Positions 1-64,000 of a DNA stretch of 64,000 nucleotides are shown here, piece by piece. Positions within the stretch are counted from its first letter, which is position 1. Every line of letters begins with the position of its first letter. The stretch covers positions 62,001 through 126,000 of the forward strand of contig NZ_VJYB01000005.1 of NCBI RefSeq assembly GCF_030400225.1. The letters are read 5' to 3'. The position numbers and the translations under genes were made by a program. The notes below the pieces were generated by a model that was given only the letters and a program-made list of their open reading frames with translations, was not told the DNA's origin and searched no databases. The DNA comes from Lactobacillus sp. UCMA15818. Lineage in GTDB: Bacteria; Bacillota; Bacilli; Lactobacillales; Lactobacillaceae.

Positions 1-1399
1 ATATCGAATCCTGATTATTTAGTTCATTCTTTGCATTAATTTCGGAATAATTTTCATTTAACTTCATCCAAGGTGTGCCCTCCGTAAAACCTGAATTCTT
101 AGAATCATCCCATTGCATTGGTGTTCTTGCATTATCACGCGACTCTGTAGCTAAATATCGCATCATCGTATCATGATCAACTAATTTTTCACGATCCACA
201 AGCTGATGATAGGCCTCAAGCGATTCAATATCCTGATAATCTTTCAAATCCTTGAAATGTGCATTAGTCATTCCCAACTCTTCACCCTGATATACATAAG
301 GTGTCCCTTGTAGCATGTGCAGGATTGTTGCTAACATTTCTGCTGATTTAATTCGGTATTTCGGTGAATCATTGCCAAAGCGTGAAACAACTCGTGCACG
401 ATCATGGTTATTCCAATACAAGCTATTCCAGCCCTTACCATCTAGTGCTTCTTGCCATTTAGAAAGTGACCTCTTCAAATCCACTAATTTAACAGGCTGA
501 TCATTCCACTTGCCTAGTCTTGGATCATCATTCATTGTTAGGGTAACATGATCGAATTGAAATACCATGTTCAATTCTTTTGCTTCTAAACCTGTGTACT
601 TAATAGCATCATCTGGAGTTGAACTAGGCATTTCACCAACACTCATCAAATCATAATGTGAGAGAACTTTATCATTCATTTCTCTCAAATAATCATTGAG
701 TTTTGGCCCATCTGCTACCATTGGTTCAACATTTGCAAATTCAGCTTGTTTAGGATTAGGCGCATCTGGAAATCCAGCTGGTTTCGATAAAAAGTTAATA
801 ACATCCATTCTAAAGCCATCTATGCCCTTATCAAGCCAAAATCTCATTAGATCCCAGACATGTTCACGCACTTCTGAGTTTTCCCAATTCAAGTCTGGTT
901 GACCTTTCGCAAAAAGATGCAGATAATACTGTTTGGTAGACTCATTGTAGTCCCACGTTGAACCACCAAAAAATGAACCCCAATTATTTGGCACTTTTCC
1001 GTCTTTGCCATCACGCCAAATATAAAAGTCGCGATATGGATTGTTCTTACTCTTCTTACTTTCTTTAAACCATTCATGTTGATCAGATGTATGATTAACA
1101 ACCAAATCCATTACAATCTTTAAGCCTAGTCGATGCGCTTCTCTCAATAATTTGTCGAAGATCTCCATATTTCCAAACTTCGGTTGAATTGAGCGATAGT
1201 CACTGATATCATATCCATTATCTTTATCAGGTGATTTATATACTGGATTGAGCCAAATCACATCCACACCTAATTTCTTAATATATGGCAGTCGCTTCAA
1301 AACTCCTCCCAAGTCACCTATTCCATCACCATTACTATCTTGAAAACTCCTTGGATATACTTGATACACAACCGCTTTTTGCCACCATTTCTTTTTCAT
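1..1399 (-). CDS. alpha-glucosidase, GH13 oligo-1,6-glucosidase type (3' end outside window)
   Basis: Intracellular glycoside hydrolase expected to release glucose from short alpha-glucosides brought in by the neighbouring transporter. It reads in frame from ATG at 1399 to the window edge, about 466 residues, so only the C-terminal beta domain is missing. Visible GH13 motifs: DLVVNHTS at residues 98-105, GFRMDVIN with nucleophile Asp199, VGEMP with acid/base Glu256, and NNHD with Asp333. This spacing matches the Bacillus oligo-1,6-glucosidase family. There is no signal peptide. The ribosome binding site AAGGAGAGG lies just upstream, and the gene follows the transporter by 28 nt, so the two are one operon. 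Trehalose-6-phosphate hydrolase is an alternative; FRMDVIN rather than FRLDVIN makes it less likely. Confidence 0.88.
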   Translation of the reverse strand, partial: MKKKWWQKAVVYQVYPRSFQDSNGDGIGDLGGVLKRLPYIKKLGVDVIWLNPVYKSPDKDNGYDISDYRSIQPKFGNMEIFDKLLREAHRLGLKIVMDLVVNHTSDQHEWFKESKKSKNNPYRDFYIWRDGKDGKVPNNWGSFFGGSTWDYNESTKQYYLHLFAKGQPDLNWENSEVREHVWDLMRFWLDKGIDGFRMDVINFLSKPAGFPDAPNPKQAEFANVEPMVADGPKLNDYLREMNDKVLSHYDLMSVGEMPSSTPDDAIKYTGLEAKELNMVFQFDHVTLTMNDDPRLGKWNDQPVKLVDLKRSLSKWQEALDGKGWNSLYWNNHDRARVVSRFGNDSPKYRIKSAEMLATILHMLQGTPYVYQGEELGMTNAHFKDLKDYQDIESLEAYHQLVDREKLVDHDTMMRYLATESRDNARTPMQWDDSKNSGFTEGTPWMKLNENYSEINAKNELNNQDSI

Positions 1400-1427
1400 C
1401 TTACTATCCCTCTCCTTCAAACAATTA

Positions 1428-2843
1428 TTATTTACTTTTTGCTATACCTTCTTGAGGCTTGTCTTCCTTGATAACACCAACTGCAACAGCACCCAAAAGC
1501 ATTACAATTCCGGCAACCAGAATCATGCCTGGCATTGAATTGTTGATCAACGGGAAGATTGCAAAACTCGCAACTGATGCAATAATTTGCGGTAAACAGA
1601 TACCACAATTAAACAATCCCATATAAGCGCCCTCATTTTTACCATTTAGAGCAGAAGTAAAAATTGAAAATGCCTCTGTCTGCATTGTAAGATACGAAAT
1701 TCCAATTAAACAAAATGGTAAGATTAACAGATATTGATTATGCGTTAGGAAAACACCCACAAAACCAATTGCTCCCATTATAAGACCAACTCGAAACCAA
1801 AACTTTCTTTTCAAAGGATTCGTCTTTGATAAGATTAAGAATCCCCAGATAACAGCTGCGATAGATTGAATGCATGTTAAGATTCCATACCAATTTCCTG
1901 CAGCTTGATAACCTGCTGATGCCGTATTTGCTGTATTCCAAACATTTTTAGCAATTGCTCCGGTTGCATATGTCCAGAGATATTGGAATGCAAACCAGTC
2001 AAATAATTGAACAAATGAAACTTCCCAAAAAGCACGGGGCGCTCTCTTAACCAAAGACCACAATGAAGGAACTTCTTTATGATGATTAGGGTCAAGATGA
2101 TGATATTCAGCATATGCTACAGGATCATATTCTCTAACCTTCATAACCGTATATACCGAAGTTGCTAATAAGATTATGGCTCCGATATAAAAAGAAAGTC
2201 TGACAGATAAGGGAACAACTCCTTGGTCTGCAATATTTGAAACACCAAACATTGTAAGTAAAAATGGAAATACCGTTGCAACAACTCCACCAAGATTACT
2301 AAATGATTGCTGCCATGACCATGCTAAATCTTTTTGGTCTTCATTAACCATATCCCCGACAATCATCTTGAATGGCTGCATACAAACATTACTTGATAAA
2401 TCCATGAATAAAATTGCAATTGCTCCGAAAGTTAGTGCTGCGATAGATGCATATCCAAATCCAAATGACCCCGCATTCGGCAATAACACCATTACTAATG
2501 CGGCAATTGGTGCTCCCAACATCAAGTATGGCATTCTTCTACCATACTTGTTTGACCACGTTAAATCTGAATACTTTCCAACTAAGGGCTGTACTATCAT
2601 TCCTGCCAACGGAGGTAGTATAAAAAAGAATCCTAATTTAGTCGGGTTAGCACCAATTGTCTGGAAGATTCGCCCCATTTGCGATGACTGTAAAGAAAAA
2701 GCCATATTGACACCGAAGAAGCCAAAGGTCATTGCAAAAATTGTACTAAGCGGCAACTTGGGAAGAGAGTTGGTAATAACTGAAGTGCCTTTTTTGTTAC
2801 CGGTTACATTTTTATTAACCGAACTAGAAACTTTCCTTTCCAT
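1428..2843 (-). CDS. MFS sugar transporter, SLC45/GPH-like
   Basis: Twelve-helix membrane protein of 471 residues, probably a proton-coupled importer of an alpha-glucoside such as maltose, isomaltose or sucrose. The GRRMPYLMLGAP sequence after the second or third helix is characteristic of the SLC45-type sucrose/maltose carriers. Hydrophobic segments run through the whole length, with a short charged N terminus and a lysine-rich C terminus. An in-frame GTG lies three codons earlier (2852), but GAGGAG sits 8 nt before the ATG at 2843, so this start is preferred. It is first in the operon with the alpha-glucosidase and is divergent from a LacI regulator. The actual sugar cannot be read from sequence. 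Confidence 0.85.
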   Translation of the reverse strand: MERKVSSSVNKNVTGNKKGTSVITNSLPKLPLSTIFAMTFGFFGVNMAFSLQSSQMGRIFQTIGANPTKLGFFFILPPLAGMIVQPLVGKYSDLTWSNKYGRRMPYLMLGAPIAALVMVLLPNAGSFGFGYASIAALTFGAIAILFMDLSSNVCMQPFKMIVGDMVNEDQKDLAWSWQQSFSNLGGVVATVFPFLLTMFGVSNIADQGVVPLSVRLSFYIGAIILLATSVYTVMKVREYDPVAYAEYHHLDPNHHKEVPSLWSLVKRAPRAFWEVSFVQLFDWFAFQYLWTYATGAIAKNVWNTANTASAGYQAAGNWYGILTCIQSIAAVIWGFLILSKTNPLKRKFWFRVGLIMGAIGFVGVFLTHNQYLLILPFCLIGISYLTMQTEAFSIFTSALNGKNEGAYMGLFNCGICLPQIIASVASFAIFPLINNSMPGMILVAGIVMLLGAVAVGVIKEDKPQEGIAKSK

Positions 2844-2892
2844 ATCTATCACTCCTCGTATTATATAAATTGTGTAATTGCTTTCACAGAGT

Positions 2893-2921
2893 ATTATAAT
2901 ACCTAGAGCAAACGTTTACAA
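2893..2921 (-). promoter_or_regulatory. promoter of the transporter-glucosidase operon
   Basis: Minus-strand -35 TTGTAA (2916-2921) and -10 TATAAT (2893-2898) are separated by exactly 17 bp. The operator at 2908-2919 overlaps the -35 box and spacer, so bound repressor would block RNA polymerase. Confidence 0.75.
2908..2919. promoter_or_regulatory. LacI-family operator or cre-like site, copy 1
   Basis: GCAAACGTTTAC contains the AAACGTTT core typical of LacI/GalR operators. On the minus strand TGTAAACGTTTGCT also fits the catabolite-response element pattern TGWAARCGYTWNCW, so either the local LacI protein or CcpA, or both, could bind. Confidence 0.7.
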
Positions 2922-2938
2922 TAGATATTTATAAAAAA

Positions 2939-2950
2939 GTAAACGTTTGC
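2939..2950. promoter_or_regulatory. LacI-family operator, copy 2 (mirror image of copy 1)
   Basis: GTAAACGTTTGC is the exact reverse complement of the first site. The centres are 31 bp apart, about three helical turns, which suits co-operative binding by a dimer pair. It lies toward the lacI-family gene and could mediate autoregulation. Confidence 0.65.
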
Positions 2951-3027
2951 CTTAGAGTGTTTATACTTATTTATTTTATTTCTATTTTGCGTTAAAATAA
3001 TACATATAAACTGTAAGGAGCGTTGTC

Positions 3028-4035
3028 ATGAGCATCACTATTAAAGATATAGCTAGAGAAACCGGTTTTTCTGTCGCAACTGTTTCGCGAGTTTTATCTG
3101 ACAAGACGGGATTCTTTAGTCCACAGACTGCCATAATCGTCCGCGAAGCTGCTGCAAATCTTGGATACAAAAAAAATATGGCTGCAACTGAATTAGTTAC
3201 ACAAAAGAGTAATGTTATTGCCGTGATTGTTAACTCTACTAAAACAAACTTCTCAGACCAGATAATTAATGGCATTCAAAAAAGGGCTGACGAAGCTGAA
3301 AAAAGAGTTATCATTCTATATGCTGGTGATCGTAATGAACGTGCGCAAAAAATTGCATTATCAACTGCTTTAGAACGACCAATTCTTGGAATCTTACTCC
3401 TATCGGTCGACCTTTTTCCATCAAATCTTGACATCTTGACATCTTCTCAGATTCCTTTTTATTTTTTATCAATCTCATTTAAGAATAATGAGTTAAATTA
3501 TATTTCCTCAGATGATCAAGAAATTGGTTATCAAGCAACCAGATACCTGCTTGAGCAAGGACATAAAAATATTGGCATAGCGGGATTAGATATTACAAAT
3601 AGTGCTCATACAGGCGTATTGCGTTTCAAAGGATATCAACAAGCACTAAATGAATCTGGAATAACCTTCAAACAACACTGGCTACAAACAGGTGACTACA
3701 GTTACGAATCTGGAATTTCCGCCTTGCGAAACTACTGCTTAAACAAAGACGTTACAGCTGTGATTGCAGCTAGCGATCTAGTTGGAATCGGTATTTTGAA
3801 CGAATGTAGTCACTTAAAAATTAATGTTCCTGCTGAACTATCGATTATCACTATCGATGGAACTAATCTTTGCAAACTTGTCCGTCCACAATTATCAAGC
3901 GTCACTCAAGACTTTTATCGCATGGGATACCTGGGAACTACTTATTTGATTAATAGTGCTCAAAACAATGCTTATACAAGTATCGTAATTAACCAGCGGC
4001 AAAGTGTGCAAAAAATTAGTAGTACTGATTACTAA
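3028..4035 (+). CDS. LacI/GalR-family transcriptional regulator
   Basis: Repressor of 335 residues. The N-terminal helix-turn-helix with hinge is visible in residues 1-55 (TIKDIARETGFSVATVSRVL, then the YKKN hinge region). The rest is a periplasmic-binding-protein-like sugar-sensing domain. ATG is preceded by AAGGAG at good spacing. It is divergent from the sugar transporter and alpha-glucosidase and shares the operator-bearing gap with them, so it most likely represses that operon until an alpha-glucoside is present. The residues between Asp96 and Leu140 are hydrophobic and unusual in detail but keep the family fold. A MalR-type role is inferred from context only. Confidence 0.88.
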   Translation: MSITIKDIARETGFSVATVSRVLSDKTGFFSPQTAIIVREAAANLGYKKNMAATELVTQKSNVIAVIVNSTKTNFSDQIINGIQKRADEAEKRVIILYAGDRNERAQKIALSTALERPILGILLLSVDLFPSNLDILTSSQIPFYFLSISFKNNELNYISSDDQEIGYQATRYLLEQGHKNIGIAGLDITNSAHTGVLRFKGYQQALNESGITFKQHWLQTGDYSYESGISALRNYCLNKDVTAVIAASDLVGIGILNECSHLKINVPAELSIITIDGTNLCKLVRPQLSSVTQDFYRMGYLGTTYLINSAQNNAYTSIVINQRQSVQKISSTDY

Positions 4036-4080
4036 AAAACATACTCCAATAAGATGGAACGTGCTTATCCAGAACAATAG

Positions 4081-4155
4081 AAAAGGAGGTCAAGTCAAAA
4101 GTTAACCTTTGGCTCGACCTCCTTATTATTAATTCCATGTAAATGTGTTCCAAAT
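4081..4155. terminator. dispersed hairpin repeat copy A, bidirectional terminator
   Basis: Arms AAGGAGGTC (4083-4091) and GACCTCCTT (4116-4124) flank a CAAAAGTTAACCTTTG core. It lies between the convergent ends of the LacI-family gene and the 4161-4463 gene. Five related copies occur in the window (25141, 28800, 31170, 40972/41093, 61976). Confidence 0.65.
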
Positions 4156-4160
4156 AATAA

Positions 4161-4463
4161 TTAAAACCAAATTGGCATCATCATTGCTGTAACTGCTGTT
4201 GCATCATATTTGACAGCACGCTTTTTTATCTGGTTATGCAGCGTAATCAATGCAGCCGGAAAATCTTTTTGATGCTGCCAGTAGTACAGTACAATTTCTT
4301 TAGAGAGCTTGCTGGCAACTAAATCACAGTTTCCAGTTTTTTCCAGTTCCTTAGCCATAGCCAAAATAATTTCACCGGCACCTGCTTGCTGCTTAACTTG
4401 TTCATCAGCATAAGCAGCACTCAATTGATCCAACATTTTTTCTATCTCATTTTCTTTTGCCAT
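4161..4463 (-). CDS. small helical protein, possibly a bacteriocin immunity protein
   Basis: Protein of 100 residues that I do not recognise with certainty. It is predicted to be almost wholly alpha-helical, rich in Ala, Lys and Glu, with no signal peptide or membrane segment. Its length, helical make-up and a central LYYWQHQKDFPAALITLHNQI stretch recall the helical bundle of enterocin-A-type immunity proteins, but no bacteriocin precursor was found nearby. It ends in an aromatic tail (MPIWF). It is 20 nt downstream of the AAA ATPase gene on the same strand and is probably co-transcribed with it. The functional assignment is a guess. Confidence 0.55.
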   Translation of the reverse strand: MAKENEIEKMLDQLSAAYADEQVKQQAGAGEIILAMAKELEKTGNCDLVASKLSKEIVLYYWQHQKDFPAALITLHNQIKKRAVKYDATAVTAMMMPIWF

Positions 4464-4483
4464 AAGTTTCCTCCTGCAATAAT

Positions 4484-5206
4484 TTAATCAAACAGATTTC
4501 TCAAAACTTGCTCCTTATTGTTGATAAACATCTCTGTTATTTGGTAACTCTCTGTTTCCTCATATGCACAATTATGCACTTCTCCATCATCAAATACCAA
4601 GATTTCCGCCCCAGGGTATCCTAAAAGAATCGGTGAATGAGAGACAATAATGAACTGTGAGCCAGCGTTGACACATTGCCTAATCTCTGACAGCAGCGCC
4701 AATTGCCGCTGTTGTGATAGTGCCGCTTCAGGTTCGTCTAAAATATAGAGTCCGTTTGGCTTGAACTGCTTTTGTGCAAGTGCCAAGAAACTTTCACCGT
4801 GGGACTTCTCGTGATAATTCTCTGCTGGATGTTTTTTATCAGAATATTCTAGCTCTTTGGTAGCAACATTGTAAAAACTCTCTGCACGTAGGAAGTACCC
4901 CCAATCAGCGCGAATGGCTCCCCCCGATACGCGCATTCCGTTAAACAATTCCGAATGTGTGTCATATGTTGAGAACTGATAATTACGACTTCCACCTTCA
5001 GGATTGAAACCATACTTGATTGCAATTGCTTCTAACAAGGTCGACTTTCCACTCCCATTTTCTCCTGCAAAAAAAGTCACTGGATGATTAAAATCAAGTT
5101 GTGTTAGTCCACTTAGTGAAGCTATCGTTCGGGTGTAACTCTCTTCGGCAATTTTGTTCCAATCTATCGTGATTCGCTGAATAAAGTTAGCATTGATTAT
5201 AATCAC
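4484..5206 (-). CDS. AAA/ABC-type ATPase, RecF/SMC-like
   Basis: Soluble ATPase of about 240 residues. Walker A GENGSGKST (residues 48-56), an ABC-like signature around SHGESFLAL and a Walker B ending LYILDEPEAALS are all visible, followed by the SHSPIL switch. This is the compact stand-alone ATPase type found in many Firmicutes, with no membrane domain. The biological role is unknown; the fold is shared with DNA-repair and phage-defence ATPases. The start is unclear: the only SD-like sequence, AAGAAGG, overlaps the GTG at 5206, which suggests that a rare ATT or ATC start a few codons later may be used. The next gene downstream is the small helical protein. Confidence 0.78.
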   Translation of the reverse strand: MIIINANFIQRITIDWNKIAEESYTRTIASLSGLTQLDFNHPVTFFAGENGSGKSTLLEAIAIKYGFNPEGGSRNYQFSTYDTHSELFNGMRVSGGAIRADWGYFLRAESFYNVATKELEYSDKKHPAENYHEKSHGESFLALAQKQFKPNGLYILDEPEAALSQQRQLALLSEIRQCVNAGSQFIIVSHSPILLGYPGAEILVFDDGEVHNCAYEETESYQITEMFINNKEQVLRNLFD

Positions 5207-5217
5207 CTTCTTTTATA

Positions 5218-5367
5218 CTAATACCCTTTGATTTCATATACTTGATATTCTTTATCAAAATAATCCCCTATTTCTTCAGTTAGTCCGACCGACCATAGAT
5301 TGTGCACATCCCCTCAACCATCAAATAATTTATCAACCTTGCTTACCCCAGAAACTTGATATATCAT
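5218..5367 (-). pseudogene. remnant of a GNAT-like acetyltransferase gene
   Basis: Reading from ATG 5367 gives 17 codons ending KVDKLFDG, then TGA at 5314-5316, then another open stretch to TAG at 5218. The start resembles a GNAT-type N terminus (IYxVS...LFDGW), with the expected Trp codon replaced by a stop; the remainder is far too short for a GNAT domain. It is directly upstream of the AAA ATPase. The rest of the 5207-5565 gap is AT-rich with no other recognisable gene except the mini-ORF at 5496. Confidence 0.35.
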
Positions 5368-5495
5368 TTTTCTGTCTCACTAATTTTACTAATCAAATTA
5401 TAATCGATTCACGCTATAGATTAATCAAAACCATATTCAAATTTGTTTAACTTTATTATAGAATATATTAAACGATAAATCACCCGGAGGGAAAA

Positions 5496-5576
5496 ATGTG
5501 CAAACTCTTATTTTCTTTTATTAAGTTATCTCCAATAAAATCTGTGAAAAAGCTAGTGTTGTCCTATGAACGTTAG
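5496..5576 (+). CDS. 26-residue upstream ORF overlapping the EamA gene start
   Basis: The ATG is preceded by a strong GGAGGG at 4 nt spacing. The peptide is short and basic-hydrophobic (begins MCKLLFSFIKL) and its stop at 5574-5576 lies inside the next gene, overlapping it by 11 nt in another frame. The EamA start itself has no good ribosome binding site, so ribosomes terminating here may re-initiate there. This suggests translational coupling or a regulatory leader peptide. No homology is claimed. Confidence 0.5.
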   Translation: MCKLLFSFIKLSPIKSVKKLVLSYER

Positions 5577-6480
5577 ATATCGTGGTATTGTCCTAGCTAT
5601 CTCTGGAGCATCATTTTGGGGAACGTCTGGTGTCGCAGTTCAATATCTATATCTGCACACCACAATCACATCTGCTTGGTTAGTTGACTTGCGCCTGATA
5701 GGGACCGGATTACTGCTTACAATCTGGGCTCATTATCTGTATTATGGAGAGATAAAAGCTCTGTTATCTGACAAACATACGTGGCCAAGCTTACTGCCAT
5801 TTTCAATTATTGGAGTCGGTGGTTCACAATTCACTTATTTTATGGCTGTCCAATATAGTAATGCTTCCACTGCAACGGTCATTCAGTTTCTTTCACCACT
5901 GTTTATAATTATGTATATGTTGCTGATCAAACATATCTTGCCTAAGCGAATAGAAATAATTTCTGTCTTTGTAGCAATCATCGGAACCATTTTTTTAGTT
6001 ACTAATGGCCATTTAGATCATCTGTCACTCTCAATGCAAACACTTGTCTGGGGATTGCTAGCAGCCTTTTGTACCGCGATGGAAGTCGTAATTCCCACTC
6101 AATTAATGCAGCGCTACCAAACAATTCCAATAATAGGAGTCTCAATGTCACTATGTGGAGTCTGTCTTTCACCTGTCCTCCTATTTATACCATGGCCCCC
6201 GCTTACACTGTTTGATTGGGGATTGATTGTGTATATCATCATTGGTGGGACACTGTTTGCCTATTTATTCTTCCTTGCAAGCATCCGCTATATTTCCGCA
6301 AGTACTACTGGAATGCTAGGTGCATTTGAACCCCTAGTTGCTACAATTCTATCAGTTGCTTTGTTGGGTACTCATCTTGGTATATTTGCACTTATTGGCG
6401 GTACATTGATTATAGTGGCAGCAATTATCCAATCGCTACCCATTGAAAAAATCATTAAGGCACATAAAAAAGCAAGCTAG
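5566..6480 (+). CDS. EamA/DMT-family transporter
   Basis: Membrane protein of 304 residues with about ten hydrophobic helices arranged as two EamA repeats (roughly residues 8-140 and 155-292). Typical motifs are GASFWGTSGVAVQYL in the first helix and FEPLVATILSVALLGTHLG near the end. Family members export amino acids or other metabolites; the substrate is unknown. The start at 5566 lacks an upstream SD but lies within a mini-ORF that has one, implying coupled translation. The gene is followed immediately by a rho-independent terminator. Confidence 0.85.
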   Translation: MNVRYRGIVLAISGASFWGTSGVAVQYLYLHTTITSAWLVDLRLIGTGLLLTIWAHYLYYGEIKALLSDKHTWPSLLPFSIIGVGGSQFTYFMAVQYSNASTATVIQFLSPLFIIMYMLLIKHILPKRIEIISVFVAIIGTIFLVTNGHLDHLSLSMQTLVWGLLAAFCTAMEVVIPTQLMQRYQTIPIIGVSMSLCGVCLSPVLLFIPWPPLTLFDWGLIVYIIIGGTLFAYLFFLASIRYISASTTGMLGAFEPLVATILSVALLGTHLGIFALIGGTLIIVAAIIQSLPIEKIIKAHKKAS

Positions 6481-6511
6481 TCCGAATTATACTGGATTCG
6501 CTTGTTTTTTT
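6473..6511 (+). terminator. terminator after the EamA gene
   Basis: CAAGC (6473-6477) pairs with GCTTG (6500-6504), with further pairing of AGTCC and GGATT inside the hairpin, and seven T residues follow. It overlaps the last codons of the gene. Confidence 0.65.
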
Positions 6512-6540
6512 AGTCCATTTATTTAGACCGTAACCAATTT

Positions 6541-7353
6541 TTACTTAGGATTTTTAGTAATATCCGAACCAAAATATTTCTTTGAAAGTTTCTGCAAAGT
6601 TCCATCATTTCTAAGTGTCTGCAATGCTTTGTTAATTCGTCCTTGTAGTTTTTTATTTTTCTTATTTAAGAGGGCTGAAATTTTAACTGGTTTAACCTGC
6701 TTTGATAAGTCCTTGAAGTGTAAGTCACTCACCTTATTACTCTTAGCATATGCATAATACGCTTCCGCCGCATTTATTGTTCCATTAACTCTGCCTTGGC
6801 GAATTAATGACAGACTTGTTGCAAAATCTCCCGAAGAAACAATCGTCGCTTTATATTTTTTTGCGAGGATTTCATTATTGGTCCCTGTTCCTTCTGCAAA
6901 TTTTTTATTCTTAACCTCTTTCAAGTTATTAATCTTATTTTTCTTTGAAGAAATTAGAGCATAGCGTGAATAGATATAAGGTTTAGAAAAAATATATACT
7001 TTTTTTCTTTCAGGAGTCTGTGTTATATTATTTAGCACTATATCGTACTTCGAAGCCCCTACTCCTGCAATTAGTGAATCCCACTTTGTTGGTACAAACT
7101 TGGCTTTTACTCCCATTTTTTTCGCAAGGGCTTTCCCTAAATCTACTTCAAACCCTGTTAGTTTTCCATCTGAGCGATATGAGTAAGGCTTATATGTTCC
7201 TTCTAACCCTATTGTTAATTGATCTTTATTTATTAAGTCATCTTTGTACGAAGATGCGTTAGCCTTCGTGGCTAGTCCTATAAAAATTCCAAAAGTAATT
7301 ATGATTGCTGCTATTAATACTTCTATTTTTAAAATAATTTTTTGTTCTCTCAT
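6541..7353 (-). CDS. amino-acid (probably cystine) ABC transporter substrate-binding protein
   Basis: Extracytoplasmic solute receptor of 270 residues, family 3. After an N-terminal hydrophobic segment (residues 10-28) the mature domain starts near LTIGLEGTYKPYSY and contains GFEVDLGKALAKKMG and the WDSLIAGVGASKYDIVLNNITQTPERK region typical of cystine/polar amino-acid binders. There is no lipobox cysteine: the cleavage region reads ATKANA-SS, suggesting an uncleaved anchor or type I signal peptide instead of a lipoprotein. ATG follows GGGGGAT at 7 nt. It is third in the permease-ATPase-receptor operon. Cystine specificity is inferred from family resemblance and from the cysteine codons in the leader peptide. 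Confidence 0.83.
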   Translation of the reverse strand: MREQKIILKIEVLIAAIIITFGIFIGLATKANASSYKDDLINKDQLTIGLEGTYKPYSYRSDGKLTGFEVDLGKALAKKMGVKAKFVPTKWDSLIAGVGASKYDIVLNNITQTPERKKVYIFSKPYIYSRYALISSKKNKINNLKEVKNKKFAEGTGTNNEILAKKYKATIVSSGDFATSLSLIRQGRVNGTINAAEAYYAYAKSNKVSDLHFKDLSKQVKPVKISALLNKKNKKLQGRINKALQTLRNDGTLQKLSKKYFGSDITKNPK

Positions 7354-7378
7354 ATCAAAAATCCCCCAAAATTAGTTT

Positions 7379-8116
7379 TTATTTTAATACCATAGATGAC
7401 AGAAATTTCGTAATTCTCAAATTTTTATTGTTTTTGAAAAAAGGATCAGGTTTCCCATCATAAATAATATTTCCATCTTCTACAAATACTATTTTGTCGG
7501 CTACTTGTTGTGCAAACGACATATTATGTGTAACAATCACCATTGATTGCCCATCTTTTGCAAGTTGCAAAAGGACCTGTAAAACCTCAAGTTCTAATTC
7601 GGGATCTAATGCAGAAGTAGGTTCATCAAGTAAAATATACTCTGGATTCATGGCTAAAGAGCGTGCAATTGCTACTCTTTGTGCCTGACCACCCGAAAGT
7701 TCTTCTGGATAATTATCAATTTTAGATTCCAATCCAATTTTTTTTAATATTTTTTTTGCATTTTTAATCGCTGTTTCTTTATCGAGCTTTAACACCTGAG
7801 TAGGTCCTTCAATTATATTGCCAAGAACTGAAAAATGAGGAAATAGATTATAACTTTGAAATACCATCCCTGTTTTCCGTCGTACGTAAGATAATTCTTT
7901 TTTATCAATCCCCTTTGTAAAGTCAATTATCAAATCATCAAACAAATACTTCCCCCTCTCTGGTGTTTCTAATAAATTCAACGAACGTAAAATTGTTGAT
8001 TTTCCAGAACCGGATGGTCCTACTAAAACAGTAACCTTTTTCTTTGGGAACTCTAGATTAATATTCTTTAAAACAAGGTGATTACCATATGATTTATTAA
8101 TTTCTCTCAACTCCAT
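7379..8116 (-). CDS. amino-acid ABC transporter ATP-binding protein
   Basis: ATPase of 245 residues that powers the adjacent permease. Walker A GPSGSGKST, Q-loop region VFQSYNLFPHFSV, signature LSGGQAQRVAIARSLA, Walker B YILLDEPTSALDPE and H-switch VTHNMSFA are all present and intact. An in-frame TTG precedes the chosen ATG by one codon; AAGGAGGTGG upstream favours the ATG at 8116. The gene overlaps the 3' end of the permease by 20 nt, showing tight coupling. It belongs to the polar amino-acid (GlnQ/TcyC/TcyN) subfamily. Confidence 0.9.
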   Translation of the reverse strand: MELREINKSYGNHLVLKNINLEFPKKKVTVLVGPSGSGKSTILRSLNLLETPERGKYLFDDLIIDFTKGIDKKELSYVRRKTGMVFQSYNLFPHFSVLGNIIEGPTQVLKLDKETAIKNAKKILKKIGLESKIDNYPEELSGGQAQRVAIARSLAMNPEYILLDEPTSALDPELELEVLQVLLQLAKDGQSMVIVTHNMSFAQQVADKIVFVEDGNIIYDGKPDPFFKNNKNLRITKFLSSMVLK

Positions 8117-8828
8117 CAATTACCACCTCCTTTTTTGACCTATTAGCCTTTACACCAAGCTTATCTTCTAGCTTACCTTGCCCCCAAGAAAGAATCGTAC
8201 AAAAGACAGCATAAACTGCGGCTACCAAGGAATACATTAATAATGGCTGGTAATTTTCTGCGGCTATCTGTTGACTTACTTCAAACATTTCAACAATAGT
8301 AATTGAAGCCGCTAGAGATGTGTCCTTAACCAAACTAATGAAACTATTTGCCAGCGGTGGCACAGATACTCTCAGTGCTTGTGGTAATATAATTCTTTTC
8401 AGAGTCTGATTTCTCGTCATTCCGATTGAAAATGCAGCTTCCCATTGTCCTTTAGGCACTGAACTAATTGCCGCTCTAATTGTTTCAGATGCATAAGCAC
8501 CCGTATTAAGCGAGAAAGTTATTATTCCTGCAATAAAGGCATCGAGCTTTATTCCTTCTGGAGCCATTCCTTTTATTTTTAAATATGGTAATCCAAAATA
8601 AACTATGAATAGTTGTACTAATAGTGGTGTGGAACGAAATAACCAAACATAAAATCTAAAAAATAATTTTACTACCAAAAAGAATCCTTTTCTGCTAGAT
8701 AATCTAATTAATGCTGTAAAAAGTGCCAATATTATTCCTAGAAAAAAAGAAATAAGTGTTAACGGAACAGTATACTTAAAACCAGCCTCTAAAATTTGAG
8801 GCAAAGCTTTGCTGATAATTTCCCACAT
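8097..8828 (-). CDS. amino-acid ABC transporter permease
   Basis: Inner-membrane permease of 243 residues, HisM/TcyB type. About five hydrophobic helices are visible, with the RSTPLLVQLFIVYFG segment and an EAA loop around SIGMTRNQTLKRIILPQALR that docks on the ATPase. The start ATG has AGGAGG nearby. It is the first full-length gene of the transporter operon, about 35 nt downstream of the attenuator terminator, so its expression depends on read-through. Confidence 0.9.
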   Translation of the reverse strand: MWEIISKALPQILEAGFKYTVPLTLISFFLGIILALFTALIRLSSRKGFFLVVKLFFRFYVWLFRSTPLLVQLFIVYFGLPYLKIKGMAPEGIKLDAFIAGIITFSLNTGAYASETIRAAISSVPKGQWEAAFSIGMTRNQTLKRIILPQALRVSVPPLANSFISLVKDTSLAASITIVEMFEVSQQIAAENYQPLLMYSLVAAVYAVFCTILSWGQGKLEDKLGVKANRSKKEVVIDGVERN

Positions 8829-8862
8829 CTAAATTTCCTCCTAATGTATGTAAAAGTACAAA

Positions 8863-8896
8863 TAAAAAAACGAAATCTTAAAATAAAAGATTTCGT
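8863..8896 (-). terminator. attenuator terminator ahead of the cystine-type ABC operon
   Basis: On the minus strand ACGAAATCTT and AAGATTTCGT form a perfect 10-bp stem with a TTATTTT loop, followed by seven T residues. It lies between the leader peptide and the permease start, exactly where a transcription attenuator would be. Confidence 0.85.
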
Positions 8897-8928
8897 CTCA
8901 TCCGTTCCATTTTTTAGCTGGAAAAATA

Positions 8929-9006
8929 TCATGCCAAAATAGTGGATCGTCTAAGACCTAATCCACAAGGACACATATATTGAATTTTGGATTTCAATAT
9001 GTTCAT
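8929..9006 (-). CDS. 25-residue cysteine-containing leader peptide
   Basis: Small ORF with ATG at 9006, preceded by GAGGAAAATAAA as ribosome binding site, and TGA at 8929-8931. The peptide contains a Cys-Pro-Cys-Gly motif (MCPCGLGLRRS in its middle). The mRNA of the same region folds: ATATTGAA/TTCAATAT forms one hairpin early in the ORF, and GTGGAT/ATCCAC forms a second that begins at the second Cys codon. A terminator hairpin follows 32 nt after the stop. The arrangement suggests ribosome-mediated attenuation in which stalling at the Cys codons when Cys-tRNA is scarce alters folding and allows transcription of the transporter. I know of no named element matching it. Confidence 0.7.
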   Translation of the reverse strand: MNILKSKIQYMCPCGLGLRRSTILA

Positions 9007-9045
9007 TTTATTTTCCTCACTAAAAACTAATTGTATTATTATTTT

Positions 9046-9074
9046 ATGCTAACTGATTTAACAAAGAAAGTCAA
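9046..9074 (-). promoter_or_regulatory. promoter of the leader peptide/ABC operon
   Basis: Minus-strand -35 TTGACT (9069-9074) and -10 TAGCAT (9046-9051) are 17 bp apart, about 40 nt ahead of the leader ATG. Confidence 0.6.
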
Positions 9075-9099
9075 CACCTTTAATAATTAAAAACTGATA

Positions 9100-9219
9100 T
9101 TAAATAAGATTGCTCTTTTTCTTATCCAAGGCTGCCATCTTCTTTTGAATTTTTATGAATTGCTTCTTGACGCTACTTTCATTCAGTATTTCATCTAGCT
9201 TTTTCAAGAAATCTTCCAT
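9100..9219 (-). pseudogene. fragment resembling the tail of a recombinase gene
   Basis: A 39-codon open stretch with lysine-rich helical sequence (IQKKMAALDKKKSNL) like the C-terminal coiled coil of large serine recombinases, ended by TAA. In-frame codons upstream of the ATG (AHGYWCSGNKD) also read open for a short distance, so the ATG need not be a real start. It stands next to the KTR remnant, which commonly accompanies integrative conjugative elements. The family assignment is tentative. Confidence 0.3.
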
Positions 9220-9276
9220 TATGTCCTTATTACCGCTACACCAATAACCGTGAGCCTTGCTTTATGTCCATCAATC

Positions 9277-9329
9277 AAAAAGGCCGCTAGCTTGAAGTTT
9301 TTCCACTTCGTAGTTATCGTCTCAGCGGC
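9277..9329 (-). terminator. terminator after the KTR remnant
   Basis: GCCGCT and AGCGGC (9324-9329 and 9283-9288) pair across a 35-nt loop that contains its own GAAGT/ACTTC hairpin; five T residues follow on the minus strand. Confidence 0.5.
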
Positions 9330-9473
9330 TGTCTCTTTGATATTATCATTTTCAGGTTGTTAATACTAATCAAATCTTCTTACTTACACTTCAGACAATA
9401 TAGTGAAATATTCTTTATTTCTGATTTTGATACGAGTTTTACTTTGGCAAATAGGACATGATATCCATTCCAT
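9314..9473 (-). pseudogene. broken cysteine-rich KTR protein gene
   Basis: From ATG 9473 the reading is MEWISCPICQSKTRIKIR and so on for 29 residues, matching the start of the cysteine-rich KTR family. The frame then stops at 9384. A one-base shift recovers LYCLKCK, the second CxxC pair, followed by an in-frame TAA where a Gln codon is expected, and then a lysine-rich tail to TAA at 9314. So at least one frameshift and one nonsense change are present. Family members are usually hitch-hikers on Tn916/Tn1549-like elements, so this marks a decayed element. Confidence 0.6.
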
Positions 9474-9517
9474 GTGCGTTTTTCCTCTTTGTTTTTAATA
9501 AATTCCTTTCATCAGCT

Positions 9518-10393
9518 TTATGATTTGTAATTCAAATTTTTTTGAATCAAATAGAAGTTGAAAATCACTATCAGCGTATATAATGGGAAGATAATTATTT
9601 CTATCAATGAAACTTCAACTTTATTCAGGTACATAAAGAGAATCATGGCGTCTAGTGCAATTAACAAGGTGAGTATTTTCATGGTCATAATGGGTATTAA
9701 GAAATATCCCCAGTTTTGACGTCGAATCAACATCACACTACTGAAGATAATGGCTGGAAGGACAAATCCTAAATCTATTGCCTGAATAGGAAATGTTGTA
9801 TAGTGTTCCAAATATGCATATGAAGCCGGAGCCTTTAAGCGGCTGAGCCAGTTCATCCCAATTAAAAGTGCAAATACAATATTGGAAATTCCCAGATACC
9901 CTATCGGTAACTTCGTTGTAAAAGCTTCTTTCATTTCACCAAAATTAAAAGATATCATACAAGAAACAAAAGCAAAAAAGGATAATCCAGTTATAGTTAC
10001 ATAAATAATAAAAAATGAATTCAGGTTCCCAGAAAAACAATATATCGTATAAGAATATAAAAAATATGCCAATGTTCCCGTAAGATAAAAGCTTCCCTTT
10101 AAGCTGTCTTTTCCACTTAGATAAAGAGAGTAGGTAAGAAAGGGGACGCCTAGAAACAAGGTAACTAAATCTTGTCCTTTTGCCTGCACTGCCATAGAAA
10201 GCGAATCATTATGATAGATTCCCCGTCCATATAATTGGATTGTCTGCCCACTAATTGTTTTGACTTTCTGTCCAACGTTTACGTCTGGGTTATAAAACAA
10301 ACTAACAGCTGCAGCAATTGCAGATAATACTGCTATTGCAACGACTAAATAATATACTTTTTTATTGGGTTCTTCCACAAATACTGTTTTCAT
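9518..10393 (-). CDS. unidentified eight-helix membrane protein
   Basis: Protein of 291 residues with about eight hydrophobic helices: near residues 13-33, 73-92, 104-120, 127-150, 163-180, 205-222, 230-258 and 262-285. An extracytoplasmic loop after the first helix carries VNVGQKVKTISGQTIQLYGRG. I do not recognise the family. It overlaps the flavodoxin stop/start by 4 nt (ATGA), has AAGGAGG upstream, and is last in a MarR-flavodoxin-membrane operon. This linkage suggests that it works with the flavodoxin or is controlled by the same MarR signal, for example membrane redox or tolerance to a compound. No function is asserted. Confidence 0.75.
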   Translation of the reverse strand: MKTVFVEEPNKKVYYLVVAIAVLSAIAAAVSLFYNPDVNVGQKVKTISGQTIQLYGRGIYHNDSLSMAVQAKGQDLVTLFLGVPFLTYSLYLSGKDSLKGSFYLTGTLAYFLYSYTIYCFSGNLNSFFIIYVTITGLSFFAFVSCMISFNFGEMKEAFTTKLPIGYLGISNIVFALLIGMNWLSRLKAPASYAYLEHYTTFPIQAIDLGFVLPAIIFSSVMLIRRQNWGYFLIPIMTMKILTLLIALDAMILFMYLNKVEVSLIEIIIFPLYTLIVIFNFYLIQKNLNYKS

Positions 10394-10920
10394 TTCAATA
10401 CCTCCTTAACGAATGAAACCAATGGCTCAATAGATGACTTATCAGTGAAATTCACCCGTTTTCCATAGGTTTCAAGAATTGCTTTATTTTCCGAAGTCAA
10501 TTCAGGCAAAGGCTTTTTCGCAACCATTTTCCCTAGTAATTTCATCAAATTACGATGCATAAAGCTTAATTTTGAATAGTCAATACCTCCACGAAAATGA
10601 AAAGATTGCAACGGTTGATTACTTTGATTTGGAAACGACTTTGTCATGGCTTTTGCATAATCAGTATCTTTGGGGTCTGCAAGTCCAACTGTGAAAATTA
10701 CAAATCGAGAGACTGAACTTTTAGAAAACAAATCCACACCAATAATCCCACCGACATATAATCCCCCACCATAGATAACTAAGTCATATTTATTAAGAGT
10801 GGACAGGAGTACCATATTTCGTTCAATTAAATCTGCTCCAAGCTCTTTACTAATCCATTTAGCATATTGTTTTGTCGTATCATAGTACGACTGGTAAATA
10901 ACCGCTATTTTATGATTCAT
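10390..10920 (-). CDS. flavodoxin-domain protein (HemG-like)
   Basis: FMN-binding protein of 176 residues. The N terminus IAVIYQSYYDTTKQYAKWI supplies the phosphate-binding loop and YGGGLYVGGI the second flavin contact, as in flavodoxin-domain proteins related to menaquinone-dependent protoporphyrinogen oxidase. The C-terminal half is helical and basic. No other haem-synthesis gene is nearby, so a redox or quinone-related role is as likely as haem synthesis. It overlaps the MarR gene by 11 nt; AAAGGAAAG precedes the ATG. Confidence 0.75.
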   Translation of the reverse strand: MNHKIAVIYQSYYDTTKQYAKWISKELGADLIERNMVLLSTLNKYDLVIYGGGLYVGGIIGVDLFSKSSVSRFVIFTVGLADPKDTDYAKAMTKSFPNQSNQPLQSFHFRGGIDYSKLSFMHRNLMKLLGKMVAKKPLPELTSENKAILETYGKRVNFTDKSSIEPLVSFVKEVLK

Positions 10921-11371
10921 GGTTCTTTCCTTTCAATCGTTCCAGATTTTCAATCATTTTCAGAGTTACTTTACTTGCTGTTTTAAGCTCTTCTTTGCTA
11001 ATCTCATCAAACACTTCGCCAAGGAAGTCCTGACTGCTTATTTCACTTTCTTTTGTAATGGTCAAACCATGCGGAGTAATAGAAACAATACGGGTACGTT
11101 TATCAGACTTACTTTGATTTACGGTGACAAGTCCTTCTTTTTCCATACCTTCTAACATTTTGGCAGTATTTTGCCGGCTTGAATCCATTACTTCTGCAAG
11201 TTTTGACACGGTAACAGTTTCACTTTTTGACAAATCAATAAGATTTACAAGTAAAAACCATTGTTTTGTAGTTAGTCCTTTTACTACATTATCACCGAGC
11301 AGCTGAAGTTTATTTGCCAATATAAACGTTCCTCCAAATAAGATATATTTCGTATTCTTAGGTGGCTTCAT
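10910..11371 (-). CDS. MarR-family regulator of the flavodoxin operon
   Basis: Winged-helix regulator of 153 residues. The segment VTVSKLAEVMDSSRQNTAKMLEGMEKEGLVTVNQSKSDKRTRIVSIT shows the recognition helix and wing. GGAGGGAG seven nt before the ATG at 11371 favours this start over an ATG ten codons upstream. It is first in an operon with the flavodoxin and membrane-protein genes, and its promoter carries a long palindrome, so autorepression relieved by a small molecule or oxidant is likely. Confidence 0.88.
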   Translation of the reverse strand: MKPPKNTKYILFGGTFILANKLQLLGDNVVKGLTTKQWFLLVNLIDLSKSETVTVSKLAEVMDSSRQNTAKMLEGMEKEGLVTVNQSKSDKRTRIVSITPHGLTITKESEISSQDFLGEVFDEISKEELKTASKVTLKMIENLERLKGKNHES

Positions 11372-11399
11372 AATTACGCTCCCTCCAATCATCAAAGGC

Positions 11400-11432
11400 A
11401 ATAGGTTACCTTTCCATTATAGGTAACCTATT
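11400..11432. promoter_or_regulatory. MarR operator palindrome
   Basis: AATAGGTTACC and GGTAACCTATT are perfect 11-bp inverted arms separated by 11 bp. Each arm also contains a near-palindromic AGGTTACCT. The palindrome covers the -10 box and spacer of the promoter. Confidence 0.75.
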
Positions 11433-11445
11433 ACCTTTTTGTCAA
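11416..11445 (-). promoter_or_regulatory. promoter of the MarR-flavodoxin operon
   Basis: Consensus -35 TTGACA (11440-11445) and consensus -10 TATAAT (11416-11421) with an 18-bp spacer. Such a strong promoter is normally held off by the overlapping operator. Confidence 0.8.
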
Positions 11446-11452
11446 ACGAAAT

Positions 11453-11730
11453 TTATTTATATTTTCTTGCATCTACATAAGCTTCTGGAATATAACCCGC
11501 TCCGCTAGTTGTAAAAATAACAGATTCTACACAGAATACTTTCTTGCCGTCCATCTTCATAACATAGATATTGTCATGGGTGATGCCAAATGTAAGCTTA
11601 CCGCTGTATAAGCATATCCTGTTGTTTCATTTAAGTCGTTGATGTAGCAACCATGCTAGTAAATACTGCTACCAAAATCATTAGGCAGGTTTATTGCCTT
11701 TTGGGATAACTTTTTTAATTTCGTTTTCAT
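11453..11730 (-). pseudogene. remnant of a thioester-domain surface adhesin
   Basis: ATG 11730 opens MKTKLKKLSQKAINL, then a frameshift continues the signal peptide as LMILVAVFTSMVATSTT. Another frame later reads GKLTFGITHDNIYVMKMDG followed by KKVFCVESVIFTTSGAGY, ending at TAA 11453. The CVES...TTSGxGY segment is the start of a Cys-Gln thioester domain found in SpaA/Cna-type cell-wall adhesins. Most of the gene is gone and at least two frameshifts are present. Confidence 0.5.
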
Positions 11731-11778
11731 ACTTATTTCATTTCTCTGATTTTCTCTTTAAATCTGTGTACAAAAAAA

Positions 11779-11802
11779 GACGCTTTCTTTTACAGAAACG
11801 CC
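11779..11802 (-). terminator. rho-independent terminator
   Basis: GGCGTTTCT pairs with AGAAAGCGTC (one bulge, two G-T pairs) and is followed by seven T residues on the minus strand. It follows the 11842-11994 fragment and could also end rlmCD transcripts. Confidence 0.55.
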
Positions 11803-11841
11803 TTATTCTAGCGAGTAAATAGACACTATTTGCTCTAACAT

Positions 11842-11994
11842 TTAGTTTTCATTTGTTGTGTTCCCACTTACTATTACTAGTTCTATAATCTCTGACACAT
11901 TGATGTAGTCTCGAATCTCCTTATTTCGGATTTTATCCCCCTCACCAGTGAAGATGATATGCTTGCAAAGCTGCCTAAAATTAAGGATTTCCAA
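11842..11994 (-). pseudogene. unidentified C-terminal-like gene fragment
   Basis: Fifty open codons from a TTG at 11994 to TAA at 11842, reading in part IFTGEGDKIRNKEIRDYINVS. There is no ribosome binding site and it begins right at the rlmCD stop, so it looks like the surviving 3' end of a lost gene. I cannot name the family. The rest of the 11372-11996 gap holds the MarR promoter/operator, the adhesin remnant and a terminator. Confidence 0.25.
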
Positions 11995-11996
11995 CT

Positions 11997-13364
11997 TTAG
12001 TGTCGTTGTAATAACGTTATTGTCTCAATGTGTGTCGTCATTGGAAACTGATCAACTGGTTGAATTGGTTTTGCAACTTGATAACCCTGTTCTGTGAATA
12101 ACTGGATATCACGCACTAATGTAGCGGGATTGCAACTCACATAAACGATTTTTTCTGGGGATAACTTCACTGTACTGGTGATAACTTCTGGTTCTAACCC
12201 CTTACGTGGTGGATCAAAGACGACAACATCAGGTTTAATTCCCTCTTCAGACCATTTAGCCATCCAATCACTCGCCGTACCAACTTCAAAAGTTGTATTA
12301 TTAATGTTATTCACAGTTGCATTCTTCTTAGCATCCTCGATTGCTTCTGGAATAATCTCAACACCATAAACCTTTGCCGCTTTTTGTGCGAGATTCAAAG
12401 AAATTGTCCCTATCCCACAATATGCATCAATCACAGTTTCCTTACCGGTTAATTCTGCATCTACAACAACTTTTTGATAGATTTTCTCTGTCTGAACAGC
12501 ATTAACTTGATAGAATGAATGTGCTGAAATCTCAAAATTAATACCATTAAGACTATCATTAATTCGACCATCTCCAGCAAGAATTTTTTCAGTCTTACCC
12601 AAAATCACATTTGTCTTTTCTTGGTTGATGTTTTGCACAACTGTACGCACATCTGGACAAGTCTTCATGATTTCATCAACAATCATATCTGATTCGGGAA
12701 TCTTTTTGGCACGAGTCACTAATACAACCATTACTTCATGCGAATAATACCCACGACGCACAATAACATGACGAACTACTCCCTTGTGTGTCTTCTCATC
12801 ATATGCACTGATCATGAACTTGCGCAAAATATCGCGCACAGCCTTGATTACTTCATCAATTCGCTTATCTTGAATAAGATAGTCTTCCATGGGAACAAAG
12901 TTATGACTATTCTTCTTGAAAAAACCAGTTTCAAGTTGTCCTCTAACTGTACGTACTGGGACTTGAGCCTTGTTACGGTAATGGACAGGTTCGTCCATTC
13001 CCAAGACTGGTGCAACTTCAACTTCTTCTAAATGTGACTTTTTCAACAACTCCACAACCTGATTACGTTTAAAATCAAGTTGTGCGTCATATTTAAGATG
13101 CTGCAGTGGTGCAATTCCAGTCTGTGTATAAGTCTTATTAATTCCTGAAGTTCTAAGCGGACTATCATTATGCCTGTTGATAACTTTTGCAAAACCATAA
13201 TTCTTACTTGCCTTCATCACAGTGATATCCACAACTTCATCAGGTAATGCGTCTTCAATGAATAACGGGTAATGCTCGACTTTTCCTACACCCATTCCTT
13301 GATATGTCAAATCGCTAATTGTCAATGTTAGTTTCTGATTTTTTGTTACTGGTGGTTTACTCAT
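11997..13364 (-). CDS. rlmCD: 23S rRNA (uracil-5-)-methyltransferase RlmCD/RumA family
   Basis: S-adenosylmethionine-dependent m5U methyltransferase of 455 residues acting on 23S rRNA. An N-terminal TRAM domain (to about residue 60) is followed by the central domain and a Rossmann fold with DAYCGIGTISL, DPPRKGLEP and the catalytic VSCNPATL motif near the end. The four cysteines that ligate an iron-sulfur cluster in E. coli RlmD are absent: the equivalent stretch reads TYTQTGIAPLQHLKY. AAAGGAG precedes the ATG. The gene lies downstream of dagK on the same strand, the usual lactobacillar order. Confidence 0.9.
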   Translation of the reverse strand: MSKPPVTKNQKLTLTISDLTYQGMGVGKVEHYPLFIEDALPDEVVDITVMKASKNYGFAKVINRHNDSPLRTSGINKTYTQTGIAPLQHLKYDAQLDFKRNQVVELLKKSHLEEVEVAPVLGMDEPVHYRNKAQVPVRTVRGQLETGFFKKNSHNFVPMEDYLIQDKRIDEVIKAVRDILRKFMISAYDEKTHKGVVRHVIVRRGYYSHEVMVVLVTRAKKIPESDMIVDEIMKTCPDVRTVVQNINQEKTNVILGKTEKILAGDGRINDSLNGINFEISAHSFYQVNAVQTEKIYQKVVVDAELTGKETVIDAYCGIGTISLNLAQKAAKVYGVEIIPEAIEDAKKNATVNNINNTTFEVGTASDWMAKWSEEGIKPDVVVFDPPRKGLEPEVITSTVKLSPEKIVYVSCNPATLVRDIQLFTEQGYQVAKPIQPVDQFPMTTHIETITLLQRH

Positions 13365-13442
13365 TTATTTCTCCTTTTTTGTGACTCATAGTTTTACTTT
13401 ATACTGAATTGCTAGTAAGTGCAATCTTTATCCACACAAAAC

Positions 13443-13473
13443 AGCCGCTTGATTTTATTTAAACCAAACGGCT
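13443..13473 (-). terminator. terminator between dagK and rlmCD
   Basis: AGCCGTTTG and CAAGCGGCT form a 9-bp stem (one G-T pair), followed by GTTTTG on the minus strand. The T tract is short, so it may be leaky. Confidence 0.45.
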
Positions 13474-13505
13474 ATCCGACTTATCAACATGTTACTAACT
13501 TGTTA

Positions 13506-14543
13506 CTATTTTCTGTTTGAGACACCAATTGTACCGTCACCATCAAGATCCTTTTCTGAGAGATCTTCAACTTCTGCGACAAAATGCTCCGCAATAATTT
13601 CTTCAGTCGTCTTGGAAGATGTAATCGCAGTTTCTGGAATCTTGTCCGTATTAGCAAATATTTGAATGTGCTGTTTCAAGTCCTTAAAGACCATTGGAGC
13701 ATCCCCACCATATTCACCATCAATGTTAATCATCATCTTCTCATCCACTGGCTTCGCGATCACTTTAGAAGTTTTAACATACAAAATCCGCGGATCCTTG
13801 ATATGACGACCACCATTCAGCACCATTGTCATCAGCTGCAAGATTTCAACAAGATTACTTGTTTTCACCACAATCAGCGTGAATTTCCCATCATCAAGCG
13901 ATGCATCAGGAACAATCTGTTCGAATCCCCCAATCGAATTAGTCAATGCAAGGAAGAACATTGAAGCCTTACCATTAAAAACACCATCATCATATTCGAG
14001 ATGCATATTAATTGGCTTAACTCGTGGTAAGATTTCTGCCCCCTTAACAAGGTAAGCGAGGTAACCAAAGAGTGACTTATATTGTGATGGAACTCCATAT
14101 GTCAGTTCTGTCAGTAATCCACCACCCGCAATATTCACAAAATACTTCTTATCCGCTTGGCCGATATCCATGCTAACATTTTTGCCCTTGGCAATCACCT
14201 TTGCAGCAGCTATCGGATCTTCACGTGGAATCTTCAACGCCCTTGCATAATCATTTGTTGTTCCCGCGGGAATAATTCCCATCATTGGACGATGTTTCAA
14301 TGGAGCGATTCCATTAACCACTTCATTGATAGTTCCATCTCCGCCAGCCGCAACAATTAAGTTGAACCCAGCTCGTGCTACGCGTTCTGCCTCATCACGT
14401 GCCGAATTTGGCTTAGCGGTTGTACGATACGCACTTGTTTCATATCCTGCATTCTCAAGAATATCAAGAATTTCAACAAGATCATTGCGCATTGCCTCAC
14501 GTCCAGATGTTGGATTGTAAATAATCCGACAACGCTTCTTCAT
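13506..14543 (-). CDS. dagK: diacylglycerol kinase, DagK family
   Basis: Soluble lipid kinase of 345 residues that phosphorylates diacylglycerol released during lipoteichoic acid synthesis, returning it to phospholipid metabolism. Motifs: NPTSGREAM near the N terminus, GGDGTINEVVNG (nucleotide binding) and GIIPAGTTNDYARAL, then the beta-sandwich domain. GGAGAGG five nt before the ATG at 14543 selects this start over one nine codons upstream. The C terminus is extended beyond the usual fold by an acidic tail ending KDLDGDGTIGVSNRK, which contains an EF-hand-like DxDGDGxI loop. It follows gatB by 52 nt. Confidence 0.9.
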   Translation of the reverse strand: MKKRCRIIYNPTSGREAMRNDLVEILDILENAGYETSAYRTTAKPNSARDEAERVARAGFNLIVAAGGDGTINEVVNGIAPLKHRPMMGIIPAGTTNDYARALKIPREDPIAAAKVIAKGKNVSMDIGQADKKYFVNIAGGGLLTELTYGVPSQYKSLFGYLAYLVKGAEILPRVKPINMHLEYDDGVFNGKASMFFLALTNSIGGFEQIVPDASLDDGKFTLIVVKTSNLVEILQLMTMVLNGGRHIKDPRILYVKTSKVIAKPVDEKMMINIDGEYGGDAPMVFKDLKQHIQIFANTDKIPETAITSSKTTEEIIAEHFVAEVEDLSEKDLDGDGTIGVSNRK

Positions 14544-14595
14544 CGCTACCTCTCCTTTAAACCTACACAAAAAAGCTTTTTAACTCTCTGCTCTC

Positions 14596-16026
14596 TTATC
14601 TTTTCTTCAAGCTATCCATTAATAGCTTGTTAACAATCTTAGGGTTTGCCTTACCATGAGTTCCCTTCATGATTTGACCAACCAAGAAGCCGATTGCACG
14701 GTCTTTACCATTCTTAAAATCTTCAATTGATTTTTCATTATTATCCAAAACCGTTTTGATTAATGGTTCCAAAACAGCTGGATCTGATAGCTGAACGAGG
14801 CCCTTAGCTTCAACCCATGCTTTTGGTTCACTACCATTTGCAATAATTTCTTGGAAAACTTTCTTAGCAATCTTAGATGAAATTGTGCCATCTTCAATCA
14901 ATTTAATCATACTTGCCAAATGCTCTGGTGTTAGCTTAGTCTCAAGCAACTCCAACTTGTTAGCATTCATATACGCGTTAACTTCACCCATGAGCCAGTT
15001 AGCAGCAAGCTTTGCAGCAGCACCCTCAGCAACAGTTGCTTCAAAGAAATCAGACATTTCCTTGGTTTGTGTAAGGACACCCGCATCATATTCTGGAATT
15101 CCCCATGAGGAAACATACTTTTCACGACGCTTATCAGGCATTTCTGGAATTGATGCACGAACTTCTTCAATCCAATCATCTGAAATATGAATTGGTGGAA
15201 TGTCTGGTTCTGGGAAATAGCGATAATCACTTGCTCCTTCTTTGACACGCATCAAGATTGTCTCGCCAGTTGGTTCATCAAAGCGCCGCGTCTCTTGTTG
15301 AATTTTGCCACCTGACAATAGAACTCGTTGTTGTCGCTTAGATTCATAGTGAGCGCCCTTTTTTACATGCTCAAATGAATTCAAGTTCTTCATTTCAGTC
15401 TTTGTTCCAAACTTGTCAGAGCCAATTGGACGTACCGATACATTAACATCAGCACGCATAGATCCTTCCTCCATCTTAACATCGGAGATTCCAGTGAATT
15501 GAATTATTTGACGCAAACGTACTAAGTAAGCATATGCCTCATCAGCAGAGGTAATGTCTGGTTTAGAAACAATCTCAATCAATGGAGTTCCCTGTCGGTT
15601 CAAATCAACATACGAATAACCATCTGGACTATGTGTATTCTTACCCGCATCCTCTTCAACATGCATTTCTTCGATTCCAATTTTTTTCTTCTCGCCATTT
15701 ACTTCGATTTCAAGCCACCCATTGCGTCCAATTGGTGTCTGCGCTTGCGTAATCTGGTAAGCCTTGGGATTATCAGGATAGAAATAATTTTTACGATCAA
15801 AATGAATATCTTTCGTTATCTCACAGTTAAGAGCCAAAGCAGCACGCATTCCATACTCTAGGGAGCCTTTATTGATAGTCGGCAACACCCCAGGAAATCC
15901 CCAGTCAACAACGTTAGTATTGGTATTTTGTTCTACACCGTACTTAACAGGTGCCGGTGAGAAAGCTTTTGATTTTGTCTTCATCTCAATATGGACTTCT
16001 AGTCCTATCGTTGTTTCAAAATTCAT
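14596..16026 (-). CDS. gatB: aspartyl/glutamyl-tRNA amidotransferase subunit B
   Basis: tRNA-binding and kinase subunit of the GatCAB complex (476 residues), which converts Glu-tRNA(Gln), and where needed Asp-tRNA(Asn), to the amide form. It starts [20 protein letters not shown], contains [13 protein letters not shown] and EEDAGK motifs, and ends in the helical YqeY-like tail that grips tRNA. An open stretch continues 34 codons upstream but that is gatA sequence in another frame; the true ATG at 16026 overlaps gatA by 11 nt, giving coupled translation. Confidence 0.95.
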
Positions 16027-17488
16027 TAATCTTGCCCCCAAACGTTGGAACTTCTTTATGAAAATCAGTTGCCTGTTCAAATGCATAACCAGCACGATAC
16101 ATTGTTTCTTCATCAAAACGATTAGCAATCAGCTGCATTCCAATTGGGAGGCCTTTTGTAAAGCCAGCAGGAAGTGACATGCCTGGAAGACCTGCCAAGT
16201 TCACAGGAATTGTTAAAATGTCGTTCATGTACATCGTAACTGGATCATTAATATCTTCACCAATTCCAAATGCCGTAGTTGGTGAAGTTGGTCCTAAAAT
16301 AAGATCATAATCACTAAATATATTAGCAAAATCTTGACAAATTAATGTTCGAACCTGGGCTGCCTTCTTGAAGAATGCATCATAAGTTCCAGCAGATAAG
16401 GAGAATGTTCCCAACATAATACGGCGCTTAACTTCATCACCGAAACCTTCTGAACGAGACTTGACATAAACATCTTCCAAGTTTTTAACATCCGCAGCAC
16501 GATGTCCATAACGAATCCCATCAAAACGCTGCAAGTTTGAACTCGCTTCAGATGAAGCAATAATATAGTAAACAGGAACACCATACTTACTATGCGGAAG
16601 GCTAACTTCAGTAACCGTTGCACCAAGTTTCTCAAAAACTGCAATTGTATTTTTAATTCCTTCGCGAACCTCAGGGGCAACACCCTCACCCATATATTCT
16701 TTAGGAACTGCAATCTTCATTCCCTTAATATCACCGTTCAATTTAGCCGTAAAATCTGGAATAGCATGGTTCGAACTAGTTGAGTCGTGAGGATCCAAAC
16801 CACTAATTGCATTTAACAAAATTGCGTTGTCTTTGACCGTACGCGTAAACGGACCAATCTGATCAAGACTTGATGCAAATGCAATCAAACCATATCTTGA
16901 CACACGTCCATATGTCGGCTTCACTCCTACAATTCCGTTATAAGATGCAGGCTGACGAATCGAACCCCCTGTATCTGAGCCAAGTGCAGCGATTACTTCA
17001 CCAGAAGCAACTGCAGCTGCCGAACCACCAGATGATCCACCAGGAACTTTAGCCTGATTCCATGCATTCTTCGTCAATTGAAACGCCGAATTTTCAGTTG
17101 AACCCCCCATTGCAAATTCATCCATATTGGTTTTACCAACTGTAATTGTTTGCAGCGCATGTAACTTCTCCATTACAGTCGCATCATAAATCGGATTGAA
17201 ATTCGCAAGAATTCTACTAGCGGCGGTTGTTTTTAAATTTTTCGTTACAATATTATCCTTGATACCTAAAGGAATCCCTGACAAAATATTATCTGCAGCA
17301 ACTCCTACTTGATCAAGCTGAGCAGCTTGTTCTAATGCAGCCTCTTTATTCAAGCTCAAGAATGCTCCAATTTTTTGATCACGTTTTTCAATATTATCAA
17401 AAGTCTGCTGTGTAAGATCAGTCACACTTAATTCCTTATTGACCAATAATTCATGCAAGCTCGCAAAATCATGTTTAAAGTAATTCAT
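16016..17488 (-). CDS. gatA: aspartyl/glutamyl-tRNA amidotransferase subunit A
   Basis: Amidase-signature subunit of GatCAB (490 residues) that hydrolyses glutamine to supply ammonia. The Ser-cisSer-Lys triad is visible: Lys77 in GIKDNI, Ser152 in [11 protein letters not shown] and Ser176 in [11 protein letters not shown]. Length is normal. It lies 3 nt from gatC upstream and overlaps gatB downstream. Presence of the complete complex implies that Gln-tRNA is made by the indirect pathway. Confidence 0.96.
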
Positions 17489-17491
17489 GGA

Positions 17492-17794
17492 CTATGCTTC
17501 CTCGCTTTCATCAATAATTGCTGGTACCTTGATGTATCCATCCTGATGTTGAGGTACATTCTTCATCAGTTCTTCGCGTGATGTACCGCTAACCGTAACA
17601 TCTTCACGCATTACGCCTATTGCGTCCGTTACACTTGTTGTCACAGGGATTCCATCAGTATTTACCTCACTGAGTTGCTGAACCATTTCGATAATCTCAT
17701 CCATCTGTCCTGTAAATTTTTGCAATTCCTCATCTGTAAAAGCTAACTTTGCTAGACTTGCGACATGCTTCACTTCGCTTGCACTAATTGCCAT
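17492..17794 (-). CDS. gatC: aspartyl/glutamyl-tRNA amidotransferase subunit C
   Basis: Small stabilising subunit (100 residues) that bridges GatA and GatB. The pattern [20 protein letters not shown]...[11 protein letters not shown]-like N-terminal helices and a C-terminal VPAIIDE segment are typical. GAGGGAG precedes the ATG. First of the gatCAB trio, 79 nt after camS. Confidence 0.95.
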
Positions 17795-17873
17795 TCAAAC
17801 TCCCTCTTTCCCTATTTCATCAGTAATTATTTTAGCATAACTGAACAACTATATGCACAACAGATTCATTTTT

Positions 17874-21055
<3,182 letters not shown>

Positions 21056-21066
21056 TCATGATTAGA

Positions 21067-23301
21067 CTATTTCTTCTTAATTGGTGCAAAGGATGCCAAC
21101 AAACGTTTGATACCCATTCCCGCAAATGCAATGTCTAACTCCATGTCTTCACCGCTTCCCGTGAGCTTAACAACCGTTCCTTCACCCCAGGCTTTGTGTA
21201 AAACCTTATCGCCAACACTCCAGCCAACCTTCTCAGCACCTGTTCCTTTATTTTCTTCAACTGTTCCAGCTGGCATCTTATATTGTGTCCTGGCTTGTCC
21301 GAAAGGATATTCTTTTCTAGAATCATTGCGTCTTATGCTTGTATTAGCAGCTTGCTGATTCTCAGCTTGTAATAATTCAGGATCAATTTCTTCAATAAAT
21401 CTTGAAGCCGGATTAGTCTGTCTTCTCCCATACAGCATTCTTGAAAATGCATTTGTTAAGAACAGCTCCTTTTCCGCCCGCGTAATTCCGACATATGCCA
21501 GCCGCCGCTCTTCTTCAAGTTCATTCTCATCCATCATCGACCGTGATAATGGGAAAATCCCCTCTTCCATCCCCATTAAGAAAACAATTGGAAATTCCAA
21601 TCCTTTGGCTGCATGTAATGTCATCAAGGTGACTTCATCTGCTTCTTCAACTAGACTATCTTGATCGGAGACTAATGCTAAATCTGCTAAAAAGTCAACA
21701 AATGGGTCGCTATTTTCATCTTCAGGCTCCCATGAATCATCGAACTGCTTGGTAACCGAAAGAAATTCTTCCAAGTTCTCTAAACGACTTTGATTTTCTA
21801 GTGTCTTAGAGTCTTCCAGAACCTTTTTATATCCACTCTTCTCAAGAATCCGTTCTGTCAATTCGGTAACACTCAACTTATCACGCAATTCATGCAGAGT
21901 CTTAATCAAATTAGCAAAATCTGTTAGCGCATTGCTTGCTTTACCAGAGATGTTCGCTAAAACAGCATTGCTTGCAGCATCTAAAAGACTCATTCCCATA
22001 CTTTGTGCAAAGTCATTTAAACGTTCAATACTCGTTCCGCCAATCCCGCGTTTTGGTTCGTTAACAATTCGTTCAAAGCTCAACGAATCTTGCGGATTAG
22101 TCACAAGCTGCATATATGCTAAAACATCACGAATTTCCTTGCGATCATAGAATTTATGCGCTCCAACAATCTTGTAAGGAATATTGGCCTTTATAAAGGT
22201 CTCTTCAATTATTCGCGACTGTGCATTCGTTCGGTATAAAATTGCAAAGTCATTAAAATGACAGCCATTCTCACGCATCATCTTTTGGATATTGCGCACA
22301 ACGTAGAAGGCCTCATCATTTGCATTTTGCCCGCGATAATATTTAATCTTTGTGCCTTCGTTGTTTTGTGTCCACAATTCTTTTGCTTTACGGTTCGCAT
22401 TATTCTTGATTACTGAATTTGCAGCTTGCAGAATTGTCTTAGTTGAGCGATAATTTTGTTCCAGCTTAACCAGGTTCGTATTTGGATAGTCCTGCTCAAA
22501 ATTCATGATGTTCTCCATGTTAGCTCCCCGCCAACCATAGATACTTTGGTCTGCATCACCAACAACACATAAATTATGATTTTTCTTCGCCAATAAGCTT
22601 ACAAGTTCATATTGTGCTTGATTAGTATCCTGGTATTCATCAACATGGATATATTGAAACTTACGTTGATAAAATTCGAGCACATCTGGTACTTCCTTAA
22701 ATAGACGATGTGTCAGCATAATTAAATCATCAAAATCAACCGCTTGATTATTCTCCAATTGTTTTTGATACTCTGGATAAACGTCTGCGACAACTTGTTC
22801 GAATGGTCCTTGAATATTCATTCGATAATCCGTTGGTGTCTTCAAATCATTTTTTGCATTTGAGATCTCGCTTAGTACTGCACGCGGATCAAATTTCTTA
22901 ATATCAACATTCAAATCAGCTAAAATATGCTTAACAAGCGTCCGTTGTTCACTAGTTCCTGTAATCGTAAAGGCTCGATTGTATCCAATCTTATCGATAT
23001 CACGCCGTAGAATTCTTACGCAGAGTGCATGAAATGTTGAAGCCCACACATCATTTGCGCCCTCTTCCAGTAAATTTCCAATCCGTTCACGCATCTCTGC
23101 TGCTGCTTTATTTGTAAACGTAATTGCCAGCACATTCCAAGGATTGACTTGTTTTTCCTCAATCAGATAAGCTACACGATGCGTCAAAACACGTGTCTTC
23201 CCACTCCCAGCTCCAGCAATAATCAATAGTGGGCCTTCAGTACATAAGACCGCCTCTTGCTGCTTATCATTCATTCCTTTTAGTAGTCTTTCTACTGTCA
23301 A
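21067..23301 (-). CDS. pcrA: ATP-dependent DNA helicase PcrA
   Basis: Superfamily 1A 3'-5' helicase acting in repair, removal of RecA filaments and rolling-circle plasmid replication. Walker A GAGSGKT, motif II VDEYQDTN, motif III GDADQSIYGWRGA, motif IV region LEQNYRSTK, motif V LMTLHAAKGLEFP and motif VI EERRLAYVGITRAE are all visible, with a C-terminal Tudor-like tail (VGDKVLHKAWGEGTV). The start is chosen at TTG 23301 because AAGAGAGG lies 9-10 nt before it and family proteins begin close to this point; an ATG ten codons upstream (23331) is the alternative. First gene of the ligA-camS-gatCAB string. Confidence 0.95.
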   Translation of the reverse strand: MTVERLLKGMNDKQQEAVLCTEGPLLIIAGAGSGKTRVLTHRVAYLIEEKQVNPWNVLAITFTNKAAAEMRERIGNLLEEGANDVWASTFHALCVRILRRDIDKIGYNRAFTITGTSEQRTLVKHILADLNVDIKKFDPRAVLSEISNAKNDLKTPTDYRMNIQGPFEQVVADVYPEYQKQLENNQAVDFDDLIMLTHRLFKEVPDVLEFYQRKFQYIHVDEYQDTNQAQYELVSLLAKKNHNLCVVGDADQSIYGWRGANMENIMNFEQDYPNTNLVKLEQNYRSTKTILQAANSVIKNNANRKAKELWTQNNEGTKIKYYRGQNANDEAFYVVRNIQKMMRENGCHFNDFAILYRTNAQSRIIEETFIKANIPYKIVGAHKFYDRKEIRDVLAYMQLVTNPQDSLSFERIVNEPKRGIGGTSIERLNDFAQSMGMSLLDAASNAVLANISGKASNALTDFANLIKTLHELRDKLSVTELTERILEKSGYKKVLEDSKTLENQSRLENLEEFLSVTKQFDDSWEPEDENSDPFVDFLADLALVSDQDSLVEEADEVTLMTLHAAKGLEFPIVFLMGMEEGIFPLSRSMMDENELEEERRLAYVGITRAEKELFLTNAFSRMLYGRRQTNPASRFIEEIDPELLQAENQQAANTSIRRNDSRKEYPFGQARTQYKMPAGTVEENKGTGAEKVGWSVGDKVLHKAWGEGTVVKLTGSGEDMELDIAFAGMGIKRLLASFAPIKKK

Positions 23302-23551
23302 TTCTTTCAATCCTCTCTTGAATCTAATCATATTTTATTATACCAAAAAAAACATTACGCTTCTAAAAAAAGACAAATATATTCTGCCCAAAGACGTCTC
23401 TTCTTTAAACAGAAAATACCACAGTAAGAAAATAAAAAGACATTTCCCACTGCAGTATTTTTTTATTCATGACTAAAAATCAAAAAAGAACAATAAAAAA
23501 ACGAAATCTTTGCAGAATACATCAAAAAATACATATTATATTCTCATAGTT

Positions 23552-24748
23552 CTACTGAATCTCTTCGTCAGTCATTCCCTTTGAGGTATCAATCTCCGTA
23601 TTTTTATCGTTCCAAATATTCGTTGCTTCAATCTGATGAATTGCCATCGTTGTCGTTTCCGCAAGAACCAACAAATACCCTGGATTAACCATCCGCTTAG
23701 TTTGTGGGTAGCGATAAAATCGATAAAACCAATTGTCTTTTAAAACCCACTGCATCCGCAATGGTTCTAAATCTTCATTTTTTATTGCAACCATCACTGT
23801 TGGCTGGACAAATCTTACTTGCGGAATTGGCATTCGTGCGAGAGTGCGCAAATGTATCTCAAACATTGAAATGTTAGTTGCCTTCTCAAAAACAAAGCCC
23901 GCTTTATGCGGTGCTGGGACTACCCTTTTTACATAGAGCGACCCACTCTTGGTCAGGAAAAATGCAATTTCTAGTATTCCAACATACTCAAGCTGCGTAG
24001 CTATCTCAGCTGCAATTCTGTGTACTTCCGACTGAACATCTGCATCAAGCTGACTTTTAGTAATCGACTGAAATAGATGGTGATCCTGATATAAATTTTC
24101 AACAATTGGGAAGAAATTGAGTTTTCCATCAAACTCCTTGCCAATTATTACTGAAAGTTCTTTCTCATACGGAATCCATGCTTCAAGAACATAAGTCCCC
24201 AGATCAATAATATCAGCACATTTTGCAATATCCGACTGTTTGTTAATAATTTGCTGCCTCTTTCTGCCAAATCCCTTTTGAATTGGCTTTAAGATACATG
24301 GATATCCAATGGAACCAATTGCTTGGTAGATATCATCCAAACTTACGATGGTTGCATACGGCGCAATATTAACATTCATTTGTTCTAAAAATGCACGTTC
24401 TAACAAACGATCTTGTGTAATCTCCAGTGCTTCACTGCCTTGCGGAACTTGGGTATACTGTCCAATTAATTCAACCGTGTCTGAAGGAACCTTGTCCGAT
24501 TCATAAGTTACGAGATCGCAGCGTTCAGCAAAATCTTGCAACTTGCTCTTATTGTGTAATGAACCGACAACTCCCAAATCAGCTTCCTGCATTGTTGGTG
24601 CAGCTTCATCGCTGTTATAGGCAATAACTTTAAAGCCCATCTTTTTAGCTGCTTCTGCAAGCATAATACCATTGGGACTTTCACCTATGATTCCAATGGT
24701 ATTTCCCGGAAACAAAGTCTTCTCTTCCATTCTATCACTACTTTCCAT
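23552..24748 (-). CDS. PurK-like ATP-grasp protein
   Basis: About 398 residues, with the fold of N5-carboxyaminoimidazole ribonucleotide synthase: a Rossmann-like N-terminal part (NTIGIIGESPNGIMLAEAAKKMG), an ATP-grasp core (ILKPIQKGFGRK, YVLEAWIPYEKELSVII) and a C-terminal part. The family signature NExAPRPHNSGH near the end is replaced by VKRVVPAPHKAG, losing the Arg and Asn/Ser that contact substrate. It is not in a purine operon but beside pcrA. It is therefore probably a paralogue with altered or lost activity. GTG 24760 and ATG 24730 are other possible starts; SD support is weak for all. Confidence 0.7.
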   Translation of the reverse strand: MESSDRMEEKTLFPGNTIGIIGESPNGIMLAEAAKKMGFKVIAYNSDEAAPTMQEADLGVVGSLHNKSKLQDFAERCDLVTYESDKVPSDTVELIGQYTQVPQGSEALEITQDRLLERAFLEQMNVNIAPYATIVSLDDIYQAIGSIGYPCILKPIQKGFGRKRQQIINKQSDIAKCADIIDLGTYVLEAWIPYEKELSVIIGKEFDGKLNFFPIVENLYQDHHLFQSITKSQLDADVQSEVHRIAAEIATQLEYVGILEIAFFLTKSGSLYVKRVVPAPHKAGFVFEKATNISMFEIHLRTLARMPIPQVRFVQPTVMVAIKNEDLEPLRMQWVLKDNWFYRFYRYPQTKRMVNPGYLLVLAETTTMAIHQIEATNIWNDKNTEIDTSKGMTDEEIQ

Positions 24749-24842
24749 ATGGATAATCACCCTAAACGTTTTTAAACGTCCCTATAACTCTTTCATTGAT
24801 ATCTTACCATAATTATAGTGCCCTGAATTTTAATAGTTTTAT
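24749..24842. other. gap upstream of the PurK-like gene
   Basis: About 90 bases of AT-rich sequence containing an AACGTTT...AAACGT inverted pair at 24767-24779, possibly part of the promoter region. No gene is visible. The wider gap to 25229 is taken up by the tandem repeat and hairpin repeat copy B. Confidence 0.3.
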
Positions 24843-25130
24843 AAATATATGAATGCATCAAAAATTGGGTAATCTTTGAGCACTAATGTAAATTACGTAA
24901 TTAACCTGGGATTGGTTATAAGTAATTTGAATTAGGCACAAAAGATTATTTTTGTTAGCATGTTAAATATATGAATGCGTCAAAAATCGGGTAACCTTTG
25001 AGCACTAATGTAAATTACGTAATTAACCTGGGATTGGTTATAAGTAATTTGAATTAGGCACAAAAGATTATTTTTGTTAGCATGTTAAATATATGAATGC
25101 ATCAAAAATTGGGTAATCTTTGAGCACTTT
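24843..25130. repeat. 122-bp tandem repeat, two full units plus a partial third
   Basis: Units begin with AAATATATGAATGC at 24843, 24965 and 25087, an exact 122-bp period. Units one and two differ at three positions near their starts (GCATC/GCGTC, ATTGGG/ATCGGG, AATCT/AACCT); the partial third copy carries the unit-one variants. Each full unit includes a perfect 12-bp palindrome AATTACGTAATT (24891-24902 and 25013-25024) and a GAGCACTAATG stretch. There is no coding potential across it. Confidence 0.9.
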
Positions 25131-25140
25131 CCAAAATAAA

Positions 25141-25215
25141 AAGCAGGAGCTGAGCCAAAAGTTAAATTTTGACCCAGCTCTTTATTTATTATGAATAAAC
25201 GTGTTTCACAAGTCA
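25141..25215. terminator. dispersed hairpin repeat copy B, terminator of xpt-pbuX
   Basis: GAGCTG (25147-25152) and CAGCTC (25175-25180) flank a CCAAAAGTTAAATTTTGAC core and are followed by TTTATTTATTATGAATAAACGTGTTTC, a tail shared with copies D and E. It lies about 15-50 nt beyond the pbuX stop. Confidence 0.65.
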
Positions 25216-25229
25216 CATTTTTATTTTAG

Positions 25230-26525
25230 TTATTCAACCAAACCATCTTTCCCCTTGAAAATAATATTTAATAGGACTGATGTTATGCTTGCTACAACAA
25301 TTCCATTTCCTAAAAATAATTGCGCTGTTTTTGGTAAAAATTGAAAAATACCTGGGTACACAGAAACACCAAGACCCATTCCAACAGCCAAAGCAACAAT
25401 TAGAATATTACGCTCATCAGAAAAATCAACTGCGAAGAGCATCCGCATACCTTGGACACTAATCATTGCAAACATCACTAGCATTGCCCCACCTAAAACA
25501 GGAGTTGGGATGATTGTTGCAACTGCTCCAATTTTTGGCAAAAGCCCCATTATCATTAAGATCACTGCTGACCAATAGATTGGACGTTTAGTTTTAATAC
25601 CAGAGAGTTGCAGCAAACCAACATTTTGTGAAAAAGTCGTGTAGGGAAAGGTATTAAAGATTCCACCGAGAATTACAGCTAATCCCTCCGCTCGATAACC
25701 TCTTTTCAGATCATCCGAAGTAATCTTCTTATCCAAAATACTTCCTAATGCAAAAAATACACCCGTTGACTCAACCATTGAGACCAAAGCAATAATTATC
25801 ATAGTCAGCGATGATGACCATTCAAATTGTGGCGCACCAAAATAAAATGGTTGCGGGATATGAAACCATGCTGCTTCTGAGATTGGAGAAGTTGAAACAA
25901 GGCCCATAAATGATGCTGTGATTGTTCCTACAACTAATCCAATCAAAATAGCAATAGAACTAATGAACCCTTTTCCCCAAACTTGAATCAATAGTATGAC
26001 AACGATTGTAATTAATCCTAGTAAGAGATTTTGCAAACTGCCAAATGTTTTAGCTGCTGCATCACCACCACCAATATTTTGGACAGCAATTGGAATCAAG
26101 GTTAGTCCGATAACGGTAATCAATGATCCTGTTACGACTGGTGGAAAAAACTTCTTAATTCTGGCAAATTGTCCCCCAATCAGAAATACAAAAATCCCGG
26201 CAACAATTATTGCACCATACATTGTTCCAATCGAAAACTGTTTGCCAATCATTTTAAGCGGTTCAACTGCTTGAATGGCGCATCCTAAGACTACGGGTAA
26301 GCCAATTCCAAAATAACGATTCCTTAATAATTGCAATAATGTTGCTAACCCACACATGAAGATATCGATTGAAACCAGATAAGTCATCTGTGTACTATTG
26401 AACTTCAGAGCCACACCAATCAACAAGGGAACTGCTACCGCACCCGAATACATTGCTAAGAGGTGCTGAATTCCTAAGATAGCTGCTTTCCCATGTGAAA
26501 CTTCCTTGAGCTCATCATTATTCAT
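25230..26525 (-). CDS. pbuX: purine (xanthine) permease, NCS2 family
   Basis: Proton-coupled nucleobase transporter of 431 residues with 14 hydrophobic helices, NCS2/UraA fold. LLAMYSGAVAVPLLIGVAL marks the first helices and VSMVESTGVFFALG carries the conserved Glu of the substrate site; the family motif FNTFPYTTFSQNVG follows. GGAGG nine nt before ATG 26525, which overlaps the xpt stop by 8 nt, selects this start. The purine riboswitch and xpt partner indicate xanthine uptake, as in B. subtilis xpt-pbuX. Confidence 0.92.
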   Translation of the reverse strand: MNNDELKEVSHGKAAILGIQHLLAMYSGAVAVPLLIGVALKFNSTQMTYLVSIDIFMCGLATLLQLLRNRYFGIGLPVVLGCAIQAVEPLKMIGKQFSIGTMYGAIIVAGIFVFLIGGQFARIKKFFPPVVTGSLITVIGLTLIPIAVQNIGGGDAAAKTFGSLQNLLLGLITIVVILLIQVWGKGFISSIAILIGLVVGTITASFMGLVSTSPISEAAWFHIPQPFYFGAPQFEWSSSLTMIIIALVSMVESTGVFFALGSILDKKITSDDLKRGYRAEGLAVILGGIFNTFPYTTFSQNVGLLQLSGIKTKRPIYWSAVILMIMGLLPKIGAVATIIPTPVLGGAMLVMFAMISVQGMRMLFAVDFSDERNILIVALAVGMGLGVSVYPGIFQFLPKTAQLFLGNGIVVASITSVLLNIIFKGKDGLVE

Positions 26526-27105
26526 TGTCTTTATCCTCCACAAAATGAACCTGATTGTCAGCAAAAGATGAGATTCGAGCAAGTGATTCAAGCCGAATAT
26601 CTTGTTTCTTAATTAACTTTGCTCCATCTTGAAAAGACTTCTCAATTGCAATTCCAACACCAACTACTTCAGCTTGCGCTGCCTTGCAGATATCTATCAA
26701 TCCTTGAACTGCTTGTCCATTAGCCAAAAAATCATCAATAATTAAAACACGATCATTCTTGTTCAAGAACTTTTGATCCACAGAAACAGTATTTTTCACT
26801 TTCTTAGTGTATGAATAAACCTCCGCAGTGTACAAGCCTGCATTCATAGTGCTGCTTTTTTGCTTGCGTGCAAATAAAACAGGAACATGCAAAATCAAAC
26901 CAGTCATTATTGCGGGCGCAATCCCTGATGCTTCGATTGTCACTATCTTAGTGATTTCCTCACCCTGATATAATTTCACAAATTCTTGTCCTAATTTATA
27001 CATCAAATCAGGATCAATTTGATGATTCAAGAATTGATTAACCTTTAATACATTGCCTGGTAGAACCAGTCCATCTTCACGAATGCGATTCTCTAATAAC
27101 TTCAC
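26518..27105 (-). CDS. xpt: xanthine phosphoribosyltransferase
   Basis: Salvage enzyme converting xanthine and PRPP to XMP (195 residues). The N terminus MKLLENRIREDGLVLPGNVLKVNQF and the PRPP loop RVLIIDDFLANGQAVQGL are diagnostic of Xpt. It starts at GTG 27105 with GGAGAG seven nt upstream. Transcribed with pbuX from a riboswitch-controlled promoter. Confidence 0.95.
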   Translation of the reverse strand: MKLLENRIREDGLVLPGNVLKVNQFLNHQIDPDLMYKLGQEFVKLYQGEEITKIVTIEASGIAPAIMTGLILHVPVLFARKQKSSTMNAGLYTAEVYSYTKKVKNTVSVDQKFLNKNDRVLIIDDFLANGQAVQGLIDICKAAQAEVVGVGIAIEKSFQDGAKLIKKQDIRLESLARISSFADNQVHFVEDKDNE

Positions 27106-27128
27106 TTTTTGTCTCTCCTTTGCAAAAT

Positions 27129-27168
27129 AAAAAGACTTCTTCTACGGTCAAAAACAGTAAAAGAAGCC
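27129..27168 (-). terminator. riboswitch expression-platform terminator
   Basis: GGCTTCTTTTAC and GTAGAAGAAGTC form a 12-bp stem (two wobble pairs) followed by TTTTT on the minus strand, between the aptamer and the xpt start. Guanine binding would favour it. Confidence 0.85.
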
Positions 27169-27186
27169 CACTAAATAACAGCTTTT

Positions 27187-27256
27187 TTACTTATAGTCTA
27201 AGATTTTCGGTCCTAGGTAGAAACTCGTCAACCATATTATGACATTATATAAGCAA
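27187..27256 (-). promoter_or_regulatory. purine riboswitch aptamer, guanine/xanthine class
   Basis: The minus strand shows the family's conserved core: ATATGG, GTTTCTACC, then CCG and GACTATAAG. The P1 stem is TTGCTTAT/ATAAGTAA. The specificity base is C (GACTAT, not GATTAT), which indicates guanine, hypoxanthine or xanthine rather than adenine. The linked xpt-pbuX genes agree. Confidence 0.92.
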
Positions 27257-27267
27257 TATCTTATTGA

Positions 27268-27296
27268 AGATTAACATATGAAAATCTATTTTTCAA
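27268..27296 (-). promoter_or_regulatory. promoter of the xpt-pbuX operon
   Basis: -35 TTGAAA (27291-27296), 17-bp spacer, -10 TAATCT (27268-27273). Transcription would begin just ahead of the riboswitch P1 stem. The -35 box touches the 3' end of the glucosaminidase gene. Confidence 0.6.
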
Positions 27297-27298
27297 CA

Positions 27299-28021
27299 CT
27301 ATTCATTCGTGTTTGTTTCAGATAAGGTATCATATTTGTTTAATTTGTATGTCTGAATCACATTAATTAGTTTTGCTGCATAATCAGGATCGGTTGCATA
27401 GCCTTTTGCTTGTAGCGCTTGAGCTGCCTCCTTATAATTGTTGGCAGTCAAAACGACCTGATAATGCTGACTATCCCACGCAGTTCCTTGCACAAATAGT
27501 TTCGTATGCGCCTCAATTGACTGTGTCCAACTTGTATAAACAGCAAAATTAGCAGTTACCGTAATCCATTGACCATTAACATATTCTTTTGTCGTCAAAG
27601 CCTTCGCATTTGACGCACTACTCTTTACCCCAAACAGATTATAGTATCGTGCAGCCAGTTGGCTTTGTCCCCAATCAGATTCAAGCGCAGCCTGGGCTAA
27701 AGTTATGCTGGTTAATATCTTGTATTGCTTTTGCTGCGCTTGTGCAATTGGTAGCAGTGCAGTAATAAATTTGCGCTTTGTTGCATCACTTATTTGACTA
27801 GTTTGTGTATTTTGATTATTTTGTTCACCAACTCTACCTACCCACCCAAGCAACTGCACTCCTAGAATTCCAAGAATCAACAAAGCCACGGCAACATTAA
27901 AAATTTGCACGTGCCCATTTGTGTAAAATATCCCCCATTTTTTTTTAGACTTTCCTTTTCTTCTTGCAGAGGGCTTTCTCTTATTAACCATTCGTGTTCT
28001 TGTACTTTTTTTCCTAGGCAC
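27299..28021 (-). CDS. membrane-anchored glucosaminidase (peptidoglycan hydrolase)
   Basis: Protein of 240 residues. A very basic cytoplasmic N terminus (residues 1-30) precedes one transmembrane helix (about 40-62). The extracellular glucosaminidase domain of the FlgJ/LytG/AcmA type runs from about residue 80 with SITLAQAALESDWGQSQLA carrying the catalytic Glu, then YNLFGVK and a YxTDPDYAAKL ending. It has no cell-wall binding repeats. It starts at GTG with AAGGTTGAG upstream and lies 30 nt downstream of the ECF S component gene, probably co-transcribed. Confidence 0.85.
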   Translation of the reverse strand: MPRKKSTRTRMVNKRKPSARRKGKSKKKWGIFYTNGHVQIFNVAVALLILGILGVQLLGWVGRVGEQNNQNTQTSQISDATKRKFITALLPIAQAQQKQYKILTSITLAQAALESDWGQSQLAARYYNLFGVKSSASNAKALTTKEYVNGQWITVTANFAVYTSWTQSIEAHTKLFVQGTAWDSQHYQVVLTANNYKEAAQALQAKGYATDPDYAAKLINVIQTYKLNKYDTLSETNTNE

Positions 28022-28051
28022 AAAGACTCAACCTTTCATTTTCGAACAATC

Positions 28052-28645
28052 TCATTTGTGGAAGTTCCATCTTTTTATCAATGGAACACTAATTAGGGGG
28101 GCAACTATTCCAGCAAGAATTGCTTCAGGAATTCCATTTGTTCCTACGACAGTCAATAGATATGGCAAAAGAGCTTTAGCATCAATATGATACAAGATTT
28201 GGGACTTTCCTTGATAAAACAGATAAATTTGTCCCAGTACCAAGAGCGTATTGCAACAGGCTCCCAAGATTGCCGCCACCGGTAAAACCCTATAAGGTTT
28301 CTTATATCTTTTAAGCGCAATTCCAAATATCCCTCCAGCAACAATACCTATCATGATACGGGGTAATATAGCGATTAATGGATTCACAAAAACAATTGTA
28401 GCTAAGGGACTGGTTGGCCAAATAAATGCTCTTACAAAAGTTATTACACCCCAAACACCCCCAACGATTGCACCATCCACTGGGCCAAGTACAAAAGCCG
28501 CAACAATGACTGTAATGTGGATTAAAGTTAAGTCTAGTGGGCCAATTGGTAAATATCCTAAAAATGGAACTAGATTTTGGACAATGATAATTGCTGTAAA
28601 AAAAGACAAAAAAACGAGCCTTCTTGTTTTTTGATGATTACTCAA
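28052..28645 (-). CDS. ECF transporter S component
   Basis: Substrate-capture subunit of an energy-coupling-factor vitamin transporter (197 residues, six hydrophobic helices). It would share the EcfT-A1-A2 module encoded at 44131-46611. The segment PIGPLDLTLIHITVIVAAFVLGP is typical of the PF12822 group that includes pantothenate-type (PanT) proteins, but the ligand is not certain. The start is put at TTG 28645, nine nt after GGAG; an ATG at 28666 is the alternative. A longer reading frame to 28726 is excluded because an extended -10 promoter lies inside it. Confidence 0.75.
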   Translation of the reverse strand: MSNHQKTRRLVFLSFFTAIIIVQNLVPFLGYLPIGPLDLTLIHITVIVAAFVLGPVDGAIVGGVWGVITFVRAFIWPTSPLATIVFVNPLIAILPRIMIGIVAGGIFGIALKRYKKPYRVLPVAAILGACCNTLLVLGQIYLFYQGKSQILYHIDAKALLPYLLTVVGTNGIPEAILAGIVAPLISVPLIKRWNFHK

Positions 28646-28679
28646 ATTTTCCAACTCCACTCGCATTAATATAGAATCG

Positions 28680-28688
28680 ATTATAACA
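28680..28688 (-). promoter_or_regulatory. extended -10 promoter of the S component gene
   Basis: TGTTATAAT on the minus strand, an extended -10 element with a perfect TATAAT at 28680-28685. The -35 region is poor. Confidence 0.45.
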
Positions 28689-28799
28689 CAATCCATCTTT
28701 TTTTTACTCACAAAAAAGGGGGACAATAATTTAAAATCATTAGCAAATCACTAGTTCAAAGACCCAAGAATAATAATTAAGAATTTGACTAGATGCAAG

Positions 28800-28842
28800 A
28801 AAAGGAGCTGAATCAAAATTTAACTTTTGACCCAACTCCATC
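28800..28842. terminator. dispersed hairpin repeat copy C, terminator of the AEC carrier gene
   Basis: GGAG (28804-28807) and CTCC (28836-28839) flank TCAAAATTTAACTTTTGA. Between it and the AEC stop, 28905-28930 reads GAAGTGCCCCATAATGG then TTAGACAAA, nearly the same as 40989-41010, a probable IS3-family end sequence. The remaining sequence in 28646-28926 shows no gene. Confidence 0.6.
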
Positions 28843-28926
28843 CTTAATTATATTCTTAATTTTCGAAAGCTTCATTGATTCAAGCTAATTTTTGGGCTTG
28901 ATATATTTTGAAGTGCCCCATAATGG

Positions 28927-29895
28927 TTAGACAAACTGAATAACTGCCATCAAAATTGGCACAATCACAATAAACAATACAGTACTAATTGTTACAACAT
29001 TTGTTGCATATTTAACATCACCATGAGCCTCATTCGCTAAAATAGGAAGTACAGCAAGCATTGGTGTCGCAGATTGCACAATCAACGTCTGGCTCATTAA
29101 CGTTGGCATACCCAATCCTAATGATCCACCCAGTTTAATTAATATAATTAAAACCACTGGGGACAACACAAATCGACCTAATAGAGCTAAAATAGTATCT
29201 CGATCGAGTTTCATGTTACTTAGACCTGCATCCGCAAGTACAATCCCAATATAAATTAATGACAATGGTGTCACAAGTGAACCTACATATGTCAAAGTTT
29301 GTTCAGCAAATGATGGAACTGGAATGCCAATAAGCATCCAGACAACGGCAACAATAAAACCAACAAGTGGCATTGGTAAGAGTTTTTTCCAATTTAATTT
29401 TTGTGCCTTTTTCTTACTTTTATCAACAGTTGGGTCATCATTGGAGATTAAAAATACACCAAATGCCCAAGTAGAAACAGTGTTAATGATATAGTAAATT
29501 AAGAAGTAAGTTGTTGCTTTTGAACCAAAAAGTGCATTGTTCAATGGCATCCCAATAAAGATGGTATTAGCATTAACAACGGCATTCATAAAAATACCAC
29601 GGCGTCCTGCTGGAATTTTCAAGACTTTAACTGTTACCCACGCAATTATATAACCTAATATTACCGCTATTGCAGGAAACAGTAGCCCTGTTGATAAACC
29701 GAACAATTTACTTCGTGTTAAATTATTCATTACAGCGACAAAGATTGATGCCGGTAAAGCAATTTTAGTAATCAAAGAAGAAATATTCTTGCCAAATGTA
29801 TCTGAAAACCACCCAGATCTTCTTAGAATGTATCCTAAAGCCATTATCAAGACAATAACTGTTACACTAGAAACTGAAGTTAAAAATACTGTCAT
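28927..29895 (-). CDS. AEC-family transporter (malate/organic acid permease-like)
   Basis: Membrane protein of 322 residues with about ten helices in two five-helix halves, separated by a basic cytoplasmic loop (DPTVDKSKKKAQKLNWKK). AEC proteins in lactic bacteria include the malate permease MleP; others carry auxin-like or amino-acid anions. No malolactic enzyme gene is adjacent, so the substrate is uncertain. A MleR-like LysR regulator is divergently placed. The last codons abut an IS-end-like sequence that supplies the region of the stop codon. Confidence 0.82.
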   Translation of the reverse strand: MTVFLTSVSSVTVIVLIMALGYILRRSGWFSDTFGKNISSLITKIALPASIFVAVMNNLTRSKLFGLSTGLLFPAIAVILGYIIAWVTVKVLKIPAGRRGIFMNAVVNANTIFIGMPLNNALFGSKATTYFLIYYIINTVSTWAFGVFLISNDDPTVDKSKKKAQKLNWKKLLPMPLVGFIVAVVWMLIGIPVPSFAEQTLTYVGSLVTPLSLIYIGIVLADAGLSNMKLDRDTILALLGRFVLSPVVLIILIKLGGSLGLGMPTLMSQTLIVQSATPMLAVLPILANEAHGDVKYATNVVTISTVLFIVIVPILMAVIQFV

Positions 29896-29957
29896 TTCTT
29901 ATTACCCCCATAAATTATTATTAATAAACTACTTCAAAAAATTATTGCTATGAAACA

Positions 29958-29987
29958 GAGATAATCATGGAATAAGCTGATTATCTC
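29958..29987. promoter_or_regulatory. inverted repeat upstream of the AEC gene
   Basis: GAGATAATC and GATTATCTC are perfect 9-bp arms with a 12-bp spacer, about 65 nt before the AEC start. A regulator site or a leader hairpin. Confidence 0.45.
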
Positions 29988-30015
29988 CACAAAGTGAAAA
30001 GCTTTTATTTGAAAA

Positions 30016-30094
30016 ATAAATTAAGATACTCATTATTTTCATCTCTAAAAGCATTGCTAAACTCACTTGATATGTTAAACTTGTCTTAATTTAT
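30016..30094. promoter_or_regulatory. possible LysR binding region
   Basis: ATAAATTAAGA (30016-30026) and TCTTAATTTAT (30084-30094) are exact inverted 11-mers 57 bp apart, in the gap between the divergent AEC and LysR genes. The spacing would suit a LysR tetramer bending DNA. Confidence 0.4.
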
Positions 30095-30168
30095 AGTCAA
30101 AGTTGCATTATACTATCAATTGTTTTTATATGAAGAATATTATGCTAATTTTACAAGGAGGATTTATT

Positions 30169-31053
30169 ATGAATATTAGGGAGTTTCATTACTTCCATGA
30201 ATTGGTCAAATACAAAAACTTTTCTCAGGTTGCATCTTTCTTCAACGTGAGCCAACCTACAATCACAATGGCGATTAAACGTTTAGAAACAGAACTTGAA
30301 GTTAAATTATTTGTCCGTGATCGCTCTCATAAACAATTAGTCGTCACTCCAAGTGGCGAACAGCTCGATCGGCATGTTACGCAAATATTGAATGAACTAG
30401 AAGTCATGAAAAAAGAGCTTGCCAGAATTTCAAGCGAAAAAGTAATGTTTGGTTTACCGCCGATTATTGGAACTTATTATTTTCCACACGTAGCCCCAGA
30501 ATTATTACGTGCTGGCTTAATTGATAAATTAGATATTTTCGAATCTGGATCAAATGAGATGCTTAACTATATTATTGACGGAACGCTTGATTTAGCCTTA
30601 ATTGGTTCGATTACACCAATTGTGGACTCCAAACTCGATGCCAAAATTTTCGATCGTACACATTTTAAGATTGCAGTCAGTGAGAAACATCCTTTGGCAC
30701 AACAAAAAAGTGTCAATTTCAAAGAATTGGCACAGGAAAAGTTCATTATATTAGATGACCGTTTCATTCACTCAATTGCTTTCAGCAAGATGTGTCATGC
30801 TAACCAATTTCGTCCGCAGATTATTCATCGCTCCAATGACGTTCATATCTTAAAAGCAATGATTAAAGAAAATATGGGGATAAGCTTCTTAACCGAGTTG
30901 GCCTTACCTCCAGAAGCTGGAATCAAAGTCCTAGATATTGCTGATGCTGATCAACCAGAGTTTCTTCTCTCACTTGTATATCGGCACTCGCATATGCTTA
31001 CCCAACTCCAGCAACGCCTGATAGAGATACTCCCACAGAAAATTAATTTATAA
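30169..31053 (+). CDS. LysR-family regulator, MleR-like
   Basis: Regulator of 294 residues: winged helix at residues 1-60 (NFSQVASFFNVSQPTITMAIKRLETEL) and a substrate-binding domain from about 90. The N terminus NIREFHYFHELVKYKNFS resembles the malolactic regulators of lactobacilli. AAGGAGG eight nt before ATG 30169 selects this start over an ATG 22 codons earlier. Divergent from the AEC carrier, which it probably activates in response to the carried acid. Confidence 0.88.
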   Translation: MNIREFHYFHELVKYKNFSQVASFFNVSQPTITMAIKRLETELEVKLFVRDRSHKQLVVTPSGEQLDRHVTQILNELEVMKKELARISSEKVMFGLPPIIGTYYFPHVAPELLRAGLIDKLDIFESGSNEMLNYIIDGTLDLALIGSITPIVDSKLDAKIFDRTHFKIAVSEKHPLAQQKSVNFKELAQEKFIILDDRFIHSIAFSKMCHANQFRPQIIHRSNDVHILKAMIKENMGISFLTELALPPEAGIKVLDIADADQPEFLLSLVYRHSHMLTQLQQRLIEILPQKINL

Positions 31054-31117
31054 GAAAAAATTTGTGTAATAAAGTAGTAAAATTCGAGCAGCAATACAGA
31101 GCTGCGAATTATAGTGG

Positions 31118-31160
31118 CTTCTAAAAGTTGAATTAAGCAAGACACTTTTAGAAGTTTTTT
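31118..31160 (+). terminator. terminator after the MleR-like gene
   Basis: CTTCTAAAAGT (31118-31128) and ACTTTTAGAAG (31144-31154) form a perfect 11-bp stem, followed by six T residues. A further hairpin, AATTCG-GCAGC/GCTGCGAATT, lies just upstream at 31081-31110. Confidence 0.85.
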
Positions 31161-31167
31161 AGTGTAA

Positions 31168-31268
31168 AAAAAAGAACTAGATCAAAAGTTAAGTTTTGAT
31201 CTGGTCCCTCTACCTATTACGAATAAACGTGCTTCATAAATCAAGATTCTCCGTCCAACTTCGAATTA
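31168..31268. terminator. dispersed hairpin repeat copy D
   Basis: ACTAGATCAAAA (31176-31187) and TTTTGATCTGGT (31194-31205) form the hairpin. The tail TATTACGAATAAACGTGCTTC and the later TCTCCGTCCAACTTCGAATTA are nearly identical to copy E over about 75 bp. Located between the convergent LysR and MarR genes. Confidence 0.65.
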
Positions 31269-31319
31269 CTAACTCGAACCCTCCGACTTACGGTACACTC
31301 CCTAACTAATGGATTCTAT

Positions 31320-31757
31320 TTAAAATTCGTCTAAGCTTTCATCAGAAACGACCTCAATAGTTTGGCGTAAAACCCGCTTAAAAATCGCTAGATCCTTTGG
31401 TGCAACCTCATCTTCCAAACGATTTTCTAGTCTTTGCCAGAATTCATTATCTGACTCAAGCATCTTGAGATATTTCTCCGTAACCATCAAATGAGTAACA
31501 CGCCGATCTGTATCATCTAAGCGTTTCTCAATTAAACCAAGTCGCATTAATTTTTTAATATGATAGTTAGTATTAGGTGTTGATTGATCAAGCAATTTTG
31601 AAATCATACCAATCGTAGGTTCCTTTAATTGATAAATTGCTTCAAGGTAATAGACATCGATTGCTCCTAATTTTTCGAAATCAGGATCATTTTGACGATG
31701 TTCATGTAACCTTAATACTTGCATTAAATTAGTTAAAGACTTTTGTAAAGTTATCAC
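31320..31757 (-). CDS. MarR-family regulator
   Basis: Regulator of 145 residues. The winged helix spans about 45-100 (TIGMISKLLDQSTPNTNYHIKKLMRLGLIEKRLDDTDRRVTHLMVT). It begins at GTG 31757 with GGAGG seven nt upstream. Flanked by non-coding DNA on both sides, so its targets are unknown. The C terminus is acidic (SDESLDEF). Confidence 0.85.
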   Translation of the reverse strand: MITLQKSLTNLMQVLRLHEHRQNDPDFEKLGAIDVYYLEAIYQLKEPTIGMISKLLDQSTPNTNYHIKKLMRLGLIEKRLDDTDRRVTHLMVTEKYLKMLESDNEFWQRLENRLEDEVAPKDLAIFKRVLRQTIEVVSDESLDEF

Positions 31758-32325
31758 TTTTTTTCCTCCATTTTTTGCTAAATTTATTTATATTCAACTT
31801 GAACTTACTTAATATACTAGAATTAATTCTTGCTGTCAAGCTACGATGCCTAAAATCACAACTTAATACAAATTCTTGTTTATCATTATATGCTTTTTAA
31901 GGTAAAAAACCAGTTATTTGCCTTAATCCTTGCTATTCATCACCACACATTAAGCTTTTTAAGTGCTTTCATCCTTTTGTTAACTTTCTATTGTGTAAAA
32001 AGTTAAACTTCACTTCTATATTATACTATCAAGAACTTTTAAAAAAAAGCTAACGTCAGCCCATCTATATTATTTAAATTACTAAAAAAAACAAATTTTT
32101 TCTTATAACTTATAATTTTTTTAAACTAAGAGGTTCCTAATAACAATAAAGAAGACAAAAAAATACCCATATTTATCTAAGTGATTACATGACAATCACT
32201 AAGCAACAACAACACACCGAATTATGATAAATTAAAAAATAAATTTAGATCTCATTTTATACTAATTCTTATACCCATAATCATAGTGTTAATTGTTAAA
32301 AATATGAATATCCATTCCTATTTCT
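31758..32325. other. AT-rich gap without a recognisable gene
   Basis: About 570 bases, very AT-rich, with stops in all frames. The only structured piece is AGTGATT/AATCACT (32180-32187 and 32194-32200), a short hairpin. The region must hold the promoter of the MarR gene and the 3' untranslated part of the aminotransferase gene, but no clear terminator or small RNA could be read. Confidence 0.4.
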
Positions 32326-33501
32326 TTAGAAAAGTTTTAACTTCTCAATCCGTTTTACCGCTTCTACTAGTCGTTCTGGTTCAACTAATAACCCAATTCG
32401 GACATATCCATCTCCCATTATTCCAAATCCTTTGCCTGGTGCAACTGCAACATTTGCCTTTTCTAGCAATAAATCGGCAAAGCTCTCACTTGTATAACCT
32501 TCAGGGACAGGCATCCAAGCATAGAAGGTCCCTCCAGGAATAAATGCATTCCATCCAATCTTCTTAGCTGCACCGACAAAAGCATTACGTCGTTCTTCGT
32601 ACTTGCTGACAAGCTTCTTTACTTCAGTCTCTTCTTGCGAATCTAATAATGCCGTAACTGCTGCTTCTTGGATGGCTGGGAAGACACTCACAAACAAATG
32701 ATCCTGAATCAAGTTAATTGCTTCTATCATAGATGGATTCCCAACAGCAAATGCAATTCTCCACCCTGCCATATTGAAGGTCTTCGAAAAAGTGTACATT
32801 TCAATACCAACATCTTTTGCTCCATCAGCCTCCAAAAAACTTGGATTATGATATCCATCAAAGCCTATTGCCCCATATGCAAAATCACTCACAATTCCTA
32901 TATTATATTTACGTGCAAAAGCAACTGTCCTCTTATAAAATTCTTTGGTAGCAACTGCTCCTGTTGGATTGTTCGGGTAGTTCAAATAAATAAATTTTGC
33001 TTTTTTTGCAGTTTCTTCGTCAATGTCTTGATAATCTGGCAAAAAATTGTTCTCCCTTTTTAATGGGAAAGTTTCATAATTAACCTTACCCAAGCTTACT
33101 CCTGATAGATAATCTGGATAACCTGGATCTGGCAGCAGCAATAGTTCAGCTGGATTCATCAATGCCCATGGTAATTCAACCAGTCCAATTTTTGAACCGC
33201 CTAAGATTGCAACTTCAGACTCAGGCTCCAAATCAACTCCGTACTTTTCCTTATAGAATTTTGCAGCAGCAACTTTAAGTGCATGGAGACCCCTAAACTG
33301 CGAATATTTGTGGTTGATTGGCTGAGTTGCTTGTTCTTGCAACTCTTTAACAATATAGTCAAATGTCGGCTGATCAGGATTCCCTTGTCCAAGATTGATT
33401 ACATCATTTCCAGCAGCAACCTTCTGATTAACCTTGGCTACAAGTGTTGCAAAAAATTGCGTTGGTAAATTCTTTAAAAGTTCTGATTCTTCAAAAAACA
33501 T
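32326..33501 (-). CDS. PLP-dependent class I/II aminotransferase
   Basis: Fold-type I aminotransferase of 391 residues. Visible: LGQGNPDQPTF N-terminal substrate region, LNYPNNPTGAVA, SDFAYGAIGFDG and the PLP lysine in TFSKTFNMAGWR. It is immediately downstream of a carbon-nitrogen hydrolase; the pair resembles MtnE/MtnU, a glutamine-using transaminase with omega-amidase, as in methionine salvage. AAGGAG nine nt before ATG 33501 supports this start; an ATG overlapping the hydrolase stop (33537) is also possible. The T-box upstream implies control by uncharged tRNA. Confidence 0.85.
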   Translation of the reverse strand: MFFEESELLKNLPTQFFATLVAKVNQKVAAGNDVINLGQGNPDQPTFDYIVKELQEQATQPINHKYSQFRGLHALKVAAAKFYKEKYGVDLEPESEVAILGGSKIGLVELPWALMNPAELLLLPDPGYPDYLSGVSLGKVNYETFPLKRENNFLPDYQDIDEETAKKAKFIYLNYPNNPTGAVATKEFYKRTVAFARKYNIGIVSDFAYGAIGFDGYHNPSFLEADGAKDVGIEMYTFSKTFNMAGWRIAFAVGNPSMIEAINLIQDHLFVSVFPAIQEAAVTALLDSQEETEVKKLVSKYEERRNAFVGAAKKIGWNAFIPGGTFYAWMPVPEGYTSESFADLLLEKANVAVAPGKGFGIMGDGYVRIGLLVEPERLVEAVKRIEKLKLF

Positions 33502-33536
33502 TATGCATTTCTCCTTCTTTAGATGCTTGTTCTTCA

Positions 33537-34325
33537 TTAATATAGTTCTGGCCGGCGATCTTTGAAGACCGGTATATTTCCCCGCACTTGTATTAAATCA
33601 TCTAGATCAAATTCACAGGTAAAAATTCCTTCTACATCTGTAGTACCTTCTATTAAGATCTTACCTAATGGATCAATCACTAAGGAATGACCGTTAAAAC
33701 TATCCTTAGGTGCTTCACCAACACGATTAACTGCAACTACAAATGCTTGATTTTCAACTGCACGTGCACATAATAGCATTTTCCATTGCGCAATGCGCTT
33801 AGTTGGCCATTGTGCACTCACAAAAAGTATCTGTTGCCCATTTGACATCAACTTACGTTCCCATTCTGGAAAACGAATGTCATAACAAATTACCCCCGCT
33901 GCCTTGATATCATCCAGCACGAATTGATTTTGAGTTGAACCAGCACTGATAAAATCATCTTCATTCATCAGACCAAATAAATGAACCTTCTGATATTGGC
34001 TAACTAAATTACCTTTACGATCAAATACATAACTTGTATTGTAGAATTTTCCATCCTCTTTAGTTGCCACTGAACCGCCGACAATGTTAACTGCAAACCG
34101 TTTGGCGAGTTTTGCGAGAAAAGCCCTAGTTCTTTTGCCATCTTGATCTGCAATCTCTCCCAGCTCGTCCAAGGCATATCCTGTATTCCACATTTCAGGT
34201 AATACTAAGACATCTGGCTTACTAAGAACTGCTTTTCTAATATACTTCTCAACATTAATGTAATTAGCTTCTGGATTACCAAAAGTTATGTCCAATTGTA
34301 AAAGACTTGCTTTGAATTTTTTCAT
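33537..34325 (-). CDS. carbon-nitrogen hydrolase (omega-amidase-like)
   Basis: Nitrilase-superfamily amidase of 262 residues. The Glu-Lys-Cys triad is visible: Glu in VLPEMWNTGY, Lys in YQKVHLF and Cys in VICYDIRFPEW. Likely hydrolyses 2-oxoglutaramate or a related omega-amide formed by the partner aminotransferase, which pulls the transamination forward. A reading frame open to 34475 exists but its first 50 codons are the T-box leader; GCAGG and ATG at 34325 mark the real start. Confidence 0.85.
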   Translation of the reverse strand: MKKFKASLLQLDITFGNPEANYINVEKYIRKAVLSKPDVLVLPEMWNTGYALDELGEIADQDGKRTRAFLAKLAKRFAVNIVGGSVATKEDGKFYNTSYVFDRKGNLVSQYQKVHLFGLMNEDDFISAGSTQNQFVLDDIKAAGVICYDIRFPEWERKLMSNGQQILFVSAQWPTKRIAQWKMLLCARAVENQAFVVAVNRVGEAPKDSFNGHSLVIDPLGKILIEGTTDVEGIFTCEFDLDDLIQVRGNIPVFKDRRPELY

Positions 34326-34367
34326 ATCTACCTGCTTTCTAATAACTTGTATTATCTTTTCTTTACC

Positions 34368-34640
34368 AAAAAAAGACTCATCCCTTGTATGTAAGGACGA
34401 GTCTCGTGTTACCACCTTGATTTGTGCTATCTTCATAGATAACACCTCCACAGCTAAAAACATGTAATTTAGCATGTGTCAATAACGTGCACAAATCCGT
34501 TGCTAGCTCACAAGTTGCTAAGCACCATTCCAAGCTCATTTTCTATGCATTCATTTACTCTCTCACACCAACTGAGAGCTCTCTCAAAAATTTACACATA
34601 TACTCTACTTTTCATTATGTTATTCATTTTAATGTTCACA
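34368..34640 (-). promoter_or_regulatory. T-box leader
   Basis: The T-box core AAGGTGGTAACACGAG (34405-34420) is followed by a strong terminator (GACTCGTCCTT/AAGGGATGAGTC, 34375-34403, then eight T). Upstream, Stem I features can be read: AGTAGAG and the distal CTCTCAGTTGGTGTGAGAG. The specifier triplet is not certain; ATG (Met) in the context GAAAATGAG is one candidate, which would fit methionine salvage. Uncharged tRNA would pair with the TGGT bulge and allow expression of the hydrolase and aminotransferase. Confidence 0.88.
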
Positions 34641-34645
34641 AGGCT

Positions 34646-34673
34646 ATTTTATCTGAAAAGACAGTTATGTCAA
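34646..34673 (-). promoter_or_regulatory. promoter of the T-box operon
   Basis: Consensus -35 TTGACA (34668-34673), 16-bp spacer, -10 TAAAAT (34646-34651). Confidence 0.7.
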
Positions 34674-34692
34674 GATTAAAATCTTTTTTTAC

Positions 34693-34721
34693 TTGACATT
34701 CACTAATTTAAAATTTAAATT
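34693..34721 (+). promoter_or_regulatory. promoter of the hydroxyisocaproate dehydrogenase gene
   Basis: Consensus -35 TTGACA (34693-34698), 17-bp spacer, -10 TAAATT (34716-34721), 47 nt before the ATG. It is back to back with the T-box operon promoter, 20 bp away. Confidence 0.65.
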
Positions 34722-34767
34722 GATAACAGTGTTTTACTGAAATTTTAGTAACGGGGAGGAACTTAAA

Positions 34768-35676
34768 ATGCGCAAAATTGGAATAATTGGTTTAGGACAT
34801 GTTGGTGCCACGATTGCCTATACTTTAGTTACAAAGGGAATTGCCGATGAATTAGTTATTATTGATACTAATGATGACAAGACAACCGCAGAAGAATATG
34901 ACTTGCGTGATACACTTGCACGACTAGACACGTTCACCAAGATTATCCCACAGGATTATGACTCACTATCTGATGCTGATGTCGTCATCACTGCCTTTGG
35001 AAACATCGATTCCATCAAAATGGATGGTGATCGCTTTGGAGAGCTTAATTTCAATACAGAAGCGGTTGAAGAAGTTGCAGCAAATCTTAAAACATCTGGA
35101 TTCCATGGTGTTGTTATCAATATCAGTAATCCTTGTGATGTAATTACCACGTTATTGCAACAACAGACTGGTCTCAGCAAAGCACAAGTCTTCGGAACCG
35201 GAACATTCTTGGATACAGCTAGAATGCAACGCGCCGTTGGTCAAGCTCTCCACGAAGATCCTAAAAATGTCAGCGGATATGTTTTGGGTGAACACGGTGA
35301 ATCCCAATACACTGCATGGACAACTATTGAAGTTAAAGGTCATCCAATCATTAAAATCGCAGAGGAAAAAGGTCTCGATTTAACCTCACTCGATCAACAG
35401 GCGCGCCGTGGCGGTTGGTTAGTCTTCTCTGGCAAACACTATACTTGCTATGCAATCGCGACCTGTGCAATCAAGTTGACACAGGCAGTTCTTTCAGATG
35501 CACATTTAGCCTGTCCAACTTCTGTCTATCTTGAAGAATACGGTCATTACATTGGTTACCCTGCAGTCGTTGGTCGCAAAGGAATAATTGAAGTCAACTC
35601 AATTTCATTGTCAATTGAAGAAAAAGTTCAGTTAGACAACTCCGCTAAGATTATTAAGGAAAAACTAAATAAATAA
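34768..35676 (+). CDS. L-2-hydroxyisocaproate dehydrogenase
   Basis: NAD-dependent 2-hydroxy acid dehydrogenase (302 residues) of the lactate/malate dehydrogenase fold, closest in sequence pattern to the L-HicDH of Weissella confusa. NAD motif GLGHVG (residues 8-13), catalytic Arg89, Asp149, Arg152 and His176 (GEHGES) are present. It reduces branched or aromatic 2-oxo acids, re-oxidising NADH. GGGGAGG precedes the ATG. Beside an aminotransferase, it would reduce oxo acids made by transamination of amino acids. A plain lactate dehydrogenase is less likely given the loop sequence GNIDSIKMDGDR. Confidence 0.85.
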   Translation: MRKIGIIGLGHVGATIAYTLVTKGIADELVIIDTNDDKTTAEEYDLRDTLARLDTFTKIIPQDYDSLSDADVVITAFGNIDSIKMDGDRFGELNFNTEAVEEVAANLKTSGFHGVVINISNPCDVITTLLQQQTGLSKAQVFGTGTFLDTARMQRAVGQALHEDPKNVSGYVLGEHGESQYTAWTTIEVKGHPIIKIAEEKGLDLTSLDQQARRGGWLVFSGKHYTCYAIATCAIKLTQAVLSDAHLACPTSVYLEEYGHYIGYPAVVGRKGIIEVNSISLSIEEKVQLDNSAKIIKEKLNK

Positions 35677-35747
35677 AAAGTGCTATGTAACATATAGAAG
35701 TTACATTTCTAAACCCCAAGTTTTAAGAATTGCAAATTATTTAAAAG

Positions 35748-35784
35748 GATGATGCCAGAAAATCTATAACGGTATCATCTTTTT
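35748..35784. terminator. bidirectional terminator
   Basis: GATGATGCC and GGTATCATC form a 9-bp stem with five T on the plus strand and four on the minus strand. It separates the convergent dehydrogenase and DUF1129-like genes. Confidence 0.7.
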
Positions 35785-35806
35785 ACTTATAAAAAAAATT
35801 TTACTT

Positions 35807-36664
35807 TTAATCGTGTGCTATTCTCTTCATCTCAATTCTTCCCCAAACAATATTGATTAAGAAACCGCTAATTGCTGCACCCACCGCTAAAAACTTGATA
35901 TTATTGGAACCTACAACTGCTAACATTACGGGTATTCTTTGTAACATCCCAACAGCAGCCATCAATACAATAAAAGGAGTAATACTATACAGTTCTCTTT
36001 TTCTTCCAATAATAATCCAGCCGAGAAAAATTGCTGTGACGGTTAACATTAGAATTACATCACCTGGATACACCAACTTAGCTATCCAAATTGGTGGTGT
36101 AAATACACTAATTGTCACAAACGCACCTGTGATACAAGTAAAGAAAATAGTTCCAATGATAAATTGAACGATTTTTGATTTTCTAAATGGATTATTTTCA
36201 CTCAAATAAATTGATTTATGAACTGCCTCAAAAACAATTACTACCATTCCCAGCGAAAGCAATGCAATCAATATATATTCGAGAATATTTATTTTTAGTG
36301 CACCTCTCTTTGCAAAGTCACTAATAAATGATATTGCCCAATATATCCCAATTGGTAATAATATTAACTCCATGATTTCGCGATAGCCTGCATGCCTAAA
36401 ATTTTTAATCATACTGTCGGCAAGCTTACGACTATCCTTGCCAAAATATTCTTGTGCTGTCTGCCCATTTTCTTGTGCTTCAATCAAATCAACACAAACA
36501 TTATAAGATTGTTCTGTCACATCTAATTCATCATAAAAAAGACTGGATGTAATCAAGTAACCTCTGAGATCATCAAAAAAGGTTGCATTTTCACCCTCTA
36601 ACTTTTTCTGTAACTCGTTCATCTTATTTCTGATACCTTCAACCTGCTTGTCTCTACTACTCAT
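35807..36664 (-). CDS. DUF1129-like membrane protein
   Basis: Protein of 285 residues. A cytoplasmic N-terminal part of about 95 residues with a helical KMNELQKKLEGENATFFDDLRGYL start is followed by about six to seven hydrophobic helices from residue 98 on. Function unknown. It is 11 nt downstream of a PadR regulator gene; such PadR-membrane protein pairs in lactobacilli respond to cell-envelope stress or phenolics in other systems, but nothing here proves this. GGGGGA precedes the ATG. Confidence 0.7.
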   Translation of the reverse strand: MSSRDKQVEGIRNKMNELQKKLEGENATFFDDLRGYLITSSLFYDELDVTEQSYNVCVDLIEAQENGQTAQEYFGKDSRKLADSMIKNFRHAGYREIMELILLPIGIYWAISFISDFAKRGALKINILEYILIALLSLGMVVIVFEAVHKSIYLSENNPFRKSKIVQFIIGTIFFTCITGAFVTISVFTPPIWIAKLVYPGDVILMLTVTAIFLGWIIIGRKRELYSITPFIVLMAAVGMLQRIPVMLAVVGSNNIKFLAVGAAISGFLINIVWGRIEMKRIAHD

Positions 36665-36675
36665 CCGATTTCCCC

Positions 36676-36990
36676 CTACTTGAAGATCTGATTAACACTT
36701 CCATTAATTTCACGCCAGTCATACATAAAAATTGCTAGTTTTTCTTGCCCTGTTAGAGTTATATTGAAATACTTGCGGCTTGGTCCTTCAGGTGAAGGTT
36801 TCATCACACCAGTAATCAGTTCTTTTTTTTCTAATTTCTGCAAAATAGGATAAATAGTTCCACCAATTACATCCTTGAACCCGGCTGTTCGTAATTCTTG
36901 AACCAACTGATACCCATAGGTTTCGTGTTTTGAAATTACTTGCAAAACGCAACCTTCAAGTACACCTTTCAGCATTTGTGTTTTGCTCAA
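36676..36990 (-). CDS. PadR-family regulator
   Basis: Winged-helix repressor of 104 residues: KGVLEGCVLQVISKHETYGYQLVQEL and GGTIYPILQKLEKKELI are the PadR hallmarks. It begins at TTG 36990 with AAGGAG eight nt upstream. It is first of two genes with the downstream membrane protein and probably represses its own operon. Confidence 0.88.
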   Translation of the reverse strand: MSKTQMLKGVLEGCVLQVISKHETYGYQLVQELRTAGFKDVIGGTIYPILQKLEKKELITGVMKPSPEGPSRKYFNITLTGQEKLAIFMYDWREINGSVNQIFK

Positions 36991-37036
36991 ATTGATAACT
37001 CCTTTCCAACTAGTATGTAATGCTAACTACCATAAA

Positions 37037-37065
37037 AAGATAACATAGGGGGAGTAGTTTGTAAA
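37037..37065 (-). promoter_or_regulatory. probable promoter of the PadR operon
   Basis: -35 TTTACA (37060-37065), 17-bp spacer, -10 TATCTT (37037-37042). Confidence 0.4.
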
Positions 37066-37093
37066 GCATAGTAGTGAAAATATACCTTTATCC

Positions 37094-37642
37094 TTATTCG
37101 AATTCAAATAGGAAGTTTTTATCCACAAGTGCTACGATTTCTTCGGGTGTTTCTTTTTGTCCAGAATTAATCCATTCTTGAATTACACCGAACAGAGCAT
37201 TGCTAAAAAAACTGAGAAAATAGCGCTCTTCAGTTGTGTTTTCGAACTTGAGATTTGTAAGTGGTAAAATATTTTCACGTGCATTCTCACGCATCAAATA
37301 ACGAATATTATCTTGAATTTCACTTGACCCATGACTCGAAATCAATAATGCTAGTACCCTTCCTTCTCCCAAAAGCAAGTTTAACATTGTCAGCATCAAT
37401 TCCCTACGTTTAACGATGATAGATTCTTTGATAAGCCGGTTTCCCGTCTCAATTAATTCAAGTTGACATTGCTTTGCTAAATCATATTTATCAGTATAAT
37501 GAAGGTAAAATGCACTGCGACTTATTTGTGCTGCTTCACAAATATCTTTAATTGAAATCTTCTCAAAATCTTTATTTTGCAACAATACCTCAATTGCCCT
37601 TAAGATTGCAATTTTCGTCTTTTGGTACCTCAAATCCATCAT
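37094..37642 (-). CDS. TetR-family regulator
   Basis: Regulator of 182 residues. The TetR helix-turn-helix reads KISIKDICEAAQISRSAFYLHYTDKYDLAKQ at about residues 28-58; the C-terminal ligand domain is of the TetR_C type. AGGTGG seven nt before ATG 37642 sets the start. Divergent from a two-gene ABC-2 exporter, which it probably represses until the exported compound binds. Confidence 0.88.
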   Translation of the reverse strand: MMDLRYQKTKIAILRAIEVLLQNKDFEKISIKDICEAAQISRSAFYLHYTDKYDLAKQCQLELIETGNRLIKESIIVKRRELMLTMLNLLLGEGRVLALLISSHGSSEIQDNIRYLMRENARENILPLTNLKFENTTEERYFLSFFSNALFGVIQEWINSGQKETPEEIVALVDKNFLFEFE

Positions 37643-37708
37643 GCAGGTTCCACCTTTCACAACCTAAAAATCAATTTTCTTAATCTGTCCATTATCTCGT
37701 CTTTTTGC

Positions 37709-37736
37709 TTGTAGAATTTATAAAAACTCTTATACT
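37709..37736 (+). promoter_or_regulatory. promoter of the ABC-2 exporter operon
   Basis: -35 TTGTAG (37709-37714), 16-bp spacer, -10 TATACT (37731-37736), within the gap shared with the TetR-family gene. Confidence 0.5.
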
Positions 37737-37793
37737 TCAAATATATATATAATAAACACAATGTACATTAAAAGTAAAAAGGAGGATTTATCC

Positions 37794-38528
37794 ATGACCG
37801 ATTTTAATTATACAATCGCATCAATCAACCATGCTTCTAAATCTTTTGGTCAAAAAAAAGTGCTCAGCGATATTACATTAAACATCAAACAAGGCCAAAT
37901 AATTGGCTTAATCGGCCCAAGTGGTTCTGGTAAAACAACAACTATCAAGTGTCTGCTAGGTATGGAGAAACTTGATACTGGATCTGCTGCCATTTTTGGA
38001 GAAAAGATGCCCAACCGTCAAATTCTTGAGAAGATTGGATACATGGGCCAAACAGATGCTTTATATGAAACACTGACCGCGCTAGAAAACCTAACTTTCT
38101 TTGGTAACCTTATGGGAATTACGGGTGCAGAACTAACCGCTGCTATTAATAAAAATATATCCCTAGTCAACCTAACAGATTCACTGCACCAAATTGTCGC
38201 TGCTTTTTCCGGTGGAATGAAACGCCGTCTTTCCCTGGCTATTGCATTATTAGCCAATCCTGATTTGATTATCTTGGATGAACCAACAGTTGGAATTGAC
38301 CCTAGTTTGCGACTTGACATTTGGACACAGTTACGTGCTCTGGCAACTATTCAAAAAGCAATTATTGTGACAACACATGTTATGGACGAAGCAGAAAAAT
38401 GCGATTTAGTCGGACTAATTATCAATGGTAAGATTTTCGCATTAGGTACTCCAAACGAGTTGAAAAAGAAGTTCAATGCAACCAGTATTGAAGAAGTCTT
38501 TTTGAAAGCAGAGGTGAGTTCAAAATGA
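37794..38528 (+). CDS. ABC exporter ATP-binding protein
   Basis: ATPase of 244 residues. Walker A GPSGSGKTT, signature FSGGMKRRLSLAIALL, Walker B LIILDEPTVGIDP and switch His in TTHVMDEAEKC are intact; GIDP and the DEAE ending are typical of drug or antibiotic exporters (ABC-2 class). AAGGAGG precedes ATG 37794. It overlaps the permease gene by 4 nt. Confidence 0.9.
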   Translation: MTDFNYTIASINHASKSFGQKKVLSDITLNIKQGQIIGLIGPSGSGKTTTIKCLLGMEKLDTGSAAIFGEKMPNRQILEKIGYMGQTDALYETLTALENLTFFGNLMGITGAELTAAINKNISLVNLTDSLHQIVAAFSGGMKRRLSLAIALLANPDLIILDEPTVGIDPSLRLDIWTQLRALATIQKAIIVTTHVMDEAEKCDLVGLIINGKIFALGTPNELKKKFNATSIEEVFLKAEVSSK

Positions 38529-39616
38529 TTCAGTTCAAAGCCGTTCTAGTTAGAGTAATCAAAGAAATCATCCGTGATAAAAGAACTCTCGCATTGATGC
38601 TATTAGCTCCCATCTTAATTCTGACATTAATGAACTTAGTCTTTAATTCAAATACTGATACAAAACTTAAACTTGGTGTTACCACTAGTGTTCCTCACAA
38701 AATCATTCAATCACTCCCAAATTCCAAGGTGAGCATCCATCATTATCAAAACTCACACAACCATACGCAGAAGATTCAAGCTGCCAATCTGGATGCTTTT
38801 GTTACACGTAACAAAAATAAACTTGAGATTACATATGAGAATGAGGATCCTACGAAAAGTGCGCAAGTTAAAAGCCTGTTTGCAAATGCACTATTAGCAT
38901 CAAATATTAAAGAATTGTCTGCAACTCTGAAAGAAATGCCGCTCCAACCTTCTACAAAACGAACTTCTTTGAATTTCAAAATAAAAAACTCATATCTTTA
39001 TGGTAATTCGAATAGTACCTTTTTTGATAAAATCTTTCCTGTCTTAATTGGTTTCTTTGTTTTTTTCTTTGTTTTTCTAATTTCCGGAATTGCACTTATC
39101 AGAGAACGTACGTCTGGAACTTTAGATCGTCTTTTAGCAACACCAATCCGTCGAAGTCAGCTAGTTTTTGGCTACCTTGCCGGCTATGGGTTGTTTGCAA
39201 TCTTGCAAACTCTTTTAATCGTCCTATTTGCTATTTATATTCTCCAAGTTGAAATAGTTGGCAATCTTTTCTTAGTGTTACTGACGAATATTCTAGTTGC
39301 TCTAGTAGCACTTGTAATCGGTCTATTTGTATCAACCTTCGCCAACTCTGAATTCCAGATGATGCAATTTATTCCAATTATTGTTGTACCACAAGTTTTT
39401 TTCTCAGGGATCATTCCATTAGATACAATGGCTCACTGGGTCAAATTCATTAGTTATCTATTGCCACTAAGCTATGCAGGAGATGCACTGACAGATGTAA
39501 TGATCAAAGGGCAGGGCTTGAATGCTATAGCGAAAGACTGGTTAATTCTTCTAGTTTTTCTAGTTATTTTTACATTCTTAAACATCGTTGGCCTCAAACG
39601 ATATCGAAAGGTGTAA
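38525..39616 (+). CDS. ABC-2 type exporter permease
   Basis: Membrane subunit of 363 residues: one N-terminal helix (about 22-40), a long extracellular domain to about residue 160, then five helices, including FPVLIGFFVFFFVFLISGIALIRERTSGTLDRLLATPIRRSQLV, the ABC-2 core motif. Likely confers resistance to a toxic compound together with the ATPase under TetR control; the substrate is unknown. Confidence 0.88.
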   Translation: MIQFKAVLVRVIKEIIRDKRTLALMLLAPILILTLMNLVFNSNTDTKLKLGVTTSVPHKIIQSLPNSKVSIHHYQNSHNHTQKIQAANLDAFVTRNKNKLEITYENEDPTKSAQVKSLFANALLASNIKELSATLKEMPLQPSTKRTSLNFKIKNSYLYGNSNSTFFDKIFPVLIGFFVFFFVFLISGIALIRERTSGTLDRLLATPIRRSQLVFGYLAGYGLFAILQTLLIVLFAIYILQVEIVGNLFLVLLTNILVALVALVIGLFVSTFANSEFQMMQFIPIIVVPQVFFSGIIPLDTMAHWVKFISYLLPLSYAGDALTDVMIKGQGLNAIAKDWLILLVFLVIFTFLNIVGLKRYRKV

Positions 39617-39740
39617 AGCACAATTTGGTAGCAAGCCTCCAAAATTAGACCCATACATTGGTAATAGTTTAGCATGCGTTTCTGTTCAATAAAACTCAAC
39701 ATTATATTCATATTTCCGAAACACCTAAAAGATTGTGAAA

Positions 39741-39749
39741 TGTTATACT
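39741..39749 (+). promoter_or_regulatory. possible extended -10 promoter of the flavin oxidoreductase gene
   Basis: TGTTATACT, 33 nt ahead of the start codon, with a weak -35. A TTGTGA/TATAAA pair overlapping it is the alternative. Confidence 0.35.
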
Positions 39750-39781
39750 TGATTTATAAAAAATAAGGAGGCATTTTTATA

Positions 39782-40966
39782 ATGAGAAATTTAACAGATA
39801 AAGTAACCTTTCGGCATGGTGCGACAATCTCCACCAGAACTGCTCAATCACCTATGCTAACAAATAGCGGTTTAGATGAAAAAATAACGCAGGACACGGT
39901 TGACTATTATAATATGCGTTCACAATCAGCAGGTATGGTTATCGTTGAATATACAAGTGTCAGTCCAAATGGTGGACCTTCACGCTCTTGGGCCCCAAAT
40001 CGTGAACAATTAGCAATTTATAATGACAACTTTGTCCCAGGATTTAAAAAAATTGCTGAAGGTTTAAAAAAAGATGGAAATAAGGCAATTCTTCAGTTAG
40101 TTCACTCAGGTCGTGAAGCACAGTACCGAATTACTCTTGGCGGTCGTGTGGAGGTACCTTCAAAAATTGATTTTCCTTGGATTGATTACCCATTACATGA
40201 ATTGACTGAAGAGGAAGTATGGGATATTGTACATGATTTTGGTACCGCAACCAAACGTGCCATTGATAGTGGTTTCGATGGTGTCGAGATTCATGGAGCA
40301 AATCATTATTTACTTCAAGAGTTCTTTTCCAGTTTTTCAAATGTTCGGAATGATTTTTGGGGTGGCAGTCTTGAAAAACGTATGAATTTTGCTATTGAGG
40401 TTGCTCGAGAAGTCTTTAGAGTAGTTGAAGAATATGCCCCAAAAGGCTTTATTGTGGGTTATCGTATTAGTCCAGAAGAAGTCCATGGTGACAATGTTGG
40501 TTATACTTGGCATGAATCTCAACAACTGGTTAATAAGTTGTCCACGGATTTTGAATTCGATTATGTGCATCTTTCCACAAATGATTATACGGCTACTCCT
40601 AATGATTCTGATAAAAACTATGCACAATTACTTGGAAAAGGTATCCAAAAACCCGCGCTTATTTTAATTGCTGGTGGTATTCATACCGTTGAAAAAATGG
40701 AAGATGCTTTGAACGATGTAGATATTGTAAGCTTAGGTCGACCAACTTTAATTGATCCACAAATTGCTTATAAACTTAAAACTGGACAGGCGGACAAAAT
40801 TTTCTTAGAGTTTAACGAAGAATCTGTTAAAAAATCTCACTTAACTCCCGGCTTGATTGAATTACTTGCAAACACAGACTATTTTGCTATGCCAGGGATA
40901 GAATATCTCAAGACACTTACTAATACTAAACTGGACGATGTTGTGACTCACGATGGGACAAATTAA
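39782..40966 (+). CDS. Old Yellow Enzyme family NADH-dependent flavin oxidoreductase
   Basis: FMN enzyme of 394 residues with a TIM-barrel fold, reducing activated C=C bonds of enals, enones or similar xenobiotics. Visible: QLVHSGREA, GVEIHGANHYLLQEFFSSFSN with the substrate-binding His and Asn, RNDFWGGSLEKRMNF, and ILIAGGIHT with VSLGRP for the FMN phosphate. The segment HGANHYL replaces the usual HGANGYL. AAGGAGG is upstream. Single-gene unit; no separate 4Fe-4S domain is present, so it is a short-form OYE. Confidence 0.85.
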   Translation: MRNLTDKVTFRHGATISTRTAQSPMLTNSGLDEKITQDTVDYYNMRSQSAGMVIVEYTSVSPNGGPSRSWAPNREQLAIYNDNFVPGFKKIAEGLKKDGNKAILQLVHSGREAQYRITLGGRVEVPSKIDFPWIDYPLHELTEEEVWDIVHDFGTATKRAIDSGFDGVEIHGANHYLLQEFFSSFSNVRNDFWGGSLEKRMNFAIEVAREVFRVVEEYAPKGFIVGYRISPEEVHGDNVGYTWHESQQLVNKLSTDFEFDYVHLSTNDYTATPNDSDKNYAQLLGKGIQKPALILIAGGIHTVEKMEDALNDVDIVSLGRPTLIDPQIAYKLKTGQADKIFLEFNEESVKKSHLTPGLIELLANTDYFAMPGIEYLKTLTNTKLDDVVTHDGTN

Positions 40967-40971
40967 ATCGC

Positions 40972-41180
40972 AGGGAACTGGGTCAAAATGAAGTGACCAT
41001 AATAGTTAGATAAAATGAGGTCTACCTCTAAAGTTAAAGTGAAAATCACTCAACTTTAGGGGTTTTATTATGACCAAATATATAAGTAAATTCAAAGTTA
41101 AATTTTGATCTAGCTCCTCTATTTATTACGAATAAAAGTGTTCCATAATTCAAAATTCTCCGTCCAACTTTGAATTAATC
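40972..41180. repeat. dispersed hairpin repeat copy E, split by an IS-end-like insert
   Basis: The left part GGGAACTGGGTCAAAA (40973-40988) and the right part from 41093 (TCAAAGTTAAATTTTGATC, TAGCTCCTC) are the two halves of the hairpin repeat, followed by the TATTACGAATAAA...CCGTCCAACTTTGAATTA tail shared with copy D. About 100 bp lie between the halves. Located between the convergent flavin oxidoreductase and LysR genes. Confidence 0.6.
40989..41096 (+). mobile_element. probable left-end fragment of an IS3-family element
   Basis: After GAAGTGACCATAATAGTTAG comes a long hairpin (CTAAAGTT/AACTTTAG, 41028-41059, with inner AGTGA/TCACT) and then an ATG at 41070 opening MTKYISKFK, like the first residues of an IS3 OrfA transposase. 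The sequence breaks off there and rejoins the hairpin repeat. A matching GAAGTGCCCCATAATGG sequence occurs at 28905. No transposase body remains. Confidence 0.4.
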
Positions 41181-41195
41181 ACAGCAAAGTACATG

Positions 41196-42155
41196 TTATG
41201 TTCGTAATTTATAGTTGGTACTCAAACTTTTTCGATTTATATTACACTCTCTTTTAATTTCTGCCGTAATATCTTGTAACAGTTCCCGTGTTTTCTTAGA
41301 TATCATATGATTGGGGTTGGTCAACCAGCCAAGTTTAAAGTTATCGTCAATGATATGACCAACATCAATTGTTTTTAAGTTTGAAAAATTTGGATTGCTT
41401 GATAAATCACCCTGTAATATTCGACCAAAACAGACTGTGTTTAATTTAATTATTGCTTTGTTCATCGCCCATGCATCATCTACTCTTAAAATTAAGGATA
41501 AAGGGCCGCATTGAAATTGTAACTTTTCAAAAATTTCATCATGAAATTTATCATTGAAAATACTAAATTGCTGTTTTTTTAAATCTTCTAAGGTGATTGG
41601 TCTACCCAAAGTATTCAAAAAATTATCTGGAGCACATAATAAAACTAACTTGCTATCACAGACTGGCGTAAAAACCAGACCTTTTACGGCTGCATCCTGG
41701 ATGTTATTAATAGCAATAAATCCCGCATCAATCTCTTGATTATGAACACGACGGACAATAGATTCAAATTCATGACAGCTAATATCAAATTGCACATTTT
41801 TGAATTTACTTGCATAGTTATCAATAAAGGTATTCATAAAAGGTTTTAACATTGTATTCATATAATGAATTGAAATCCTTTGATGTTTTTTTGGATTAGC
41901 AACAATAGCGGCTGTATTTTCAAGATTATTTTTAAAACTAAGAATATCTGAAATAGAGGAAAGTAACTGTCCCCCTTCAATTGTTAACTGAGTTCCAGCT
42001 GGTGATTTATCAAATAGCCGCACACCCAATTCTCTTTCAAATTGATTAATTGCAATGCTTAACCCTGACTTGCTAATGTGAAGTACCTCAGCAGCTTTTT
42101 GCATGGAATTATGTTGCGCCAAAACTTCAACATAAAGTAGTTGTTCAAAATTCAT
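41196..42155 (-). CDS. LysR-family regulator
   Basis: Regulator of 319 residues with winged helix at 1-60 (NSMQKAAEVLHISKSGLSIAINQFERELGVRLF) and a co-inducer domain. GGAGGGCTCGG before ATG 42155 sets the start (an upstream in-frame start has no SD). The neighbour, an OYE gene, is convergent, and rpsI lies beyond, so the target genes are not evident. Confidence 0.85.
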   Translation of the reverse strand: MNFEQLLYVEVLAQHNSMQKAAEVLHISKSGLSIAINQFERELGVRLFDKSPAGTQLTIEGGQLLSSISDILSFKNNLENTAAIVANPKKHQRISIHYMNTMLKPFMNTFIDNYASKFKNVQFDISCHEFESIVRRVHNQEIDAGFIAINNIQDAAVKGLVFTPVCDSKLVLLCAPDNFLNTLGRPITLEDLKKQQFSIFNDKFHDEIFEKLQFQCGPLSLILRVDDAWAMNKAIIKLNTVCFGRILQGDLSSNPNFSNLKTIDVGHIIDDNFKLGWLTNPNHMISKKTRELLQDITAEIKRECNINRKSLSTNYKLRT

Positions 42156-42308
42156 CCGAGCCCTCCTTGGATAATCCATTACTTTTTAATGTCACACTAA
42201 ACAAAGTACTTTCATTGTTATTGTACTTAATTTTGCGAAAACATGTCCAGAAAAATTTATCGCTGTATCTCATTCTTTTGCGCGCTCCATTTTTAGCTCT
42301 CTCTTTAT

Positions 42309-42342
42309 AAAAAAAAACACCTCTCCAAAAAGGGAAGTGTTT
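42309..42342 (-). terminator. terminator of the rplM-rpsI operon
   Basis: AACACTTCCC pairs with GAGAGGTGTT, followed by eight T on the minus strand, just after the rpsI stop. Confidence 0.8.
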
Positions 42343-42363
42343 TCATCATTGATATACCAACGA

Positions 42364-42756
42364 TTAACGTTTTGAAAATTGTGAAGCCTTACGAGCTTTC
42401 TTAAGACCTGGTTTCTTACGTTCTTTCATACGTGCATCACGAGTCAAAAGACCTGCACGTTTCAAGACGCCACGAAAATCAGGATCTACTTCGAGCAATG
42501 CACGGGCAATACCATGACGTGTTGCGCCAGCTTGACCAGAGAAGCCGCCACCATCAACGTTGACAAGAACATCATATGCATCCTTTGTTTCTGTAACGTC
42601 AAATGGTTGAACCATAACTTCGCGTAAGTTTGCAAATGGAACATATTCTTCTGCAGGCTTGCCGTTCATAACAATTTTACCTGTACCTGGTACTAAACGT
42701 ACACGAGCAACAGAATTCTTGCGACGGCCAGTGCCTTTATATTGTACTTGAGCCAA
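42364..42756 (-). CDS. rpsI: 30S ribosomal protein S9
   Basis: 130 residues. [19 protein letters not shown] at the start and the basic tail [12 protein letters not shown] that reaches the P-site tRNA are diagnostic. It follows rplM by 12 nt and ends the operon at a strong terminator. Confidence 0.97.
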
Positions 42757-42768
42757 TTAAGTTTCCTC

Positions 42769-43212
42769 CTAGATTAAGTTTGTGATATCCAATACTTCTG
42801 GTTGTTGAGCTTCATGTTTGTGGTCTGCACCACGATATACATGTAACTTCTTAGCTTGCGCTGTACCAAGTGTACCCTTTGGAAGCATTCCTTTGATGGA
42901 TAAAGCAATTAACTTCTCAGGATCCTTTTCACGGTAATCACCAGCTGTACGGCTCTTCAAACCACCTGGATGATCTGTATGATGATAGTAAATTTTTCTT
43001 GTTGCTTTACGACCTGTTAAAGCAATCTTTTCTGCATTGATAACAATCACAAAGTCACCTGTATCAACATTTGGTGTAAATACTGGTTTATTTTTACCAC
43101 GTAAGATAGAAGCAACAGTTGATGAAAGACGTCCCAAAGGAACATCGGTTGCATCTACTACGTACCATTTACGTTCGATTTCGCCTGGTTTTGCTATATA
43201 TGTTGTACGCAC
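42769..43212 (-). CDS. rplM: 50S ribosomal protein L13
   Basis: 147 residues. GTG 43212, eight nt after GGAGG, begins the conserved [21 protein letters not shown]; the earlier ATG in frame is not used. The length equals the usual L13. Preceded by a structured leader. Confidence 0.96.
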
Positions 43213-43237
43213 GTTTATTTCCTCCATTTGTATATGC

Positions 43238-43284
43238 TTGTTTGACACAAAATAAGTTTCCGGGGCCTACCGTGGGGCAAACAA
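43238..43284 (-). promoter_or_regulatory. ribosomal L13 leader-like structure
   Basis: TTGTTTG (43278-43284 on the minus strand) pairs with CAAACAA (43238-43244), enclosing a GC-rich CCCCACGGTAGGCCCCGG segment. It begins at the predicted transcription start and precedes rplM, as the autoregulatory L13 leader of Firmicutes does. Confidence 0.6.
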
Positions 43285-43295
43285 TACCAAATATT

Positions 43296-43324
43296 ATGAT
43301 ACTTTTTTTTGTCCTTAAAGTCAA
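43296..43324 (-). promoter_or_regulatory. promoter of rplM-rpsI
   Basis: -35 TTGACT (43319-43324), 17-bp spacer, -10 TATCAT (43296-43301), between truA and rplM. Confidence 0.6.
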
Positions 43325-43338
43325 TTAAAATCGATTAC

Positions 43339-44106
43339 TTATTTATCGTTTTCTACATTATAATATACTTTTTTTAAATACAGACCGCTTGCTGGAGCAG
43401 TTGCACGACATTCATTGCGATTTTTAACTTCATACAAGCGCAAAAAATCATGTACTGGTCGCTTACCATTACCAATCTCAAGAAGTGCAGCAACCATGAT
43501 TCGCACCTGGTTATATAAAAAGCCGCTCCCAAAGAATTCAAAAATTATTTCATTATTTTTAAAGTCTTCCTTAACAGTTGCATCATAGATAGTTCGAACA
43601 TGGCTTTTGGCTTGACTGCCTGACGCTACAAAACTTGAATAATCATGTGTTCCAATTACATCTGGAATTGCCTTCTTGATTAATTCGATATCTATCGGAT
43701 ACTTGTAATGTCCGGTGTAAAATCGTTTGAAAGGATCGACAAAACGTCCACGACTTACACGATACAGATAACGTTTGCCATGTGCCGTAAATCGCGCATG
43801 GAACTCCTTTGAGACAATCTTTGCATCCACTACTTGCATATCCAGTGGCAGCATACTATTTAATCCATTCACAATTCCTTGTTCTGGAATATCATTTTCA
43901 AGATCAAAATGAACAATCTGACCATATGCGTGCACGCCAGCATCTGTTCTCCCTGAACCAAAAACATGCACAAACTCTTTTGCAGTACTCATCTTATTAA
44001 CGGCGCTTTCTAAAACATCTTGCACAGTCCGTTGCTGAGGCTGGCTCTGGAATCCCGCAAAGTTTGTTCCATCATACGCCAGCGTTATCATATACCTCTT
44101 TGACAT
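43339..44106 (-). CDS. truA: tRNA pseudouridine(38-40) synthase TruA
   Basis: 255 residues. Catalytic Asp55 lies in [26 protein letters not shown] at the start and [15 protein letters not shown] near the end are typical. Modifies the anticodon arm. Last of the ecfA1-ecfA2-ecfT-truA string, 24 nt after ecfT. Confidence 0.95.
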
Positions 44107-44130
44107 CTAATTCCTCACATCCACTCATAA

Positions 44131-44928
44131 TTACCAATGGCGCACGAATAATAAGATAAGCATCACTATCACAAAGACAGCACATCCTGTTGTATCACTC
44201 GTATGCCAATAATGTACACGATACTTAGTTCTTCCTTCACCACCACGATACCCCCGTGCCTCCATCGCAGTCGCCAAATCCTCGGCGCGATTGAATGAAC
44301 TAACAAATAACGGAACAAGCAATGGAACAACCGACTTTATCTGCTGCATAATATTTCCCTCACCGAAATTCACCCCACGTGAACGTTGTGCATTCATAAT
44401 TTTCGCAGTTTCATCCATCAGCGTGGGTACAAATCGCAGTGCAATTGACAGCATCAGGGAAATCTCATAGACAGGAACCTTGATTTTCTTTAGCGGCATC
44501 ATCAATTTTTCAAGCGCATCCGCAATTTCAAGTGGTGCTGTCGTCAGCGTTAATAATGTTGACATAAAAATGATGAGTACAAATCTGCAAAAAACATACG
44601 CCCCATTAATCAAGCCAAAATAAGATAGGTTAAATGGTCCCCATCTCCAAAAGATGGTCCCTCCGCTACTAAAAAAAATTTGTAGCAAAACTGTGAATAA
44701 TATTAACCAGATTAGTGGACGAACACCTTTGATAAAAAAAGCAAAGTTAACTTTTGCAGCCATAATACTGCCTATCGTTAACGTCAACAATAGAACATAT
44801 GACTGCCAATTATTGGCTAAAAAGATAATAATAATAAAGAAAAAACTTAATATCAATTTTGCTCTGGGATCCATCTGATGCACAATTGAATCACCAGGAA
44901 CATACCTTCCTAATAAAACTTTACCCAT
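44131..44928 (-). CDS. ecfT: ECF transporter transmembrane subunit EcfT
   Basis: Shared membrane component (265 residues, five to six helices) that couples S components to the ATPases. Two Ala-Arg-Gly type coupling motifs are visible: AQRSRGVNF and AMEARGYRGG. ATG 44928 overlaps the ecfA2 stop by 8 nt; an upstream ATG (44937) lies too close to GGAGG. Confidence 0.93.
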   Translation of the reverse strand: MGKVLLGRYVPGDSIVHQMDPRAKLILSFFFIIIIFLANNWQSYVLLLTLTIGSIMAAKVNFAFFIKGVRPLIWLILFTVLLQIFFSSGGTIFWRWGPFNLSYFGLINGAYVFCRFVLIIFMSTLLTLTTAPLEIADALEKLMMPLKKIKVPVYEISLMLSIALRFVPTLMDETAKIMNAQRSRGVNFGEGNIMQQIKSVVPLLVPLFVSSFNRAEDLATAMEARGYRGGEGRTKYRVHYWHTSDTTGCAVFVIVMLILLFVRHW

Positions 44929-45802
44929 GATGAACATCACCTCCACCTTCATGCAACAAAGATGCAATTTGTCGAGCTAAGGAAACCTCTGTCAATGGTA
45001 AAGTTGAAAACTTGTATCCTGTCTTCTTTTCAAACGCCAACGCAAACTCACCAGCCTTAGGCAATGCAAGATGATGTTCAACAAGCCAATCTGGTTGCGA
45101 AAAAATTTCACTAGGTGTTCCATTAGCAATCAGCTTTCCCTCTTCCAGTACAATTACATTATCGGCATAATTGGCGACATCATCCATTTGGTGGGTGACC
45201 AAAACAACTGTCAAGTTCTGTTCTTCTTTTAACCTTTTGAACATTCTCATCATCTCAAGACGTCCCTTGGGGTCTAACCCAGCCGTTGGTTCATCTAGCA
45301 CTAAGACCTCAGGTTCCATTGCAAGAATACCAGCAATTGCAACACGTCTCATTTGACCGCCAGATAATTCAAAAGGAGATTTAGTTAATAGTTCTTCACC
45401 TAATCCAACTTGCCGTGCCATTTTGCGCGCAATTATCTCTGCCTCCGCTTCAGTTTTTCCGAAATTCTTTGGTGCAAAGGCAATATCTTTAATTACTGTT
45501 TCTTCAAATAATTGTGCCTCAGGAAATTGAAACACAATCCCTACGTGTTTACGAAGCTCACCTAACTCCTTATTCTTAGTCTCAGTCGTAATTATTTGTT
45601 CACCAATTAGAATTTCGCCACTTGTTGGGCGCAAAAGCCCATTCAGATGTTGCAAAAAAGTAGATTTTCCGCTCCCAGTATGCCCAATTAGTGCAGTGTA
45701 ACTTCCAGTAGGGATCTCAACCGATATATTATCAAGTGCCTGTTGTTCAAAAGGAGTGTCTGGTTGATACGTATAATTTACTGTTTTGAAAATAATTGCC
45801 AT
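44921..45802 (-). CDS. ecfA2: ECF transporter ATPase EcfA2
   Basis: ATPase of 293 residues. Walker A GHTGSGKST, signature LSGGQMRRVAIAGILA, Walker B VLVLDEPTAGLDPKGR, and a C-terminal domain contacting EcfT. Overlaps ecfA1 by 25 nt and ecfT by 8 nt, so all three are translated together. Powers the S component at 28052 and others elsewhere. Confidence 0.94.
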   Translation of the reverse strand: MAIIFKTVNYTYQPDTPFEQQALDNISVEIPTGSYTALIGHTGSGKSTFLQHLNGLLRPTSGEILIGEQIITTETKNKELGELRKHVGIVFQFPEAQLFEETVIKDIAFAPKNFGKTEAEAEIIARKMARQVGLGEELLTKSPFELSGGQMRRVAIAGILAMEPEVLVLDEPTAGLDPKGRLEMMRMFKRLKEEQNLTVVLVTHQMDDVANYADNVIVLEEGKLIANGTPSEIFSQPDWLVEHHLALPKAGEFALAFEKKTGYKFSTLPLTEVSLARQIASLLHEGGGDVHHG

Positions 45803-46611
45803 AGCCAATCAACCATTCCTTCTTTTGTAAGATATTCATCAGGGACTTTGATTCCTTGTTTAATAAGTTCCTCTTTTAATTTTTCCGAAAAAGGAGGCTC
45901 AAGTCCAATTTTAATCAAACCTGCTCTATGTGAAAAAATCTCTGCAGGAATATCATCTTGAACAACTTTACCATCATCTAGTACCACCACTCGCTGTGCT
46001 TTAGATGCCTCATCAATATCATGTGTAATTGAAATAACAGTCAAATGCTCCACGCGATTCAGCTCATGAATAATCTCCAAAACTGCCAGACGCCCTTCAG
46101 GATCAAGCATACTTGTAGCCTCATCAAGAATGACAATCTCGGGTTTTAATGCAATTACTCCAGCCAATGCCACTCGCTGTTTCTGTCCACCTGACAATCT
46201 AACTGGCTCATGGTCTGCAAATTTCCACATACCAACACGTTCAAGTGCCTGTTTGACCCTAATTAACATTTCTTCACGTGGAATTGCAGCATTCTCTAAT
46301 CCAAAAGCAACATCATCTTCAACGTTAGCTCCAACAAATTGATTGTCAGGGTTTTGAAAAACCATGCCGATTTTACTGCGTACATCCCAAACTGTCTCAG
46401 GCGTTAATTTTATTCCACTCACTGTAATTTCGCCACTTTCGGGAGCCAGCAAACCATCTATCAGACGTACTAATGTACTCTTTCCACTTCCATTATGTCC
46501 AATAATCGCAAGCCATTCACCCTTTTTGACTTTCAAGTTAAAATTGTTGAAATTATACACTTCTTGTTGCGGATACTTAAAAATAAGATTTTTGACTTCA
46601 ATCATATCCAC
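45778..46611 (-). CDS. ecfA1: ECF transporter ATPase EcfA1
   Basis: ATPase of 277 residues. Walker A GHNGSGKST, signature LSGGQKQRVALAGVIAL, Walker B IVILDEATSMLDPEGR (Ala in place of the more usual Pro after Glu, typical of EcfA1). The start is GTG 46611, 11 nt after GAGGAG; ATG 46605 is possible. First in the operon. Confidence 0.93.
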   Translation of the reverse strand: MDMIEVKNLIFKYPQQEVYNFNNFNLKVKKGEWLAIIGHNGSGKSTLVRLIDGLLAPESGEITVSGIKLTPETVWDVRSKIGMVFQNPDNQFVGANVEDDVAFGLENAAIPREEMLIRVKQALERVGMWKFADHEPVRLSGGQKQRVALAGVIALKPEIVILDEATSMLDPEGRLAVLEIIHELNRVEHLTVISITHDIDEASKAQRVVVLDDGKVVQDDIPAEIFSHRAGLIKIGLEPPFSEKLKEELIKQGIKVPDEYLTKEGMVDWLWQLFSKQ

Positions 46612-46893
46612 TATTCTGTACTCTCCTCAGCTAGAATTTTATAACATTTATCATACCATATCCAGTTTATTAAAAAAGAGTTGTATTGCAAGAATTAAAG
46701 AACAGTTCTAATACAGTAAAAGTGTACTATCGGTCGATAGTATGACCACACCCAAGAAAATTCAACTTTTGGCATCACTAGATTAAGTTTGAGCACTAGT
46801 CACCAATTTATCTTTTAACCAACAACTTACGGCTTAATTACAGTATTGAATTAAAATTCAATTTTGCTTCATAAAGCTCAATTCTACGATTAT
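46612..46893. other. gap between ecfA1 and rplQ, no gene
   Basis: Non-coding. It holds a 7-bp inverted repeat ACTATCG/CGATAGT (46726-46741) upstream of ecfA1 that could be a regulator site, and ATTGAATT/AATTCAAT around 46844-46861. No clear promoter for ecfA1 could be assigned. Confidence 0.4.
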
Positions 46894-46929
46894 AAAAAAG
46901 GTTCCAAAGCAAAAAAATGCTTTAGAACC
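46894..46929 (-). terminator. terminator of the S10-spc-alpha ribosomal operon
   Basis: GGTTCTAAAGCA and TGCTTTGGAACC form a 12-bp stem with one mismatch, followed by six T on the minus strand, about 125 nt after rplQ. Confidence 0.8.
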
Positions 46930-47052
46930 AAAAAATCACTTTTTATAACGAAGGTTTCCCAATTAAGGTACTTAGGACTAGACTAGGGACTACCCCATCA
47001 TCGTAACGCCCAGTTATCGTTATAAAAGTGACAAAATGATAGTTATTTCAAA

Positions 47053-47436
47053 CTAGTCAACTAATTCAAGAACAACCATTTTTGCTGCATCTCCACGACG
47101 TTCTTCCATCTTGAGGATGCGTGTGTAACCACCATTGCGTTCTTCAAAACGTGGTGCTAAATCTGAGAAAAGCTTTTGTAATGCTGATTGAACAACAACA
47201 TTATCACCGTCTTCTTTAACGTCAGCTACAACATTCATCAAAAATGCAGCAGCGCGACGACGAGAAGCTAAGTCGCCTTTCTTACCTAATGAAATCATCT
47301 TTTCAGCTGATTTACGCACTTCTTTAGCACGTGCATCAGTTGTCACGATTTTTTCGTTAACGAGCAGGTCAGTCGTCAAGTTACGCAACATAGCTTTACG
47401 ATGTGAACTTGTTCGTCCTAATTTACGGTAACCCAT
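47053..47436 (-). CDS. rplQ: 50S ribosomal protein L17
   Basis: 127 residues; [20 protein letters not shown] is the invariant start. Last gene of the alpha operon, 25 nt after rpoA. Confidence 0.97.
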
Positions 47437-47461
47437 GAAGTATTCCCTCCCTTAATAAAGA

Positions 47462-48406
47462 TTAGTCATCATGACGTAATGATAAACCCAAGTCAACAAG
47501 TTTATTCTTAACTTCTTCCAATGACTTACGTCCAAGATTGCGGACCTTCATCATATCAGCTTCGGACTTGTTAGTTAACTCTTGAACTGTGTTGATTCCA
47601 GCACGTTTCAAGCAATTATAAGAACGAACCGATAAATCAAGCTCTTCAATCGTCATCTCAAGCATTTTTTCTTTATGTGTTTCTTCTTTTTCTACCATGA
47701 TTTCAGCATTCTTTGCCTCATCAGTAAGATCAACAAATAAAGTTAAATGTTCTGTTAAAATTTTCGCAGATAAGCTGATAGCTTCACTTGGAGTAACTGC
47801 ACCATTAGTCCAAACATCAAGTGTCAACTTATCAAAATCATCTCTTTGACCAACACGTGCTTTCTCTACTTGATAGTTTACACGTTCAATCGGGGTATAA
47901 ATTGAGTCGATTGGCAATACACCAATCGGCATATCATCAGCTCTGGCTTTGTTATCATCAGCAGAAACATAGCCACGGCCAGTGTTAGCAGTCATTCGAA
48001 CATGGAATGATGCGCCTTCAGCAACTGTACAAATATACAGATTGGGGTTAAGAACCTCAACATCACTACTTCCTTGAATGTCACCCGCAGTTACTTCAGC
48101 AGGACCAGCAACATTGATTTCCAAAGTTTGATTTTCTTCCGAAATAATACGCAAAGCAACTTTTTTAAGATTCAAAATGATTTGTGTTACATCTTCAAGA
48201 ACACCCTTGATGGTCGAAAATTCATGCAGTACACCATCAATCTGAATATCAGTAATTGCAGCACCAGGAAGTGATGAAAGCAAAATACGACGAAGTGAAT
48301 TACCTAGAGTAGTACCATAGCCACGTTCAAGTGGTTCAATAACAAATTTACCATAATCAAGATTTTCTTCTATTTTATGAATTTTTGGTTTTTCAAATTC
48401 AATCAT
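47462..48406 (-). CDS. rpoA: RNA polymerase alpha subunit
   Basis: 314 residues. The N-terminal assembly domain (from [19 protein letters not shown], with [15 protein letters not shown]) and the C-terminal DNA-binding domain ([16 protein letters not shown]...[13 protein letters not shown]) are complete. An open stretch runs seven codons upstream of ATG 48406, but this start gives the standard length and has AGGGG upstream. Confidence 0.97.
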
Positions 48407-48491
48407 TCTTATCTTTACCCCTTTCAAAACACGGCGTGTAATCTGGCGAAAACATTATGAAGATTTACCTCAAAATGAATACGAAACCATA

Positions 48492-48881
48492 TTAAACACG
48501 ACGGCGTTTTGGAGGACGACATCCATTATGAGGAACTGGTGTCACATCGCGAATCGATGTAACCTCAAGACCAGTTGTCTGTAAAGCACGAATAGCGGCT
48601 TCACGACCAGAGCCAGGGCCTTTAACTGCAACTTCAACACTCTTCATACCATGTTCCATTGAACCTTTAGCTGCAGCTTCTGCAGCCATTTGAGCGGCAA
48701 ATGGAGTTGATTTACGACTACCCCTGAAACCAAGAGCGCCTGCAGAAGACCAAGCAATAGCATTGCCATGAACATCTGTAATCATAACAAGTGTGTTATT
48801 AAATGTTGAATGAATATGCGCTACGCCGACTTCAATATTTTTCTTTACTCGACGCTTACGTGAACCTTTCTTAACTGCCAT
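48492..48881 (-). CDS. rpsK: 30S ribosomal protein S11
   Basis: 129 residues with [19 protein letters not shown] and the C-terminal [13 protein letters not shown]. 25 nt after rpsM. Confidence 0.97.
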
Positions 48882-48906
48882 GAAATAGCTAACCTCCTTT
48901 AATTAA

Positions 48907-49272
48907 TTATTTCTTTCTACCAGCAATTGATGCAGCTGGGCCTTTACGTGTACGTGCATTATTCTTCGTGTTTTGTCCACGAACTGGTAAATGACGACGA
49001 TGACGTAGACCTCGGTACGATCCGATTTCTGATAAACGCTTGATATCTAAGCTGACCTCACGACGAAGATCACCTTCGACCTTATACTTATCAGCGACAG
49101 CACGAATCTTGTCCTCTTGATCAGAAGTCAAATCGCGTACGCGAACATCCTCAGATACTTCTGCCTCTGCTAAGATTTTTTGTGCTGTAGTATTACCGAT
49201 TCCATAAATGTAAGTTAATCCGATTACGATACGCTTGTCACGTGGTAAATCGACACCTGCAATACGAGCCAT
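48907..49272 (-). CDS. rpsM: 30S ribosomal protein S13
   Basis: 121 residues; [15 protein letters not shown] start and basic [25 protein letters not shown] tail. Follows rpmJ by 25 nt. Confidence 0.97.
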
Positions 49273-49297
49273 AACAATTACACCTCCTAATTTTTAA

Positions 49298-49411
49298 TTA
49301 TCCTTGACGTTGTTTGTGTTTTGGATTTGAGCAAATTACCATAACACGACCCTTGCGCTTAATTACTTTACAGTGTTCACACATTGGTTTTACTGATGGT
49401 CTTACCTTCAT
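49298..49411 (-). CDS. rpmJ: 50S ribosomal protein L36
   Basis: Only 37 residues. ATG 49411 opens [20 protein letters not shown]; three Cys and one His (CEHC...C...H) form the zinc ribbon. A GGAGG sequence precedes it. It lies between infA and rpsM, the standard place. Confidence 0.96.
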
Positions 49412-49445
49412 GAATTATACCTCCCAAATGTATTTGAAGTACAAT

Positions 49446-49664
49446 CTATTTAAAGCGATAGGTAATGCGGCCCTTAGTCAAATCGTAAGGGGACATTTCG
49501 ACAGTTACCTTATCACCAGGTAAAATGCGAATATAATGCATTCTGATTTTGCCTGATACATGAGCTAGTATCTCGTGTCCGTTTTCGAGTTCAACTTTGA
49601 ACATCGCATTGGGTAACGTTTCTTTGATTGTACCCTCAATTTCAATCACATCATCTTTCGCCAC
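49446..49664 (-). CDS. infA: translation initiation factor IF-1
   Basis: 72 residues, single OB fold: [20 protein letters not shown] start and GRITYRFK end. AAGGAGG precedes the ATG. First gene after the internal promoter. Confidence 0.97.
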
Positions 49665-49713
49665 GCAAAAGTACCTCCTTAAATGGTTTTAAAACTTTAC
49701 ACGCAAAACGGCA

Positions 49714-49733
49714 ACTCCTTAAAACCAAGGAGT
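49714..49733 (-). other. hairpin in the infA leader
   Basis: ACTCCTT and AAGGAGT form a 7-bp stem with a six-base loop, about 50 nt upstream of infA. It contains an anti-SD-like CTCCTT and could affect infA translation; it lacks a T tract. Confidence 0.4.
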
Positions 49734-49802
49734 AACTCTTCTTACGCAAGCTAATCCATCCAAATGGACAGACTAATCCTATTGAAAAGATAAACCTGAA
49801 AT

Positions 49803-49831
49803 AGTATATCATTTCAAAGAACTATATGCAA
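49803..49831 (-). promoter_or_regulatory. internal promoter for infA-rpmJ-rpsM-rpsK-rpoA-rplQ
   Basis: -35 TTGCAT (49826-49831), 17-bp spacer, -10 TATACT (49803-49808), in the 183-nt gap after adk. It would allow the alpha operon to be transcribed separately from the spc genes. Confidence 0.6.
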
Positions 49832-49847
49832 GCAATTTCAACAATCA

Positions 49848-50513
<666 letters not shown>

Positions 50514-50603
50514 TCAATAACCTCCATAGAATGTGTAATTAGGTTTAAATGAAAAAGTTGGCTTCACTAAAGCGAAGCCGAACTCTCTTTCATCATCACT
50601 AAC

Positions 50604-51899
50604 TTATCTAATAAAGCCAACATATTCGCGCTTCATCATCATACCCTTTAATTGTCTGATTGATTCAAGTGCAACCCCCACAACAATCAGTAAACTAGTT
50701 CCACCTAATCCGATTGATTCATCTAATCCCCAAATATTTGAGGCAACTAATGGAATTAAGGCAACGAGTCCTAAGAAGAGTGAACCGACTGAACTTAAAC
50801 GCATCAACAGACGTGAAACAAATTTCTCCGTTTCCTTACCTGGCCAGACACTTGGAATATAACTACCCTGTTTCTGCAAATTCTCCGATAATTTCTCCGG
50901 ATTAACCTGAACGAAAGCATAAAAGAATGTAAATACAACAATCAAAACAGTGTAAAGAATCATTCCGCCTGTAGCTTGCATGTTGAAGATGTTAGTCATC
51001 ACCTGATACCATGTAGCTTCAGAGTAATTTTGTGTAAATGCCATCAAAATAGTTTGCGGCGTTGCAATAAAGGAACTTGCAAAAATAACTGGAATAACTC
51101 CTGCCACATTGATTTTCAATGGGAGATATGAGCTGTTAGTTGCTCCTGCAAGTCGTCTAGTGTATTGAATAGGAATCTTATAACTTGCTTGTTGTACATA
51201 TGTAACAAAAGCAATGATTACCAGAATAGCTATAACCAACACAACAACATATAAAATGCTCTTCCACAAGTCACCTGATGAAGCATCAGCAAATTGATCA
51301 TTGTAAATCTGATGAATACCAGTAGGAATTCTTGCGATAATACCAGCCATGATTATCATTGAAATTCCGTTTCCAAAACCTCTATCAGTAATCATATCGC
51401 CAAGCCATGTAGTAAATAGCGAACCACCCGTTAAAATAATTCCTATACTTAAATATGTCTTAACTCCTGGATTTTCGACCAAATTCAAACTGCTCAGTGC
51501 ATTAAATCCAGCTGTAATTCCAATTGACTGTACAAACGCCAGCACTATCGTTAAGTATCTTGTAGCTTGATTAAGCTTCCTACGACCAACTTCACCTTGT
51601 TTACTCCACTCAACAAAGCGGGGGACAATATCCATCTGAAGTAGTTGAACAATAATCTGAGCTGTGATATATGGCGAAACACCCATTGCTAAGATGGAAT
51701 AGTTCGTCAAGCCACCACCACTAAAAGTATTCAAGATACTAACTAACCCTGAAGATGCAACACTACTTAAAGCCTTAGCGTTGATCCCAGGGACTGTGAT
51801 ATATGTGCCTAAACGAAATACAATCAAGACACCTAATGTAAATAAGATTTTGTTACGGATCTCTTTTACAGCTAAGGCGTTCTTCATCGTTTTAAGCAT
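50604..51899 (-). CDS. secY: preprotein translocase subunit SecY
   Basis: Ten-helix Sec channel protein, 431 residues, with FRLGTYITVPGIN in the first helix, the QVNPEKLSENLQKQGSYIPSVWPG cytoplasmic loop and the plug region GGGLTNYSILAMGVSPYI. Its ATG overlaps the rplO stop (TAATG). Confidence 0.97.
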   Translation of the reverse strand: MLKTMKNALAVKEIRNKILFTLGVLIVFRLGTYITVPGINAKALSSVASSGLVSILNTFSGGGLTNYSILAMGVSPYITAQIIVQLLQMDIVPRFVEWSKQGEVGRRKLNQATRYLTIVLAFVQSIGITAGFNALSSLNLVENPGVKTYLSIGIILTGGSLFTTWLGDMITDRGFGNGISMIIMAGIIARIPTGIHQIYNDQFADASSGDLWKSILYVVVLVIAILVIIAFVTYVQQASYKIPIQYTRRLAGATNSSYLPLKINVAGVIPVIFASSFIATPQTILMAFTQNYSEATWYQVMTNIFNMQATGGMILYTVLIVVFTFFYAFVQVNPEKLSENLQKQGSYIPSVWPGKETEKFVSRLLMRLSSVGSLFLGLVALIPLVASNIWGLDESIGLGGTSLLIVVGVALESIRQLKGMMMKREYVGFIR

Positions 51900-52333
51900 T
51901 AAATCACCTCGGCTTGACCGCCAGCTGCTTCAATAGCTTTTTTAGCTGAAGCAGAAAACTTGTTGGCTTTGACAGTTAACTTCTTAGTCAACTCACCATT
52001 ACCCAGAATTTTAATTCCACTTAATTCTTTTTTAACAACACCATTTTCAACTAAGAGTACAGGTGTAATTTCTGTACCTTCATCGAATTTGTTAAGCGTG
52101 TCTAAATTAACAACTGCAAATTCTTTACGGTTGATATTTTGAAAACCACGTTTTGGCATACGACGGAACAATGGCATTTGTCCACCTTCAAAACCCAAGC
52201 GTACTTTGCTACGAGCCTTTTGACCTTTTTGACCACGTCCAGCCGTCTTACCATTACCGGATGAAGTTCCGCGACCTACACGATTACGTACATGACGTGA
52301 ACCTTCACTTGCTTTTAACTCATGCAATTCCAT
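51899..52333 (-). CDS. rplO: 50S ribosomal protein L15
   Basis: 144 residues; [22 protein letters not shown] start and the glycine-rich [24 protein letters not shown] arm. Coupled to secY by a one-base stop/start overlap. Confidence 0.97.
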
Positions 52334-52379
52334 CAGGTTGGCACCTCCTTAATTAATAGTTATAACATGTCATAAACGA

Positions 52380-52562
52380 TTACTCAGCAACTGAAACTTC
52401 AACCAAATGATTGATCTTCGTAACAGCACCACGTGTTGCAGCATTGTCAGGAAGTACAACTGTACTGTTGATACGACCTAATCCAAGTGCTTTAACAATA
52501 TCACGTTGCTTTTGCGGACGCCCAATGACACTACGAACCAAAGTAACTTTTAAATTAGCCAT
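52380..52562 (-). CDS. rpmD: 50S ribosomal protein L30
   Basis: 60 residues; [24 protein letters not shown] is characteristic. Between rpsE and rplO, as is standard. Confidence 0.96.
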
Positions 52563-52577
52563 AATATTGAGCCTCCT

Positions 52578-53078
52578 TTATTCTGCTAAGTGTTGTGCTG
52601 AAACACCACGAAGTACAGCAACTTCTTCAGCACTCTTCATTTTTGCTAAACCGTCCATTGTTGCGCGTACGACATTGATTGGTGTGCTTGAACCAAGTGA
52701 CTTACTTGTAACATCAGCAACACCAGACAATTCCATAACGGCACGGACAGCGCCACCAGCAGCAACACCAGAACCGGCTGTAGCTGGTTTCAACATAATA
52801 CGGCTACCACTATATTCACCAAGGACTTCGTGAGGAAGCGTATCGTTAACCATTGGAACTGTAATAAGATTCTTACGAGCATCATCAACAGCTTTACGGA
52901 TAGCATCAGGAACCTCTTGTGCCTTACCTGTACCAAAGCCGACATGACCATTGTGGTCTCCAACAATAACTAAGGCAGCAAAACGCAAGCGACGTCCACC
53001 TTTAACAACTTTTGTGATACGGTTAATCGCAACAACGCGATCTTCTAAGTCTAATTGAGCTGGATCGATAAAAGTCAT
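52578..53078 (-). CDS. rpsE: 30S ribosomal protein S5
   Basis: 166 residues; double-stranded RNA-binding N-terminal part ([23 protein letters not shown]) and C-terminal [22 protein letters not shown]. Confidence 0.97.
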
Positions 53079-53099
53079 AAATTAGTTTCCCTCCCTTTC

Positions 53100-53456
53100 C
53101 TAAAAGTCTAATCCATTTTCACGAGCAGCAGTTGCAAGTGCTTCAATACGTCCATGATACAAATATCCACCACGATCAAAAACAACTTCCTTAATACCCT
53201 TTGCAACAGCACGTTTTGCAACAACTTCACCAACTGAAGTTGCTTGTCCTGTCTTAGAGTCACCACTGACTTCACTATCTAATGTAGAGGCACTAACTAG
53301 CGTCACACCCGCTACGTCATCAATTACTTGAGCGTAGATGTTTTTGTTAGAACGATAAACATTTAAGCGTGGGCACTTAGCTGTACCAGAGATCTTACCA
53401 CGGACACGTAGATGGCGCTTTTGACGTGTCTTATTCTTATCTGGTTTTGAAATCAC
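53100..53456 (-). CDS. rplR: 50S ribosomal protein L18
   Basis: 118 residues; binds 5S rRNA. GTG 53456, eight nt after AGAGG, gives the standard [19 protein letters not shown] start; an earlier in-frame GTG (53465) overlaps the ribosome binding site. Confidence 0.96.
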
Positions 53457-53499
53457 AATTTTCACCTCTTAATTTAATTTAGATCTTCAGTTAAACTGA

Positions 53500-54036
53500 T
53501 TACTTACCAGTCTTACCTTCCTTACGACGAACAATTTCACCTTTATAACGAATTCCTTTGCCCTTGTAAGGCTCTGGAGCACGTGTCAAACGAATCTTTG
53601 CAGCAAAATCTCCAACAGCTTCTTTTGAAATACCAGAAACAATTATTGAGGTTGCAGAAGGTACTTCAATGCTGATCCCATTTTCAGCAACAAATTCTAC
53701 TGGATGAGAGTAACCAACATTCAACACAAGTGTTTGTCCCTTCATTTGTGCACGATAACCAACACCCTGAAGTTCTAATTCCTTCTTGAAGCCTTCGGTA
53801 ACACCCAATATCATGTTATGGAATACAGCTCTTGTTGTTCCATGTAATGCTTTTGTCTTGCTATCGTTGCTTGGACGATCAAATTTGACAACATTGCCTT
53901 CGATTCCCATCGAAATCTTATCAGAGAACTCACGAGTTAATTCACCTTTAGGTCCTTTAACAGTCACGATGTCTCCATCACGGTTGACCTCAATACCAGC
54001 AGGTACAGTAACTTCTTTATAACCAATACGACTCAC
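53500..54036 (-). CDS. rplF: 50S ribosomal protein L6
   Basis: 178 residues; [17 protein letters not shown] start and the C-terminal [16 protein letters not shown] motif. Confidence 0.97.
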
Positions 54037-54067
54037 GGTAGTGACACCTCCTTACTTTCGAAAATTT

Positions 54068-54466
54068 CTACCAAACGTATGCTAATACTTCGCCGCCAAT
54101 TTTCTTTGCGCGGGCGTCTTTATCTGTCATAACCCCTTCTGAGGTTGAAAGAATAGCGATTCCTAAGCCATTTAGGACTTTAGGAACAGCATCTGCTTTA
54201 ACATATGAACGTAGACCGGGTTTTGAAATACGCTTAATTCCAGTAATAACACGTTCATTATCCTTACTAAATTTCAAGAATACACGGATGATTCCTTGTT
54301 TGTCATCATCAATATATTCGGCATTGCGAATGAAACCTTCATTCTTGAGGATTTCTGCAATATCGTGCTTAATTTTTGAAGCAGGTACTTCAAGAGATTC
54401 GTGCTTTGCCATGTTTGCATTGCGAACACGTGTCAAGAAGTCTGCGATTGGATCAGTCATGACCAT
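54068..54466 (-). CDS. rpsH: 30S ribosomal protein S8
   Basis: 132 residues; [18 protein letters not shown] start and [26 protein letters not shown] end. Confidence 0.97.
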
Positions 54467-54495
54467 TAAATTTGCCCTCCTTTTACTTTATTGGA

Positions 54496-54681
54496 TTACC
54501 AGCTAGCCTTTTTCATCCCAGGAATTTGACCTTTGTGGGCAAGATCTCTTAGGCAAACACGGCATAACTTAAACTTACGATAAACTGAATGTGGACGACC
54601 ACAACGTTCACAGCGTGTATATTCCTGCGTAGAGAACTTAGCTTCGCGTTTGTTCTTTGCAATTTGTGATTTTTTTGCCAA
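54496..54681 (-). CDS. rpsN: 30S ribosomal protein S14, zinc-type
   Basis: 61 residues with two CxxC pairs (CERC and CRVC) that bind zinc, the short form used by many Firmicutes. Between rplE and rpsH. A longer zinc-free paralogue may exist elsewhere. Confidence 0.97.
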
Positions 54682-54694
54682 TGTGAACCCCCCT

Positions 54695-55237
54695 TTATTT
54701 AGCGAATGGCATTCCTAGTTGCGACAATAATTCTTTGGATTCTTCATCTGAATTTGCAGTTGTAACAATAACGATATCCATTCCACGAACCTTGTTAACA
54801 TCATCGAAATCAATTTCGGGGAAAATTAACTGTTCACGAATACCCAATGTGTAGTTGCCACGGCCATCAAAGGCACGCTTACTAACACCATGGAAATCAC
54901 GCACACGTGGTAAGGAAACAGATACCAATTTGTCCAAGAAATCATACATACGTTCACCACGCAATGTAACCTTAGCTCCGATAGGCATACCTTCACGCAA
55001 ACGGAACCCAGCGATTGATTTCTTTGCCTTAGTAATAACGGGTTTTTGACCTGCAATCAAAGTCAATTCCTCAACAGCTTCATCCAAGTTCTTAGCGTTG
55101 CTAACTGCATCACCAACACCCATATTGATAACGATTTTATCAACTTTAGGAGCTTGCATGATTGAAGTATAGCCAAACTTTTCAATTATTGATGGAACTA
55201 CTTCTTTATCATATCTTTCTTTTAAACGATTAACCAT
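54695..55237 (-). CDS. rplE: 50S ribosomal protein L5
   Basis: 180 residues; [45 protein letters not shown] and the [17 protein letters not shown] region are typical. Binds 5S rRNA with L18. Confidence 0.97.
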
Positions 55238-55263
55238 GAAGAAAGCAATCCTCCTTTCCTATT

Positions 55264-55575
55264 CTACTTATCTAAAGACTCACCAGTTTTTTTAGAAACT
55301 CGAACTTTTTTACCATCAACAACTTTTACTCCTACACGAGTTATTTCATTGTTTGCTGGATCAAGCAACATAACATTGGAAACATGAATAGGTGCTTCAA
55401 TCTCAACAATTCCACCATTAGGATTTGCGTTGCTTGGCTTTTGGTGTTTCTTAATAATATTTACACCTTTAACAATTACACGGTCTTTCCCAGGGAAAAC
55501 CTTTTCAACAATGCCTTCTTTACCCTTGTCCTTACCGGCAATTACCTTAACTTTATCATTCTTTTTTACAAACAT
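55264..55575 (-). CDS. rplX: 50S ribosomal protein L24
   Basis: 103 residues with KOW motif ([16 protein letters not shown]). ATG 55575 is preceded by AGGAGG; an earlier GTG in frame lies inside that sequence and cannot be the start. Confidence 0.96.
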
Positions 55576-55608
55576 TTTATTTCGCACCTCCTTGCCAATA
55601 TCGGTTTA

Positions 55609-55977
55609 TTACAATACTTCAGGTGCTAAGGAAACAATCTTCATGAAGTTTCCATCACGTAATTCACGTGCGACTGGCCCGAAGATACGTGTACCTTTAG
55701 GTGACTTGTCATCACCAATAATAACTGCTGCGTTTTCATCAAATTTGATGTAAGAACCGTCTGTACGATGTGTTCCAAACTTTGTTCGAACAACAACTGC
55801 CCTGACAACGTCACCTTTTTTGACAACGCCACCTGGTGTTGCCTGTTTAACAGTAGCAACAATCATGTCACCAATATTCGCTGTACGAACACGCGAACCA
55901 CCTAAGACTTTAATTACAAGAATTTCACGTGCACCAGAGTTATCAGCAACTTTTAAACGACTTTCTTGTTGGATCAC
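55609..55977 (-). CDS. rplN: 50S ribosomal protein L14
   Basis: 122 residues; [27 protein letters not shown] is near-invariant among bacteria. Confidence 0.97.
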
Positions 55978-56043
55978 GATATGTGACCTCCTTTCGTTAA
56001 CGAATCAGAATACGAATCAAAGTCCATTAAGTCTAGAAAATAT

Positions 56044-56310
56044 CTAGATAATAACTGCCTTTTCAACGATCTCAACTAAACGGAATCTCTTTGTTGCTGA
56101 CAACGGACGAGTTTCCATAATCTTTACAATGTCTCCAACTTTTGCTTCGTTATTTTCATCATGCGCTTTATACTTTTTAGAGTACTTAACACGTTTGTTA
56201 TAAACTTTATGGTTCTTGTATGTTTCAATAACAACAGCAATCGTCTTATCCATTTTGTCCGAAACAACACGTCCTTGATAGACTTTACGTTGGTTACGAG
56301 CTTCAGTCAT
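56044..56310 (-). CDS. rpsQ: 30S ribosomal protein S17
   Basis: 88 residues; [17 protein letters not shown] and [20 protein letters not shown] are diagnostic. Confidence 0.97.
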
Positions 56311-56335
56311 ACTTTAGTTTCCTCCTCTTCGTATT

Positions 56336-56530
56336 CTATTTGTTCAATTCTTGTTGACGTAATGCAGTTTTAATCCGTGCAATCGTCTTACGAACTTCTT
56401 TTAAACGAGCCGTATTTTCCAATTGACCGGTAGCTAATTGGAAGCGCAAGTTAAATAATTCCTCTTTGAATTGCTTTTCTTTATCGAGCATTTCAGCAGT
56501 GGTTAATTCATTAATTTCCTTAGCCTTCAT
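56336..56530 (-). CDS. rpmC: 50S ribosomal protein L29
   Basis: 64 residues; starts [26 protein letters not shown] eight nt before ATG 56530 excludes the ATG four codons upstream. Overlaps rplP by 11 nt. Confidence 0.96.
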
Positions 56531-56954
56531 TTGATTCGCCACCTACTTCCTCACGTTTTACAAACTTAGTCTTCAATGGGAGCTTGTGGGAAGCTAAACG
56601 CAATGCTTCACGAGCAACTTCTTCCGGAACATCACCAATTTCGAAAAGAATTTTGCCACGTTTTACTGGGGCTACCCAACCTTCAGGAGCACCTTTCCCA
56701 GAACCCATACGAACACCAATAGCTTTAGCAGTAAATGATTTATGAGGGAAAATCTTAATCCAAACTTTCCCACCACGTTTCATATAACGTGTCATTGCAA
56801 TACGAGCAGCTTCAATCTGACGGTTCGTAATCCAATGTGAGTCAACAGCTTGTAAACCGTATTCCCCGAAAGCAACAGTCTTGCCACCCTTTGCTTCACC
56901 ACGCATCTTGCCACGAAATTCGCGGCGATGTTTTGTACGTTTTGGTACTAACAT
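56520..56954 (-). CDS. rplP: 50S ribosomal protein L16
   Basis: 144 residues; [19 protein letters not shown] start and [20 protein letters not shown]. Confidence 0.97.
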
Positions 56955-56957
56955 AGG

Positions 56958-57614
56958 TTATTTCCCTCCTTTACTATTATCTTTCTTAGCAGGTAAAACT
57001 TCCCCACGATAAATCCAGACCTTGACTCCTAATTTACCATAAGTTGTTTGTGCCTCTACCCACGCATAGTCAATATCAGCACGCAATGTGTGTAAAGGAA
57101 CAGTTCCTTCTGAAAAATGTTCTACACGCGACATATCGGCGCCGTTAAGACGACCTGCAACTTGGACCTTAATTCCCTTAGCACCAGAGCGCATTGTACG
57201 TTGAATACCCTGTTTCATAGCACGACGAAATGCAACACGATTTTCTAATTGAACCGCAATATTCTCGCCTACCAACAAAGCATCTAAATCTGGTCTCTTG
57301 ATTTCAATAATATTGATATGAACTCGTTTGCCTGTTAATTCATTTAATTCCTTACGAAGTTTTTCAACTTCAGCTCCACCTTTACCGATAACCATACCTG
57401 GTTTTGCAGTATGGATTGAAACATTAACACGCTTTGCAGCACGTTCAATTTCAACGGTAGAGACAGATGCATCGGCTAATTTCTTTTGAATGTATTCACG
57501 GATGTGTAAATCTTCATGTAAATTTTCAGCAAAATCTTTTTCTGCATACCATTTTGCATCCCAGTCACGAATGATTCCTACACGTAATCCCGTTGGATTT
57601 ACTTTTTGACCCAC
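56958..57614 (-). CDS. rpsC: 30S ribosomal protein S3
   Basis: 218 residues; KH domain with [17 protein letters not shown] and a C-terminal [17 protein letters not shown] domain. Confidence 0.97.
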
Positions 57615-57627
57615 GCATTATCCCTCC

Positions 57628-57975
57628 TTATTTTACAGATACAACTACAGTAACATGACTAGTACGCTTGTTGATTGGAGAAGCAGAACCTTTTGCACGA
57701 GGACGAAAACGTTTTAAGGTTGGTCCTTCATTAACAAAAGCTTCACTGATAATTAAATCTTCAACATCCAAGTCAAAATTATTTTCCGCATTTGCAATTG
57801 CCGATTTTAATACTTTTTCGATAATTAGGGAGCCAGCTCTTGGTGTGAACTTCAAAATCCCTAATGCTTCAGCTACACTTTTGCCACGGATGAGATCGAT
57901 CACTAGACGTGCTTTACGTGCAGGGATTCGAACTGTTTTGGCAGTTGCTTTTGCTGATGTTACTTGTTCAGCCAT
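57628..57975 (-). CDS. rplV: 50S ribosomal protein L22
   Basis: 115 residues; [22 protein letters not shown] and the exit-tunnel loop [24 protein letters not shown]. Confidence 0.97.
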
Positions 57976-57989
57976 TTTATTACCCTCCC

Positions 57990-58271
57990 TTACTTAACAC
58001 CTGTTTTTTTATCGCCAGTACCATGACCACGGAATGTACGTGTTGGTACAAATTCACCTAATTTATGGCCAACCATATCTTCTTGAATATAAACTGGTAC
58101 ATGCTTACGACCATCATACACAGCGATTGTATAACCAATGAAACTTGGGAAAATTGTTGAACGACGTGACCATGTCTTAATTACAGATTTCTTTTCTTGA
58201 TCTGCTTGAGCTTCGATTTTCTTCATTAAATGAGCATCAGCAAATGGTCCTTTTTTCAAACTACGACTCAA
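57990..58271 (-). CDS. rpsS: 30S ribosomal protein S19
   Basis: 93 residues; [20 protein letters not shown] start and [16 protein letters not shown]. Confidence 0.97.
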
Positions 58272-58317
58272 TGTGAATCCTCCTTTCGGATCATCTAATC
58301 CTTAAGCAACCTTCTGG

Positions 58318-59148
58318 CTACTTGTTACGTTTACGTACGATAAATTTATCAGATTGTGCCTTCTTAGAACGCGTCTTGTAACCCATCGTTTTCTTACCCC
58401 ATGGTGACATAGGACTTGGATGTCCGATAGGAGCTTTACCTTCACCACCACCATGTGGATGATCGTTAGGGTTCATTACAGAACCACGAACTGTAGGACG
58501 TTTACCAGCCCAACGTGAACGGCCAGCTTTACCGATTTTGATAAGCTCATGTTGCTCATTACCAACCGCACCAATTGTAGCACGACAAGTTGAAAGCACC
58601 ATACGAACTTCGCCAGAAGTCAAACGAACTAAAGCATATTTGCCTTCTTTACCCAATAACTGTGCTGAGGTACCAGCTGAGCGAACTAACTGGCCGCCCT
58701 TTCCAGGTTTGAGTTCGATATTATGAATAACTGTACCAACAGGGATATCTGATAATACTAAAGTATTACCTACCTTAATATCTGCTTCTTTTCCTGATTG
58801 AACAACTTGGCCGACTTCAAGGCCTTTAGGAGCAAGGATGTATGACTTAATACCATCAGCATAAACAAGTAATGCAATGTTTGCTGAACGGTTTGGATCA
58901 TATTCGATTGCTTTAACTGTTGCAGGTACATCATCTTTAATACGTTTAAAATCAATTAAACGATATTGACGCTTGTGACCACCACCACGATGACGAACAG
59001 TAATGCGACCATAACTATTACGGCCGGCTGTCTTGCTTTGTGATTCAAGCAAAGATTTTTCTGGAGTTGTTTTTGTAATTTCAGAAAAATCTGAACCAGT
59101 CATATTACGGCGTCCGTTAGAGGTTGGTTTAATTTTTTTGATCCCCAC
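58318..59148 (-). CDS. rplB: 50S ribosomal protein L2
   Basis: 276 residues; [20 protein letters not shown] start and the conserved [19 protein letters not shown] segment near the peptidyl transferase centre. Confidence 0.98.
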
Positions 59149-59174
59149 GTGTATTCCCTCCTATATACAAAATT

Positions 59175-59459
59175 TTATTCTTCAAATAATTTGATTTCTT
59201 TTGAATCTGCACTTAAAGTAACGATTGCTTTTCTACGCTTCTTTGTATAGCCAGCATAGCGACCCATACGTTTTAATTTGCCTTTGACATTCATGACGTT
59301 AACTTTGATAACCTTAACGTCGAAAATTTCTTCAACAGCCTTCTTAACTTCAATCTTAGTTGCACGCGTGTCAACATCAAATGTATAACGCTTTGCATCC
59401 AAATTTGCAGTCGAAGCTTCTGTAACAACTGGTTTTAAGATAATTTTACGTGCTTCCAT
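59175..59459 (-). CDS. rplW: 50S ribosomal protein L23
   Basis: 94 residues; [20 protein letters not shown] start, chosen at ATG 59459, one base beyond the rplD stop; a TTG three codons earlier lies within 3 nt of the ribosome binding site. Confidence 0.95.
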
Positions 59460-59460
59460 T

Positions 59461-60084
59461 TTATGCAAGAACCTCCTCTACTTGAGAAAGAGCTTCTTGA
59501 GTCATGACTAACTTGTCGCTATTAATGACGTCTAACACATTAACGCCTTTAGCACTAACAACCGTAACATTTGGCAAGTTACGAGCTGAAAGAGCGGCTA
59601 AGTCATTGCCATCTTCAAGAACTACTAAAACTTTTGTCTTAACATCTAAGCTATTCAAAACTTCTGCGAAGGCCTTTGTTTTTGGTTGTTCAAAACTTAG
59701 CTTATCAACAATTAGTAAACCTTCATTCAATACTTTTTGTGAAAGTACTGACTTGATTGCTAAACGGCGAACCTTCTTTGGAAGTTTGTAGCTGTATGAA
59801 CGTGGTGTTGGTCCGAAGACTACTCCACCACCAACCCATTGTGGTGAACGGATTGAGCCCTGACGAGCACGACCTGTTCCTTTTTGACGCCATGGTTTCT
59901 TACCACCACCAGAAACAGCACTTCTGTTCTTAACGGCATGTGTTCCTTGACGTAATGATGCACGCTGCATAATCACTGCATCAAAGACGACATTATCATT
60001 TGGTTCGATACCAAAAATGTTTTCGTTTAATTCAACTTCACCATTTTTACTACCATCTTGCTTAAATAATGTAACTTTTGGCAT
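59461..60084 (-). CDS. rplD: 50S ribosomal protein L4
   Basis: 207 residues; [39 protein letters not shown] is the tunnel loop. In some bacteria L4 also autoregulates this operon; not shown here. Confidence 0.97.
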
Positions 60085-60107
60085 TTAATTGTCCTCCCTT
60101 CCTCAAA

Positions 60108-60737
60108 TTATTTTTCTTTAATCGTACCAACAACAGTAACTAATGATTTGTTAGCACCTGGTACATTACCTTTGATTAAAAGTACGTTGTTTTCCACATC
60201 TGCTTGGACAATTTCAAGATTCTTAATCGTAACGCGATCTCCACCCATACGACCTGGAAGAAGTTTGCCTTTAAATACACGGTTGATAACGGCACCCATT
60301 GAACCAGGACGGCGATGGTAACGAGACCCATGAGCCATTGGCCCACGTGATTGTCCCCAACGCTTAATGTTACCTTGGAAGCCATGGCCCTTTGATGTAC
60401 CTATGACATTAACGATGTCGCCTGTTTCAAAGATATCCGCCTTAACTTCATCTCCGACTTTATAATCTCCTAGCTCAACATCTTTAATTTCACGAATGAA
60501 GCGCTTAGGAGCAGTTTTTGCTTTTGCTGCATGACCTTTAGCAGGTTTGTTTGATAACACTTCACGTAAATCATCAAAGCCCAACTGTACAGCTTCGTAA
60601 CCATCATTTTCGACAGTTTTGACTTGCATTACAACGTTAGCACTAACTTCAACGACAGTTACAGGAACTAATTCGCCGTTATTAGTGAAAACTTGCGTCA
60701 TCCCTACTTTTTTCCCTAAGATTCCTTTAGTGGTCAT
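60108..60737 (-). CDS. rplC: 50S ribosomal protein L3
   Basis: 209 residues; [14 protein letters not shown] start and [34 protein letters not shown]. Confidence 0.97.
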
Positions 60738-60787
60738 GAATACACCTCCAATTAATTTATTTTACTATTGTTTTAGTAATTACTGAA

Positions 60788-61096
60788 TTATAATTTGATT
60801 TCAATATCAACACCACTAGGTAGATCCAATTTCATCAATGAATCAACCGTTTTAGGTGTTGGATTAATAATATCAATCAAACGCTTATGTGTGCGCATTT
60901 CGAATTGCTCACGTGAGTCCTTGTACTTATGTGGTGAACGGATAACCGTATAAAGTGTACGTTCCGTTGGTAATGGAATAGGACCTGCGATTGTTGCACC
61001 AGTTCTCTTTGCTGTTTCGACAATCTTATCAGCAGATTGATCTAAAATGCGATGTTCGTATGCCTTTAAACGGATACGGATTTTTTGTTTTGCCAT
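60788..61096 (-). CDS. rpsJ: 30S ribosomal protein S10
   Basis: 102 residues; [20 protein letters not shown] start at ATG 61096 after GAAGGAGGG. The open frame continues 30 codons upstream but that is untranslated leader. First gene of the S10 operon; also a partner of NusB in transcription antitermination. Confidence 0.97.
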
Positions 61097-61250
61097 TTTG
61101 TTCCCTCCTTCGTCTATTTTAAAAACAAGACTAGCTCCGTCAAAATTCCCAACCACCCCATGGCAAAGCTCCCGGGTGTGTCGCAACCTTCAACATCACA
61201 GCTCAAACTTCTTTTTAATACGCGCACTCATCCCTTGGACAAGTACCTTT
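61097..61250 (-). promoter_or_regulatory. 5' leader of the S10 operon
   Basis: About 150 nt of non-coding transcript between promoter and rpsJ. It includes a GC-rich CACCCGGGAGC...CCATGGGGTGG segment that can fold, which stands out from the AT-rich surroundings and could be an autoregulatory leader. The mechanism is not known. Confidence 0.4.
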
Positions 61251-61252
61251 TT

Positions 61253-61281
61253 ATAATACCTTGGATATATCTTCAAAGCAA
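61253..61281 (-). promoter_or_regulatory. promoter of the S10 operon
   Basis: -35 TTGCTT (61276-61281), 17-bp spacer, -10 TATTAT (61253-61258), followed by an A-rich start region. Confidence 0.6.
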
Positions 61282-61299
61282 GCTTTTTTTCAATTTAAT

Positions 61300-61328
61300 T
61301 TGCATTTTTTTAAAAAAATGCTTATTCT
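61300..61328 (+). promoter_or_regulatory. promoter of the isochorismatase-family gene, with a 20-bp palindrome in its spacer
   Basis: -35 TTGCAT (61300-61305), 17-bp spacer, -10 TATTCT (61323-61328). The perfect palindrome GCATTTTTTTAAAAAAATGC (61302-61321) fills the -35 end and spacer. Confidence 0.55.
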
Positions 61329-61361
61329 TTTTGTAAACACTTCTAGAAGGGACCAATATCA

Positions 61362-61910
61362 ATGAAAAAAGCTCTCATAGTAATTGATTATACAAATGAT
61401 TTTGTTGCTGATAAAGGTGCACTAACCTGTGGTGTTCCTGGGCAAGCAATTGATACAAATATCGTAACGCTGGCTAACAAGTTTTTCGCCAACCATGATT
61501 GCATTATATTTCCTACAGATCTTCATACTCAAGATGATCCATACCATCCCGAAACAAAACTTTTCCCTCCTCATAATCTGGCCAATACTTGGGGACGAAA
61601 ATTATTTGGAAATGTTGGTAAATGGTTCGATTTGCACAAAAATAATGAAGAGATTTATTTCTATGATAAGAACAGGTACTCTGCTTTTGCAAATACTAAT
61701 CTTGAAAACTTCTTACGTACACATCATATTGAAGAACTTTATCTCTGCGGTGTTTGTACTGATATTTGTGTCCTCCATACTGCCATCGACGCTTATAATA
61801 AGAATTTCAAAATTACAATTCCACAAAACGCAGTTGCCAGCTTCAACCAAACAGGACATGAATGGGCACTTGACCACTTTAAGACTAGTCTTGGTGCAAA
61901 AATTATTTAA
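61362..61910 (+). CDS. isochorismatase-family cysteine hydrolase (nicotinamidase-like)
   Basis: Protein of 182 residues. Catalytic Asp9 (VIDYTNDF), Lys103 (YDKNRYSAF) and Cys136 (GVCTDICV) are in place, plus Asp53 and His55 as likely metal ligands (PTDLHTQDDPYHP), so it resembles nicotinamidase/pyrazinamidase PncA more than isochorismatase. It may deamidate nicotinamide for NAD salvage. AGAAGGG precedes the ATG. It is inserted on the opposite strand between fusA and rpsJ. Confidence 0.85.
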   Translation: MKKALIVIDYTNDFVADKGALTCGVPGQAIDTNIVTLANKFFANHDCIIFPTDLHTQDDPYHPETKLFPPHNLANTWGRKLFGNVGKWFDLHKNNEEIYFYDKNRYSAFANTNLENFLRTHHIEELYLCGVCTDICVLHTAIDAYNKNFKITIPQNAVASFNQTGHEWALDHFKTSLGAKII

Positions 61911-61975
61911 GATCCACTTTTAACAAAGATTGCTTTAAATTACCATTGTACAAAAACTGCATATATTATACAAAA

Positions 61976-62016
61976 AAGGACGGAGTCAAAATTTAATTTT
62001 TGATCTCGCCCTTTTC
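61976..62016. terminator. dispersed hairpin repeat copy F, bidirectional terminator
   Basis: AAGG-CG-AG...CAAAA (from 61976) pairs with TTTTG...CTCG-CCTT (to 62013), flanked by A6 and T4 runs. Located between the convergent isochorismatase-family and fusA genes. Confidence 0.75.
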
Positions 62017-62019
62017 TAA

Positions 62020-64000
62020 TTATTCGACGCTACCGCCATTTTTCTTGATAATCTCTTCTTGAATAGTCTTTGGAACTGGTTCGTAATGATCCATTGTCAT
62101 TGTGAAAGTCCCACGACCCTGTGTTGCTGAACGCAGTGTTGTAGCATAGCCAAACATTTCAGCAAGTGGCACAAAAGCCTTAACAACTTGTGCATTACCA
62201 CGAGCTTCCATCCCCTCAACACGACCACGACGAGCATTAACGTGTCCCATAACATCACCTAAGTAATCTTCAGGAGCAACGATTTCAACACGCATGATTG
62301 GTTCAAGAATTGCAGCGCCTGCCTTCTTAGAAGCATTACGCAACGCTAATGATGCGGCAACCTTAAATGCAGCTTCACTAGAATCGACATCATGATAACT
62401 CCCATCGTATAACTTAGCCTTAACATCAATCAATGGATATCCTGCAAGAACACCATTCTTCATTGATTCACGTAAGCCTTGTTCTACTGAAGGAATATAT
62501 TCACGAGGAACAACCCCACCAACAATAGCATTTTCAAATTCAAAGCCTTTACCCTCTTCGTTTGGTGTAAATTCAACCCAAACATCACCATACTGGCCTT
62601 TACCACCAGACTGGCGCACGAACTTACCTTGTGCAGACACTTGTTTTGTAAATGTCTCACGATAAGCAACTTGTGGAGCACCAACTTTGGCCTCAACCTT
62701 AAATTCTCGTCTCATACGATCAACGATAATATCCAGATGAAGTTCACCCATTCCAGCAATTAATGTTTCGCCTGTCTCTGGGTTGGTTTCTGCCTTGAAA
62801 GTTGGATCTTCTTCAGCGAGTTTTTGCAAAGCAACATCCATCTTATCTTGGTCAGCCTTCGTATTTGGTTCAATCGATACCTGGATAACTGGATCAGGGA
62901 ATTCCATCGATTCGAGAATTAATGGATGTTTGATATCAGTTAAGGAATCTCCAGTCGTTGTATCTTTTAAACCAATCGCAGCTGCAATATCGCCAGAGAA
63001 TACTTCGGCAATTTCTTTACGATGATTTGAATGCATTTGCAACAAACGTCCAACACGTTCACGCTTGTCTTTTGTAGCATTTAATACGTAAGAACCAGCT
63101 TCAAGTGTTCCTGCGTATACACGGAAGAATGTTAAACGCCCAACGAATGGGTCTGTAGCAATCTTAAATGCCAAACCAGCAAATGGCTTATCATCACCTG
63201 CAACTAATTCAACTTCTTCATCAGTGTCTGGATTAGTAGCCTTATATGGTTTAACATCCAAAGGTGAAGGTAAGTAATCATTAACTGCATCAAGCATCAT
63301 TTGGACACCTTTATTTTTGAAAGCTGAACCAGCCAAAACTGGGAACAGTTCCAAGCCCAATGTTGCTTTACGAATAGCTGCTTTCAATTCATCCTTGGAA
63401 ATTTCTTCACCTTCAAGGTATTTTTCCATAATGCCTTCATCAATATCAGCGATTGCTTCAATCATTGCATCTCTGCGATTTTGTGCTTCTTCTTTATATT
63501 CATCAGGGATATCAACTGTATCCCATTTTGAACCAAGCTCATCTTCATCGTAGATATCGGCCTTCATTTCAATTAAGTCGATCACACCTTGAAATTCATC
63601 TTCAGCACCAATTGGCATCTGAATAGCTACGGCGTTTGCTTGAAGACGGTCCTTGATTGTACTTACAGAATAATCAAAGTTTGCACCAATTTTATCCATT
63701 TTGTTTGCAAAAACAATCCGGGGAACAGCATATGTTGTGGCTTGACGCCAAACATTTTCTGTTTGTGGTTCAACACCTGACTGTGCATCAAGAACAACCA
63801 CTGCGCCATCAAGAACACGCAATGAGCGTTCAACTTCAACAGTAAAGTCAACGTGTCCTGGAGTATCAATAATATTAATACGGTGACTCTTCCACTGTGC
63901 AGTTGTTGCAGCAGAAGTAATTGTGATCCCACGCTCTTGCTCTTGTGCCATCCAATCCATCTGTGATGCCCCTTCGTGGGTCTCACCAATTTTATGAATT
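62020..64000 (-). CDS. fusA: elongation factor G (5' end outside window)
   Basis: Translational GTPase that moves tRNA and mRNA through the ribosome. The frame is open to the window edge: upstream of an internal Met at 63960 it reads [13 protein letters not shown], so the true start lies beyond 64000. Visible: switch [23 protein letters not shown]3 [10 protein letters not shown]4 ANKMDK, and domains II-V to the standard C terminus ([17 protein letters not shown]). rpsG and rpsL are expected upstream. About 660 of about 695 residues are present. Confidence 0.97.

Follow-up and report, generated by a model that had tools for sequence, protein, structure and literature searches.

A predicted cysteine-codon leader peptide attenuator before a cystine-type transporter operon, and its relatives in Lactobacillales

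In the classical attenuators of Proteobacteria (the trp, his, leu and phe leaders), a short ORF carrying codons for the sensed amino acid is combined with mutually exclusive 1:2, 2:3 and 3:4 helices and an intrinsic terminator, in front of a biosynthesis or uptake operon. T-box riboswitches (RF00230) bind tRNA directly, and translation is not needed. Teaching generally presents leader-peptide attenuation as a Gram-negative mechanism and T-boxes as the mechanism of lactic acid bacteria; our study suggests that Lactobacillales use leader peptides widely for cysteine. For Actinobacteria, one report describes leader peptides with runs of Cys codons before cys operons, and before cbs in Bifidobacterium longum; its authors noticed no terminator hairpins conserved among the Mycobacterium leaders and suggested Rho (PMC1262725). 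A motif of Rhodobacterales upstream of cysS, uORFC-8-2, combines a uORF bearing two tandem Cys codons with a terminator stem, and ribosome-mediated attenuation was proposed for it (PMC8632094). Other reports describe a His leader of hisS paralogues in bacilli, where it replaces T-boxes (PMC2965389), and a leucine leader in Staphylococcus aureus (PMC5794164).

The Cys leaders described here share with the classical attenuators a short ORF, three exclusive helices and an intrinsic terminator, but the leader that we analysed is proposed to sense cysteine, belongs to Lactobacillales and has no match in Rfam at gathering score, in agreement with the initial annotation of this DNA, which knew of no named family that fitted it. 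Unlike the Actinobacteria leaders, those of Lactobacillales have an intrinsic terminator together with a covarying antiterminator, and unlike uORFC-8-2, which is restricted to Alphaproteobacteria and precedes cysS, they lie before other genes. The His and leucine leaders of Firmicutes are likewise Gram-positive leader-peptide attenuators, for other amino acids and genes. No description of Cys leader peptides of Lactobacillales was found in the open-access literature, subscription papers being mostly outside the search. They are best read as a new family of a known mechanism, given that Cys leaders are known elsewhere.

The window analysed here is a stretch of 64,000 nucleotides from Lactobacillus sp. 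UCMA15818, and the leader was studied at window positions 8860–9020 on the minus strand, the strand of every leader and operon feature that follows. A Shine–Dalgarno site (GAGGA, 9014–9018) precedes a leader peptide ORF of 25 codons with an ATG start (8929–9006; MNILKSKIQYMCPCGLGLRRSTILA), which is identified by its sequence, by homologous leaders and by the peptide alignment, and which has Cys codons (both TGT) at positions 12 (8971–8973) and 14 (8965–8967). Folding places a small hairpin (ATATTGAAAT...ATTCAATAT) in the 5′ half of the ORF (8977–9000), and a second hairpin, 1:2 (GTGGAT...ATCCAC, 8942–8966), opens inside Cys codon 14; its homologous hairpin covaries across 29 leaders. The intrinsic terminator (3:4) is a stem-loop of 33 bases (8867–8899) with a U-rich tail to about 8860, and its stem of 13 pairs, three of them G-C, is A+T-rich with a folding energy of −13.0 kcal/mol. 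The initial annotation had reported the Cys-codon ORF with its ribosome binding site, both hairpins with the second starting at the second Cys codon, and the terminator before the permease gene, and all of these were recovered. The promoter that it had also listed fared less evenly. A putative −35 element (TTGACT, 9069–9074) and −10 element (TAGCAT, 9046–9051) match the consensus at 9 of 12 positions with 17 bases between them, which is weak taken alone, and the promoter scan of the region was uninformative, returning 20 promoter-like sites against 19.4 in shuffles; nevertheless, the spacing and sequence TTGACT-17-TA(G/A)CAT are kept across the genus alignment, in which the relatives read TAACAT. 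Upstream of the leader, likewise on the minus strand, is a separate ORF of 39 codons (9100–9219) that has no Pfam match.

The start codon of the operon's first gene comes after a gap of 38 bases behind the terminator, and this gene has its own Shine–Dalgarno site (AGGAGG, 8837–8842). It encodes an ABC transporter permease (8097–8828; best NCBIfam model PRK15100, cystine permease), and is followed by genes for an ATP-binding protein (7379–8119; TcyN) and a substrate-binding protein (6541–7353; PRK11260, cystine-binding). The operon is thus predicted to encode a cystine-type transporter, all of the best NCBIfam models being below their curated cut-offs.

The antiterminator of the window leader is predicted to be formed by segment 2 (8942–8964), its 5′ strand, and segment 3 (8887–8910), its 3′ strand, which shares bases with the 5′ arm of the terminator. 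The duplex of segment 2 with segment 3 was estimated at −20.7 kcal/mol, compared to a shuffle mean of −10.3, and none of 300 shuffles was as good. The leader stop codon sits between the two strands of this helix, in the loop of an apical extension (TTTTGGC/GCTAAAA, 8912–8939) that is present in the minimum free energy fold and kept in the genus. The leader as a whole folds better than 200 of 200 dinucleotide shuffles (z −3.9). Taken together with the family evidence given below, these parts indicate that the element is very probably a ribosome-mediated attenuator of transcription with charged tRNA-Cys as its signal, an assignment based on sequence. Transcription would start near 9040 and a ribosome would enter the leader ORF. 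If Cys-tRNA were short, the ribosome would stall at Cys12 or Cys14 and hinder hairpin 1:2, which opens at Cys14; segment 2 would then be available to segment 3, their pairing would use up the base of the terminator and the cystine transporter operon would be transcribed. With ample Cys-tRNA the ribosome would pass; either it would cover some of segment 2 while heading for the stop codon, or 1:2 would form behind it, and the terminator 3:4 would end transcription ahead of the permease gene. For the window locus, translation, stalling, read-through and the response to cysteine are what we infer from the arrangement of these parts.

It is very improbable that the window element is inactive, with its terminator ending another transcript and its small ORF unused, even if the family is real elsewhere. 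Such a reading would draw on the Cys-Pro-Cys of the window, where most aligned relatives have Cys-Cys-Cys, and on the A+T-rich terminator stem of −13.0 kcal/mol. It is opposed by the 2:3 pairing, which beats 300 of 300 shuffles, and by the retention of every part in the window and its relatives, including both flanking Cys codons. The whole window leader was found in three other genomes of the genus at 86–88 % identity (14 genus genomes searched).

Attenuation by a translating ribosome was also examined with a simple model, in which nucleotides under the ribosome were barred from pairing and folding was at equilibrium; 13 leaders were modelled. In the full-length fold of the window leader, the probabilities of 2:3 and 3:4 were 0.21 and 0.84 without a ribosome, 0.55 and 0.63 with the A-site at Cys12, 0.40 and 0.77 with the A-site at Cys14, and 0.00 and 0.97 with the ribosome at the stop codon. 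In full folds of 12 of the 13 leaders, a stall at one or another Cys codon made 2:3 more probable than did a ribosome at the stop codon, often only slightly; L145 showed no such gain, and in L042, L154 and L145 the terminator hardly shifted with ribosome position. Transcripts ending before the 3′ arm of the terminator separated the ribosome states poorly across the modelled leaders. For the window such a transcript gave a 2:3 probability of 0.64 without a ribosome, 0.59 at Cys12, 0.43 at Cys14 and 0.45 at the stop codon, and because this last value is still 0.45 the model does not support the blocking of 2:3 by a ribosome at the stop codon. In the shortened transcripts of L042 and L032 the probability was equal at the first Cys codon and at the stop codon (0.74 and 0.81, respectively). 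The model therefore reproduces the predicted switch only in part.

Leaders of homologous cystine permeases were sought no further than 500 bases from the operon start, as an ORF of 10–50 codons with a Shine–Dalgarno site and two Cys codons no more than 3 positions apart. Such an ORF was present at 22 of 80 permease loci, whereas the opposite strand gave none and shuffles gave 3.2. We judge 19 of the 22 to be real, leaving 61 of the 80 homologues with no accepted leader; the other three (L057, L075 and L096) have GTG or TTG starts, no terminator was found for them, and they were judged to be chance. The accepted leaders belong to two records of Liquorilactobacillus mali, which are also the closest permease matches among named genomes (93 and 91 % identity), Ligilactobacillus ubinensis, Ligilactobacillus salivarius and Ligilactobacillus agilis, Liquorilactobacillus ghanensis, Liquorilactobacillus oeni and Liquorilactobacillus satsumensis, Lactobacillus delbrueckii, eight Limosilactobacillus, Lactobacillus sp. 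UBA5815 and Philodulcilactobacillus myokoensis. Three accepted leaders (L039, L050 and L063) failed the stricter terminator rule, and L039 passed a looser one. Several Limosilactobacillus have a gene of about 380 codons between the leader and the permease, and in L042 the best models for this gene are cystathionine gamma-synthase/lyase enzymes, below cut-offs. In Limosilactobacillus coleohominis (L035), about 171 bases before the operon start, a stop codon follows immediately after the three Cys codons, where relatives have Gly. The Cys codons and the pairing are kept in L035 despite this stop, and the leader was counted as found.

The second setting of these leaders bears on a published observation in Lacticaseibacillus paracasei. 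According to that paper, the cysK2-ctl1-cysE2 genes are upregulated without cysteine and have no T-box, their 5′ UTR has high read coverage with a predicted terminator, and upstream of them lies a palindrome, AAGGGCGCGAAA-N16-TTTCGCGCCCTT, that resembles the motif of Liu et al. 2012 (PMC6004538). In the same paper premature termination was suggested and no sensor was identified; an antisense RNA was also found, and fragmentation with RNase III was noted as a possible source of enrichment for structured leaders (PMC6004538). Mobility of the cluster is reported in a further paper (PMC6200037). Our search for the palindrome, with a spacer of N8–22, found it in 1 of 301 family genomes. Upstream of that genomic copy lies MMSQSMFNAINCCCRATRFWRCSAC with a Shine–Dalgarno site, and downstream are a gene of the cysteine-synthase family and a second gene for a PLP enzyme. 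The exact palindrome also occurs just after a CCC leader in plasmids pLC2W (L. paracasei) and pLC1 (L. rhamnosus Lc 705), and pLBCZ-1 (L. casei) has the leader with a variant of the palindrome. In pLC2W the genes after the leader encode a member of the cysteine-synthase family, a PLP enzyme and a serine O-acetyltransferase. The sequences of pLC2W and pLC1 thus identify the reported palindrome as the predicted terminator of a Cys-leader attenuator, which reinterprets a palindromic regulatory motif and suggests a specific mechanism, open to experiment, by which cysK2-ctl1-cysE2 in dairy Lacticaseibacillus may respond to cysteine; the cysteine response and 5′ UTR coverage of this one family member are those of the published study (PMC6004538).

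Proteins homologous to cysK2 were detected (E ≤1e-80) in 49 of 201 Lactobacillaceae genomes (13 of 40 genera) and in 54 of 295 genomes of the order (24 of 75 genera); nine genomes were common to both searches, giving 94 upstream regions. A Cys-codon leader was scored automatically in 82 of the 94, and in 83 when the stretch of L208 was re-cut; the opposite strand gave 1 of 94, and five shuffle rounds gave a mean of 3.6. Adjacent Cys-Cys occurred in 82 of the 94 regions against a figure of 1.8, and the next amino acids, Asn and Ser, reached 23. The ORFs were chosen for clustered Cys, so it is this enrichment over controls, and not the alignment, that speaks independently for the Cys codons. The 11 regions without an ORF (L155, L157, L191, L207, L214, L222, L234, L238, L240, L241 and L242) matched no Rfam family at E ≤0.01, and the one Priestia plasmid examined had no such leader. 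The genome of the window itself has a second Cys leader, MGVFNFKKTNNACCCLIPRVSVDEMAALSWNLFVG, before a cysK2 homologue and a lyase-type gene, and a Limosilactobacillus fermentum plasmid has the leader MTNVFTKQAVCCCGARQLRGSTLWRSLKRG. In Enterococcus faecalis the leader ORF (L188, 2774–2911) coincides with a hypothetical protein of 45 residues, WP_002355203.1, which suggests that this annotated protein is a leader peptide.

Comparison across the family indicated which parts of the leader are maintained. A terminator of ≤−12 kcal/mol followed the ORF in 80 of 83 leaders on the cysK2 side, compared to 6 of 166 shuffles, and in 18 of 24 on the permease side (including the window and one genus relative), compared to 0 of 48. 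Pairing of 2:3 was assessed between the 50 bases after the Cys codons and the 5′ side of the terminator, against shuffles, with L005 and L007 omitted; p-values in these leader tests are not independent, as rows are related. A pairing that overlapped the terminator with p<0.05 was found in 62 of 82 cysK2-side leaders and in 14 of 18 on the permease side, the window included, and segment 2 started at a median of 6 and 0 bases past the last Cys codon, respectively. By family, it was significant in 44 of 47 f1, 7 of 7 f2 and 9 of 10 f7 leaders. Significance was missed by 20 of the 82 cysK2-side leaders, including 13 of the 15 in the Enterococcus-type family f3 and all three of f9, and on the permease side by L036, L041, L046 and L059 (p 0.05); the terminator of the single f8 leader was not found by this rule. 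An antiterminator that excludes the terminator and begins beside the control codons is supported for the window and the aligned class, and lacks significance in most f3 leaders and in all of f9.

Covariation was measured on leaders selected by a peptide pattern from 100 that bear terminators, which picked 31, of which 29 were distinct. Canonical pairs made up 87.4 % of 1:2, 93.9 % of 2:3 and 90.7 % of 3:4, compared to 25–47, 31–54 and 34–50 %, respectively, when the helices were slid by one to three columns, although their definition on one row (L166) favours them somewhat over the slid versions. Double-sided changes were seen in 4 of 9 pairs of 1:2, 7 of 9 of 2:3 and 13 of 15 of 3:4. This also bears on whether the palindrome is a DNA operator for some regulator, with the ORF present by chance, as the motif reading in the literature would allow (Liu et al. 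2012, as told in PMC6004538). We regard this as highly unlikely: the palindromes have diverged in sequence but show covarying pairing, with double changes at 13 of 15 pairs among the 29 leaders; on the coding strand U-runs come next; and a Cys-codon ORF precedes the palindrome in 83 of 94 cases.

Alignment of 24 peptides gave just two invariant columns, the outer Cys equivalent to Cys12 and Cys14 of the window (24 of 24, in a set chosen for clustered Cys), and M1 is nearly invariant. The window keeps both flanking codons, with Cys-Pro-Cys in place of the Cys-Cys-Cys of most aligned relatives. The other residues are unconserved, which is informative, unlike the Cys for which the peptides were chosen. 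An arrest peptide, in which the nascent chain (for example, an RLRR-like stretch) would stall the ribosome upon cysteine, cystine or a drug rather than upon empty tRNA-Cys, was considered in this light. Arg-Leu-Arg in leader peptides has been tied to drug-induced stalling (PMC8632094), and RLxR follows the Cys codons in many of the leaders studied here; many others lack it, the 24 peptides show no conservation ahead of the Cys codons, in the stretch expected to line the exit tunnel, and the RLxR codons are themselves segment 2 of a covarying helix. An arrest peptide thus appears improbable, and reading of the Cys codons by charged tRNA-Cys is preferred.

A profile of the 24 peptides matched in 33 of 201 family genomes and revealed further genes behind such leaders. 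Leaders stand before cystathionine-lyase-type genes alone in G128, G195, G075 and G102 (one of these genes was scanned against models), and in G104 the leader precedes a lyase-type gene, a permease and an ATPase. Among the weak matches (E 0.0007–0.006), those of G128, G195 and G075 look real, being before cystathionine-lyase-type genes, and those of G123, G127 and G059 look like chance. In G045 (L273) the next listed gene begins 1.2 kb past the leader. A weak match in G186 has a stop inside, and the best model of the next gene is OppA, below cut-off. This frame (L276, G186:C32:4600–7500), MCCCCTLRLARCSAC, lies about 170 bases before the OppA-like gene, is without a clear Shine–Dalgarno site and is a possible peptide-uptake member of the family.

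The window leader, with its Shine–Dalgarno ORF, Cys codons and an intrinsic terminator before the first gene, belongs to a Lactobacillales family of Cys leaders that also stands before genes of the cysteine-synthase family and cystathionine-lyase-type genes. The parts, conservation, covariation and gene context of these leaders are observed directly. We consider it likely that they form a fast-diverging Cys-codon leader regulon of Lactobacillales that includes genes for cystine uptake, for the cysteine-synthase family and of the cystathionine-lyase type, and perhaps some for oligopeptide uptake, that occupies the place of the T-boxes of relatives at some of these genes, travels with plasmid-borne cysK-ctl-cysE and constitutes the cysteine control of L. 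paracasei cysK2-ctl1-cysE2. The attenuating Cys-codon leader that the initial annotation had proposed for a cystine-type transporter gains support from the enrichment over controls and the three covarying helices, and its suggestion of an attenuator for a transporter operon is kept as a prediction at this locus but was too narrow, as the family also covers cysteine-synthase-family genes. It had named as counter-evidence an ORF and Cys codons that are not conserved beside hairpins that vary freely, and the opposite was found, with enriched Cys ORFs and covarying helices. The GLGLRRS core that it had offered as a search signature proved unsuitable, the exact pattern occurring in 2 of 397 family genomes (its own and L002 in G232).

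T-boxes resemble the Cys leaders in that they sense tRNA charging, which is proposed for the leaders. The T-box covariance model (RF00230) had no match at window positions 8800–9120, and the Rfam hits at the leader were sub-threshold (E 0.34–4.7), with Phe_leader (RF01859) at 15.5 bits against a cut-off of 55. T-boxes are usual in lactobacilli, as had been stated, and the genome of the window has 33 matches at E ≤0.001, 12 of them over the cut-off; nevertheless, it has Cys-codon leaders at the loci described here. In Liquorilactobacillus uvarum, Liquorilactobacillus sucicola, Liquorilactobacillus aquaticus and Liquorilactobacillus capillatus a T-box lies before the homologous-permease operon in place of a Cys leader, and Rfam places these T-boxes at L025 1497–1731, L028 1496–1731, L030 1461–1695 and L031 1489–1722. 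In the Rfam alignment, L025 and L028 have ATG (Met) at what we take, from T-box anatomy, to be the specifier position. The first gene after the L028 T-box resembles, by eye, cystathionine gamma-synthase/lyase enzymes, and a T-box in the genome of the window (L113) precedes a gene that resembles, again by eye, this same first gene. The window itself contains a T-box leader (34390–34624, minus strand, 101.6 bits) before a gene for a protein of 262 residues that starts MKKFKASLLQLDITFGNPEANYINVEKYIRKAVLSKPDVLVLPEM, and, also over Rfam cut-offs, a Purine riboswitch (27174–27272) and a ribosomal protein L13 leader (43231–43288), both on the minus strand.
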